Source: an uncultured Pseudanabaenaceae cyanobacterium (GTDB lineage: Bacteria > Cyanobacteriota > Cyanobacteriia > PCC-9006 > JAAUQQ01). Taken from it: a DNA stretch of 48,334 bases. The position numbers were made by a program, and so were the translations under genes. Under the pieces are notes generated by a model. It had not been told where the DNA came from, did not search any database, and saw only the letters and a program-made list of their open reading frames with translations. This document shows, in pieces, positions 1-48,334 of this stretch; within the stretch, counting starts at the first letter, position 1; each line of letters starts with the position of its first letter. The stretch is from contig CALLAT010000030.1 of assembly GCA_938002085.1 (NCBI GenBank), positions 1-48,334 on the forward strand. The letters run 5' to 3'.

Positions 1-210
1 GGACTGAATGCGGTTCACCCAGACTATCGAGGGAGAGGTTTAGGTACGGCGATGTACAACTTTGCTGTGGATCGAATGAAACAAGCTGGAATGGAAGTTG
101 CCACAGTCGCAACGGGCGGCGACCCCAGCCATGCTCCAGCCCGTCACGTCTATAGAAAGGCGGGGTTTACGGTGGAGATTCCTAGCGTTTGGATGTGTCA
201 GAAGCTCTGA
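1..210 (+). CDS. GNAT-family N-acetyltransferase, C-terminal part
   Basis: The window opens inside this gene; 69 codons remain before the TGA at 208-210. The visible residues carry the acetyl-CoA binding motif A of GNAT enzymes (VHPDYRGRGLGTAMY, residues 5-19 of the fragment) and the later HVYRKAGF segment, which matches motif B (Y-x-x-x-GF). GNAT enzymes move an acetyl group from acetyl-CoA to an amine. The substrate cannot be told because the N-terminal half lies outside the window. The next gene starts 50 bp downstream on the same strand, so co-transcription is possible. Confidence 0.85.
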   Translation, partial: GLNAVHPDYRGRGLGTAMYNFAVDRMKQAGMEVATVATGGDPSHAPARHVYRKAGFTVEIPSVWMCQKL

Positions 211-260
211 TTTTCACTGCTCCCTCTGGAGCATTTTGCTCCGCTGGAGACTGCTGACCC

Positions 261-1460
261 ATGAAAGAATCTCTTTCCCTTCCCCAAGCCAGAAAACTGG
301 TTTTGCAATCCCAGCGGCTACCGCCGAAGCATCAACCCGGCTCTGCCACAGCAGCGACGCTAGGGGCGATCGCCCATCTCGGCTATATCCAAATCGACAC
401 CATCTCTGTCATACAGCGCGCCCATCACCATACGCTGTGGAATCGCAATCCTCGTTACCAAGCCTCCCAGCTCGATCGCCTGCTAGCCGACAAACAGGTC
501 TTTGAATATTGGTCCCATGCCGCTGCCTACCTGCCCATGGCGGACTACCGCTTCAGCCTGCCTCGCAAACATGCGCTGGCAACGGGTGCCCAGAGCCACT
601 GGTACAAGCGCGATGAGTCGATGCTGAAGTTGGTGCGACAACGCATTGCCACCGAAGGCCCGTTGATGGCCAAAGATTTTGAGAATACCGGAAAAAAGAG
701 CGGTGCCTGGAACGCCAAGCCTGCCAAACGCGCCCTAGAGTATCTGTTTATGCAGGGGGACCTGATGGTGCCCCACCGCATCAAATTTCAGAAGGTTTAT
801 GATCTCACCGAGCGGGTCTTGCCAGCAGGCATTGATACCACTCTGCCAGAGCCAGAGGAATACGCCCGATTTTTGATTACCCAATATTTGCTTGCCAATG
901 GATTGGGGCAACCTGCCGAAATTGCCTATTTGCGGAAAGGGATAAAGCCGTTGGTTGTAGCAACCTTAGAGGAGATGGTTTCGACCGGTGAGCTGTTACA
1001 GATGACTGTTGCCGATAAGCTTTACTATGCTTTGCCAGCCTCACTGGAACATCTAAGCAAACCGTTGGCCCGTAGCAAACTCAAAATACTCTCGCCCTTC
1101 GATAACCTGGTCATTCAGCGCCAGCGCCTAAAGACACTCTTTGGATTTGATTATTTAATTGAATGCTACGTCCCTGAAGCCAAACGCCGATATGGCTACT
1201 TCTGTCTTCCCATTTTGTGGGATGGAAAACTGGTTGCTCGGATGGACTGCAAAGCTGAGAAGAAAGCATCTCTGTTGCGTATTCACCATCTTGCCCTAGA
1301 GCCGAATGTCACGAAAACTGAGGCGTTGTTCCTGGCGCTGTGTCAGGAATTAGAAGTATTTCTGAAGTTCAATCATTGCAACCAGATTTGCTTACATAGA
1401 ACCTCTCCTGCTCAGGTTAAATCAGAGTTTCAGCGTCTGATGAATGAGTTGATGAATTGA
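261..1460 (+). CDS. YcaQ/AlkX-type winged-helix DNA glycosylase
   Basis: This 399-aa protein matches the HTH_42 / YcaQ family in length and sequence. Family members are winged-helix DNA glycosylases that act on bulky N-alkyl adducts and unhook interstrand crosslinks. Near the N-terminus the segment GYIQIDTISVIQRAHHHTLW holds Q44-I45-D46, the Q-x-D catalytic motif seen in the YcaQ (AlkX) branch rather than the Q-x-Q of AlkZ. The C-terminal third (SPFDNLVIQRQR, YFCLPILWDGKLVARMDCKAEK) is the conserved beta domain. The ATG start leaves room for the N-terminal helix before the motif. Nothing looks broken. Family is confident; the exact lesion is inferred from homology. Confidence 0.85.
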   Translation: MKESLSLPQARKLVLQSQRLPPKHQPGSATAATLGAIAHLGYIQIDTISVIQRAHHHTLWNRNPRYQASQLDRLLADKQVFEYWSHAAAYLPMADYRFSLPRKHALATGAQSHWYKRDESMLKLVRQRIATEGPLMAKDFENTGKKSGAWNAKPAKRALEYLFMQGDLMVPHRIKFQKVYDLTERVLPAGIDTTLPEPEEYARFLITQYLLANGLGQPAEIAYLRKGIKPLVVATLEEMVSTGELLQMTVADKLYYALPASLEHLSKPLARSKLKILSPFDNLVIQRQRLKTLFGFDYLIECYVPEAKRRYGYFCLPILWDGKLVARMDCKAEKKASLLRIHHLALEPNVTKTEALFLALCQELEVFLKFNHCNQICLHRTSPAQVKSEFQRLMNELMN

Positions 1461-1531
1461 CGCTATCTTTCTACTTGGTTAAGTATCACTGCTATTGCGA
1501 TGAAAGCAGCAAGAGGCAAAAGGCAAATCTA

Positions 1532-1580
1532 TGGGGGCCAGCCCCCAAGCCCCCGCCAATGGGGGACAAAGTCTCCCCCA
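1532..1580. repeat. Pair of adjacent G/C palindromes (dispersed-repeat type)
   Basis: Two hairpin-forming inverted repeats lie side by side: TGGGGGC-CA-GCCCCCA at 1532-1547 and TGGGGGA with TCCCCCA at 1560-1566 and 1574-1580. Such G/C clusters are common interspersed repeats in cyanobacterial intergenic DNA. They follow the glycosylase gene and may help end its transcript, but no T-tract follows. The 89-codon open frame across this stretch (1457-1726) is proline/tryptophan-rich and is probably not a gene. Confidence 0.6.
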
Positions 1581-1675
1581 ATGGATTACCCCCTGCTACA
1601 ACGGTGTGTGGGTATGAGAGCAATTGGTTGGGCGACTTTGGGGTTTGGATAGGGGCAGTGTGGTTCCGGGTTTGG

Positions 1676-1769
1676 TTGATTGGTTGGGCTACCGCTGACG
1701 CGGATCAGGGCGCTGGGTTGAGTTGATCGGTTGGGTTACCGCTGACGCGGATCAGGGCGCTGGGTTAAG
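1676..1769. repeat. Tandem direct repeat, two 47-bp units
   Basis: Two near-identical 47-bp units follow each other directly at 1676-1722 and 1723-1769. Both contain the core ACCGCTGACGCGGATCAGGG and differ by only a few bases. The repeat lies between convergent genes and codes for nothing recognisable. Confidence 0.8.
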
Positions 1770-1800
1770 AGGAAAATGTTGTGGGTTTAATCTTGTCCGG

Positions 1801-1823
1801 TTCTCCTTCTCTCTTTAGGAGAA
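1801..1823. repeat. Inverted repeat downstream of the NACHT gene
   Basis: TTCTCCT (1801-1807) and AGGAGAA (1817-1823) are perfect 7-bp arms with a 9-bp loop, 24 bp past the stop of the minus-strand NACHT gene. It could form the 3' end of that transcript, but the T-tract of an intrinsic terminator is missing. It resembles common cyanobacterial intergenic repeats. Confidence 0.45.
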
Positions 1824-1846
1824 GGGGCTGGGGGATGAGGAGGCTG

Positions 1847-4318
1847 TTAAAACAGCCTTTGCAGCAGCAACTCTCTTTGTTCGCGACTAATGTCCGATCG
1901 CGTTCTCAACGCATCACAAAGCAACGTGCAGCCCTGGTAATAATTCTGGAGCGCCTGGACTGCTTCGGGGTCGCCGTAGGCTGCGATGGGAAATTGAAGC
2001 TTTTGGGTTTGCAAGAACGGGTGCCTTTCTTGGTCCGGGCGGGAGACGGTGCCGACGAGTTTACTGATGGCTTGGCGAATGCGGGGATGGAGGTTGGCTA
2101 GGGGGTGAATGGGGTCGCTGGATGCTTCGCTGTTGCTGGGGTAGTCGTGGGATTGGGCGTAGTCGGTGAAGCGATCGCACACTTCCTCACGAAATAATTC
2201 AGGATGCTGAAGCACATAGTTGAAAAACAGGTCTCGCACTTCAGTCACCGTCTCCACGGCTTGAATCGCCCGGTGCAGGTCTGGGCTTTTCCAAACATGG
2301 GTGAGGGCATCGCTAAAAACAAAGGCTTCTCTGACTTTGAGTTTGTCTTTGGTCTTTTGGTTTAAGTTGCACTTGAAACAGTGTGCCAGCACCAAGTCGT
2401 GGTTAAAGGAATAGTCCAGTCTGAGCGCATGGCTGATACGCCGACCCAAATCAAATTGGTAGTGGTAGTCGGTGCAGAAGGCCCGGATGATGAGAGCCGA
2501 TTCACTGGGGCTTGGGGTTAGGGCTTGCTTCGCGGCGCTAGGGCTATGGGGATTGCTTTGGTAGAGCTGGATCAAGGCTTCTGCGACTTGGCGACCGGCT
2601 TCAACTTGGGATTGGGCAACTGCATTTTGCTGAGCGAGATAATCCTGGAGCTGATTGGCCATGAGCGTTAGAGCAGGTAAAGCCTGGTTAGTGGGCAGGC
2701 CTTCAATCACAAAGCAAAAGACTTCATACCAGTCCTGAGCAAAAACATGTTGCTTCAGCAAGTCTTGAAATAGGACCTCGGCATGGTTGCACTGTTCCAG
2801 CTGCTCCAACACTGACAGGGCCATCAAATATTCGTGAAAGGACAGGTGAGAGAATCGGTAGCTGTTCCAGCCATCCTGTTGGATGAGGCCATAGAGCCGC
2901 TCGATGTCGTTGAGGAAGTCTTTGGCACTGAGGCCATCGAGATCTTGGGCAGTGAGCTGGGCATCGGCCATAAATCGCCGGGTGGCGCTGAAGCGTTTTT
3001 CGCGCTGGCTGAATCCCGCTGAGGCGATCGCCTTCAATATTCGCATTTTGTCTCCATGACTGCGCTGTTCGAAGGGCGATGACCAGGGGGTCATATGGTT
3101 GGCATTCCAGTCATCCAGAAGGCTCTCGAAGGCCAATTCGTAGATCTGGAGTTTGCCCTGGGGCAGACTGCTGGAGTTCTCGAAGGTGATGCAGAGTAGC
3201 GTCAGCAACAGTGGTGTTTCTGCCAGTTCATAGCTCTGGCGGCTGTCGGTTTGGATTTGGCCCAGCCAGTCGAGGAAGCCGGTTTTGGTCTTGGTGCTGT
3301 GCTCAAACCACTGGTCGAGGAAGGCCTGGATTTGGTCGTGATCGAATGGTTCTAGGGTGGCTTGGACAAAGTCTTGGTGGAGGCGCTGATGGGCAGCGGT
3401 GCGGCAGCTAATGACGACGTGGTTGCGGTAGAAGAGGCTGAAGTTGGTCAGCACTAGTTGCTTCGACAAGTCTTCCGCAATTTCGTCTTCACCATCTAGC
3501 AACAGCAGCACGCTGCCCTGCTTGAATAGCTGGCTGAGGACTTGGGGCTCCAGGTTGCAGGTGCGTTGGTAAACCTTGGCGATCGCTTCAAATAGGCTCT
3601 TGCGACTAAGGGGACCGGCGATCTCCCGCAGGGCAATAAAGATGGGAACACGGTGGGGCTCCAGCTCTCCTTGAATACATCGCAGCACCAGGTACTTGAG
3701 AAAGGTGCTCTTGCCCGCTCCCGGTGCCCCCAGGATATGGAGATAGGGGTAGCGACAAACGGCTTCTGCCCCGGTGAGTACCAGGCTAGCCTCGGTCGCA
3801 CCTTTAGGGCTGTCGGGTTGGGGAGCCAAGTCGTAGAGGTCGCTACTGTCCAAGATCTTGAGCTGGGGGGCGATAGCCTCAAATCGTCGCCCCCGCGCTC
3901 GCCCTAGCAGGGTCAGGCTTTGGCAGCGTTGGAGGGTGTAGTCTTTCACCTGGGCTCTGATCGGGGCAGGATCGATAGAACCTTCTGGGTTTTGAGCGTT
4001 GTGGGTTGGCCTGGGGACTGCGCCTGTAGGCTGTGGCTCCGTCCTAGCTGACTGAGCGTCTTGGGGCTGCCCTTGGGACGAGGGAGGAACCGGACTGTCG
4101 GGGAAGTCGGCGATCGCCTGCCAGTCCAAGCCCAACTGTTCGCACACCGAGATAAACAGCGGCTGGGCAATGGCAACGCCCTTAAAAAAATTGGTAATGG
4201 GTTGTCGGCTACAGCCCACTTGGCTGCGCAGGGCCTGTTGGGTCAGCCCCGCCCGTTGCAATGCTGCTTTGGCGGTGATGACTCCCTCGGGGGAGGCTCT
4301 GAGTGAGGGCTTAGCCAT
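1847..4318 (-). CDS. HTH-NACHT STAND ATPase
   Basis: This 823-aa protein begins with a cyanobacterial HTH module (MAKPSLRASPEGV, then a helix-turn-helix with GCSRQPITNFFKG, residues 1-70). A proline-rich linker follows to about 125, then a NACHT NTPase domain with Walker A GAPGAGKST (K203) and Walker B LLLLDGEDE (D275), and a helical C-terminal region. STAND ATPases of this kind act as ATP-driven switches that oligomerise on a trigger. The N-terminal HTH suggests DNA binding, perhaps of its own control region. I start at the ATG at 4318; a TTG 36 bp upstream also opens the frame, but the conserved family start is MAKxSLRASPEG. No clear effector domain (protease, nuclease, TIR) is visible. A role in regulation or phage defence is inference. 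Confidence 0.85.
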   Translation of the reverse strand: MAKPSLRASPEGVITAKAALQRAGLTQQALRSQVGCSRQPITNFFKGVAIAQPLFISVCEQLGLDWQAIADFPDSPVPPSSQGQPQDAQSARTEPQPTGAVPRPTHNAQNPEGSIDPAPIRAQVKDYTLQRCQSLTLLGRARGRRFEAIAPQLKILDSSDLYDLAPQPDSPKGATEASLVLTGAEAVCRYPYLHILGAPGAGKSTFLKYLVLRCIQGELEPHRVPIFIALREIAGPLSRKSLFEAIAKVYQRTCNLEPQVLSQLFKQGSVLLLLDGEDEIAEDLSKQLVLTNFSLFYRNHVVISCRTAAHQRLHQDFVQATLEPFDHDQIQAFLDQWFEHSTKTKTGFLDWLGQIQTDSRQSYELAETPLLLTLLCITFENSSSLPQGKLQIYELAFESLLDDWNANHMTPWSSPFEQRSHGDKMRILKAIASAGFSQREKRFSATRRFMADAQLTAQDLDGLSAKDFLNDIERLYGLIQQDGWNSYRFSHLSFHEYLMALSVLEQLEQCNHAEVLFQDLLKQHVFAQDWYEVFCFVIEGLPTNQALPALTLMANQLQDYLAQQNAVAQSQVEAGRQVAEALIQLYQSNPHSPSAAKQALTPSPSESALIIRAFCTDYHYQFDLGRRISHALRLDYSFNHDLVLAHCFKCNLNQKTKDKLKVREAFVFSDALTHVWKSPDLHRAIQAVETVTEVRDLFFNYVLQHPELFREEVCDRFTDYAQSHDYPSNSEASSDPIHPLANLHPRIRQAISKLVGTVSRPDQERHPFLQTQKLQFPIAAYGDPEAVQALQNYYQGCTLLCDALRTRSDISREQRELLLQRLF

Positions 4319-4430
4319 GACGAGGGAGCCGCTGGAATTAGCAGCCTTGGGCAAGGACAGTTACAAAGTTTGATTCTAGCGTTCACTGCTGTCTATTTCC
4401 TATCTAAACAGGGCTTTGAGCGAGTTTAGG

Positions 4431-4533
4431 TAGACTTTACAGACTCTTTAGTTAGGAATTTGCTTGACTTCCTAGCTAGTCTTTACTTAGGATTTACTCA
4501 GGCATTGTCTAGACGAGATATTTCACCTAGACA
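4431..4533. promoter_or_regulatory. Operator-like region: iterated repeats plus inverted repeat
   Basis: Three imperfect direct repeats of the form TAG-N-(C/A)TTTAC occur at 4431-4440, 4477-4486 and 4488-4497, the last two 11 bp apart. They are followed by a perfect 7-bp inverted repeat, TGTCTAG (4506-4512) and CTAGACA (4527-4533), with a 14-bp spacer. The block lies between the divergent HTH-NACHT and small sigma-like genes. Repeated TTTAC half-sites about one helical turn apart recall binding sites of OmpR-type regulators such as RpaB, but the spacing is 11 rather than the usual 10. The binding protein is unknown. Confidence 0.5.
4464..4493 (+). promoter_or_regulatory. Possible sigma-70 promoter of the 4630 gene
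   Basis: TTGACT (4464-4469) and TAGGAT (4488-4493) are separated by 18 bp and resemble -35 and -10 boxes pointing toward the gene at 4630. The -10 box overlaps one of the TTTAC repeats, and the inverted repeat lies just downstream, a typical position for repression. Confidence 0.35.
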
Positions 4534-4629
4534 GCATCTCTATACGATGTGTAGCCCGAACTTGTTCAAACCGATGCGCGCTCGGACTGAACGAGACAAG
4601 ACGTAAAAGAAGAAAAGGAGAACGTTCAA

Positions 4630-4932
4630 ATGCCCTATCGATCCCGCAGTAACCCTCGATTTCATAGCAAACCGACTTTTGAGCAATCCCTGGTTCGTTT
4701 GCTCGGTCATCGACCCGGTTGTATTCAGCGTCGCCGTGCGATGGCTCGGCTGATAGAAGCCATGGCTGAATCTGGTCAAATTTGGACGGGCGATCGCTGT
4801 GATGCCGCCCTCTATGAACAGGCACTCCAGCAGACCTGGAGACACTTTCGTAATCACCCCGACGACTACCTGAGCGGAGGCGTGATCAGGGCCTTTAATC
4901 GTCGTCTAGTGATGTTCGTTCAGGTGGCTTAG
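4630..4932 (+). CDS. Small sigma-like cyanobacterial protein (100 aa)
   Basis: This basic 100-aa protein has a strong ribosome binding site, AAGGAG at 4615-4620, 9 bp before the ATG. Its central part (RRRAMARLIEAMAESGQIW, then YEQALQQTWRHFRNHPDDY, residues 35-80) resembles a group of cyanobacterial proteins related to sigma-70 region 2, which are normally about twice as long. Here the protein stops after FNRRLVMFVQVA, so it lacks any sigma region 4. It may be a shortened paralog, an independent small regulator, or a remnant. The link to sigma factors comes from remembered family resemblance and is tentative; that it is translated is better supported. It is divergent from the NACHT gene. Confidence 0.55.
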   Translation: MPYRSRSNPRFHSKPTFEQSLVRLLGHRPGCIQRRRAMARLIEAMAESGQIWTGDRCDAALYEQALQQTWRHFRNHPDDYLSGGVIRAFNRRLVMFVQVA

Positions 4933-5077
4933 TTCGTTGCTGGGTCCCAGGCTTTGCTCCTAGGTGAAGTTTGGGCGATGGCTAGATCAGACTGTTGTGC
5001 ATACATTTTAAGGAGTCTGTTTATAGCTCCATAGCCGCTTTATTCCCTGCCAAAAATGCTGGGAATAGACGGCTGAA

Positions 5078-5115
5078 CCCTGGTGATGAAATTCAGTCAT
5101 AAACCATTACCAGGG
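5078..5115. promoter_or_regulatory. Inverted repeat upstream of the SPFH gene
   Basis: CCCTGGTGATG (5078-5088) and CATTACCAGGG (5105-5115) form 11-bp arms with one mismatch and a 16-bp spacer, 45 bp before the start codon at 5161. This could be an operator or a 5' leader hairpin. A smaller TTCCC/GGGAA repeat lies just upstream at about 5043-5064. Confidence 0.45.
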
Positions 5116-5160
5116 CTAGCTGTGAACAATGTTGTCTAATTAATTTAGAGGCTGGATGAC

Positions 5161-5976
5161 ATGGAAGTTTCAATTACTACGCTCATCGTGCTGGGCGTGG
5201 GCTGCATCCTATTTCGCTTTTTTGGTATTTGCAACGAATGGGACCGAAAAATTCTCTTTACCCTGGGTCGCTTTACCCGTGTTGTGGGACCGGGATTGTA
5301 CTTTTACATTCCGCTCTTGCAAAGCCCTAAACAGACCGTTGATCTGCGCATCGTCACCTATACCGTGCCGCTGCAAAAGGGGCTGACAAGGGACAATATT
5401 CCTGTCGATGTGGATGCGATCGTCTTTTACAAAGTCCACAATGCCAAGTTTGCCATTCTCAACGTAGATAACTATCGCGAGGCTACTCAAATGGCCGCCC
5501 GAGCGGCTATTCGTGACATGGTGGGAAAGTCTAATCTCGATCAATTGCTCTCTGAGCGAGATGCAGTGGGTGATCTCATTCGCTCCCACATTTCGGATTT
5601 TGTCATGCAGTGGGGCGTGACGATCATCTCCGTTGAAGTCAAGGATGTGATTGTGTCGCCAGAGCTCGAAGAAGCCATTTCCCGTGAGGCCGCTGCTGAG
5701 CGGGAAAAGCGAGCGAGACTCAAGCTGGCTGAAGCTGAGGAACTGGCAGCGGATGCCATGACTCAAGCCGCAGACAAATGTGCTAAGTCGGCAACAGCGC
5801 TGCAATTGCGCTCCATGAATATGCTCTATGAGATGTGCATGGAGGGGAAATCGACCATGGTGTTTGTGCCGACAGCGAGCAATGGTTCAGGGATGCCGAG
5901 CTTGATTGGTGTGGAGGGGATTCAGGATATGTTGCAGTCACAACCTGAACCAGCAGCAGTGAATCCTAAAACTTGA
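5161..5976 (+). CDS. SPFH/band 7 protein (stomatin/slipin-like)
   Basis: The 271-aa protein begins with a short membrane anchor (residues 4-22) and continues with an SPFH/band 7 domain: RKILFTLGRFTRVVGPGLYF, VDLRIVTYTVP, then NIPVDVDAIVFYKV, up to about residue 180. A charged coiled-coil of alternating E, A and R (about 170-215) follows, as in stomatins and slipins. These proteins oligomerise into rings or membrane microdomains and scaffold proteases or signalling proteins. No nfeD-type partner is adjacent, although many slipins have one. Instead the next genes encode a STAND ATPase and a kinase on the same strand, 154 bp downstream. Start: ATG at 5161 after a weak GAGG. Confidence 0.88.
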   Translation: MEVSITTLIVLGVGCILFRFFGICNEWDRKILFTLGRFTRVVGPGLYFYIPLLQSPKQTVDLRIVTYTVPLQKGLTRDNIPVDVDAIVFYKVHNAKFAILNVDNYREATQMAARAAIRDMVGKSNLDQLLSERDAVGDLIRSHISDFVMQWGVTIISVEVKDVIVSPELEEAISREAAAEREKRARLKLAEAEELAADAMTQAADKCAKSATALQLRSMNMLYEMCMEGKSTMVFVPTASNGSGMPSLIGVEGIQDMLQSQPEPAAVNPKT

Positions 5977-6130
5977 AGATTAGACGCAGGATGCCCACCT
6001 TCGTTACAGCTGTCTATCGAAATCATGCGCTAGGCCAGTGATTCGGTAAAATAGGTAGGCCCTATGAGATTGATTTAGCTACCTTTAGTGCAGCTAGATA
6101 CGCTTGTTGTAAGTTGGGTTTCCCTGTTCC

Positions 6131-7486
6131 ATGGCCTCCCCTGTACTGTTTGAACAAGCTGAAACCCAGTGGAATTTAGACAAACTCTACGCTGACCTGG
6201 TCGAGGCCAAGCGCGAGGTGGTTCCCCATGCCCGCTCCCATGAGCTGACCGAGCTGGAACGAACGCGCCTACGTGGCCTTCTCCTGGGCCGCAGCCCTGC
6301 TGACATTGCCTATGAGCAGCATGTGGTTGAGGGCACTGTGGAAGTGGCGCTGAGCAATGGTATCTATCGCTATGTGGAGGCGCTGACGGGGCGCGATCGC
6401 ACCAGCCTCGAAAGCTGGAAGGATGTCTCCACTTGGCTCCAAGCGGCAGGCTACTCTGCCCAGCAAGTGGCGATCAACTGGTCCCAAATGCCAGACATCC
6501 CCAAGCTCTACGGTCGAGAGGCTGAACTGCAACAGCTCAAAGATTGGATTCTTGCTAACCCATCGAATCGCGCTAAACCAAGCCCCTCATCAGCTCGTCT
6601 AGTCGTCATCAACGGTCGTGCTGGAATTGGTAAAACTTCCCTGTCCATTGCCTTAGCCAAGACGATTCAATCTGAGTTCGAAGGGGTCATCTGGCAGTCC
6701 CTGCGCTATCGTCCCAAGCTGGAAGATCTACTAATACAGTGGCTTGTACAGCTGCCTAATGCCACGGCTAATCACACTACTCCTGGCGAATCTGCCAATT
6801 GTTATGACCAGCTCGCAGTCCTTATGGACTATCTGCGGGACCATCGCTGCCTCGTCATCCTCGATAACTTTGAAACCCTGTTCACAGGGGGTAGCTTTAT
6901 GGGTGAGTATGAGCCGGGCTATGAGTTTTATGGTGAGCTGTTGCGGCGCATTGGGGAACAACAGCACCAGAGCTGTGTCCTCGTCACCAGCCGTGAAGGC
7001 AATCGCGACATGCCCAAGTCCCGAGCCAGTAATAGTCCTATCCGCCACCTAGACCTCGCCGGACTTCAGCCCCAGGCTGCAATGGAAATTCTCAAAGCTG
7101 AGCAGCTCGCTGAGGCGGAGAAGTCCCAATGGCCCGCGCTAATTAAGCAATATGGCGGCAATCCACTGATGCTGAGGATTGTGGCCATGACGATCCACGA
7201 GCTATTTGAAGGTAATGTGAGCCAGTTTTTACACCAACGCATGACCCTGTTCGGCGATATCAAATTCTTGATTGATCAGCAGTATGAGCGTCTCTCTAGC
7301 CAAGAACAGGAGATCTTGCTTTACTTAGCGGATGCAGCGAAGCCGGTTCCTCTGGAAAGTTTGACCCAGCCTTATCGATTGGATGCGGTGATGGGGTTGC
7401 TGGGGCGATCGCTGATTGAGAAAAGTAGCGCAGGCTTTACGTTAATCCCCGTGGTGATGGAATATGTGCGTCATCACCTGCCGTGA
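6131..7486 (+). CDS. vMAP-N / NB-ARC STAND ATPase
   Basis: This 451-aa protein has an N-terminal vMAP-type HTH module (about 37-95; LTELERTRLRGLLLGRSPAD) common in cyanobacteria before NB-ARC ATPases. An NB-ARC domain follows, with Walker A GRAGIGKTS (K168), Walker B LVILDNFETL (D245), the TSRE sensor segment and a GGNPLML motif, ending in a winged helix. Relatives usually carry WD40 or other C-terminal repeats; this one stops right after the winged helix, so the repeat sensor is absent. Its stop codon overlaps the GTG start of the downstream kinase (GTGA), which suggests translational coupling. A switch function is inferred from the family; the trigger is unknown. Confidence 0.85.
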   Translation: MASPVLFEQAETQWNLDKLYADLVEAKREVVPHARSHELTELERTRLRGLLLGRSPADIAYEQHVVEGTVEVALSNGIYRYVEALTGRDRTSLESWKDVSTWLQAAGYSAQQVAINWSQMPDIPKLYGREAELQQLKDWILANPSNRAKPSPSSARLVVINGRAGIGKTSLSIALAKTIQSEFEGVIWQSLRYRPKLEDLLIQWLVQLPNATANHTTPGESANCYDQLAVLMDYLRDHRCLVILDNFETLFTGGSFMGEYEPGYEFYGELLRRIGEQQHQSCVLVTSREGNRDMPKSRASNSPIRHLDLAGLQPQAAMEILKAEQLAEAEKSQWPALIKQYGGNPLMLRIVAMTIHELFEGNVSQFLHQRMTLFGDIKFLIDQQYERLSSQEQEILLYLADAAKPVPLESLTQPYRLDAVMGLLGRSLIEKSSAGFTLIPVVMEYVRHHLP

Positions 7487-8616
7487 GGCCCGCTGTGAGC
7501 TACTGCATTAATCCCCGCTGCGCCCAACGGCAAAACCCTGAGGGAGAAGAACATTGCTTAACCTGTGGTAACCCTCTGCTGCTAGAAGGTCGTTACCGCT
7601 TGCTGCGTCCCCTGCGCGAGCTAGATGAGTGGGAGCCAACAGAGATCTTTGAGGTTGCTGATTTACAGCCGATTGACGCTGCTGATAGAGCCCAGGGAGA
7701 AGCTCGGCCCCACAAAGTGCTCAAAGTTCTTAAAAAGCCGATCCTGTTGACGCTATTTGAGCGGGAAGCCACCACGCTGCAAGCCTTAGATCACCCTGGA
7801 ATTCCCCAGGTGGAATCGGATGCTTACTTCTCTGTGGAGTTGACAGGAGAGTCTCGATCTCGCCCCCTCTACTGCCTGGTCATGGAGAATATTCAGGGCA
7901 GTAACCTAGACAGCTGGCTCCAAGATCATGGTCCTATTGACCAAGCCACAGCCCTCGACTGGATGGGGCAACTCGTAGACTTGCTGAGACAACTCCATGC
8001 CGCTGCTCTCTTTCATCGAGACATCAAACTCTCCAACATTATGCTGCGTCCCACGGGACAGCTTGCGCTGATCGACTTCGGCACCGTGCGCCCCCTCAGC
8101 AACACCTACTTTGCCAAAATGGCGGGCCAGCGAGATATCACCAGCGTTATGTCACCGGGCTACACCCCCCTGGAGCAAATTAACGGAAAGGCCGTGCCCC
8201 AGTCTGACTTTTACGCCCTGGGTCGTTCCTTTGTTTACTTGTTGACAGGACAACATCCCCTAGATTTGCCAGAAGATGACACCAGCGGCCAGCTGGCTTG
8301 GCAGGAAAAATTAGCTCAGCCCCTCTCTCCTTGGTTTGCCCAGCTCTTGGATGACATGATGGCTCCTTTCCCAGGGCAGCGCCCCCTCAATGCCCAGCTC
8401 CTTCAGGCGCGTCTCGCTAATGCTGCGCTGCGGACGGAGGCAACGGAAGGAGGTACGAAACCGCCTGAGCGCAAATGGTCAAGGCAATGGGCGATCGCCG
8501 CTAACCTTTTCTTGTTGCTCATACAGCTTTTTGTTATGAGCCAATGGTTTGCTGCGCGACAGCGCTCTGTCCAACCCGCCCCTGTTTCAAGCCAGCCTGA
8601 CGCAGCTAGGACTTGA
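7483..8616 (+). CDS. Zinc-ribbon Ser/Thr protein kinase with C-terminal membrane anchor
   Basis: This is a Hanks-type kinase of about 377 aa. An N-terminal zinc ribbon has C8, C13, C25 and C28. The kinase core shows the HRDIKLSN catalytic loop (D180), IDFG metal-binding motif (D198) and the SPGYTPLEQ activation segment. A single membrane span near residues 341-359 is followed by a short tail, so the catalytic domain should face the cytoplasm. The frame can start at GTG 7483 (4-bp overlap with the NB-ARC gene) or GTG 7495, which gives the family-typical MSYC start. Partnership with the coupled NB-ARC protein is inferred from gene arrangement. The 3' end overlaps the convergent gene by 11 bp. 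Confidence 0.88.
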   Translation: MRPAVSYCINPRCAQRQNPEGEEHCLTCGNPLLLEGRYRLLRPLRELDEWEPTEIFEVADLQPIDAADRAQGEARPHKVLKVLKKPILLTLFEREATTLQALDHPGIPQVESDAYFSVELTGESRSRPLYCLVMENIQGSNLDSWLQDHGPIDQATALDWMGQLVDLLRQLHAAALFHRDIKLSNIMLRPTGQLALIDFGTVRPLSNTYFAKMAGQRDITSVMSPGYTPLEQINGKAVPQSDFYALGRSFVYLLTGQHPLDLPEDDTSGQLAWQEKLAQPLSPWFAQLLDDMMAPFPGQRPLNAQLLQARLANAALRTEATEGGTKPPERKWSRQWAIAANLFLLLIQLFVMSQWFAARQRSVQPAPVSSQPDAART

Positions 8617-9934
8617 GTAACGCTTCTGTTTTCTCCTGAGCAATCCTCATGGCTTCATCGACGGACTTCTGCCCTCGCAAGATTTCACTCAATGCAGTTT
8701 GTAAGATTGCCGAGGCGCGATCATACTCGCGCAAACTGGGGCGAAACACCGAGCCCTGCTGGAGATAATTGAATAACTGAGGCATCTGAGGATATTGACT
8801 GACAATGTCTGGGTCTTGGAACAAAGCCGTGCGACTGGGCAAATAACCCGATGCTTCTACAAAGGTTTTCTGGGCAGGCTCACTGGTGAAATACTTGATT
8901 GCCTCCCAGGCTTCTTCGGGATGAGTGGCATTGCGAGGAATGCCAAAGCCCCAGCCCCCGCGACAACCCTTGGCAGGCAGTGATGAGAAAGAGAAGGGGG
9001 GAGCGATCGCCACTTCATCCCCCCTGTTCAGCGCTTTGATCCCGGCTGAAAAATAGGGCCAGCCTCGCAAGAAGGCGGCTTGTTCTCCTTTAAACGCCTC
9101 CAGAGAAGACTGCTCTGTATAGTCTGTTACGGCATTTGGTGAGATCCCCTGGGGAATCAGCTGCTGTAAAGTTCTTGCCGCGTCCAGAGTAGCCGGTTCC
9201 ATTAAACCTACGGCTTGAGTTTGAGGATTAATCCAAAAGGCTCCTTTAAAGCTGCTCATCACCTCCACAAAATTCGCGATCAAGCCTTCATAGCTGCTGC
9301 CTTGCCAAAGATAGCCCTGGTTCTTTGCATCGGTTGCTTTGATCTGGTCAATGCTTTGGGCTAGGTTCACTAAACCTGTTGGGGGCTGGTCCGAATCTAA
9401 GAGATCTGTGCGGTAATACAACAGCCCAACATCAGAGCGCATGGGCAGTCGATATTGCTGGTTGCCCATTTTACCTGCCGTCACTTCACTCTCTAAGAAG
9501 CCAGAAAGATCAACCGCATCTCGTTCAATCCAGGGGGTGAGATCCACTAAATAATCTTGGAACTGAGGGGTCCAAATAATATCCATATAGACCAAGTCAT
9601 ACTTGGCCGCTCCCACTTGGATATCTAGGGTATAAATTGCCTCGCGTTCATCAGTTGTAAAGTCGGCTCGACTCGTGGCATCACTGGGCTTATTGGGGTC
9701 TTCGGGCACCAGCAAAACTTGAATATTGGGATGTGCCGTTTCAAACTGCGAAATGACAAGCTGCCAGGGCTGCACCTCTTCCTGGGGAACAACAAAGGAC
9801 AGCTGAACAGGAGGTTTGGGCCAGCTGATTAACCAAGCCGCAATGCAGAGCAATTGGAGCAGCAAGAGGAGCAGTAGCGATCGCAGCGACAGGCGGCGAA
9901 GGCGGAAGCGACGTTTACGGGGGGAGGGGCGCAC
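8606..9934 (-). CDS. ABC transporter sugar-binding protein (family 1 extracellular)
   Basis: The 442-aa protein starts with arginines and a run of leucines (residues 16-38), an uncleaved anchor or Sec signal with no clear lipobox cysteine. The body is a family 1 solute-binding protein: VISQFETAHPNIQV, YDLVYMDIIWTPQF, RLPMRSDVGLLYYRTDLL, GWGFGIPRNATHPEEAWE. Such proteins deliver sugars or oligosaccharides to an ABC permease in the periplasm. No permease or ATPase gene is next to it. The start is GTG at 9934. The substrate cannot be read; glucosylglycerol, trehalose or maltose-type sugars are possible because cyanobacteria use this family for them. Confidence 0.85.
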   Translation of the reverse strand: MRPSPRKRRFRLRRLSLRSLLLLLLLQLLCIAAWLISWPKPPVQLSFVVPQEEVQPWQLVISQFETAHPNIQVLLVPEDPNKPSDATSRADFTTDEREAIYTLDIQVGAAKYDLVYMDIIWTPQFQDYLVDLTPWIERDAVDLSGFLESEVTAGKMGNQQYRLPMRSDVGLLYYRTDLLDSDQPPTGLVNLAQSIDQIKATDAKNQGYLWQGSSYEGLIANFVEVMSSFKGAFWINPQTQAVGLMEPATLDAARTLQQLIPQGISPNAVTDYTEQSSLEAFKGEQAAFLRGWPYFSAGIKALNRGDEVAIAPPFSFSSLPAKGCRGGWGFGIPRNATHPEEAWEAIKYFTSEPAQKTFVEASGYLPSRTALFQDPDIVSQYPQMPQLFNYLQQGSVFRPSLREYDRASAILQTALSEILRGQKSVDEAMRIAQEKTEALLKS

Positions 9935-10222
9935 GTTAACTGAGGAGCCTCAAACCAAGGACTGTCACGAGTCATCTTAGATCGGAATGAACCTTGCTCT
10001 GTGTGATGGCGGTCCGGTCTGAGTCTTGAGCTTGAACAGCGATCTAGCTGGGAGAGAGTCATGCCGCGCTGTGCATGAGAGAAGCATTGGGCTAGGGCAT
10101 AAGGCCATTCATAAGCAGGCTTATGGACTCTGGAAGGTGATCGCCCCTTAATCTCGATTTTGTGGACTCAGGTCGTCCTCGTAGAGGAGTCCTCTCCTTT
10201 TCAACGTCGAGGAATTAGAGCT

Positions 10223-10573
10223 ATGGCTGAATTTATTAGCATCATTTTTAGTCTGATACTTCTCAGCATTTTTGGGCTATATGCCTATCTCCTAATTGCT
10301 GGAATCATCGCTGCTACTGGACTAGTGGGTCAGATCTGCCCAAATTGTCGCAGATTTAAGCTTTTTCAGATAGCTCAGGTTTCTGAACCCTCCCCATCGA
10401 GATGTCTATTCAGACTGCAATACGAGTGCAAAGCCTGCGGTTACCGCAAACATGAGTTTGTTTCAAAATCATCAGCATCATCAGTTAGCTGGTCTGGCGG
10501 AGCTGGAGCATCGGGCGGTGCTGGCGGTGGCGGCGGCGGTGGCGGTTGTGGAGGAGCAGGTGGAGGCGGTTGA
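10223..10573 (+). CDS. Membrane zinc-ribbon protein with polyglycine tail
   Basis: The protein has 116 aa from the ATG at 10223, which has GAGGA at 10209-10213 as its ribosome binding site. The frame is open upstream to a TTG at 10160, but nothing supports that start. One membrane span (residues 5-31) is followed by a paired-cysteine motif (CPNC, later CKAC) that should bind zinc, then a serine stretch and a C-terminal tail that is almost all glycine, interrupted by one cysteine. It lies 400 bp before a DUF2207 gene, and similar Gly-rich tails end many DUF2207 proteins. Function unknown. Confidence 0.7.
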   Translation: MAEFISIIFSLILLSIFGLYAYLLIAGIIAATGLVGQICPNCRRFKLFQIAQVSEPSPSRCLFRLQYECKACGYRKHEFVSKSSASSVSWSGGAGASGGAGGGGGGGGCGGAGGGG

Positions 10574-10973
10574 CTGACTTCGGATGAGTCATGTTCTCGT
10601 TGGCGATGAGCTTTGTTCTCCACACCTCATTGCAGGGCCGCGCTCACAACAGCAAGTGAGTAAACTGCCATGCGTCTTTGATTAACTGAGGCCAACACCG
10701 CTCAAGCCTCGGCTTTGATGCCTTTTGAAGGGCCTGGCTAAGAGGATGTTTGGAAAGTGCCTTTGCCTACATCAGGCTGGCTTCTCAGTAGCAAGAGCCT
10801 AGTAAATTCCAGCCCTAATCTAGAGGAAAGACTTGATAGTTCAGTGGCTTTGCTGACGTTTCAAACATTCTCTAAGCAGTGTTCAAACTAGAACTCAGAT
10901 TTGGCTATTGATTCGGCTCATCGACCGAGAAGAAGCAGCTTTTCTTTCTCCGTTAACGTTTCTGAGCTCTGAA
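10574..10973. other. 400-bp intergenic region
   Basis: No gene is supported here. A 5-bp inverted repeat GAGGC/GCCTC lies near 10690-10712. The DUF2207 frame is open upstream to a TTG at 10908, but the signal peptide starts at the ATG at 10974. Confidence 0.5.
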
Positions 10974-11675
10974 ATGAGATTGAACTCTAAAAGAATTCTC
11001 CCCATCTTCAAATGGATAGTGGTGGGAGTTTGTGTCTGTTTACTGAGCCTGGGAATGAATCATGCTCAGGCTGCATCGCCTTTCTTCTGGGATTTCATTG
11101 ATGTTGATCTTGTGCTTCAAGAGAATGGTGATCTTCTAGTGAGCGAGACGCAAAAATATAACTTTACTGCTCCCCATACGAATCAACGCTATCGATATAT
11201 TCCCTTGACCTTTGTTGATCAAATTACTGACGTTACGGTCTCTGAGGCTGGTCAACAGCTACCGATTAAAACAGGCGTTGAGAGAGGCCAGTACTGGATA
11301 CGCTGGGAGCACCCGCTGAACACCCCTGAGTCCCACATCTTCCAATTAAACTACCGGGTAATTGGCAGTATTCAGGCAAATGAAGGCGATAGCCTGATCT
11401 ATTGGCAGGCGCTCTTTCCCGATCGCGATGCACCGATTAATCGGAGCCGGGTGACTGTACATTTGCCAGTACAGCTTGCAGGAAAGGTGAGCTATTTCAG
11501 TGGCAAAGGCGTTAAGGCCAAGGCTCGGAAAGTCGATCCCAGAACGATCGTCTTTGAGATTAAACGGCCCATACGTCCAGGTCAGTCTTTTAGCGCTAGA
11601 GTTCGATTTCCTGCGGAGATCTTGAATCTGCCCATGTCGAAATGGGGTACTGGCCTGGGAAGTGAGGATGACTAG
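10974..11675 (+). CDS. DUF2207 domain protein, extracytoplasmic, minimal form
   Basis: From the ATG at 10974 the protein has 233 aa. A signal peptide or anchor (residues 1-33, hydrophobic IVVGVCVCLLSLGM, possible cleavage after HAQA) precedes one DUF2207 domain: VDLVLQENGDLLVSETQKY, RYRYIPL, FQLNYRV, LIYWQALFPDRDAPI. Usual DUF2207 proteins (YciQ-like) continue with membrane spans and a Gly-rich tail of several hundred residues; this one ends after the domain with GTGLGSEDD. The missing parts may be supplied by the small Gly-rich membrane proteins on either side. Function of the family is not known to me. Confidence 0.75.
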   Translation: MRLNSKRILPIFKWIVVGVCVCLLSLGMNHAQAASPFFWDFIDVDLVLQENGDLLVSETQKYNFTAPHTNQRYRYIPLTFVDQITDVTVSEAGQQLPIKTGVERGQYWIRWEHPLNTPESHIFQLNYRVIGSIQANEGDSLIYWQALFPDRDAPINRSRVTVHLPVQLAGKVSYFSGKGVKAKARKVDPRTIVFEIKRPIRPGQSFSARVRFPAEILNLPMSKWGTGLGSEDD

Positions 11676-11684
11676 ATAGAAGCC

Positions 11685-11876
11685 ATGTCTGACAAGGGAT
11701 TAGCTCTTTCTTTCAATAAATGGCTAGGATCCTTGCCTGATATGGGGGATGGCGATTCCTCCCCACTAGACAAACCAGTGTCCGAAATGGCAGGCCTCCC
11801 ATGCAGCGATCGCTCAGGATTCAACGGTGAGTCGGGGGGCGGAGAACTCAGTTCCCAGGGCAACTCGAACTGCTGA
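11685..11876 (+). CDS. Small hypothetical protein (63 aa)
   Basis: The frame starts at an ATG 9 bp after the DUF2207 stop, in the same frame. It encodes an acidic, Gly/Ser-rich protein (LPDMGDGDSSPLDKP, FNGESGGGELSS) with no membrane span or known domain. Its last 50 bp overlap the next Gly-rich gene in another frame. It may be a real small protein or the 5' part of a gene broken by a frameshift from the following one. Evidence is position only. Confidence 0.3.
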   Translation: MSDKGLALSFNKWLGSLPDMGDGDSSPLDKPVSEMAGLPCSDRSGFNGESGGGELSSQGNSNC

Positions 11877-12108
11877 ACCAGAAGGAGATAAGTCTCTTCT
11901 CTGGTTTCTGGTGATGATTATAGCTTCAGCGTTTTGCAGTCTTGTGTTTGGTCGCTGGGGGCAGCAGTCTAGCGGGGGTCATCATAACAGTGGAGGTTAT
12001 GGCAGCAGCTATGGCGGTGATAGCTACGGCGGCGGCGGTGGCGGCGGTAGTGGCTATGGCGATAGCGGTGGAGGAGATGTAGGCGGCGGCGGCGGTGGCG
12101 GTGGTTAA
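11827..12108 (+). CDS. Small single-span membrane protein with long polyglycine tail
   Basis: The 93-aa frame starts at a GTG with AGGA at 11815-11818, 8 bp upstream. It has a polar N-terminus, one membrane span (about residues 23-42, LLWFLVMIIASAFCSLVFG) and a tail rich in glycine, serine and tyrosine that ends in polyglycine. The composition is like the C-terminal end of a DUF2207 protein, so this may be the detached tail of its upstream neighbour. It is closed by a strong terminator. The start is uncertain and an N-terminal frameshift is possible. Confidence 0.6.
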   Translation: MSRGAENSVPRATRTAEPEGDKSLLWFLVMIIASAFCSLVFGRWGQQSSGGHHNSGGYGSSYGGDSYGGGGGGGSGYGDSGGGDVGGGGGGGG

Positions 12109-12119
12109 TAACGGCTAGC

Positions 12120-12169
12120 AAAAGAGAGAGGGCGTATTCCTAACTTCGGAATACGCCCTCTCTCTTTTT
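12120..12169. terminator. Bidirectional intrinsic terminator
   Basis: A perfect 20-bp stem (12121-12140 with 12148-12167) and 7-nt loop is followed by a T run at 12165-12169 on the plus strand. On the minus strand it runs into four T's (complement of 12120-12123). It lies between the convergent Gly-rich gene and the 1125-aa gene and should serve both. Confidence 0.95.
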
Positions 12170-12193
12170 ACTCAATCCGATGTGAGGTTAGCG

Positions 12194-15100
12194 CTAAACA
12201 GCGGTGGCTGCTGCTAGTCTGGCCTGGGCTTGAGCTTCTTCCGGTTCCCAGCGTAGGATGCTGCCGGAAACCAGGTTGACGCCATAGAGCTTACCGTCCG
12301 GTCCCATTTTCATATCCACCACAAAGCGGTTATTGGAATCGAATACCTGGACATTGCTGACCTCGCGGTTGCTATCCAGGGTGGCCGCGTAAAGCGTGCC
12401 GCCGTTGACGTCACCAAACATCAGCGTGTTGCTGTTGTAGTAGTCGCCGACGACGATCGCATTGGCATTATCCGGTGCGCCATGGCTGCGGGGGAGTAGT
12501 GGGAACAGGGCTGCTGCATCGCTCGGATCATTGCGGTTGCCGTTGTTGTAGAAAGACACCGCCTGGGGCAGGGTGTTGTAGCCGCCCGTGGGGTTGGGGC
12601 CTTCTAGGTAGGGCCAGCCAAAGTTGGAGCCTGCAACGCCGGTATTGATCTCCTCCCATTTGGTCCAGCCCACATCCCCGATGACAGGTAAATCTGACAG
12701 GGGATCGAAGGTGAAGCGGAAGGGATTCCGTAGGCCGGAGTAGAACACCTTGGAGGCGTTGCTATCACCGTCACCGTCGTAGAACGGATTGCTGGAGACC
12801 CCTTCACCGGTTAAGGGGTCGATGCGCAGCAGCTTGCCCGAGAGGTTGTTGATGTCCTGAACGCGGACGGTGCGAGGGTCACGGAAGTTGTATGACGTAC
12901 CGTCACCGTTACTCAGGTAGAGGAAGCCGTCGGCTCCGAATTCCAGGTCACCGATGGAGTGGGATTCACTGTCGGTGGCGAGGTAGTCACGGATGTTGCC
13001 GTTTTGCAGTCCTGCGCGATCTGGGTCGTTGTCCTGGGTGCCTCGGTCGATCTGGTTTGCGGGGGCGGTGATGCTGCCACCGACAATGCCCGAGGGGCGA
13101 ATGCTGTTGTCGCCGGTGCTGTTGCCCGTGGGGGCGTTGGTGTACTCCCAGGTGCTGTTGCTGCCCGCCATAATCACCTTGCTGGTTGGATCAGCAACCA
13201 TGGTGTTGGGATTCACCGTTAAGCGCACCATGCGGGAGGGACGGTTGCCTTTGCCGTCGGGAGCACCGAGGCCGGTGCGGCCAGCGGTTTCTGGGGGATC
13301 GTAGGTGTAGAGCAGGTAGACGTAGGGCTGGCTAGGGAATTCGGGGTGGATGGCCATGCCCAGGAGGCCGCGATCGCGAGTGTCGTTCACTTCCCCGGAG
13401 AGATCGACTAATGGATTGGCTCGCAGATTGCCATTCTCATCAATCACTTTGACCTGGCCATTCTTTTGGGCCACCAGCATGAACTGACCATCGGGGGTCC
13501 AGTCCAGCGTCGTGGGTTGGGTTAGGCCGGAGACTGCGGTGGTGCGCTCCAAGTTGCCCAGTTCGAGATCGTTGTCCAGGATCGTTACCGTGGAGCGCTG
13601 TTGAGTACCCAAAACGCCACCTGTTGGGCTAAGCAGCTCGACTCTAAATGTTTCGCTGTCCTCAACGAAGGCATCATCCTCGATGTCGATCGCAATGGTC
13701 CGGGTCGTTTGGCCAGCGGCGAAGTTGAGTCTGCCAGAGCGGGCGGTGTAGTCGTCACCCGCTTGGGCGGTGCCGTTGCGCGTGCGGAAGCGGACGGAGG
13801 CTGCTGCGCTGCTGTCGCCGCTGCGCTGGACGGTCAGTTCAACTTGGCGATTGGACTCGGAGGTGGTGATGGTGGCATCGCTAAGGGATAGTGTTGCCGG
13901 TGCATCATTGTCCAAAATATCGACTAGGACTGTGCGAGGCGCACCCAGACTGCCAGTACTGGGATTTTGTAGGCCGATGGAAAAGCTTTCGGTGCCTTCA
14001 AAGCGATTGTCGTCGAGGATTGCCACAGAGAAGGTCTTCTCAGTTTCACCATCTTCAAATACGATCCGTCCGGTGTTGGGACGACCATTGAAGGTGGGGG
14101 TGCGGTAGTCCTCGCCTGCGGTGGCGGAGTCGTTTCCGCCCACCTCATTGGTGGTGAATTCCAGGGTGGCGCGGCCCTGACTGCTGCCGGTGCGCACAGC
14201 GGTAAAGGTGGCGCTACCTGCATCTTCGTTCACAAAGACAGTGTTGCTGTTCTGCAGCGCAAAGCTACTGCTGGCCGTGGGAGCAGCGTATTGAAAATAA
14301 CCTTCGCTGTGCAGGGTCTCGCTTTGGCGGAAGCCTGGGACGACGCCGTCGGCAGGTTTCCAGGTGCCGGTGGAGAAGACCGTGGGAGCTTCGGTTTGGA
14401 AGCGATCGCCATCTACGTTCACGTAGTCCACGATCAGGTTGCTATCGATGTCGTTGTCGGGGTCGAAGCGATCGTTGAGGAAAGTGACCCTTACATCGTC
14501 TGCACTGACATTGCCCGCTGCCTGGTAGCTAAAGGTTTGATTGGCAGTGGTGGTGGTGAAGCTAGCCACAAGGCTGCCGTCGAGGGAGAGAGAAAACTGT
14601 TCACCCCCTTCTGTGCCCCTGGCTCGGACCTGAACGATGTCCCCAGTATTGTTGTTAGTTGTGTCCGCAAATCTGAATTCGCCGTTGGAATGGAGAATTT
14701 CGCTGGTGCGGAAGCCAGGTACTACACCGTCAGCGGGTTTCCAGGTGCCTGTCGAGAAGATCTTGGGATCTTCTGTTTGAATCGTTTCCCCATCGACCAC
14801 GATACGGTCCACATGGAGGTTTCGGTCAGTGCCGTTGGCCTCGTTAAAGAGGTCGTTTGTGAAGGCGACGCTGATGCGATCTGGAGCAATGTTATTGGCG
14901 GCACTATAGCTATAGGGGCGGAAGTCGCGGCTATCGGGGTCGCCCTTGATGTTGTTCCAGGTGCGCACGGTGCTACCGTCAATGCGCAATTCCATCGTCT
15001 CGCTGTTTTCGGCTCCAGCGGCGTAGATGACGATGGGGAGTACCGCTTCGTAGCTCGCCTGGGTGGCTTGGTCTACGGCGATGGCAGCGGCGATCGCCCC

Positions 15101-15571
15101 AGTACTCACTTCCAGATCCCAGTCCCCGCCCAGGCTGCCATGGCCCGTGGTATCGCTAGAGGCAGCTACATCGGCTCCAGTGATTTGGCTCAGCCGGTCT
15201 ACAAAGGCCATGCCGGTTGCAGTTTCAGCCAGGTTACAGCCATAGAACAGCAAGTCTCCGCTTTCGTTCAAGGCCTCACCCCAGCGGCGCAGATCCGCTT
15301 CGTAGTCATTGAGGGAGGATTGATCCAGGGTGGCATTGCCGAGGCGTAGGGCTCCATCGTCACCGTGGGAGAAGATGTGGACGCTGTCGAGGTCGTCGTA
15401 TTGAGCCAGCGTTGTGGTGATCTGAGCCAGTTGGTTGGTGGGGTCATCCAGGAGAACGATGCGATCGGCTTGGATTCCGCTAATGAGATCGCTGGCCTGG
15501 AATAAACCACCATCAACAAAGGCAATGGAGTTGATGGTGGCGTTACTGCTGCCGAGGGTATTGGCGTCCAT
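12194..15571 (-). CDS. Mosaic exoprotein: DUF4347, two CBM60-like, two Calx-beta, sugar dehydrogenase propeller
   Basis: This 1125-aa protein combines several modules. Residues 13-175 are DUF4347 (VHIFSHGDDGALRLG, LLFYGCNLA), common in giant cyanobacterial surface proteins. Residues 180-425 hold two similar Ca-dependent carbohydrate-binding modules of the xylan-binding CBM60 type; both contain FSTGTWKPADGVVPGFR. Residues 430-650 are two Calx-beta repeats (TAGEDY, QAGDDYTA, ILDND). Residues 660-1110 are a PQQ-type glucose/sorbosone dehydrogenase beta-propeller (DRGLLGMAIHPEF, LRNPFRFTFDP). There is no N-terminal signal peptide, and no RTX repeats are seen, so the export route is unclear, although DUF4347 proteins are often type I secreted. 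Binding of polysaccharide and oxidation of sugars outside the cell is inferred. The ATG at 15571 has no visible Shine-Dalgarno. Confidence 0.85.
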   Translation of the reverse strand: MDANTLGSSNATINSIAFVDGGLFQASDLISGIQADRIVLLDDPTNQLAQITTTLAQYDDLDSVHIFSHGDDGALRLGNATLDQSSLNDYEADLRRWGEALNESGDLLFYGCNLAETATGMAFVDRLSQITGADVAASSDTTGHGSLGGDWDLEVSTGAIAAAIAVDQATQASYEAVLPIVIYAAGAENSETMELRIDGSTVRTWNNIKGDPDSRDFRPYSYSAANNIAPDRISVAFTNDLFNEANGTDRNLHVDRIVVDGETIQTEDPKIFSTGTWKPADGVVPGFRTSEILHSNGEFRFADTTNNNTGDIVQVRARGTEGGEQFSLSLDGSLVASFTTTTANQTFSYQAAGNVSADDVRVTFLNDRFDPDNDIDSNLIVDYVNVDGDRFQTEAPTVFSTGTWKPADGVVPGFRQSETLHSEGYFQYAAPTASSSFALQNSNTVFVNEDAGSATFTAVRTGSSQGRATLEFTTNEVGGNDSATAGEDYRTPTFNGRPNTGRIVFEDGETEKTFSVAILDDNRFEGTESFSIGLQNPSTGSLGAPRTVLVDILDNDAPATLSLSDATITTSESNRQVELTVQRSGDSSAAASVRFRTRNGTAQAGDDYTARSGRLNFAAGQTTRTIAIDIEDDAFVEDSETFRVELLSPTGGVLGTQQRSTVTILDNDLELGNLERTTAVSGLTQPTTLDWTPDGQFMLVAQKNGQVKVIDENGNLRANPLVDLSGEVNDTRDRGLLGMAIHPEFPSQPYVYLLYTYDPPETAGRTGLGAPDGKGNRPSRMVRLTVNPNTMVADPTSKVIMAGSNSTWEYTNAPTGNSTGDNSIRPSGIVGGSITAPANQIDRGTQDNDPDRAGLQNGNIRDYLATDSESHSIGDLEFGADGFLYLSNGDGTSYNFRDPRTVRVQDINNLSGKLLRIDPLTGEGVSSNPFYDGDGDSNASKVFYSGLRNPFRFTFDPLSDLPVIGDVGWTKWEEINTGVAGSNFGWPYLEGPNPTGGYNTLPQAVSFYNNGNRNDPSDAAALFPLLPRSHGAPDNANAIVVGDYYNSNTLMFGDVNGGTLYAATLDSNREVSNVQVFDSNNRFVVDMKMGPDGKLYGVNLVSGSILRWEPEEAQAQARLAAATAV

Positions 15572-16150
15572 AAAAAACTAATGACTAGGGACTAACAACG
15601 AAGATCGTTCGGGTTGGGAAGGTCCGAAGCGATCAGTCATGAGCTGGGGTGCTGCAAGTGATGAAGCTGCTGGAGGCTGGCTTGAGTTGGAGAACAACGG
15701 CTAGGTGTTATCTATGCAGCAGCCCAGGTTGTGGGCCATCTGGCGTCGTGATCGCTACAAACATCGAGGGCTGGAAGACCGAAGATGGCTGGCTTTACAA
15801 TCGCGCTGCAAGTTTCCTGGGCTGTTTCGTTCTGACAAAACGCTCCGTACAAACCACGAGGCTTCATAAGTCCCCCTTCCTCTTGGAGGCTGAATAACCG
15901 TGCTTATGCGGTTCAATTGATGACTGCTTTAAGTCTTTTCCTAAGGCTTCATCCCAGATTTTTTTCCTTCGTTAGAGGAACTGAGTGAGTATGTGGGCCA
16001 GTCTGCTTTTTTCTCTCCGGAAATGCACTCAGGGCAGAGCGGCTGAAATTCAATAAGCTTTGCCAGACATTCGTTTCTCGCTGCTTGTTTTTGGTCTAGG
16101 CCGATCCGCTCCCAGAGCGTTGGCTGTATCTCAGGGCATCTCACCGCACC
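15572..16150. other. 579-bp divergent intergenic region
   Basis: Separates the divergent 1125-aa and 1156-aa genes and must hold both promoters, but no convincing boxes stand out. An 82-codon open frame (15649-15897) has no recognisable domain, a doubtful start and a composition unlike its neighbours; I do not call it. Confidence 0.5.
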
Positions 16151-19100
16151 ATGATTCTGTCCTTGTCTCAGTTGTTTTCTCGCTGGACCGGCTCTGTTTC
16201 CCTGCCTTGGAAGGGCTTGGGGGGTAGGGCTGCGATCGCGAATCAGGCTGTTTCTCCCAGCCTGTCCCAGTCAACTCAGGGCCGTAGAAAAGCTCGTCCC
16301 CTGGGCCCGACTGTCGATTTTCGTTGGCAGCAATCATTGCTGCTCTCCACTGCTTTTTTGCTCACCCTGGGCGTGGCGCTGCTAGAGATTAGCAGTGCGG
16401 CCCTGTTCCTGGGGCGGATGGGCTTGGCGGCATTGGCATTGGTGTATGGCCTGACTGCGGTGCTGGGATTTGGCTTGCGGGAGTTGAGCCTGGTGCTGTC
16501 GTTTCACTTGCCTCGCCGTCTCGGGGCTGGTGTCACTCGACGGGTGACGGCGCTGGCCTGGATTGTTCTGGTGGGGCTTTGGTTAGGGCTTTGTTTTGGC
16601 GATCGCGGAGGCCCGTTGAGCGCCGCTGGGCCGGTTGTCTCACAACTGTCCGAGGCGGTCTCCGAGGCGTTGTTATTGCAGAACGGCGGGGCAGAGCAGT
16701 GGGGACAGACAGGGTTGCAGGTGATCTTGCTGCAATGTAGCGCAACGCTGCTGGGGCAATTTCATCGGGCGCAGGTGCAGGGTGCCCAAGGCCAAGCTTT
16801 GCAGCGTCTGGCTGGGACGGGGCAGAGGCTGGCTGCAGCGAGCTCGCAACGTCCGATGGCTTTACCTTGGCCGTCCCTGGCCACTGTGCCCTTGGCTTGG
16901 TTTACCTTTGGCGCCTATGCCTTGGTGGGATTGGTGTTGCCCTGGTGTTTGGGGGCTGCGGGACCGAGTCTACCGTTGGAATCCATTGCTCTGGGGAGTG
17001 GTCTACTGGTTTTGCTGGGGGCGATTCCGCGATTGATCTTGGCGACGCCTGGGGTCAAGGTTCAGGTCGGTCGTTTGGCGGTCGATGGGCGATCGCAATT
17101 AGAAGATCCTGGAGTCGAGCCCGACGATGCTCCGCCAGTCTTGCTGCGCCGCTATGGCAAATTGCTGTTGATCTTTTTTGCCCTGGGTCAGATTCTCACT
17201 CTGTTAATTCAATGGGGACTGTGGGGACAACTTCAGGTCAGTTTCCTCGGAGACCTATCCAGCCCTGTGCCAGGGGCACCGTCCCAGGCGGTGGAAATTG
17301 CGGCTTTCCTCGCTTGGATTCAGGGCACCGTGGGTTTTGTGGGGTTGCTCCTCCAGGGCACGATCGCCCGAGGTTGGTTTTCCCGCCATGGTGCCTTTAC
17401 GGCCCTGGCTTGGTCTCCCCTTGTGATGCTGATGTTGAGCTTGCTGGCGGTTCAGGATCGTTTGCCCCTGCTCTTGGGCTTAGCCCTGGTGCGAGGGTTA
17501 GATGAGGGGTTGCAATACAGTCTGGGGCAATATGCCCAGGGTCGGCTGTTGGCGAGACTGCCCCAAGCCGCCTTTGCACGGTTGCGACAGCAACGCATCG
17601 TGACAGAATCTTTAGCGATGGGCCTGCTGGGGGGGGCGTTGCTCCTGGGCTGGCACATCCTAGGTGAGGCCTTGCCCGAGTTTCTGCTGTTGGGCCTGGC
17701 AGGCTTGACCTTGATGATCCTGGTAGTGCTGGCCTGCTTGCGCTACCGATATTTTCAATTGATCCTAGGGGCAATCGAACAGCAAACCCTCCATCGTCGA
17801 TTTCCCAATGGGCCTTTAGAGCAGCTTGGTGCTGAAGCATTGCTTAGCCAACCGGAGAGCCCGCTGGTTAAGCGTGGCTTGGTGAAATCTTTAAAGCGCT
17901 CCTTGGGAGAGCCGGTGCAATTAGATGATGCGTTAACGACGATACGCCTATTGGATCGTCTGGATCCAGCGCTCGCGGTGGAGACCCTAGCCCCGGTGTT
18001 GATGCGACTGCCCCCCATGCTTCAGTTGGAAGGTCTCGTCATGATGACCCGGCTGGGGCGTCAGTCCCAAGGGCTGAGGATGGGGCAAGAGACAGCGCCA
18101 ATGCTGACTTTAACGGATGGGGGAAGCTTGATCAAAGGTCAGGGAAAAAGTCAGTCCTTGAACCGTCTGCCCAGTCATCGCTATAACCCCCAACGCCATT
18201 TGCGCAATGTGGAGGCTTTGATGACTCCCATTGCGCCACCCGCGATCTTTGCAGCGGCACTACGCCATAGTCTGTACCTTGGCCCTGCGATCGCCCCCAA
18301 GGTCTTACAGTTGCATCTACAGCCAGAGCGAGCCCCCGAAGTGAGAGCTGTGGCAGCGGCCTTTGCCCTTAATCCCGTGTTTAGTTCCATCTTTGAGGAT
18401 GGCTTGCCATTTTGGGGCGATCGCACCCCGAGTCATCGCCTGGCCCAATCCCAGTGGAGTGATCTGTTTCCCCTGGCCCAGAAGATCTTGCGCTCCATGT
18501 TGACCCATGAAATTGAGCAGGAGCGATCGGCTGCCAGCGAGGTCCTGAAAGATCTTGCGGATCTCGAACCCTTTAAGGCTGAAATTCCAACCTTGCTTGA
18601 AGACTTCTCCCCCCAGGTGCGGGAAACCGTGATTGCTGCGATCGCGCAAACCCGTAGCCAAGCGCTCTATCCCCATTTGCTCAAGGCCCTGCGATCGCCC
18701 CTGGTGGAACAGCCTGCCCATGAGGCATTGGTGACCTTGGGAGATGATGCCGTGCCCCTACTTCAGCGCTGTACCCAGCATCCCGATTTGTCCCTCAATA
18801 CGAAAGAGCGCAGCTGGCGCATCCTGATGGAGATTGCCACATCCTCAGCTAGGACAGCGCTAGCGGAAGATGTGTTACATCAGCAGGGAGAGGCGAGGGC
18901 GCGGCTATTAACCCTGCTGTTAAGCCAAAGCCCAGAAGCCATGACCCGACAAACCTCCTACGGCATGGCCCTCTCCCAGGCCCTAGCCGGTTCAGAAGGT
19001 GTCATGCTATTAGTCCGCGAGGAACTGTGGTTGCTCAGCCAACTTTATGCTGCGCTGGTTGAACTGCATCCCAAGGGATTGCCCGGCCTCGCCGCAAGAC

Positions 19101-19621
19101 AACTGCGCCAGGCTATCCAGCGTCAGCAGCGAGATGTGGGTGAGCGCATTCTACTGCTGTTGCAAATCCGCTATCCATCGGGCCGCCTCGAACGGGCTGT
19201 GCAACAGCTGCGTCATCGCTCCACCATTCCCCAGGGGCTCAAGCGCCTAGCTCAGCTACTAGAGCCACCGCTGCGAGAGCCGTTATTAGCGGTGTTTGAT
19301 GCCCGCCCGGTTCGGTTAAAGCGGGCTGCATTTTCTGATTGGGAAGCGGCTGATCGCAGTGGCAGCTTGCAAAGCGATCGCTGCGATGCCCCGGAGCGTT
19401 TGCGTCGGCTCGTTGCTTTAGTGGAGCCTGGCTTAGATCCCGAAGCCTTAGCCTGTGCCTATGACCTGGCGCTAGAGCAGGAGATTGCTTTACCTGATGC
19501 AGCTCTCTTGCGGGGGATCAACCATCGTGATTTAGAGGTACGGGCGGCGGCTCAGGCCTATCTCCACCGCATGCCTGAGAATGTGGTGACGCAGTTGTTG
19601 GAGTCCTCATTAGAGGGTTAA
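16151..19621 (+). CDS. Polytopic membrane protein with C-terminal HEAT-like repeats (NTT/MFS-like)
   Basis: The 1156-aa protein has a basic cytoplasmic N-terminus (1-55), about ten to twelve hydrophobic segments between residues 60 and 540, and a soluble alpha-helical C-terminal half (about 560-1156) with HEAT-like repeats such as AAFALNPVF, VRETVIAAIAQTRSQALYPH and AAAQAYLHRMPE. The architecture recalls nucleotide-transporter (NTT) or MFS-like proteins fused to HEAT repeats in bacteria. I do not recognise a substrate motif, so transport is only a possibility. It is very leucine-rich with no break. The ATG at 16151 has no clear Shine-Dalgarno. No neighbour gives functional context. Confidence 0.7.
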   Translation: MILSLSQLFSRWTGSVSLPWKGLGGRAAIANQAVSPSLSQSTQGRRKARPLGPTVDFRWQQSLLLSTAFLLTLGVALLEISSAALFLGRMGLAALALVYGLTAVLGFGLRELSLVLSFHLPRRLGAGVTRRVTALAWIVLVGLWLGLCFGDRGGPLSAAGPVVSQLSEAVSEALLLQNGGAEQWGQTGLQVILLQCSATLLGQFHRAQVQGAQGQALQRLAGTGQRLAAASSQRPMALPWPSLATVPLAWFTFGAYALVGLVLPWCLGAAGPSLPLESIALGSGLLVLLGAIPRLILATPGVKVQVGRLAVDGRSQLEDPGVEPDDAPPVLLRRYGKLLLIFFALGQILTLLIQWGLWGQLQVSFLGDLSSPVPGAPSQAVEIAAFLAWIQGTVGFVGLLLQGTIARGWFSRHGAFTALAWSPLVMLMLSLLAVQDRLPLLLGLALVRGLDEGLQYSLGQYAQGRLLARLPQAAFARLRQQRIVTESLAMGLLGGALLLGWHILGEALPEFLLLGLAGLTLMILVVLACLRYRYFQLILGAIEQQTLHRRFPNGPLEQLGAEALLSQPESPLVKRGLVKSLKRSLGEPVQLDDALTTIRLLDRLDPALAVETLAPVLMRLPPMLQLEGLVMMTRLGRQSQGLRMGQETAPMLTLTDGGSLIKGQGKSQSLNRLPSHRYNPQRHLRNVEALMTPIAPPAIFAAALRHSLYLGPAIAPKVLQLHLQPERAPEVRAVAAAFALNPVFSSIFEDGLPFWGDRTPSHRLAQSQWSDLFPLAQKILRSMLTHEIEQERSAASEVLKDLADLEPFKAEIPTLLEDFSPQVRETVIAAIAQTRSQALYPHLLKALRSPLVEQPAHEALVTLGDDAVPLLQRCTQHPDLSLNTKERSWRILMEIATSSARTALAEDVLHQQGEARARLLTLLLSQSPEAMTRQTSYGMALSQALAGSEGVMLLVREELWLLSQLYAALVELHPKGLPGLAARQLRQAIQRQQRDVGERILLLLQIRYPSGRLERAVQQLRHRSTIPQGLKRLAQLLEPPLREPLLAVFDARPVRLKRAAFSDWEAADRSGSLQSDRCDAPERLRRLVALVEPGLDPEALACAYDLALEQEIALPDAALLRGINHRDLEVRAAAQAYLHRMPENVVTQLLESSLEG

Positions 19622-20137
19622 GGGATCTGGTGGTTCTTTTGAAGAGCCCTGGGAAAGATTCAGGCTGAGGGCTGTGACAGCAAGGGGCTAAGAGACTTCC
19701 TTGGACTAAAGCATCCGAAGTCAAGCAGTTCTGGCAGAGCTACATTCAAACCTTGGCAGTTTGACTTCGTCTTAGCCTGGGGATTTCCCAGCGTTTCGGG
19801 AAAATGTTCCAAGCGTTATCCGACTCAGGTTGGGATATTTTCTGGCTGGGACTTCCCTGAGCTTTTGCTCGAGGCGCTCTGGATATCATGTGGTTGACCT
19901 AGCCTGTTGAGTGAAGGGGCCTGGTGGCTACTGGAGTCTGTGATCCTGCTAGCTGCACGATAGTGCAGGAATACATCGCAAACCTCAGTTTTAGGGTAAT
20001 CCTAGTGGATAAAGTTGTTCACAAGCCTTGAAGGGCTTAAATACTCCCTATTTTATTTCAATGAATTTTGTTTAAAGTCAATATTTCCCAGGAATTTTAC
20101 GTTCAGAAGATCCATCCAGGGCTGCAGAACCTCAATC

Positions 20138-20149
20138 CGTATTTATACG
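20138..20149. promoter_or_regulatory. Palindrome CGTAT-TT-ATACG, copy 1
   Basis: A perfect 5+5 inverted repeat, 250 bp before the start of the 87-aa gene. The same 12 bases, preceded by the same ATC, occur at 21573-21584, 256 bp before the paralogous gene. Conservation of sequence and distance suggests a regulator binding site. The regulator is unknown. Confidence 0.55.
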
Positions 20150-20176
20150 TCTATATATTGAAGCTATAGAGTCAAG

Positions 20177-20207
20177 CCAGCCGCGCAACCTCTTTGCGAG
20201 CGGCTGG
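20177..20207 (+). promoter_or_regulatory. GC-rich hairpin in the leader of module copy 1
   Basis: CCAGCCGC (20177-20184) and GCGGCTGG (20200-20207) pair perfectly, with an inner GCAA/TTGC extension. It stands out in an AT-rich region, and no T-tract follows, so it is more likely a leader structure than a terminator. Copy 2 does not have it. Confidence 0.45.
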
Positions 20208-20387
20208 AGTGCCCTGTCATTACGATATTTCGTGATTTGGCTGCTAGACATACTGAGAGACCATACCAGAGGTTTCCCGTATCTTTTCGATTTCAAATTT
20301 TCTTTAGATTTGGAATATTGGCGATAGTGCTTCGTTCTTGAGTTTGTTGAACGGAGCCATCCTCATATTGCTGATCAAGCGAAGGCC

Positions 20388-20651
20388 ATGTATTTACGCG
20401 CTGAACTCGGACCGCAAGAGATGATCGATCAAGACTTCATTGTTGTGCAAGGACATGATCTTCAGGATGTTCTCTTCCGCATTGGAATGTTGGCTTCGGT
20501 CCAGAGCTTTTGTCGCTTGCTGGTTCGGCTAAATCCCCATGCCGATTGTGATGACCCAGATTTCCTGGTAGAGGTTTGGGGGGTAGAGCACCAAGGGCGT
20601 AAGCGTGCGCTGCGGTGTTTGTACACAGCTCAGGCAGATGCGCAGTCTTGA
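20388..20651 (+). CDS. Unknown small protein A, copy 1 (87 aa)
   Basis: This is a cytoplasmic-looking 87-aa protein with no signal peptide or membrane span. I recognise no family. It is paralogous to the 92-aa protein at 21829: by hand count 63 of the first 81 residues are identical, with an unbroken block QDFIVVQGHDLQDVLFRIGM (residues 15-34) and conserved LLVRLNP, CDDP, EVWGVEH and RCLY. Strong protein conservation beside diverged flanking DNA suggests selection on the protein. C54 and C77 are shared. Start ATG at 20388; GAAGG lies close before it, with unusually short spacing. The downstream partner gene survives only as a remnant. Confidence 0.7.
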   Translation: MYLRAELGPQEMIDQDFIVVQGHDLQDVLFRIGMLASVQSFCRLLVRLNPHADCDDPDFLVEVWGVEHQGRKRALRCLYTAQADAQS

Positions 20652-20764
20652 TATGCCCCTGGCTAGGAGTCTGAGTCAATTTCATGCAAGTCATCTGTTC
20701 TGCTGTTTGCAGTGCAGCCAAGATTCTGCCAACTCAGAAAATTCCTAGAAATGAGACGTTCCCC

Positions 20765-20836
20765 ACTCAGTTTGGATAGGACTGAGTAGAACAGCTGGGG
20801 ATTGATCCCCAGGCTAAGCGCTCAAGACTACTTGAG
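20765..20836. repeat. Train of three perfect inverted repeats
   Basis: Three hairpins follow one another: ACTCAGT/ACTGAGT (20765-20771 with 20781-20787), CTGGGGAT-TG-ATCCCCAG (20795-20812) and CTCAAG-ACTA-CTTGAG (20821-20836). They lie between gene A copy 1 and the broken gene B. No T-tract follows any of them. They may form a structured RNA end or a multi-site operator. Confidence 0.55.
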
Positions 20837-20989
20837 TAGGCTGAAATGCTCTCTTAGAGGCTGTTGAGTCCGTTGCAACAGACTTGGGGCTTTAAGCTGT
20901 GAACTTTAGCTCACCGCAGCCAGACGAATCTAAACGAATCCAAACGGGTCAGGATGGATCAATGCCTGGGGTAATTGGCTGGGTTATAG

Positions 20990-21181
20990 GGCAGGTTCCG
21001 TGAAGTGCTGCTGGGCTTAACTCGGGGGATTGAGCCAGTGATGGGTCAGTTGCAGCAGAGCGAAATGCAAGAGGAGAGGACTACTATGCAAGGCCGGGCT
21101 CAGGAATGTCGGCAAGTGTTCGAGCAATTTCTCTGGGTTGCTTGGCATCGGCGATCGCTACTTTGGCTAGCTGAGCGTTGA
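20990..21181 (+). pseudogene. Remnant of gene B, copy 1
   Basis: Read in frame from a TAG stop at 20987-20989 to the TGA at 21179-21181, this stretch encodes 63 residues that align without gaps to the C-terminus of the intact protein at 22270. Examples are IEPVMGQLQQ against IEQVMSKLQQ, AQECRQV against AQECQQV, and RRSLLWLAER against QRSLLMVADF. The N-terminal half has no counterpart in copy 1, and an in-frame stop precedes the homologous part. This marks a tandem duplication after which gene B decayed. A short peptide from an internal ATG cannot be excluded. Confidence 0.75.
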
Positions 21182-21828
21182 GGCGGGAATGGACGTCGGG
21201 GTATGCAGTTGTGGGATGAATCGTTGTTAACCTCTAATACTGAAGAGCTAAAATTAGGTCGATCTACTTTAAAACGGAGAACTTGCATTCTTAAGCCCAG
21301 CTTGAACAGTAGTTGTATCTCTCCTATCTCGCGACGAATAAAGTTTGGTTGCGACAACGAATTCTTTTCTTTGTATATTGCGAGAGTAATCACTCATATT
21401 GTGATTTGGAAGTGTTTTATAAGATGAATCCAGATTTCTGATTTTTTCTACTGTTTAACTAGTGTTAAATGCTGAAGTGAATTTCTCTCTCTCGTTCTAA
21501 AAAAATCCTTCCAAAGTAAAAAAAGTCTGAGGGTGAGACCCCCTAAAAAGATGGATAAAAGGCATATAAATCCGTATTTATACGCCTGGCGATGTTTTGG
21601 TTTGAGCCTAGTAATTTCTGGAGATAGTGCCGTAATTAAGTGATTCTGTAGTGTTTTTGGCAATTTGAAATGGTTTTCCAGAGAAATACCTAGGGCCTAG
21701 TGAAACGGGTGACCGTATTTTTTACAGTTTTATATTGTTTTGATATTTGGGATATTAGCCGTAGTTCTTTGAGTACAGAACGTAATTGTTTTGACAGAAG
21801 ATATGTTGTTGAGCAAGCTTAAGTCACT
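21182..21828. other. 647-bp AT-rich intergenic region upstream of module copy 2
   Basis: No gene is supported; short open frames have odd composition and no start signals. The palindrome at 21561 lies here. The last 120 bp (a CCGTATTTTTT stretch, then GGATATTAGCCGTAGT) resemble the matching part upstream of copy 1 (CCGTATCTTTT, GGAATATTGGCGATAGT), so the control region was duplicated with the genes. Confidence 0.6.
21561..21586. promoter_or_regulatory. Extended palindrome upstream of module copy 2
   Basis: GGCATATAAAT (21561-21571) and ATTTATACGCC (21576-21586) pair with one mismatch around a 4-bp centre, and overlap the core CGTAT-TT-ATACG at 21573-21584 that is also found 250 bp before copy 1. 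Two overlapping symmetries make an operator likely. Confidence 0.55.
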
Positions 21829-22107
21829 ATGTATTTAAGAGCCGGGCTGGCAGTACAGGACATGATTGAGCAAGATTTCATTGTCGTTCAAGGGCATGAT
21901 CTGCAGGATGTTTTGTTTCGAATCGGAATGTTGGCTTCAGTGCCTAACTTTCGGCGCTTACTCGTTCGCCTGAATCCCCAGGTTAACTGTGATGATCCCG
22001 GCTTTCTTGCAGAAGTTTGGGGAGTGGAGCATAAGGGTCGTCACCGCTCGATGCGCTGCCTATACGCAGCGAAGCCAGAGCCTCAGACTCGCTGCTCAGC
22101 TCGATAG
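21829..22107 (+). CDS. Unknown small protein A, copy 2 (92 aa)
   Basis: Paralog of the 87-aa protein at 20388, sharing its start MYLRA and its central block. The C-terminus differs and is longer (KPEPQTRCSAR). No known domain, membrane span or export signal. The conserved GHDLQDVLFRIGM and EVWGVEH segments suggest a compact alpha/beta fold, but this is a guess. No clear Shine-Dalgarno precedes the ATG. Gene B follows 162 bp downstream on the same strand and may share the transcript. Because copy 2 still has an intact partner, this is probably the more complete module. Confidence 0.7.
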   Translation: MYLRAGLAVQDMIEQDFIVVQGHDLQDVLFRIGMLASVPNFRRLLVRLNPQVNCDDPGFLAEVWGVEHKGRHRSMRCLYAAKPEPQTRCSAR

Positions 22108-22269
22108 TGACCTGATTCAGTCTGTTGAATGGCAGGAAAAGACTCACGATTGACGCGATGGATCTGAACCTGGGTCTAGGTCTAGTGGTGATTGCCTGTG
22201 CTTCAACCAGCGTTGTGGATCAAGCTTGGGTTACGGATTAAATCAGCCTCGGATATTGGAGCGTTTGGA

Positions 22270-22686
22270 ATGCACCAGGTCAGACTTTCGTCTGGAAACA
22301 TAGATATTATTTGCTTAGCTGCGGAGCAAGCGAACTCTCGGCTTAGAGATATTGAACAGGGTAAATTATTGTTGCCTATGCAATATGCTTCTCGTTTATC
22401 TTGGGAGGTCTTGTACGAGGCTCGTGAGATCCTTCGCAAGCTGTTGCGGCCTCGCGGAGAGCAATCTCGTCGATTCTTGGGGCGTACTAGCGTTAGTGTT
22501 TCGATGGAAGATTTGCTTGCCTTAACCCAGGCGATTGAGCAAGTGATGAGTAAGTTGCAACAGATTGAGCTAGGGCGAGATATGGCTGCGATGAAAGCCT
22601 TGGCCCAGGAATGTCAACAAGTATTAGATGGCTGTCTCCGTGGCGCATGGAATCAGCGATCGCTACTTATGGTTGCTGACTTTTGA
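22270..22686 (+). CDS. Unknown protein B (138 aa), intact copy
   Basis: I start at the ATG at 22270, which has GGAG 8 bp upstream; the frame is open back to a TTG at 22192 (164 aa). The 138-aa protein is largely alpha-helical and charged, with helix-rich stretches such as CLAAEQANSRLRDIEQGK, YEAREILRKLLRPRGEQSRR and LTQAIEQVMSKLQQIELG, so a helical bundle or coiled-coil is likely. I recognise no family. Its C-terminal 60 residues match the remnant after gene A copy 1, which makes it the partner of gene A. Possible roles in regulation or complex assembly cannot be chosen from the sequence. Confidence 0.65.
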   Translation: MHQVRLSSGNIDIICLAAEQANSRLRDIEQGKLLLPMQYASRLSWEVLYEAREILRKLLRPRGEQSRRFLGRTSVSVSMEDLLALTQAIEQVMSKLQQIELGRDMAAMKALAQECQQVLDGCLRGAWNQRSLLMVADF

Positions 22687-22851
22687 GCTGGGACTGATGC
22701 GGTGCCCCACTGAGCGCTAAACGCCTAATTTGGGCTTTCGCTGTCCTGGTTCCCTTGGGAGTCAGGGCTAGGGAAAGTGCTCTGCTGTATTGCTGTCGAA
22801 CCCAGGCTTTTGCGGGGCTTTTGATAGAAGGTTCAGGCTGGCTTCTCAACG

Positions 22852-22884
22852 CTTACAGGAAGGTATATGTCGCCTTCCTGTAAG
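22852..22884. terminator. 12-bp-stem hairpin between convergent genes
   Basis: CTTACAGGAAGG (22852-22863) pairs perfectly with CCTTCCTGTAAG (22873-22884) around a 9-nt loop. It lies between gene B (plus) and the exported protein gene (minus). Neither side has a good T-tract, so termination efficiency is uncertain. Confidence 0.5.
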
Positions 22885-22931
22885 GATTTAGGAGTAATAA
22901 GCTGGCTTGGTCTCGCCCCTGGGGCAAGCTT

Positions 22932-23555
22932 CTAATTCAAAAAGACCTCGCCATCTTCTTGGATTTGGAGCACGCCCTGCACTTCGTTGAACTGCGGATT
23001 GGCATCTAGGGTCACTAGAAGCTGTCCAGCTTCATCTACAGCGGTCTCGAAGGTGAGTAGACCGCTGTCGTTTCGCACAGTGCTAATGGTACTGGGGAGG
23101 GACAAGCCCCGTAGAACGATGGTTTCGCCACCATCGAGGATGCGACGATCCGTTTGGCCAATGACTTCGTAGGTGATGAGTGCGTTGGTTGTATTGGTGA
23201 GGGTGACGTCAACTTGCTGGGCCTGGGGGGTGATGCGGGCGATCGCCTGGCCTAGTTCTTCAGGCAGGGGCTGAACGGTTGAATCTGCGGGAACCGCAGG
23301 AAAGGACTCGCGGGCACTGACCGTAGGCAGGCCAGCGGCTGGAGTGGTCTCACCGTTGAGGAGCTGTTGCGCTTTGCGAGCGGCGTTGGGTGGACAGCCT
23401 TCGGGGGAGACAAAGCGTTCGTTGAGGGGCGCTTCGTAATAGAGGCCAGGGCAAGGATTGAGTTTGTTGCTGTTGGTTTGGCCCTGGGCGTTGACTCCAC
23501 TGCTGATGATCAGGGCCAGGCTCGTCAGGGTGATGAGGGGCAGGCGTTTTAACAT
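22932..23555 (-). CDS. Exported protein of unknown function (207 aa)
   Basis: A Sec signal peptide (residues 1-23, KRLPLITLTSLALIISSGVNA, cleavage after NAQG or nearby) leads a periplasmic or secreted protein. The mature N-terminus has a cysteine pair (CPGLYYEAP, EGCPPNAA). The C-terminal half is beta-rich (VDVTLTNTTNALITYEVIGQ, LVTLDANPQF). I do not recognise a named family, though similar short exported proteins are common in cyanobacteria. The ribosome binding site GGGAGA lies just upstream of the ATG. The gene follows glgX on the same strand with a 254-bp gap that holds a hairpin, so it probably has its own promoter. Confidence 0.75.
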   Translation of the reverse strand: MLKRLPLITLTSLALIISSGVNAQGQTNSNKLNPCPGLYYEAPLNERFVSPEGCPPNAARKAQQLLNGETTPAAGLPTVSARESFPAVPADSTVQPLPEELGQAIARITPQAQQVDVTLTNTTNALITYEVIGQTDRRILDGGETIVLRGLSLPSTISTVRNDSGLLTFETAVDEAGQLLVTLDANPQFNEVQGVLQIQEDGEVFLN

Positions 23556-23692
23556 GGTCTATTCTCCCGATGCTGTGAATTGAGGATCAGTTGATGCGGT
23601 GGCTCAATCGTTCAGGAACAGTCTGGTTATAGCTTCTACCTTGGGGGATAGATTGCGATCGCTGCTTAGTCATTCTTGATTACAACGAAGCC

Positions 23693-23752
23693 AACGAAAT
23701 TTCTGACATCTGGGGGCTGAACTGCTCCAGCCCAGCGATCCCAGGTTTCGTT
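23693..23752. repeat. Nested inverted repeats between glgX and the exported protein gene
   Basis: Outer arms AACGAAA (23693-23699) and TTTCGTT (23746-23752) enclose an inner GGGCTG/CAGCCC hairpin (23714-23733). It may help end the glgX transcript or sit in the leader of the next gene; it has no T-tract. Confidence 0.4.
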
Positions 23753-23809
23753 GACAATCGGTTGTTTGAGCAACTTTTATACTGGCTTCGTCTCCGGGAG
23801 GTTTAGAAT

Positions 23810-25960
23810 CTAATCCTCATCCTCATTGCTAACGCGACCGATGCGCTGGAGAACCATGACTGAGCGAGCTTCTACGGGAATGGGCTTGTCGGAGAGATAG
23901 CGCCGTCCCCGCCGCACAAAGCGAGGCTTGGTTGTATCGATGATCACGACCCATTCCCAATCTTGCAATGTGACAGGCAAGGTGAATTCAATGGTTTCGT
24001 AATGGGCGCTGAACAGCAGCAGGAAGTTCTCATCGATGATACGTTCGCCCCGATTGCCAGTGGTGGCAATTTCCTCGCCGTTGAGCAACACGCCAATGGC
24101 CTTGGCAAAGCCATCGTTCCATTGCTCCTGACGCATGGGCTCACCGTCGGGGTTGAACCAGCCAATGTCCTTTACGCCAGATCCGTGGATGTCTCTGCCC
24201 ATAAACCATTTGCGGCGATGGAAGACGGGATGCTGGCGGCGGAAGTTGATGAGCTGACGATTGAAGTCCAGCAGGGTTTCGTTCTCTTCCTGGAGATCCC
24301 AATCTAGCCAGGAAATTTTGTTGTCCTGGCAATAGGCATTGTTGTTGCCGCCTTGGCTACGACCCATTTCGTCGCCGCTGACGAGCATGGGAACACCCTG
24401 GGACAGCATCATGGTGACGAGGAAATTGCGCCGCTGTTGAGCCCGCAACTTTAGCACGGTGGGATCGTCTGTTTCCCCTTCGGCACCGCAGTTCCAGGAG
24501 CGATTGTGGTCATCCCCATCGCGGTTGCCTTCCCCATTGTCATCGTTATGCTTGTCGTTGTAGCTGACCAAGTCCATCAGGGTGAAGCCATCGTGGGCCG
24601 TGATGAAGTTGACGCTGGCGTGGGGGCTGCGGCCATTGGTCTTGTAGAGATCTGAGCTGCCGGTAAAGCGATAGGCAAATTCCGCCAGACGGCTGTCCTC
24701 GCCGCGCCAAAAGTCCCGCACGGTGTCGCGATACTTGCCGTTCCACTCGGACCAGAGCAGGGGGAATCCGCCTACTTGGTAGCCGCCTTCGCCCACGTCC
24801 CAGGGCTCAGCGATGAGTTTGACATCGGCCAGCACGGGATCCTGGTGGATGATGTCGAAGAAGGCGGCGAGGCGATCCACCTCATGCAGCTCCCGCGCCA
24901 GGGCCGATGCCAGGTCAAAGCGGAAGCCATCCACATGCATGTCCAGCACCCAGTAGCGCAGGCTGTCCATGATCAGCTTGAGGATCTGGGGGTGGCGGAC
25001 GTTGAGGGAGTTACCGCAGCCCGTGTAGTCCATGTAGTAGCGTTCATCTCCTTCCACCATGCGGTAATAGGAGGCATTATCGATGCCGCGCAGGGTAAGG
25101 GTGGGCCCCATGTGGTTGCCTTCGCCGGTGTGGTTATAAACCACGTCGAGAATGACTTCCATGCCTGCTTTATGCAGGGCCTTAACCATCTCTTTGAATT
25201 CATTTACCTGGGCCCCCAGCTTTTTGCTGCTGCAAAAGTCTTGGTGGGGAGCCAGATAGGCCAGGGAATCGTAGCCCCAGTAGTTGCTCAGGCCTTCGGT
25301 GACGAGGTGGCCGGGGTGGGCTAGGAAGTGATGTATCGGCATCAGCTCCACCGCCGTGATCCCCAGGGATTGGAGGTGGGAAATGGCGGCGGGGTGGGCT
25401 AGGCCGGCGTAGGTTCCCCGTTGTTTCTTGGGAATGTCGGGATGGAGCTTGGTGAAGCCCCGCACATGGGCTTCGTAGATAACGGTTTCATGCCAGGGCA
25501 GACGCAGCAGTTCATCGCCTTCCCAGTCAAAAGCTTCATCCACGATGACAGCTTTGGGCATGTAAGGAGCGCTGTCCAGGTCTGAGAAGCCTAGATCTTC
25601 CTTGGGGTCGCTCCAGCGGTAGCCAAAAATCTCTTCGGCAAACTCAATGTTGCTGTCCAAGGCCTTGGCGTAGGGGTCGATGAGCAGCTTGTTGTTGTTG
25701 AAGCGGTGGCCGTTCTCGGGCTCAAAGGGACCGCTGACACGAAAGCCGTAGCGCATGCCAGGGCCGACGGAGGGCACATAGCCATGCCAGACGAAGTTCG
25801 TGACTTCCTGGAGTTCCAGGCGAGTCTCATTGCCCCGTTTGTCGAACAGGCAAAGTTCTACGCCAGTGGCGTTTTCTGAAAAGAGGGCGAAGTTCGTGCC
25901 TTTGCCGTCCCACTTTGCCCCGAGGGGATAGGGCTTTCCGGGCCAGAGGGATAGGTACAT
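23810..25960 (-). CDS. glgX: Glycogen debranching enzyme GlgX (GH13, isoamylase type)
   Basis: This 716-aa protein has the full isoamylase-type layout: an N-terminal CBM48 domain (residues 5-110, PLGAKWDGKGTNFALFSENA), a GH13 barrel, and a C-terminal beta domain. The catalytic regions are intact: DVVYNHTGEGN, GFRFDLASA (nucleophile D349), IAEPWD (acid/base E385) and TAHDGF (D457). The enzyme hydrolyses alpha-1,6 branches of glycogen, probably on limit-dextrin chains left by phosphorylase. Length matches the family. ATG at 25960 follows GAGGA. It is not clustered with other glycogen genes, which is common in cyanobacteria. Confidence 0.96.
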   Translation of the reverse strand: MYLSLWPGKPYPLGAKWDGKGTNFALFSENATGVELCLFDKRGNETRLELQEVTNFVWHGYVPSVGPGMRYGFRVSGPFEPENGHRFNNNKLLIDPYAKALDSNIEFAEEIFGYRWSDPKEDLGFSDLDSAPYMPKAVIVDEAFDWEGDELLRLPWHETVIYEAHVRGFTKLHPDIPKKQRGTYAGLAHPAAISHLQSLGITAVELMPIHHFLAHPGHLVTEGLSNYWGYDSLAYLAPHQDFCSSKKLGAQVNEFKEMVKALHKAGMEVILDVVYNHTGEGNHMGPTLTLRGIDNASYYRMVEGDERYYMDYTGCGNSLNVRHPQILKLIMDSLRYWVLDMHVDGFRFDLASALARELHEVDRLAAFFDIIHQDPVLADVKLIAEPWDVGEGGYQVGGFPLLWSEWNGKYRDTVRDFWRGEDSRLAEFAYRFTGSSDLYKTNGRSPHASVNFITAHDGFTLMDLVSYNDKHNDDNGEGNRDGDDHNRSWNCGAEGETDDPTVLKLRAQQRRNFLVTMMLSQGVPMLVSGDEMGRSQGGNNNAYCQDNKISWLDWDLQEENETLLDFNRQLINFRRQHPVFHRRKWFMGRDIHGSGVKDIGWFNPDGEPMRQEQWNDGFAKAIGVLLNGEEIATTGNRGERIIDENFLLLFSAHYETIEFTLPVTLQDWEWVVIIDTTKPRFVRRGRRYLSDKPIPVEARSVMVLQRIGRVSNEDED

Positions 25961-26489
25961 GGGCGATCGCGTTCCTCACCGAACGAGATGAATCTGCTGT
26001 CATTATAAATTTGGACAAGGGAAAAGCCTCTTTCTACAGAAGAATCCTAGATTTGAGGGTGGCTCGTGACAGATCGTTAGGAAATTGGGTAGATCTTCCG
26101 GATGTCGAAGTCCTGAAAAGGATTCGGGATGGCCCCAGAAATTTAAAGATTGGCGAATAATATGACGGCTTGTGTTGGGGTCCCAATAAGAGTCGCGATC
26201 GCTAAAAGTCTTTGATACTCAGTCAATCTAAAAGTTTGGGTGACTGTAGATGTCGATTCAACAGCCTCGGCAAAATATCAAGAAATGAGCGGGTCTGTAT
26301 CAAACTGTCCTGCTTTTTAGACCGCTTTAGAAAGGTAATCCAGGGAGAGCAATGTTACTCCAACTGTTCAAAACTTAGACTTTCAAAGCTTGAATGTTTG
26401 AACTTTGGACGGCAGCGGAAGATTGGCTCCCGGCTAAGTGCTGCGATCGCAATGCTCAGCTTTTATTTCAACTCAGGTTCTTTCATCTC
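25961..26489. other. 529-bp divergent intergenic region
   Basis: Lies between glgX (minus) and the RTX gene (plus). Open frames at 26212-26493 and across the glgX start have no ribosome binding site or known domain. HIP1 octamers occur near 25964, 26196 and 26443. No clear regulator site seen. Confidence 0.5.
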
Positions 26490-27827
26490 ATGACCCATCA
26501 TTCGAAAATTATCAAAGGCACGTCCGGTGACGACACCCTCCGAGGCTCTGAGGCTGCAGAAATTCTGCGGGGCCTAGCGGGGGATGATCGCCTCTTGGGC
26601 AATGGAGGTGATGATCAGCTGCGCGGTGGCAGCGGCAATGACCAGCTTTTGGGGGGCGATGGCAATGATCGACTCAGTGGTGGAGCAGGCAGCGATCGCT
26701 TAAATGGCGGCAATGGTGAGGATCGCCTCAGCGGCGGTTTGGGCGACGATAACCTCATTGGGGGGGCCGGTGCTGATCGCCTTAGTGGTGGGGACGGTGA
26801 CGATCGCTTGAGTGGCGGCGCGGGGGATGATCGCTTCGTGGGTGGTGCAGGCAACAATGAACTTCTGGGCGGTGGCGGTTATGACATTGCGGGCTACAAC
26901 ACCGCCCAGGCCAACGGTCCCGTTACCTTCAAATATTCGTTCTTTCAGCGAGAAGAAGATTCTCCGAGAGGCCCGGTCATGCAGACCCGAGCCGGGTTTC
27001 AGGTGGTCCGTAGTGATGGCGGTATTGACACCCTCACTAGCATTGAGCAAGTCAATGGTGTAGCCCATCAGGCCAACACGGTGGACTTTTCGGCTCGGCA
27101 AATTGTTGATGGTGGGCGTGGTGGTTTTCGAGGCTTTTTGCAAGCGCCTTCAGTCACGGTCAACCTGGCCGAGGGCAAGCTTAAATTGGGGGAGGATCAA
27201 TCCGTGGGCAGCAGTCTTCCGGGGGAGCAATTCCTCCAGGCTGTGACACCTAAGACGGTTCAGCTGCGCCGCTTTGTTAATGTGGTCGGCTCTGCTGGGG
27301 AAGATCTCATTACGGGCAATGGTGCAGCGAACCGTTTAGAGGGGGGCGGCGACGATGATGTCCTTTTGGGCGGCGGGGGCGACGATACCCTTATCGGTGG
27401 GAGCCGTAACGATACTCTCACTGGGGGTCGGGGCCGTGACAAGTTTGTTCTCACTGAGGTCACTCAGTTCATCCGCTCGGGCCCCGATGTGGTGGTCTTT
27501 AGGCTAGCTGGCGGTTCTGCCGATACGATTACCGATTTCGAGCGTGGCGATCAAATTCAACTGCGCCAGGCCGATAACTTTGACGGCACTGGCTTTGGGG
27601 ATCTTGCCCTGGGTACCATCGGTGCTGAGCAATTTGCGGTTGAGGGGCAAGATGAAATTACAGAGGCCACGAAGTTAATTTACAACTCGTCTAATGGAGC
27701 CTTGTTTTATAAGCCCAATGAGCCCGTACGCGGTCCTGGTTCTCCGGTGACTTTCTTGGAGCGCGTTCAGGTGGCGACGCTCTCGGGGGCCCCGAATTTG
27801 CAGGCCCAGGATGTGGTTGTGATCTAG
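26490..27827 (+). CDS. RTX calcium-binding protein (type I secreted)
   Basis: The protein has 445 aa from the ATG at 26490; the frame is open upstream to an ATG at 26394 but the extra residues look random. Residues 10-135 are a run of glycine-rich nonapeptides of the GGxGxDxLx type ([22 protein letters not shown]), and a second short block lies at about 275-320. These bind calcium and fold as a beta-roll outside the cell. The end ([37 protein letters not shown]) is a C-terminal type I secretion region common in cyanobacterial RTX proteins. No enzymatic domain is seen. No type I exporter genes lie nearby. Confidence 0.85.
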
Positions 27828-27966
27828 CGGTTGGCTCCCAGATTTGATTGAAATCTGGATGTGCATCGTTAGCCTCAAGCCTGGACTAAGGGGGTGAAGT
27901 CAGGGAGAAGCTCATGGGTCTGGCCTCAGTTAGATGGCCTTCATGACTTCACTCCATTTAAAGACA

Positions 27967-28001
27967 AGCGCTGATAGAGTACTCGCTACCCTGTCAGCGC
28001 T
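27967..28001. terminator. Hairpin between convergent genes
   Basis: AGCGCTGA (27967-27974) and TCAGCGCT (27994-28001) pair perfectly, and the stem extends to 14 bp with one wobble and one mismatch around a 7-nt loop. It lies between the RTX gene and the TPR gene, which point toward each other. T-tracts are weak on both sides. Confidence 0.5.
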
Positions 28002-28040
28002 ATGAGTTTCCTATGGCTATGAGTTGCCTCTGAATGTTCC

Positions 28041-28886
28041 CTAGCTTGAGACCTTAGAGTCTAGGCGTAGAAAGCGATCTAACGCATCTACCAGAGCGGG
28101 GGGCCAGCGGCGAATGTCTCGCACCCAGGCCACATCCTTGTAGCGACTGTCCAGGTTTTCGGCAGCGGCCCAGTTGCTTTCGGCTTCACCCGCGAGACCC
28201 TGGTCCCATAGCACCGCCGTTAGAGCAGCGCGAGGATCCGCCGCCTGGGAGTAGCGGCGCACGAGGTTGCGGATTTTTCGGGTGCCTTCGGCCTTGTCGC
28301 CCAATTGATAGAGCGTCAGGGCGTAGTTCATGTTGGGCAAGGCAAAGCCCCGGGCTAGTTCAGCAGAGTGGTAGAAGTCATCTCGGGCTGCTTCCCAGTT
28401 GCCCTGGCCGCCTTCTGCGTTGCCGCGATTGTTAAAGGCGACGGGATCTTCGGGGTCCAGCTCGATGCCCTTGTTGTAATCGGCGATCGCCTTATCCCAT
28501 TTCTTCAAGCCTTCCCAGGCAGTGCCTCGGTTCACATAGGGACCGGGTTGGTCAGGCGCGAGTTCGACTGCTTGATCGAAGTCGGCGATCGCTTCTTCCA
28601 GCTTGAACTGGCTCACCCGCGCATTGCCTCGATTGCTCCAGGTGGCTGGGTTTTTGGGCATACGCTCAATGGCCTTGCCCCACAGCCCTTCTGCCGTGAC
28701 AAAATCGCCTTTGTCCGTGGCAATAAAGGCCTTTTGATAAAGCTCATCTAGATCGGCATAGAGTGCTTTCAGCTCTGGAGAAGCGGCTTCTGCGGCATGG
28801 GCAGGGGCGGTGATGCCGGGCAAACCAAGCCATAGGGCCAAGCTCATGCTGAGGGCCAGCATTATTGATTTCAGGCGGGTCAGCAT
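28041..28886 (-). CDS. Exported TPR protein, probably thylakoid lumen or periplasm
   Basis: The 281-aa protein begins with a signal peptide (residues 1-31, LALSMSLALWLGLPGITAPAHA, with an AxA site). It then carries at least three classical TPR units between residues 60 and 190 (WSNRGNARVSQFKLEEAI, YVNRGTAWEGLKKWDKAI, FNNRGNAEGGQGNWEAA) and a C-terminal helical part ending WPPALVDALDRFLRL. This layout matches a group of TPR proteins conserved in cyanobacteria and plant chloroplasts and placed in the lumen, from memory of the family. TPR units hold protein partners; the partner is not evident. It has no operon partner. Confidence 0.8.
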   Translation of the reverse strand: MLTRLKSIMLALSMSLALWLGLPGITAPAHAAEAASPELKALYADLDELYQKAFIATDKGDFVTAEGLWGKAIERMPKNPATWSNRGNARVSQFKLEEAIADFDQAVELAPDQPGPYVNRGTAWEGLKKWDKAIADYNKGIELDPEDPVAFNNRGNAEGGQGNWEAARDDFYHSAELARGFALPNMNYALTLYQLGDKAEGTRKIRNLVRRYSQAADPRAALTAVLWDQGLAGEAESNWAAAENLDSRYKDVAWVRDIRRWPPALVDALDRFLRLDSKVSS

Positions 28887-29122
28887 GGGAACGGTGGTCC
28901 AGCGGGATGTGAATGTTAAGAAATATTGTATCGCTGTGAGTGGAGGCCTGCAGGATGGGTTGGGGCGGCGGCTGGGATTGTAAGAAGGGCTGGAGCGCTT
29001 AGAAAATCGTAATCTGCGGGCTGGTTCGGTCGTGGGAACCTCGCATTAGCTGGAAATGGCCAGCTTGTTTGGGCCGATCTTTCGCATTGCCCTTTCTGTT
29101 GTGATTTCGGAGTGTTTCCACT

Positions 29123-30025
29123 GTGATTCAAGCCCTCATTCGCCGTTTAAGGCCTTGGTTTTCCGGTTTATTTGCCCTCGCGTTGGGCTTGGCGATCGCC
29201 CTTCAGGCCTGCAATGCCACTGTTGAGCAGAGTGGCGATGAATTTAGCGATCGCATGGCCCAGGAGCACCAGGGCGATAAGCCTGTCGCGACCGAAGTGG
29301 CCTTAGCTCCTCCAACCCAGGCTGTGGTCTCTAAGTCAGTTGATTACGCAACTGTTGATGGCTCAATGGTGACGGGCTTTTTGGCTCAGCCGGCCAGTGC
29401 CGTGGAGCGTGGCGAGTCCCTGCCAGGTATTATTGCCATCCATGAATGGTGGGGCCTCAATGACAACATCAAAGCTGTGGCTGAGCGTCTAGCGGGGGAG
29501 GGCTACAGCGTCCTGGCTGTGGATTTCTATGGCGGTGCGGTGGCGGAGAAGCCCGATCAAGCGAAGCAACTCATGCAGGGGGTGATGGGACAGCCCGCCC
29601 CAGCCAAGGAGAATCTGCTCCAAGCCTATGATTATCTGGTAGATCAGCTGGGTGCGACTGCGGTGGGGTCCATTGGTTGGTGCTTTGGCGGGGCCTGGTC
29701 CTTGAATACCGGCATCTTTATTCCTGACGAATTAGATGCCCTAGTGATCTATTACGGACAGCTAGAGAGTGATCCTCGGGTACTATCCCCCCTGATCACC
29801 CCCATCGCTGGTTTCTTTGGCGGACTGGATAAGGGAATTCCGGTGGAAGATGTCAAGGCTTTTGAGGCCACCTTGAATGAGTTGGGCCAGTCCCCAGAGA
29901 TTTATATCTACGATGACGCAGACCATGCTTTTGCCAATCCTTCGGGGCAGCGCTACAACGCGGCGGCGGCGACAGATGCCTGGGAAAAGACAACGGCATT
30001 TTTGGCCAAACATCTAAAGTCCTAA
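29123..30025 (+). CDS. Dienelactone hydrolase-family lipoprotein
   Basis: The 300-aa protein starts at a GTG with GGAG 10 bp upstream. Residues 14-30 form a hydrophobic signal ending LQAC (C30), a likely lipobox with an unusual Q at -2. The rest (about 70-300) is a dienelactone hydrolase-type alpha/beta-hydrolase: nucleophile C187 in GWCFGG, D236 in GLDKGIP and H268 in DDADHAF. The substrate is unknown; family members hydrolyse lactones and esters. Lipid anchoring would place it at the periplasmic face of a membrane, unlike the cytoplasmic classical enzyme. A strong terminator follows, so the transcript is monocistronic. Confidence 0.88.
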   Translation: MIQALIRRLRPWFSGLFALALGLAIALQACNATVEQSGDEFSDRMAQEHQGDKPVATEVALAPPTQAVVSKSVDYATVDGSMVTGFLAQPASAVERGESLPGIIAIHEWWGLNDNIKAVAERLAGEGYSVLAVDFYGGAVAEKPDQAKQLMQGVMGQPAPAKENLLQAYDYLVDQLGATAVGSIGWCFGGAWSLNTGIFIPDELDALVIYYGQLESDPRVLSPLITPIAGFFGGLDKGIPVEDVKAFEATLNELGQSPEIYIYDDADHAFANPSGQRYNAAAATDAWEKTTAFLAKHLKS

Positions 30026-30080
30026 GCGCTAATATTCGTTGTGACAGCATCTAATTAGTTCTGGGCTTCTAGAAGCCATT

Positions 30081-30108
30081 GAGCCCTCCAGAACGGAGGG
30101 CTCTTTTT
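30081..30108 (+). terminator. Intrinsic terminator after the dienelactone hydrolase gene
   Basis: GAGCCCTCC (30081-30089) and GGAGGGCTC (30095-30103) form a perfect 9-bp stem with a 5-nt loop, followed by five T's (30104-30108). It lies 55 bp after the stop codon. Confidence 0.93.
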
Positions 30109-30389
30109 ATTGCGCTGCAATATGAACGGTGTGGGGTTGTGAGGAGCCCCATTCTCAATCTCATTAGTGCGAGCACGAGGCTGCTCATACTTTTCTGTGA
30201 GGCGCTTAATGGGTTGCGAACCCCTGCAAACCCCGTATAAATGCTGGCACTTAGGGACATGCTAGGCCGGGGACGATTGGCTCACAGAGTGCATACCTCC
30301 TCTTTGTAGGTTGGTTTGTATGCTCGACCACATGCTTAAGTTGGTGCTGGGCATACTGCCATTAGCATCCGCCGAAGCGATGGAAGATC
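30109..30389. other. Intergenic region before the NMT1-type gene
   Basis: No gene is called. A GTA-N8-CAC sequence at 30318-30331 is one base off the NtcA consensus, but no TA-N3-T box lies at the right distance. A small frame starting at 30319 overlaps the next gene and lacks support. Confidence 0.4.
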
Positions 30390-31430
30390 ATGAAATTTCC
30401 CAACCTACTGCTGCTTCTGATTGCTTTCCTTGGGACCGCTTGGCTAGTGGTTTGGGGGGCATCCTTTTCTCTGGATGAGAAAGTTGCGTCAACAATCAAA
30501 CAAGCTTTTCCGCCAGCGCCCACTGGAGAAGTTTTAACCATTGGCTATAGCAATGAGCCAGGGTATTGGCCTTGGGCAGTTGCGGAAGCAGAAGGTCTGT
30601 TTGCTGCCAATGGCCTCAATGTCGATTTACGCTGGTTTGAGAGCTACTCAGACTCCATGGAGGCGCTGGCTACAGGGGAGTTGGATGGCAACAGTCAAAC
30701 CCTCAATGACACCATCGCTTTCGCAGCGCAAGCTGCGGCAGGGGAAGTGGGCGTTTTAGTGAATAATTGCTCCTCCGGCGATGACAAAATTATTGCGACC
30801 GAAGGCATTGATCGAATCCGCGATCTGCAGGGGAAGCAGGTCCTGGTGGAAGAGGGCACGGTCACTGACTTTCTCCTGACCCTTGCCCTAGAAGATGCGG
30901 GGATGAGTCGTGCAGATGTGGAGATTGTTTCGACTGAAATCAGGACGGCTGTGACTGACTTTGCGACCGGTACTGCGGATGCGATCGGGACCTATTCGCC
31001 CTACTGGATGCAAGCTTTAGAAAGACCTGGGAGTCAAGAAATTATCAGTTCTGCGGCCTATCCCGGTGCCATTCCTGACCTATTGGTGATGACGCAGAAT
31101 GCAGTGGAGCAACGTCCAGGCGATATTCAAGCCATGGTCAAAACCTGGATGGATACCTTGGCATTCATTGAAGAACACCCCCGGCGAGCAGATGTGATTA
31201 TGGCACGACGGGCTGGTCTGGAACTGGCAGAACTGCACCAACTCACAGTGGGGCTGAAGCTATCCAATTTACAGGATAATTTGCAGGCCTTTAGGAAGGG
31301 ACAGGGCATGAGTTACATGCCTTATGCAGCCAGGGTGATGGCAGATTTTATGACGGATGTGGGTTTGATCGAGAAAGTCCCCGACTTACCCCTGTTGTTG
31401 GATAGCCGGTTCGTTGAAAATCTAGCCTAG
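30390..31430 (+). CDS. Orphan NMT1/THI5-type solute-binding protein
   Basis: The 346-aa protein has an N-terminal hydrophobic segment (residues 5-26) with no lipobox, and a type 2 periplasmic binding fold of the NMT1/SsuA/TauA kind: LTIGYSNEPGYWPWAVAEAEG, GLNVDLRWFESYSDSMEALATGELDG. GTVTDFLL and PDLLVMTQNAV follow. Relatives bind nitrate, sulfonates, taurine or pyrimidines for ABC import. No permease or ATPase is near. Instead it converges with a dCache histidine kinase gene 104 bp away, so it may feed a sensor rather than a transporter; that is inference. GGA lies about 5 bp before the ATG. Confidence 0.85.
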   Translation: MKFPNLLLLLIAFLGTAWLVVWGASFSLDEKVASTIKQAFPPAPTGEVLTIGYSNEPGYWPWAVAEAEGLFAANGLNVDLRWFESYSDSMEALATGELDGNSQTLNDTIAFAAQAAAGEVGVLVNNCSSGDDKIIATEGIDRIRDLQGKQVLVEEGTVTDFLLTLALEDAGMSRADVEIVSTEIRTAVTDFATGTADAIGTYSPYWMQALERPGSQEIISSAAYPGAIPDLLVMTQNAVEQRPGDIQAMVKTWMDTLAFIEEHPRRADVIMARRAGLELAELHQLTVGLKLSNLQDNLQAFRKGQGMSYMPYAARVMADFMTDVGLIEKVPDLPLLLDSRFVENLA

Positions 31431-31534
31431 GAAATTTCTCCTGCCTTGGAAGCATCTTGGCGGGCCATAGCGAGTTTGTTCGTCAGTGTTTATTGACAAG
31501 TTCAGCGGACTTTAATGCTGAAGCGCTTTCAAGA

Positions 31535-33964
31535 TTAGACAGCTGCAGAGCTCACCTGGCTGGCATTGAATTCGGCTGCATGCTTGGGGGCTGGGAGGGT
31601 AGCCGCATTGAGCTTGGTCTGGTTCGTTTCTGGGCTTAGATCGGTGGAGAGCCACACGTGAAAGGTGGTGCAGCCCGGCTGGCTCTCTACCTCAATGCGA
31701 CCTTGGTGGTTCTGGACAATCTTGTTAACGATGTCCAGGCCCAGGCCGCTCCCTTCGCCTGCCCCCTTGGTGGTGAAAAAGGGATCAAAGATCTTTGGCT
31801 GGATTTCGGGGGGTATGCCGCTACCGGAGTCGGTGACGGAGACGACGATATGGCGATCGCGTTCTTCTATCCTCAGGTCCAAGCTACCTTGGTAATCCAT
31901 GGCCTGCAGGGCGTTATAAATCAAGTTTGTCCACACCTGGGCCAGGGGCTCCGGGTAGCAATAGATCTGGGGTAAGTTGCTGTACTGTCGTGAAATCTCA
32001 ACGTTGTGTTTGAGTTGATTCTGGTAGAGCGTTAGCACAGTCTCCAGGGTTTCAGGAATGGAAGCGAGCACGAGCTGCTCCTTGTGATCTTGGCGGGTGT
32101 AGCTCTTCAAAGCAAAGACAATCTTGGCAGCCCTTGCCACGGCCAGTTGGATATTAGTGGTGCCGTTGCTAATCACCGATAACCCGTAGGCCACCTCGAG
32201 AATTTCCTGGTTGTTGCTGGCCTGGAGCAGCACTGAAAATTTATCGGGCTCTACAGCCACACCCATGGCACTGAGGGATTCTGCTAGGAGCCTTGTATTT
32301 TCCAGTCCTTGGCTGTCGAGTTGCTTTTGCCAAGCTTTTCTGAGCGCCCGTGCTTCTCGAGAAGACATCAATGCTCGCTGCTCTTGGCTGGCAGCCAGTA
32401 AGTCTAGAAAAGCCGGGAGCTGCTCTTCTGGAAGTTGTCGCAGCAAGAGGGGCAGGCTTGCCATGGATGCTTCTAGGGAACTGGCAATGTTATTGCTAGA
32501 AGCTTGAATGGCGCCTAGGGGGGTGTTGATCTCATGGGCAATGCCCGCGGTGAGTTGGCCCAGGGCGGCCAGCTTTTCGGATTGGAGCAACTTCTCCGTT
32601 CTCTGTTGTACCTGCAATTCTAGACTGCGATTGGTCTCTGCGAGTTCGGCTTGGCTCTCCGCCAAGGCTGTGTTGACGCTTTGCAGCTTTTGGAAGGAGG
32701 TCTTGAGCTGGAGAGCCATGATCTTAAATGACCGACCGAGGCCGCCTAGCTCGTCTCTGCGATCTAGCTCTGGCGTTTCGTCATAGTTGCCCGCTGTGAT
32801 GTTTTTAGCCGCTTCATTGAGCAACAGAATCGGCTGAGTGACCCAGCGAGCTGTGAGGATGCCAGCGCCTGTGGCCAGGAGTAATGAGGCGAGACAGAGG
32901 AAGGCCGTGGTGCGATTGTTGGCGATAATCTGCTCCATAAAGTCTGCTTCCGGGACGACGACCACCGTGAGCCAGTCCAGGCCATAGGCGTCATTCAAGG
33001 GGCTGACATGGAGAAAATGGGTGCGTCCCTCAATTTCTAAGCTGTGCTGTTCGGCGATGTCAATTTGCCCTAGGTTGCCTGATTGCTGCTGGTTAAGGAA
33101 CGCGATCGTTGCGCGGGTGAGGCTGTCCTGGCTCTCAGACATGGAGAGCTGAATGGGTCCCTCCTCTGTACTTCTAAAGGGTTCCTCTTCTTGGGATGAG
33201 GTGGCAATCATGCGGCCTGATCGCTCAAAAATGAAGGTTTGGCCTGTTTTGCCAATGCTCAGGCTGCGGAGGAAGTCGCTGATCTGAGCCAGGGTTAGGT
33301 CGGTAGCTAAAATCCCTTGGAAATCGCCATTGCTGTTGTAGTGGGGTTGACCTAGGGTGATGGCCAGGGTCGGTGGGTCAACCCAGGCATAGATATCGGT
33401 CCAGGCGGGCTGGTTGGCTGCTTCGGGGACGGTATACCAGGGGCGATCGCGAGGGTCAAAGTCCGGTGCTGTTTTTAACAGTTCGCCTCGGCTGCCATCA
33501 GCGTTAATGCTGTAGGTGCGCAGCTCGCCAGTTGTTTCGGTGACTTGATAGTTGCGGCTGCCATCGTCATTGACAGCAAGGCCGACAAATTCACCATCCA
33601 CCCCCCCAAACTGGATGTAGCTGATTAATCCGAAGACCTGGCTTTGCCGTTCAAAATGCTGTTCCATCGTGCTCAGGTCAGCAACATCTAAGTGACCTAG
33701 CTCGATCGCAGCTTGGTTGAGTTGGTTGACTTGATTGGGAGCGGGAAGATACGTATCGAGGTGGTCGGCAATGCGGGCATCGACTTCCGTGGTGAGCTGA
33801 TTGGCAAGGTCTTCCACGGCCCGCTGACCGTTGCGGAAGGAGAGATAGCTGACCAGTCCCACAGCTCCCACAATTTGTAGGACGAAGGGAACGATGACGA
33901 TGGTGCGAAGCTTTTGCCGACGGGCTAGGCGCAACCAGTCTTTATCCAGAGAGCTGAGAATCAT
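31535..33964 (-). CDS. dCache-HAMP hybrid sensor histidine kinase
   Basis: From the ATG at 33964 the protein has 809 aa (a GTG six codons earlier is possible). A first membrane span (about 22-42) leads an extracytoplasmic dCache sensor (about 45-340; DPRDRPWYTVPEAANQPAWT is the typical core). A second span (about 350-370), a HAMP domain (about 370-425) and a coiled-coil follow. The histidine kinase has H477 in AHEINTP, then an insert of about 120 residues before the FALKSYTRQ segment, and intact N (NLIYNALQA), G1 (DSGSGIPPE) and G2 (GSGLGLDI) boxes. No response regulator is adjacent. The sensor half is paralogous to the GGDEF-EAL protein at 38215. Confidence 0.92.
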   Translation of the reverse strand: MILSSLDKDWLRLARRQKLRTIVIVPFVLQIVGAVGLVSYLSFRNGQRAVEDLANQLTTEVDARIADHLDTYLPAPNQVNQLNQAAIELGHLDVADLSTMEQHFERQSQVFGLISYIQFGGVDGEFVGLAVNDDGSRNYQVTETTGELRTYSINADGSRGELLKTAPDFDPRDRPWYTVPEAANQPAWTDIYAWVDPPTLAITLGQPHYNSNGDFQGILATDLTLAQISDFLRSLSIGKTGQTFIFERSGRMIATSSQEEEPFRSTEEGPIQLSMSESQDSLTRATIAFLNQQQSGNLGQIDIAEQHSLEIEGRTHFLHVSPLNDAYGLDWLTVVVVPEADFMEQIIANNRTTAFLCLASLLLATGAGILTARWVTQPILLLNEAAKNITAGNYDETPELDRRDELGGLGRSFKIMALQLKTSFQKLQSVNTALAESQAELAETNRSLELQVQQRTEKLLQSEKLAALGQLTAGIAHEINTPLGAIQASSNNIASSLEASMASLPLLLRQLPEEQLPAFLDLLAASQEQRALMSSREARALRKAWQKQLDSQGLENTRLLAESLSAMGVAVEPDKFSVLLQASNNQEILEVAYGLSVISNGTTNIQLAVARAAKIVFALKSYTRQDHKEQLVLASIPETLETVLTLYQNQLKHNVEISRQYSNLPQIYCYPEPLAQVWTNLIYNALQAMDYQGSLDLRIEERDRHIVVSVTDSGSGIPPEIQPKIFDPFFTTKGAGEGSGLGLDIVNKIVQNHQGRIEVESQPGCTTFHVWLSTDLSPETNQTKLNAATLPAPKHAAEFNASQVSSAAV

Positions 33965-34348
33965 GGTTAAGGCAGATGACACACACAGGACTCAGTGCCA
34001 GCATTGCAAAGTTAAAATGCATGACATGGGCTTAGATTGCCCGAAGGGTTGAGATTCATATCTGTCGGTTTCGTGGGGAACCAACCTGGGTTGGTTAATT
34101 TCTCTCTGGAATGGGAGTAAGTCTATTGGCTGAGTCTGCAAGCTGGTGTTGAGAGCTGAAATGCTTATCTGGCTTGAGGGTTTGGTGTTGAGCAGGGATT
34201 GCGAGAGAACAGGGCAGAGGAAGAAATTTGAGGAAAGAAAATCCGGAATTTTGCGACTGAATTTGTAGGGCTCAATGGAATGTTCCGTCTATTTACGGAG
34301 TTTCCCAACTCAGCGACTTCCTAGCGATTTTCCATGGATTAAAGGTGT
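33965..34348. other. 384-bp divergent intergenic region
   Basis: Separates the kinase gene (minus) from the DUF3592-like gene (plus) and should hold both promoters. No gene and no clear operator is visible. Confidence 0.5.
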
Positions 34349-35179
34349 ATGCAGTCTCCAGTCCCTCAGCCCCAGCAAGTGTCTCCATCCACACCGGCTC
34401 GACGGCCCAGAATTTATCTCAGGCCTGTCCTGGGTGGGATTGCGTTGAGCGTGATGGGTGCCAAGAATTTGGGGCCTGCCTTGGAGCAGTGGCAGCGCTG
34501 GGATAGGTTGCAGACTGAAGGACAGCGGACCACGGCGCAGCTGTTGACGACTCAAGCGGCGATCGCCACCGCCTCAGGCAAAACTTCAAGCTACAAAGTC
34601 AGCTACGAGTTTGTGGCGCCTACGCCTGGCTACAACCCATCCCTTGGCAAGCCAGCGCCCTCAGAATTATTGCCCCACCGTGCAACCCAGACTGAAGCCA
34701 CTGTTGCTGAGTCGGCTTCGCTGGAGACTGGGACTGCAGCCATGGCGACTGAGCCTGCTGAGGCCGTTGTTGGGGGCTCCGCTTTGGGCTCAAGCACTTC
34801 CGCAGCAGAAATTCAGGCCATGCTCCAAGACCAATTCTGGAACCCAACCTCTGACGGTCGCTTCCGAACCAGCACCTCAGAAGAAAGCTCGGTTGAGGGC
34901 AATGGGCCGGTCGAGGGTTCAGCTTTACCCCCAGGTCAGCGCTTTTTTCAAGGTCGTCAGACCCTCTCTGAAGAGGACTACCGCCAGCTTGGTTTGAGCA
35001 ATCTTCCTTTGACTGTCATTTACGATGCTCAGGAGCCCAGCAACTCCGCAATTGCAGGCACCGGGAGCTATCCAACGGGTAAGCTTGCTTTTCTCTTGCT
35101 GCTGCTTCTGGGCGGAGCAGGCCTGTTGACCCTAGGGCTCATGCCGCTTTGGCCTCGCTCATCTAATCATCCCGTGTAA
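34349..35179 (+). CDS. DUF3592-like membrane protein with Ala/Ser/Glu-rich insert
   Basis: The 276-aa protein has a weak first hydrophobic segment (about 27-42) and a clear second span near the C-terminus (about 247-267, LAFLLLLLLGGAGLLTLGLM). Between them, SYKVSYEFVAP and LPLTVIYDAQEPSNSAI match the two conserved strands of DUF3592 proteins, which are usually about 150 residues. Here an insert of roughly 100 residues, rich in A, S, T and E, separates them (about 95-200). The insert may be a flexible external linker. Function unknown. A weak AAAGG precedes the ATG. Confidence 0.6.
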   Translation: MQSPVPQPQQVSPSTPARRPRIYLRPVLGGIALSVMGAKNLGPALEQWQRWDRLQTEGQRTTAQLLTTQAAIATASGKTSSYKVSYEFVAPTPGYNPSLGKPAPSELLPHRATQTEATVAESASLETGTAAMATEPAEAVVGGSALGSSTSAAEIQAMLQDQFWNPTSDGRFRTSTSEESSVEGNGPVEGSALPPGQRFFQGRQTLSEEDYRQLGLSNLPLTVIYDAQEPSNSAIAGTGSYPTGKLAFLLLLLLGGAGLLTLGLMPLWPRSSNHPV

Positions 35180-35351
35180 CCCTTAGCTATTCTGGGATTA
35201 GTGAGAGATGTTACATGACATTTGTTCATTGTTTGCCAAAATAGCGATACCCAGATTGCTGGGTGAAAGCTTTTGCTCCATCCGTCTAATGCCTAATTAT
35301 TGTTCTGCTTAAGGGGCAGGGCCGATCTATCCAAGAGGTTTCATTTATCCC

Positions 35352-35993
35352 ATGACAGACTATCCCCCCTTGCATCGGAGCTTGGTCGTTCTATCCGGTG
35401 GCTTCTTGCTGCTTCTCTCTGCCCTGGTGCTATCCAATGGCTTAGATGAGGCCTCGATTGCGCTGGCCTTGCGAGTCAGTTCTTTGACCACGGCTTTGTC
35501 GTTTTGGCTGGTCTTTGCCCTGGCACCGCTCCAGCACCTAGGCTTGATTGGGCGCGGTGGAGATTGGCTTCAGCAGCATCAGCGAGATCTATGGGTCATT
35601 GCGGGAATCTCCCATTTAATTCATTTAGGCCAGATTGGGTTGTATTACAAACTCGGGCAAACCTGTTCCTTGCCCGTATGGCTCGTGACGATTCCTCTCT
35701 GGATTATTCTGACGCTGTTTGCAGTGTTTGCGTTGATTCGACCAGAGTGGTTATTAGTGCAGCGTTCCCGGAGTCGTATTTTTTATTCGCCTGGGAGCAG
35801 GTTCCCCAGTGCTAAGACTAAAGCGCTGATTTTTGAACTGGGGAGCTGGTATATCTGGTTGATTTTTACCCTAGCCTTTGTTCTTTCCATCGTTGCCCAG
35901 CATTTGCTGTTCTACAACCTGCCCGCAGCTGTGCTTTTTCTGGCGGTGGCTGTACTGCGAGTTCTACCTCGGGGGCTCTCCCCGGCAAGCTAG
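35352..35993 (+). CDS. Polytopic membrane protein, possibly ferric-reductase-like
   Basis: The 213-aa protein has about six hydrophobic segments. Conserved-looking polar residues inside the membrane include a histidine pair (GISHLIHLGQIGLYY, about 85-99) and another histidine near residue 188 (IVAQHLLFYN), which would fit haem ligation as in ferric-reductase-like or MsrQ-like proteins. I am not sure of the family. AAGAGG lies about 13 bp before the ATG. It precedes the CHAT gene by 125 bp on the same strand. Confidence 0.6.
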   Translation: MTDYPPLHRSLVVLSGGFLLLLSALVLSNGLDEASIALALRVSSLTTALSFWLVFALAPLQHLGLIGRGGDWLQQHQRDLWVIAGISHLIHLGQIGLYYKLGQTCSLPVWLVTIPLWIILTLFAVFALIRPEWLLVQRSRSRIFYSPGSRFPSAKTKALIFELGSWYIWLIFTLAFVLSIVAQHLLFYNLPAAVLFLAVAVLRVLPRGLSPAS

Positions 35994-36118
35994 TCGACTA
36001 GGCAAGACTGTTCTTAGCGCTAGACCCACTGGGATTACTAAGCTCAGGTCCGAGGTGAGCATTAACAACCTGGGGTCGAGGATCATGGCGAGTGAGTTGC
36101 TGCCGAGCTGGGGGTGTC

Positions 36119-38179
36119 ATGGAATTTAAGCTTTGCAAGTTCAAGCCTTGGGTGGTTATGTTGCTGCTGCCCGTGTTGGTGCCAGCTGTGTGCAATGACC
36201 AGCGAGCCTTTGCGACTGCAACAGATTGGCTCTATGACTCACCTTGGCCTAGTTCGGCCTTGTCTCCTGAGCGACCGGCGGGAGCTGTGGCAGATGCGGC
36301 GGCTCCGCTGTATGTGGCTACTCAGCCTGCAGCTCAAACCCTAGATGAGCTGCATCAGGAAGCCGCCCTCTATCGCCAAAAAGGCCATCGTCGCCTGGAA
36401 GCTTATACCCTGAGCCGGATTGCTGCGCGCTTGGGAAAGCAGGAGCAGGGCGATCCATTCGTTGCGATCGCCTTCTATAAGCGCTCCCTCAACCTCGTCG
36501 AAGCGGTACGAGCCGATCTGCGACAAGTCGAAAAGCTGGGGCTGAAGCTGGGCCTCCAGAGCCCGAATCTCCAAGCGACGTTGGTAGACACCTTTGCCCA
36601 GGATATTTATCGTCCCCTAGCAGATTTGCTGCTGCAACAAGACCGTGTGTTAGAAGCCCAGCAGGTGCTGGACCTGATGCATGTGCAGGAGCTGGATGAG
36701 TATCTGCAGAACGTCGAAGCTGCTAATCCCCAAACCCGTCAGGGCCAGGTGATGGGGGCTGCCCAGGCCGAGCAGACGGTCAGAACTCTAGAACCGGAAG
36801 AGGGAATTCTGGGCAACTATAGTGAGCTTCAGCGTCAGGCCGTTGCCATGGGGCAGGAGCTGATTCAATTGCGAGCAGTGGACAAGGAGCGGCGATCGTC
36901 AGCACAGGAATCCCGCATCAAAGCGTTGGTAGAACAACAAAAAAACCTGTCCCAGCAGTTCAATGCCTTTACGCGTAGCCCAGAAGTGACTGCCCATGTG
37001 AATGAGCTGAGTCGTACCAACCGCCAGCAAAATCTCAACTTGGACGACCTCAATAGCCTGCGGGACAACCTGCGCCAGCTGGATGGGGCAGTCTTGCTCT
37101 ATCCCCTCGTGCTGCCGGATCGCCTAGAGCTGATCCTTACCACTGCCGATGCACCGCCCCTGCGCTACACCGTCGATGTGACCCAGCAGGAGCTGGAGAC
37201 GACGATCCAGCAATTTCGCCGGACTCTGCTTGATCCTAGTAAAAAGCCTCAAAAGCTTGGTCAGAAACTGTATGAATGGCTGGTGCAACCGCTAGAAGCA
37301 GACCTCACGGCTGCTGGAGCCAGTACCCTGATTTATGCTCCGGATGGGGCGTTGCGCTACATGCCCCTGGCGGCGATCCATGATGGTGATCAATGGCTGG
37401 TCGAACGCTTCGAGGTTAATCACATCACGGCTCGCTCTCTCACGGATTTAAGTCGTCAGCCCCAGCGTAATCCCAGCATTCTGGCTGCTGCCTTTGTGGA
37501 GGGCAGTTATCGCTTTGATGTGGGCCAGCGCAATCTGGCCTTTAGCGGTTTGCCCTTTGCAGGGCTTGAGGTTGAGGCCTTGGCCGAGCTGATGCCCAGT
37601 ACAGATGTCTTTCGCGATCAGGCCTTCACGCCGGAAGCCTTGGTCCCCGCGATGGATGACTATAACATTGTGCATTTGGCGACCCATGCCACTTTGGTGA
37701 GTGGTAAGCCAGAGGATTCGTTTATCGTCTTTGGCAACGGTGACCCTGTGACCCTGCGGGAGATTGAGACTTGGTCCTTGCCCAATGTGGATCTTGTAGT
37801 GCTCAGTGCCTGCGAAACTGCCTTGGGTGAGGCTTTGGGAGATGGAACGGAGATCCTAGGCTTGGGCTATCAAATTCAGCGGACAGGGGCTAGAGCCGCG
37901 ATCGCCTCCCTGTGGCAGGTTAACGATGGTGGCACCCAGCAGCTGATGGAAACGTTCTATCAGCAACTGAATCGTCAGCGTATTTCCAAGGCGAAGGCAT
38001 TGCGCCAGGCCCAGCTTTCGATGATTCATGGAAACTTGGAGAGAGAAGATGGGGGAGAGCGGGGACAATTTCGCTTTGTGGCCCCAGACCCCAGTGAAAA
38101 CGGTGCGGAAACGGTTTCGACTGCCTTGAGCCATCCTTACTATTGGGCTCCATTTATTTTGATTGGGAATGGTCTATAA
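36119..38179 (+). CDS. Exported CHAT-domain protease-like protein
   Basis: From the ATG at 36119 (a GTG 27 bp upstream is possible) the protein has 686 aa. A signal peptide (about 1-34, VVMLLLPVLVPAV, then RAFATA) is followed by helical TPR-like or coiled-coil regions (about 70-290) and a C-terminal CHAT domain (about 400-686). The caspase-like His-Cys dyad is present: H523 in HLATHATL and C565 in LSACETALGEA, with GARAAIASLWQV and PYYWAPFILIGNG beyond. Cyanobacterial CHAT proteins are often exported with TPR arrays. The target is unknown. The GGDEF-EAL gene follows 35 bp later on the same strand, so the two are probably co-transcribed. Confidence 0.9.
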   Translation: MEFKLCKFKPWVVMLLLPVLVPAVCNDQRAFATATDWLYDSPWPSSALSPERPAGAVADAAAPLYVATQPAAQTLDELHQEAALYRQKGHRRLEAYTLSRIAARLGKQEQGDPFVAIAFYKRSLNLVEAVRADLRQVEKLGLKLGLQSPNLQATLVDTFAQDIYRPLADLLLQQDRVLEAQQVLDLMHVQELDEYLQNVEAANPQTRQGQVMGAAQAEQTVRTLEPEEGILGNYSELQRQAVAMGQELIQLRAVDKERRSSAQESRIKALVEQQKNLSQQFNAFTRSPEVTAHVNELSRTNRQQNLNLDDLNSLRDNLRQLDGAVLLYPLVLPDRLELILTTADAPPLRYTVDVTQQELETTIQQFRRTLLDPSKKPQKLGQKLYEWLVQPLEADLTAAGASTLIYAPDGALRYMPLAAIHDGDQWLVERFEVNHITARSLTDLSRQPQRNPSILAAAFVEGSYRFDVGQRNLAFSGLPFAGLEVEALAELMPSTDVFRDQAFTPEALVPAMDDYNIVHLATHATLVSGKPEDSFIVFGNGDPVTLREIETWSLPNVDLVVLSACETALGEALGDGTEILGLGYQIQRTGARAAIASLWQVNDGGTQQLMETFYQQLNRQRISKAKALRQAQLSMIHGNLEREDGGERGQFRFVAPDPSENGAETVSTALSHPYYWAPFILIGNGL

Positions 38180-38214
38180 ACCTTGGCATAAGGTCATTTG
38201 GGCTGGGTTGACTC

Positions 38215-40995
38215 TTGGGGGGATGCATCTGCTTTAGCTCAATTCCCCGGTCTGATTCGGGAATAGTAGAGAGGTCGTCGCTTGCTTCTTTGGTTTTTCG
38301 TTTGAAGCCCATTTCCTTGCGGTTGCTTCTCGTCGTTCCTTTTGTGCTGCAAATCTCTGCAGCAGTGGGTCTGACTGGCTACTGGTCCTGGCGCAATGGT
38401 GAGGCGGCGGTACAGGATCTGGCTGGACAGCTGCGGGAAGAAGTCAGCGAGCATATTCATGATCACCTCGATAGTTATTTAGATGTTCCCCATTCTCTTG
38501 TGGATAGCCAAGAGACTGCCTTTGATGTGGGTCTGGTGGACTTGCAGGATCGGGAGCAACTGCGCCTCGCATTTTGGCATGAGATGAAGCCTCGGAAGAT
38601 TGGTTATCTACTGGTCGGATTTGAGACGGGTGAATTTCTCTCCGTGGGCCATTTCTTTGGTGATGAGCGCTTGACGGTGGATGAAGTTGTCCAAGCCACG
38701 CCTGAGTTGGGCGGGACACTCTACTCTCGCTTAATTGATGATTTGGGACAGCCCAGTTCCACCGCGCTCAACCTGGGGCCATTCCTCGCGACGGAAGAAG
38801 GTTGGTATCAAGAGGCGATTAAACAGAATAAGCGGACTTGGAGTCCGGTATACAACTGGCTAGTAGAGCCCTATAACCTGTCTATTGCGTTGAGTCAGCC
38901 GCTCTATAGTCAGCCAGATGCCCAGGGGAAACGAGCCTTGCTGGGGGCATTGGCAGCTGAACAGCAATTGGCTAATATCTCCAGTTTCTTGAAGGGATTA
39001 GAGGTGAGTTCATCGGGTAAAACTTTTATTGTTGAGCCCAGTGGTCTGTTGATTGGCAGTTCTGTGGCAGAGCAGCCTTTTGTGGTGGAAGAGGGGCTAC
39101 CCCAGCGGCTTCCTGCCCGTGATAGCCGTGATCCTTTAATTCAGGCAACGGCTCAGTTTTTGGAAGGGCGTTTTGCTTCCCTGGGGGCAATTGAGGGGCC
39201 CCAGCAATTGGAATTTCTCCATGCAGGGGAGCGGCAGTTTGTTCAGGTGAGCCCCTGGCAGGATGCCTTGGGATTGGATTGGGTGGTGGTGGTGGTCATG
39301 CCAGAAGCTGACTTTATGGCCCAGATTCAGGCTAATGCTCGCCGGACCTGGCTGTTGTGTGGGGTGGCTCTGCTGGTGGCGACTAGCTTGGGCATCTATA
39401 CCTCTCACTGGATTACCCGGCCGATTAAGCGGTTGAGCGAAGCTGCGGAAATGATTGCGGAGCAAGCCGCTTTGGAGCCTAAGTCTCTAGCGTTGCATGC
39501 CCGTGTGTTTCAACCTACGGCCCTGCTCGATCAGCAAATCTATCGCTTTAAGGAACTGGGATTACTCTCGAGCTCATTTCAGCGCATGGCGGAGCAATTG
39601 CAAACTGCCTTTAGGCGGCTGAGCCATTCGGCGACTCATGATGCTTTGACGGGCTTGCCGAATCGCTACGCTTTGGAGGCGTTGCTAGAAGAGAGGCTTG
39701 AAGCTCAACTCCCCTTGGCGTTGCTGTTTCTGGACTTGGATTATTTCAAATTAGTCAATGATAGTTTGGGTCATGGCGTGGGCGATCGCTTACTCCAGGC
39801 TGTGGCTCACCGCCTTCGCCAGAGCCTGTCTGCGGGCGATGTGGTGGCTCGCTTTGGCGGGGATGAATTTGTGTTGTTGCTAGCCCCCCAGCCGGGAAAG
39901 CTGATGTCTGCCCATGGGGTGGCGACTGCGGAGCGGGTGATTGAGCAGTTGAAAAAACCGTTTTCGCTAGATCAGCGCGATGTCTTTATTGGAACGAGTG
40001 TGGGTATTGTCACTCGGCAACAACTCAGCCAGGAGAATCATACGGTCCAGGACTTGTTGCGCAGTGCTGATACGGCGCTGTATCGAGCGAAGTCTCAGGG
40101 CAAGGGTAAGTACGCAATTTTTGACACCACCATGTATCGGGAGATGACGCAGCGACTTCAGCTAGAAACGGATCTGCGCCACGCGATTCAACAGAAACAG
40201 TTGTCGCTACATTATCAGCCGATTATTGATGGTTGGTCAGGGCAGGTCTCAGGCTTTGAGGCGTTGTTGCGATGGTGGAATCCTCGCAGTCAGTCCATGA
40301 TGTCTCCTGGTGAATTCATTCCGGTTGCGGAAGAGACAGGGTTGATTTTGCCTCTGACGGAGTGGGTGTTGCGAGAGGCTTGTCAGCAGATGCGAGCTTG
40401 GCAGGTTGCTTTTGATCTGGGTGAGGCGTTGGTGATGCATGTGAATGTGCCCTGTCAGCAGTTTCTGCAGGCCAGGTGGGTGGAGTCACTACAGGAATTG
40501 CTGGCTGAAGTGGGGCTATCGCCTCGCTGCTTAGGGCTGGAGTTGACAGAGCGGACGTTGATGAGCCATCAAGAGCTGATGCAGTTAGCGCTGGGGCAGT
40601 TGGCGGAGTTGGGGATTCAGGTGAGTATTGATGATTTTGGGACGGGCTATTCGTCTTTGGCTTATTTGCAAAACTTTCCGATTCATACGTTGAAGATCGA
40701 TCGCTCCTTTGTGAAGCCTTTGGAGCAGGGGACGGCAGAGAGTGGGGGGATTGTGCGGGCGATCGTGGCGATGGCCCATACCTTGGGGTTAGATCTGGTT
40801 GCGGAGGGGGTGGAGACGGAGGCGCAGCAGCAGGTGCTGACGCAGATGGGCTGTCAGCAGATGCAGGGGTATTATTTTGCTAAGCCTGCGCCAGCGAAGG
40901 AGATCGAACGTTTGTTGGCAGAGCAGCAGGGCTTTGCTCCGTCAGTGATTGAGGATGAGCGATCGCCGACCAGTGGACTTTCTAAAGCTGCTTAG
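38215..40995 (+). CDS. dCache-HAMP-GGDEF-EAL cyclic-di-GMP enzyme
   Basis: The open frame gives 926 aa. No ATG lies near the start, so a TTG (38215, 38290 or 38302) must be used; the true start is uncertain, but it must include the first membrane span (LLLVVPFVLQISAAVGL). An external dCache sensor, a second span (WLLCGVALLVATSLGIYT) and a HAMP-like segment precede the output. GGDEF is intact (548-552) as is the EAL domain (E682 in FEALLRWW, DDFGTGYSSL at 806). The protein could therefore make or break c-di-GMP. Its sensor half is paralogous to the kinase at 31535. Position 35 bp behind the CHAT gene suggests an operon. Confidence 0.92.
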   Translation: MGGCICFSSIPRSDSGIVERSSLASLVFRLKPISLRLLLVVPFVLQISAAVGLTGYWSWRNGEAAVQDLAGQLREEVSEHIHDHLDSYLDVPHSLVDSQETAFDVGLVDLQDREQLRLAFWHEMKPRKIGYLLVGFETGEFLSVGHFFGDERLTVDEVVQATPELGGTLYSRLIDDLGQPSSTALNLGPFLATEEGWYQEAIKQNKRTWSPVYNWLVEPYNLSIALSQPLYSQPDAQGKRALLGALAAEQQLANISSFLKGLEVSSSGKTFIVEPSGLLIGSSVAEQPFVVEEGLPQRLPARDSRDPLIQATAQFLEGRFASLGAIEGPQQLEFLHAGERQFVQVSPWQDALGLDWVVVVVMPEADFMAQIQANARRTWLLCGVALLVATSLGIYTSHWITRPIKRLSEAAEMIAEQAALEPKSLALHARVFQPTALLDQQIYRFKELGLLSSSFQRMAEQLQTAFRRLSHSATHDALTGLPNRYALEALLEERLEAQLPLALLFLDLDYFKLVNDSLGHGVGDRLLQAVAHRLRQSLSAGDVVARFGGDEFVLLLAPQPGKLMSAHGVATAERVIEQLKKPFSLDQRDVFIGTSVGIVTRQQLSQENHTVQDLLRSADTALYRAKSQGKGKYAIFDTTMYREMTQRLQLETDLRHAIQQKQLSLHYQPIIDGWSGQVSGFEALLRWWNPRSQSMMSPGEFIPVAEETGLILPLTEWVLREACQQMRAWQVAFDLGEALVMHVNVPCQQFLQARWVESLQELLAEVGLSPRCLGLELTERTLMSHQELMQLALGQLAELGIQVSIDDFGTGYSSLAYLQNFPIHTLKIDRSFVKPLEQGTAESGGIVRAIVAMAHTLGLDLVAEGVETEAQQQVLTQMGCQQMQGYYFAKPAPAKEIERLLAEQQGFAPSVIEDERSPTSGLSKAA

Positions 40996-42602
40996 GAGCG
41001 TAGATTGCTCGTCATCAAGTTTTGTCTTAGTCTGCTTAGCCTCTAGGCTAGAGGCTGTCTCGCTATATTCAGGTTTGGAGGAAATAGGATTTGACGAGGG
41101 CGTAAAAGAGTAAATACCTAGGGATAGCAACTCCATAATCTGTATTTATCCATTACTAGCCCAATATTTATACGCCCGTGGGTATGCCCTCCAGAGCTGA
41201 CTCAAGAGGAATCACTACTAGGATCTCCCGGTAAGATCAAGACCTCGTTATAAGCTGGCTGTTGAGGCCATTCTGTAGGCTATAGATCGCCCATCCACTT
41301 CAATCAGTATTTTGGGGCGTGTAATGTTTGAGGACATTTGTGATGGCCACCAGACAGAGCCAAACATCCCAAGTTCCCAGAACTGTATGTTTGGCCGTGA
41401 TGAAGCAAACAGGTTTCGTTAATAGCTCCACATAATTACTTCCGTCGAGGCCACACAAAATCTATAAGGTCATATTGGCAATATTGCTCTAACTGCGTAG
41501 TGCTGCTTTTCTAGGAGAGTTTCCCGCTAGACAAATGCTATGGCGGACTGACCTATATTGCGACTTTTATGGTGATGTCCCTCACTATTGATAGTGTTGT
41601 AAGCCACTACGTAAAGGCTTGACTGCCAAACATGGCTATAGCCCAGAGAAGCTAACCAAAATAGTTGTTAAAACATCTGTTCGTTTGGAGGTAGCTGCTT
41701 CAAGCTCCGCTTTGCTCATTGTTCTTGCAGGAAAGCTGAGAAACTCGCCCTTACAGGTCATGTGCAGGCTTGCGAAGGCCCCAAGCCTTGGGCTGGTTTA
41801 AAGTTACTGGAGCAATGTTTGGTTGACAAATGTCAGCATTTTCTGGATATATTTGGGTCTGTTGGCTCGCTCGGGAATATTTTCGGTTGTGGGTAGGTGA
41901 CAGCCTGTGTAGTAGAGGTTATAGAGCTTTCATAAGTGAGCGAGTTGACGGAGGGAGCTGTTGAAGTCATCGCTGATCTTAAATAAGTGACCACTATAAG
42001 TAGGGCATGCGCGCTGTCTTCTTTTTGGTACCATGACGCTAGATAAGCATACAATGTTAATAAGTATTAATACCTGCTTTCCAATTCTGCTTGGTAAACA
42101 TTTAATGGTATCGTTCTACCTAAGCAGCTTTCTAGAAACTCGTTAGTCTAGTCAGACATGTAGCAGTTTGAGTATTGTTGCAACTCTGGAAGTGAAAACA
42201 TTCTTGTTTCATCTCTAGAATTTTGTGCTGATCACCACAGCTCTTTATTTTCGTTCTGTTTGATCAGAAAGCATGAAAAAATAAACTTGGTTCTTAAATT
42301 TTAAGGATTAAGTAATTGCAATATATTCTGATTTTGTACAAGGTGAAACGACGATATTCTTGTTTCCAAAATGCTGAACTAGGTTGATAGCGTTTTGTCT
42401 TACCCATCTATAGGGTTGTGTTTTAGCCTGATATTTTCGGTTGGATTCTTCTATTACGATTGGGATGACTACTTCCAATCCTTTCTCTTGCTTTTGAAGC
42501 ATCAAGTAAGTATTCCGCTTTTTGTGGAAAATTTGATGGATCTTACTGTTGGTTTTGCCCTTTTCCTGTTGAATCTAAAATCGCTAAAGGAGATTTACGA
42601 GA
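40996..42602. other. 1.6-kb gene-poor, AT-richer stretch
   Basis: No convincing gene. Short open frames (41619-41801, 42395-42655 plus; 41833-42054 and 42308-42505 minus) have no ribosome binding sites and no recognisable domains. Base composition is lower in GC than the flanking 38-41 kb region. It includes CGTATTTATACG-like motifs at 41138-41177 and a TTGACA/TATATT pair at 41823-41853 with a 19-bp spacer and no gene close behind. It may hold decayed genes too divergent to recognise. Confidence 0.6.
41138..41177. repeat. Third cluster of TATTTATAC-type motifs
   Basis: ATCTGTATTTATCC and, 26 bp later, ATATTTATACGCCC resemble the palindrome found before both copies of the A gene. Neither is perfectly symmetric. 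A GGGCGTA near 41098 could pair with TACGCCC. No A-like gene follows. Confidence 0.3.
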
Positions 42603-45029
42603 ATGCCTTTTACTCCAGAGCAGTGGCGTGGCGAAGCTGTTGCAAATCCACTTAGCAGTGGTACTCAAAATGAACCTAAAATTGTTCAATTAGCCAATGG
42701 AAATTTGTTGGTTGCTTGGGAAGATAATGGAAACAATTATGATTCAGCTAATGGATATGACGTGATTGGTCAGCTATATGACCCGTTGCGTAATGCCATT
42801 GGGAGCCCGTTTCGATTAAATGGACTTTACTCTATTGATGATGAACAAGACATTGAGTTAGCTGCTTTAGATGATGGTGGGTTTGTTGCTGTTTACGAAG
42901 ATACAAATTCGGATGGCACCAGCATTCGGGCGACGGAATGGAATGCCACTGGTACATCTTCTAATACTCGCACGATTTTGAGTGATCCTGGTACTGATAC
43001 ACTCTACAACCCATCTGTTGCGACTGGTATCGATGGTAAGTACCTTGTGTCTTATAACCGCTCAAGCATTAGCAATTTTGTTACCTATACTAGGCTGGTT
43101 GATCCAGTGGCTGGTACTATCGGTCCCGTTCATGATGCGATTGTAAATGGTGTTGACATAACTGTAACTGAAGAGAATGCCATCGCTGCGTTGAGTAATG
43201 GTGATTATGTGGTTGTCAACCGCTATCATGGCGCAGATAATGCCATCGCATTTGCAAGAGTTGCTTCAAATGGTGCTGGGTATTTTGGTTCCCAAGATTA
43301 TGTCGCGAATACTAATACGAATGGAGATGATGACTTTGATGTAGATGTCGTTGCATTAAAGGGAGGAGGGTTTGTTATTGCGTGGTCCAACACAGACTCT
43401 AACGACACAGATATCCAGTTTCAACGCTATAATAATGCCGGAATTGCCCAAGGTTCTGTGGTTACCGTTAACGGGAATGCGACTACCGATAATAAGAATG
43501 AGGTGTCTCTAGCTGCATTGGATGATGGTGGGTTTGTCGTTATTTATGACAATGATGTGACTGGCTTTAGTCAGATCGCAGGACAACGGTATAACTCTGT
43601 GGGTAGTGCTGTTGGCTCAACATTTATAGCTGCTCCTAATGGGGGACAAGCACCTGAAGGAATTGGACTTGAGGACGGTCGATTTATTGTTGCGTGGGAT
43701 GACCCATTTCAAATTCGAACAAAGGTTTTTGATGTTCGCGATAATGCTAATACTTTGCCGGTTTATACCCCAGAAGACTACAAGGTTGGTACGGTGGGAG
43801 CTGATACCTTTTCAGCCTCTGCAGATGTAAACCACGGTTGGACTGGTGACGATGTCATTTCTGAAGTGTCTTTGAATTTTGGTGAAGATATCTTCGGTGA
43901 TGGAGGCAATGATACTATTGTCTCCGACTTTGGTATTGGCTTAACTGATACTTTCCACGGAGGTAGTGGCTCCGATACGTTGGATTACACCAATATTTCT
44001 TTCAGTTTACTGTTCGATCTTCCCAATGAAAGGGTGAGGCCACTTAACCCTTCTAATGCCTTTGATACCGTGATTAGTTTTGAAAATGTCATTGGTGGAA
44101 ATGGTCAGAATACTTTCCTTGGCACCAATTCTAATAACGATTTCATAGGTGGTACTGGAACCGACAAGATATTTGGCAAGAGCGGTAACGATACTCTCAA
44201 CGGTGGGGGAGGAAATGACCTACTGAGTGGAGATGGAGGGGGAGATATGATCAACGGTGGCTCTGGCATTGACACTGCCCGCTATGAAGCTTCTAATGCA
44301 GCTGTCAATATTGATTTGTCCGTCTCTGCCCAATCAGGTGGTCATGCAGCTGGAGATATGCTGACCTCCATTGAAAATGTGTTCGGTTCCAAAAGCTATG
44401 GAGATACAATTTTCGGTGATAATAGCAATAATCGTCTTTATGGTTTTGGCGGAGCAGATTTTCTATCGGGTAGAGATGGAAATGATATTTTGCAAGGTGG
44501 AGCAGGAGGCGATTTTCTTGATGGAGGAGGGGCTTCTGATTGGGCCTATTATCATCGCTCATCAGCGGGAGTTAATATTGACTTAACAGCTGGCACAGCT
44601 TCTGGTGGTGATGCAACAGGAGATACTCTTGTGAGTATCGAACGGTTGTATGGCTCTTCCTTTGCTGATGTACTCACTGGTAAGTCTGGTGTGAACACGC
44701 TGACAGGCAATGCTGGTAACGATATTCTGGATGGAAAAGGTGGTAATGACACACTGCTGGGCCGTGGAGATAATGATACATTGACAGGTGGCAGCGGCGC
44801 AGACCAATTCCGCTATACAGAATCTATCTTTGGTGTTGATCTCATCACTGATTTCGAAGACGGAGTTGATAAAATTAATCTGATTGGTTCGGGTTTAGTC
44901 CCAGGGGATTTCTCTGCTACGCAAGTCGGTTCTACCGCTCGGTTAACACTTGCAGTTAATCCTTCGAACATCATCAACTTGGCTAATATGAATATCGCTG
45001 ATATCACGCCAGCTGATTTCGTATTCTAG
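42603..45029 (+). CDS. Seven-repeat propeller fused to RTX repeats
   Basis: The 808-aa protein has a good ribosome binding site (AAGGAG about 10 bp before the ATG). Residues 25-385 contain seven repeats with the core A-x-L-x-DGGFVV-x-W/Y, such as LANGNLLVAWEDN, ALDDGGFVAVYED, ALSNGDYVVVNRY, ALKGGGFVIAWSN, ALDDGGFVVIYDN and LEDGRFIVAWDD, which suggests a seven-bladed beta-propeller. From about 390 to 775 it carries RTX-type calcium-binding repeats, two of them around DLTAGTASGGDATGDTLVSI-like linker units. The C-terminus (VDLITDFEDGVDKINL) is a type I secretion-type end. Codon choice is T- and A-ending more often than in neighbours, pointing to possible transfer. Function: probably extracellular or surface protein. 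Confidence 0.82.
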   Translation: MPFTPEQWRGEAVANPLSSGTQNEPKIVQLANGNLLVAWEDNGNNYDSANGYDVIGQLYDPLRNAIGSPFRLNGLYSIDDEQDIELAALDDGGFVAVYEDTNSDGTSIRATEWNATGTSSNTRTILSDPGTDTLYNPSVATGIDGKYLVSYNRSSISNFVTYTRLVDPVAGTIGPVHDAIVNGVDITVTEENAIAALSNGDYVVVNRYHGADNAIAFARVASNGAGYFGSQDYVANTNTNGDDDFDVDVVALKGGGFVIAWSNTDSNDTDIQFQRYNNAGIAQGSVVTVNGNATTDNKNEVSLAALDDGGFVVIYDNDVTGFSQIAGQRYNSVGSAVGSTFIAAPNGGQAPEGIGLEDGRFIVAWDDPFQIRTKVFDVRDNANTLPVYTPEDYKVGTVGADTFSASADVNHGWTGDDVISEVSLNFGEDIFGDGGNDTIVSDFGIGLTDTFHGGSGSDTLDYTNISFSLLFDLPNERVRPLNPSNAFDTVISFENVIGGNGQNTFLGTNSNNDFIGGTGTDKIFGKSGNDTLNGGGGNDLLSGDGGGDMINGGSGIDTARYEASNAAVNIDLSVSAQSGGHAAGDMLTSIENVFGSKSYGDTIFGDNSNNRLYGFGGADFLSGRDGNDILQGGAGGDFLDGGGASDWAYYHRSSAGVNIDLTAGTASGGDATGDTLVSIERLYGSSFADVLTGKSGVNTLTGNAGNDILDGKGGNDTLLGRGDNDTLTGGSGADQFRYTESIFGVDLITDFEDGVDKINLIGSGLVPGDFSATQVGSTARLTLAVNPSNIINLANMNIADITPADFVF

Positions 45030-45074
45030 CAACCTGTATTAGAATTTGTGAGCTTGTTCATAAGGTCGTAGAGA

Positions 45075-45116
45075 ATACTTAGTTGATTCTGACTTGAACC
45101 AGAATCAACTAAGTAT
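45075..45116. terminator. 17-bp perfect-stem hairpin between convergent genes
   Basis: ATACTTAGTTGATTCTG (45075-45091) pairs with CAGAATCAACTAAGTAT (45100-45116) around an 8-nt loop. It lies 46 bp after the RTX stop and before the 3' end of the glycosyltransferase gene. The long stem is terminator-like but has no T-tract. Confidence 0.55.
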
Positions 45117-45263
45117 CAGATTGCCGGCTTTGAGAATCTGTCCAAAAGTTTCCTATTGAGTTGGCAAACGTAAGGCAACTTATTTTGTGACTGTTCTTCT
45201 TGGAAAGTGGAGGAATTGAGCGATGTAGAGATTAAGGATGAAATGTGATGCTGCTACCATCCT

Positions 45264-46526
45264 TCAGCTGATCGAAGCAAATTTTTCCAGTGCTGGAGAC
45301 CTTGCAGCAGAGGCTTCTAGCTTTGCTTCTCCCATATCTGCATCCACTACAGCAACTAATTGCTCCCGCAAGTCTGGCATGACCGTTAAGGCGCGAGTCC
45401 AATCTGGAATGCTGGAGCCTGCAGGTTCCTCCAGATAGCGTTCGAAGGCAGCAGGAATGACCTTCTCGAACTGCTCAATGGTGGTTTCTTCGCGGTGGCG
45501 ATCGTAGGGAATGCCATTACAGGTTGCATCGACAAAATACTGACGAATCAGATCCTGGGCATCCCGTCTAAACTTCACTTTGAGGGCCATCTGATGGGCA
45601 TCGGAGACCACCACCGACTCCATCTCCGTCAGCGTCCGCAACATTGAGGACAGAATTTCGGTACACATTTTTTGCAGGCCATCCCCAACCCCTTCGCCCA
45701 CTTCCTTGTGCTTGTGGTCAAAGAAGCCCATATCGACCTGGGAAATGCGTTTGGGGGCCACATTGCGATAGACCTCTGCAAGCAAGCCCACTTCTAGGCC
45801 CCAGTCGCAGGGCACCCGCAGGTTCAAGGCCAGGTCGGAAGTCATGGCAAACTCACCGGCCAGGGGATAGCGGAAGGCCTGCATGTAGCGGAGATAGGCG
45901 TTGGGGCCGAGCACATGGGCTAGGGTGCGCAAGATTGGGGCGACAAAAAGCCGCACCACGCGTCCATTCATACTGCGGTCCTCTAGGCTGAGGCGGGTGT
46001 AGTAAGCCTTGTTGTAGGCAATACCAAACTCCTTCTCGGCGATGGGGTAGAACAGTTTGGCCACCATATCTCGCTCAAAGGTGACGATATCGGCGTCGTG
46101 GAGGGCGATCGCCTGGGCTTCCAAAGAAGAAACGCCTAGACCCAGCCACACAGCCCAGCCCTTGCCCTTGTAATTCAGCAAGTTTAAGTTTTTCTCAGCC
46201 AGCCCTTCCAGCAAGCGGGTGACGCGAGGGCCATTGGTCCAAATGACGCGGACCTGTTGGGGGAGTTCGCTGAAGAATTCTACGGCGTGGCGGTATTGTT
46301 CAACGGTTTCGGCGTAGAGGCAAACATTGATGGTTTTAACGTAGGAGCAATGCTGGAGGCGATCGCGAATTCGAGTTAAGGCAGGCCGCTGAAGCTCTTC
46401 ATAGAGGGAGGGGATAATCAGCGCCATGGGGCAGTCCGCGCTTAAGGCCGCTAGCCGCTTTTCTAGTTGGTCTAAATCAGCACCAAAGTCATGAATGGTT
46501 GTGATGAATTCCTGTTGAAAGTCCAT
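45264..46526 (-). CDS. gpgS: GT81 glycosyltransferase, glucosyl-3-phosphoglycerate synthase type
   Basis: The 420-aa protein matches GT81 enzymes (GpgS), which transfer glucose from an NDP-glucose to 3-phosphoglycerate as the first step to glucosylglycerate, a compatible solute. Visible features are the nucleotide-sugar/metal motif D144-A145-D146 (HDADIVTFE), the family signature FRYPLAGEFAMT and DWGLEVGLLAEVY, and SQVDMGFFDHKH. A phosphatase (GpgP) gene is not in the window. It is divergent from a GH13_18 phosphorylase gene, the class that includes glucosylglycerate phosphorylase, which supports the assignment. A consensus NtcA-type promoter precedes it (46560-46601). ATG at 46526 with a weak GGA. 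Symbol given on family grounds. Confidence 0.85.
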   Translation of the reverse strand: MDFQQEFITTIHDFGADLDQLEKRLAALSADCPMALIIPSLYEELQRPALTRIRDRLQHCSYVKTINVCLYAETVEQYRHAVEFFSELPQQVRVIWTNGPRVTRLLEGLAEKNLNLLNYKGKGWAVWLGLGVSSLEAQAIALHDADIVTFERDMVAKLFYPIAEKEFGIAYNKAYYTRLSLEDRSMNGRVVRLFVAPILRTLAHVLGPNAYLRYMQAFRYPLAGEFAMTSDLALNLRVPCDWGLEVGLLAEVYRNVAPKRISQVDMGFFDHKHKEVGEGVGDGLQKMCTEILSSMLRTLTEMESVVVSDAHQMALKVKFRRDAQDLIRQYFVDATCNGIPYDRHREETTIEQFEKVIPAAFERYLEEPAGSSIPDWTRALTVMPDLREQLVAVVDADMGEAKLEASAARSPALEKFASIS

Positions 46527-46559
46527 TGGCTAATCCATTGCGGTAACTTTGCATCTCTG

Positions 46560-46601
46560 ACGCTAACAAAGGATTTCGAATTGACTTGTAGTATCCGTTA
46601 C
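46560..46601 (-). promoter_or_regulatory. NtcA-activated promoter of the gpgS-type gene
   Basis: On the minus strand GTA-ACGGATAC-TAC (46601-46588) fits GTA-N8-TAC exactly. It is followed by 22 bp (46587-46566) and then TAGCGT (46565-46560), which fits TA-N3-T. This is the canonical layout of class II NtcA-activated cyanobacterial promoters (spacing 20-24). Transcription would start near 46553, giving a leader of about 27 nt before the ATG at 46526. NtcA responds to nitrogen shortage. Confidence 0.75.
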
Positions 46602-46693
46602 GATCACTCAAAATTTCGGAAAAAGATATGTCAAAAGAAGAATTCTAGTGTTCTAGAAGACATAATCTGTCCCAAGCTAGAGATTGAATTACC

Positions 46694-46736
46694 GTAGTAT
46701 TGGTCACAAATGGGCGTATCCCATGCGTCTTACAAT
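46694..46736 (+). promoter_or_regulatory. NtcA-like promoter of the GH13_18 gene (one mismatch)
   Basis: GTA-GTATTGGT-CAC (46694-46707) differs from GTA-N8-TAC in one base and is followed, after 23 bp, by TACAAT (46731-46736), a good -10 box. Transcription would start near 46743, just before the ATG at 46758. Its orientation and spacing mirror the site for the divergent gene. Confidence 0.45.
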
Positions 46737-46757
46737 GAGGTGCTGTCTGCTCTGCCC

Positions 46758-48334
46758 ATGGATTCTATGACCGCAACTGAACAACCTGTCGCTGACTTCT
46801 CTGCACAACTCCGCGATCGCCTGTCTCCATTGCTTCGGTTGCTTTACCCCCAGCAAGATCAGGCCGCGTTGGTTGAGAAAATTAGTGATGTTGCTGTTCA
46901 GCATCTCACCCCGATTCCCTCTGTTGTCGAGCCTTGGGATGAGCAGACGTTGGTCATGATTACCTATGGGGACAGCATTTTGCCTGCGGAGGGGGAGCCT
47001 GAGCAGAAGCCCTTGCAAGTCCTCGCTCAGTTCCTCACGGACAATCTGGATGGACTGCTGAAAACAGTCCATCTTTTGCCGTTTTTTCCCTATAGTTCCG
47101 ATGATGGTTTTTCTGTCATTGACTATCGCGAAGTGAATCCTGATCTAGGGGATTGGCAAGATGTTGAACGCATTGCTCAATCCTTTGAGGTGATGAGTGA
47201 TCTGGTTGTTAATCACATCTCTAGTCAATCCCAATGGTTTCAACAATTCATTGAAGGAACTCCACCGGGTTGCAACTACTTTATTGAGGGCGATCCGAGT
47301 TTGGACCATAGTACTGTGGTGCGTCCTCGCAGTAGCCCGCTGCTGACGCCTGTGGAGACCCATGCCGGTCTACGCCATGTGTGGACGACGTTTAGTGCGG
47401 ATCAAGTGGATCTGAATTTTGAAAATCCGGCGGTGCTGCTGGAGTTTGTTGATATAGTTCTGGGCTACTGTCAGCGCGGGGTGCGTTGGATTCGCCTGGA
47501 TGCCGTGGGCTTCCTTTGGAAAAAGCTGGGCACTTCCTGTATGCATTTGCCGGAGACCCATGCCGCCATTCGATTGATTCGGGAGGTCTTGGCCCTGACC
47601 TATCCCACGGCGGTGATTATCACGGAAACCAACGTCCCCAATCGGGAAAACCTCAGCTACTTTGGCAATCGCAATGAAGCCCATATGGTGTACAACTTCA
47701 GCCTGCCGCCGCTGCTGTTAAATGCCTTGATTCGGGGTGAGGCTCGCCATATCAAAACCTGGATGATGAGTATGCCTCCGGCTCCCCAGGGCTGTGCTTA
47801 CTTCAACTTCACGGCTTCCCATGATGGCATTGGCATGCGCCCGGCGGAGGGGCTGTTGGCTGATTCGGAGTTGGGCACATTGGTAAAAACCATGGAGCAG
47901 TTTGGCGGGCGCATCAGCTACCGCAGCCGCAGTGACGGCAGCAAGTCCCCCTATGAGTTAAATATTTCCCTGTTCGATGCGCTCCAGGGGACGATCAAGG
48001 GGCCGGACCAATGGCAACGCCAGCGGTTTCTCTGTTCCCAGACAGTGATGATGTCCCTGGAAGGGGTGCCTGCGTTTTATATCCACAGCCTGTTGGCGAC
48101 GCCCAATGATCAGGCCAAGGTGGAGCAAACGGGCCATAATCGCAGTATCAACCGTCATCAGTGGGATAGTGAGCAACTGGAGCAAGCTCTGGCGGATCCT
48201 GATTCGGATCAGGCTTGGGTGTTCAATGCTCTGAAAGAGCTTATGGCCCTGCGCAGTCAGCAGCCTGCCTTCCATCCCAATGCGACGCAGTACACGCTGC
48301 AATTGCAAAATCCAGCGATTCTGGGCCTGTGGCG
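46758..48334 (+). CDS. GH13_18 phosphorylase (glucosylglycerate/sucrose phosphorylase type), 3' end cut off
   Basis: The frame is open to the window end: 525 residues are visible. It starts at ATG 46758 or 46767; ATG 46710 lies upstream of the predicted promoter. The sequence matches GH13 subfamily 18 disaccharide phosphorylases: HLLPFFPYSSDDGFSVIDY, the nucleophile D248 in RLDAVGFLWKKLG, acid/base E290 in ITETNVP, and FTASHDGIGMRPAEGLL. These enzymes split sucrose, glucosylglycerol or glucosylglycerate with phosphate, giving glucose-1-phosphate. The divergent gpgS-type neighbour favours glucosylglycerate as substrate; sucrose is the alternative. No break is seen in the visible part. Confidence 0.88.
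   Translation, partial: MDSMTATEQPVADFSAQLRDRLSPLLRLLYPQQDQAALVEKISDVAVQHLTPIPSVVEPWDEQTLVMITYGDSILPAEGEPEQKPLQVLAQFLTDNLDGLLKTVHLLPFFPYSSDDGFSVIDYREVNPDLGDWQDVERIAQSFEVMSDLVVNHISSQSQWFQQFIEGTPPGCNYFIEGDPSLDHSTVVRPRSSPLLTPVETHAGLRHVWTTFSADQVDLNFENPAVLLEFVDIVLGYCQRGVRWIRLDAVGFLWKKLGTSCMHLPETHAAIRLIREVLALTYPTAVIITETNVPNRENLSYFGNRNEAHMVYNFSLPPLLLNALIRGEARHIKTWMMSMPPAPQGCAYFNFTASHDGIGMRPAEGLLADSELGTLVKTMEQFGGRISYRSRSDGSKSPYELNISLFDALQGTIKGPDQWQRQRFLCSQTVMMSLEGVPAFYIHSLLATPNDQAKVEQTGHNRSINRHQWDSEQLEQALADPDSDQAWVFNALKELMALRSQQPAFHPNATQYTLQLQNPAILGLW

Follow-up and report, generated by a model that had tools for sequence, protein, structure and literature searches.

How is glucosylglycerate synthesis in cyanobacteria tied to nitrogen supply? 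The solute is reportedly tied to nitrogen-poor environments, as the title of a 2010 paper by Klahn has it. It is negatively charged and balances K+ when nitrogen limits glutamate (PMC4390839). In Synechococcus WH8102, the synthase GpgS clusters and rises with nitrogen-stress proteins (PMC11020310). In BL107 after filtration, gpgS fell (log2 -2.06) along with nirA, urtA, ntcA, and amt; because many photosynthesis genes fell too, this co-decrease is a weak pointer to a nitrogen link (PMC5063861). Mycobacterium hassiacum reportedly accumulates glucosylglycerate under nitrogen starvation (PMC5381378); there, likewise, it is a nitrogen-linked solute. What was known before is the nitrogen-poor habitat and the rise of GpgS in nitrogen-stressed Synechococcus; the switch is not named in the open literature found. 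M. hassiacum is not known to have NtcA, and regulation there is unrelated. The accessible portions of the open-access literature on glucosylglycerate or gpgS and NtcA yielded no paper naming NtcA as the gpgS regulator, and the accessible literature on the Synechococcus PCC 7002 genes A2021-A2023 names no regulator.

We address this question in a 48,334-nt stretch of DNA from an uncultured Pseudanabaenaceae cyanobacterium (the window), which belongs to an assembly of 3.96 Mb that is 62.6% complete. The original prediction placed back-to-back NtcA-type promoters in an intergenic region of about 230 bp, between a glucosylglycerate-type synthase and a phosphorylase, and proposed direct nitrogen control of synthesis and perhaps recycling. 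The intergenic region exists and measures 240 bp (46527-46766), taking the ggaP ATG at 46767. Its features are collected in the table.

Features of the gpgS/ggaP locus in the window
Feature	Coordinates	Strand	Remarks
gpgS, glucosyl-3-phosphoglycerate synthase, 420 aa	45264..46526	-	Full-length NF040724 match; 75% identity to Picosynechococcus PCC 7117 GpgS
-10 element TAGCGT (TAN3T)	46560..46565	-	Exactly 22 nt from GTAACGGATACTAC; predicted start ~46553
Predicted NtcA box GTAACGGATACTAC, perfect GTAN8TAC	46588..46601 (read 46601..46588)	-	Position kept in relatives
Candidate NtcA-like box GTAGTATTGGTCAC	46694..46707	+	TAC -> CAC (T12 -> C); GTN10AC kept; A at position 3
Candidate ggaP -10 TACAAT	46731..46736	+	23 nt from GTAGTATTGGTCAC; predicted start ~46743
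ggaP, GH13_18 glucosylglycerate phosphorylase, N-terminal 522 codons	46767..48334	+	Cut by contig end; TETN motif, RPAEG loop A

Both gene identities are supported. The gpgS product matches NF040724 (GpgS_Meth) over its full length with E 2.4e-156 and 520.6 bits, short of the curated cut-off of 700; the PCC 7117 GpgS itself scores only 506.6 bits and also falls under that cut-off. The best PDB matches of the ggaP product are glucosylglycerol and sucrose phosphorylases. Glucosylglycerate phosphorylases (GGaP) are marked by a (T/S)ETN motif and a loop A glutamate, RPAEG (PMC7178133). The translation reads ITETN and GMRPAEG, the SP, SPP, and GGoP loop motifs are absent, and the expected linkage (gpgS or gpgP nearby) is present; motif, glutamate, and linkage together sharpen the phosphorylase to the GGaP type. 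The window gene is 61-74% identical to the genes adjoining gpgS in relatives. Its start is most likely the ATG at 46767, because homologues begin there with MTAT, MIAT, or MTI; a longer reading from the in-frame ATG at 46710 would swallow the TACAAT element.

In all nine genomes with the closest gpgS, ggaP is divergent from gpgS, and Picosynechococcus PCC 7117 has the same divergent order as the window. In three relatives (L035, L036, and L037), ggaP runs without a gap into a gene whose product matches TIGR01486, the family of mannosyl/glucosyl-3-phosphoglycerate phosphatases, at 239-252 bits (cut-off 165), so that the operon also holds gpgP, the second enzyme of glucosylglycerate synthesis. 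Because the flanking genes are gpgS and ggaP, the intergenic region divides the first synthesis enzyme from the operon of the breakdown enzyme. The same three enzymes are encoded in PCC 7002, where GPGS, GGAP, and GPGP are A2021, A2022, and A2023 (PMC10873239), whereas in the window gpgP lies past the contig end. On the other side, at 42603-45029, an 808-aa protein with RTX calcium-binding repeats is convergent with gpgS. Three other genomes of the genus (G003-G005, 68-87% complete) carry neither gpgS nor a close ggaP; the glucosylglycerate cluster is patchy within the genus.

Does gpgS carry an NtcA promoter? In NtcA class II promoters, a TAN3T -10 element follows GTAN8TAC, which lies some 41.5 nt ahead of the start (PMC3898017). 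Ahead of gpgS we find this arrangement, with operator near -41.5 and canonical spacing. The -10 element sits 33 nt ahead of the ATG (46526), and a start about 7 nt past it gives a 27-nt leader; the coordinates and spacing originally predicted (perfect GTA-N8-TAC, N22, TA-N3-T, 27-nt leader) are thus exact. Canonical class II promoters (urtA, nirA, ntcB, and glnA) share this geometry; here, in contrast, the promoter stands before a gene for osmolyte synthesis and not one for scavenging nitrogen, and the 3' half-site is relaxed in distant relatives. No sigma-70 -35/-10 pair occurs in the intergenic region, and a palindrome, TTCTAG-N4-CTAGAA, lies at 46643-46658 between the two boxes.

To estimate chance occurrence, we shuffled the dinucleotides of the 240-bp region 20,000 times. 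The exact minus-strand promoter arises with P = 0.0016. The 3.96-Mb genome holds 241 GTAN8TAC sites. Full promoters with N21-23 number 16, the gpgS site among them, and few of the 16 stand in promoter position. The other promoter-placed matches precede genes for a FIST protein, a GAF protein, a response regulator, and a DUF2809 protein, and were unusable as a positive control for NtcA targets.

The original prediction had named loss of the boxes in relatives as its refutation. MAFFT alignment of the intergenic regions was uninformative because the flanks are saturated, and a box-anchored comparison was used instead. The closest clade (gpgS identity at least 74%) comprises nine genomes: the window and G002 from one family (f1), G155 (f15), and six from f37, the family of Picosynechococcus, a Limnothrix MAG, and kin. 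Eight of the nine have GTAN8TAC 75-101 bp ahead of gpgS (75, 81, 78, 99, 99, 101, 90, and 90 bp); the ninth, G392, has GTC in place of GTA. A -10-like element follows at N22-23: TAGCGT in the window, TAGTAT in G002, TATGTT in G155, and TAATAC, with a final C rather than T, in the Limnothrix MAG. All Picosynechococcus strains examined, including the one without the GTA box, have a second, abutting box, GTCGYTTTAGATAC-N22-TAAYTT. Aligned on the box, the flanks are only 19-38% identical (two close pairs excepted), so it is the box that is conserved and not the region. The positional conservation has a shuffle-based Poisson-binomial P of ~7e-9 over five collapsed lineages, with the window left out.

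More distant gpgS genes seemed box-free under strict GTAN8TAC, a reading overturned by the GTN10AC core, which ChIP data describe for NtcA (PMC3898017). From that source and the close clade we fixed a pattern in advance: GTN10AC with A at 3 or T at 12, N22-23, and TAN3T. On 25 distant gpgS upstream regions meant as negative controls it gave 17 matches, against 0.07 expected; a typical one is GTAGTGATTCAGAC-N23-TATGAT, 28 nt ahead of the ATG. We then extended the set to 88 upstream regions from 34 genera, allowing N22-24 and [TA]AN3T, a loosening made after the first matches had been seen. Since related genomes are not independent, we count genera: 50 of the 88 regions and 16 of the 34 genera match, against 0.23 genera expected, and 18 genera are without the relaxed element ahead of gpgS. 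The matching genera lie in f1, f3, f12, f15, f22, f26, f37, and f41. Fifteen of the 16 have an A after AC that the pattern does not ask for. Controls agree: the mirrored motif gave 0/81, and in a scan of all open reading frames of 150 aa or longer at these loci, every match preceded gpgS and no other gene (the 16 matches in f12 all precede gpgS, beginning MDYKQ...TTIHD). In picocyanobacteria the element is absent from this place ahead of gpgS (0/16 and 0/59). The box thus withstood the comparison on the gpgS side, in the close clade and far beyond it.

These counts weigh on two alternatives. A chance match without regulatory role could draw on the 16 such matches in the genome, most of them outside promoter position; positional conservation across families, in nearly half of the genera surveyed, makes this very improbable. 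Could another regulator of the CRP family, of the SyCRP1 type, use the conserved site? GTN10AC fits within the CRP consensus TGTGAN6TCACA too, and 3' half-sites beyond the close clade usually read GAC, AAC, or CAC rather than TAC. Against this, 15 of 16 genera have GTA rather than GTG as the 5' half, the full GTAN8TAC is present in the window's clade, and the -10 spacing is that of NtcA class II; we consider such a regulator distinctly improbable. NtcA remains our preferred reading: gpgS is likely, with good confidence, a directly NtcA-activated gene. Going by the promoter, NtcA very probably acts on it directly, both here and in many further cyanobacteria. The prediction of gpgS as a new NtcA target is well supported, and outside the picocyanobacteria its conservation reaches beyond this genome.

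In six loci of f26 (L170-L175), TTGACAT and AACAAT follow immediately on the GTN10AC core of the gpgS promoter, for example GTAGCAAAACTGAC; here an NtcA-like core and a sigma-70 promoter overlap. Farther upstream, about 150 bp from gpgS, two of these six loci also have GTAN8TAC-N22-TAN3T.

Is ggaP under the same control? The plus-strand promoter exists as predicted: one mismatch (CAC for TAC), N23, and TACAAT, with a leader of ~24 nt. Taken alone it is within reach of chance, with a shuffle P of 0.046 at one mismatch or fewer and 0.015 as GTN10AC. That both promoters should share one intergenic region by chance was called unlikely, and the joint P of 0.00025 agrees. The joint value, the kept GTN10AC with A at 3, the spacing, and the lack of a sigma-70 pair favor direct activation of both genes, each by its own box. 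The plus-strand P values pull the other way, as does the comparison with relatives: none of the relatives examined, G002 and G155 included, has a counterpart of the GTAGTATTGGTCAC box in this position, and the unlinked ggaP genes of f12 have no such promoter. The operator on the ggaP side is neither perfect nor conserved. Activation of both genes by separate boxes is a tentative and somewhat unlikely reading, and direct NtcA control of ggaP in this organism is possible but unproven. Of the nitrogen control first proposed, the gpgS half is borne out by a conserved promoter of the NtcA type, and the ggaP half is not.

Alternatively, a single NtcA dimer bound at the box nearer gpgS might serve both directions. 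In all six f37 genomes (L036, L008, L115, L116, L118, and L037), a TAGNNT element (TAGGCT, TAGACT, or TAGTTT) lies on the ggaP side of that box with a spacing of exactly N21, and shared divergent control is possible there. The ggaP leader would then be 177-221 nt, N21 is below the canonical 22-23, and the window, G002, and G155 have no TAGNNT at that spacing, which leaves a single dimer unlikely.

The regulator itself requires comment. No ntcA was found in this incomplete assembly (best match 69.5 bits, cut-off 245). NtcA is encoded, at 365-377 bits, in each of the order's five other genomes, so incompleteness is the simplest explanation. A positive control with glnA failed: none of the six genomes of the order (G000-G005; L196-L200) has a type I GlnA above the TIGR00653 cut-off. 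Five of the six have a weak match inside an open frame of 601-752 aa, and these frames may be type III (GlnN) glutamine synthetase. No canonical full promoter precedes ntcA or the weak GlnA-like frames in the order loci examined.

For gpgS, we infer NtcA binding, activation, and a metabolite response as follows. Nitrogen shortage would raise 2-oxoglutarate, and NtcA would bind GTAACGGATACTAC and recruit RNA polymerase to the TAGCGT element 22 nt downstream, as in class II activation. GpgS would rise, and more glucosylglycerate would be made, a nitrogen-free anion that can stand in for glutamate as K+ counter-ion. The divergent ggaP(-gpgP) operon would supply the phosphatase for the second step as well as the phosphorolytic return to glucose 1-phosphate and glycerate. 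The conserved promoter would directly explain glucosylglycerate build-up when nitrogen is scarce, and offers a testable mechanism by which the 2-oxoglutarate signal would be tied to osmoprotection, K+ balance, and the C:N ratio of the cell.

A broader history is evenly poised in our judgement: direct NtcA activation of gpgS would be old and widespread outside picocyanobacteria, swapping glutamate for a nitrogen-free counter-ion, and picocyanobacteria would have lost or rewired the promoter. In WH8102, GpgS likewise responds to nitrogen stress, but picocyanobacterial gpgS is without the promoter element at this place. In Prochlorococcus MIT 9302 (L084, 1442-7933), ggaP-gpgP and a kinase-like gene run divergently from gpgS, which adjoins a gene that reads by eye as ureC of a urease cluster, so that genes for urea nitrogen lie beside those for glucosylglycerate.
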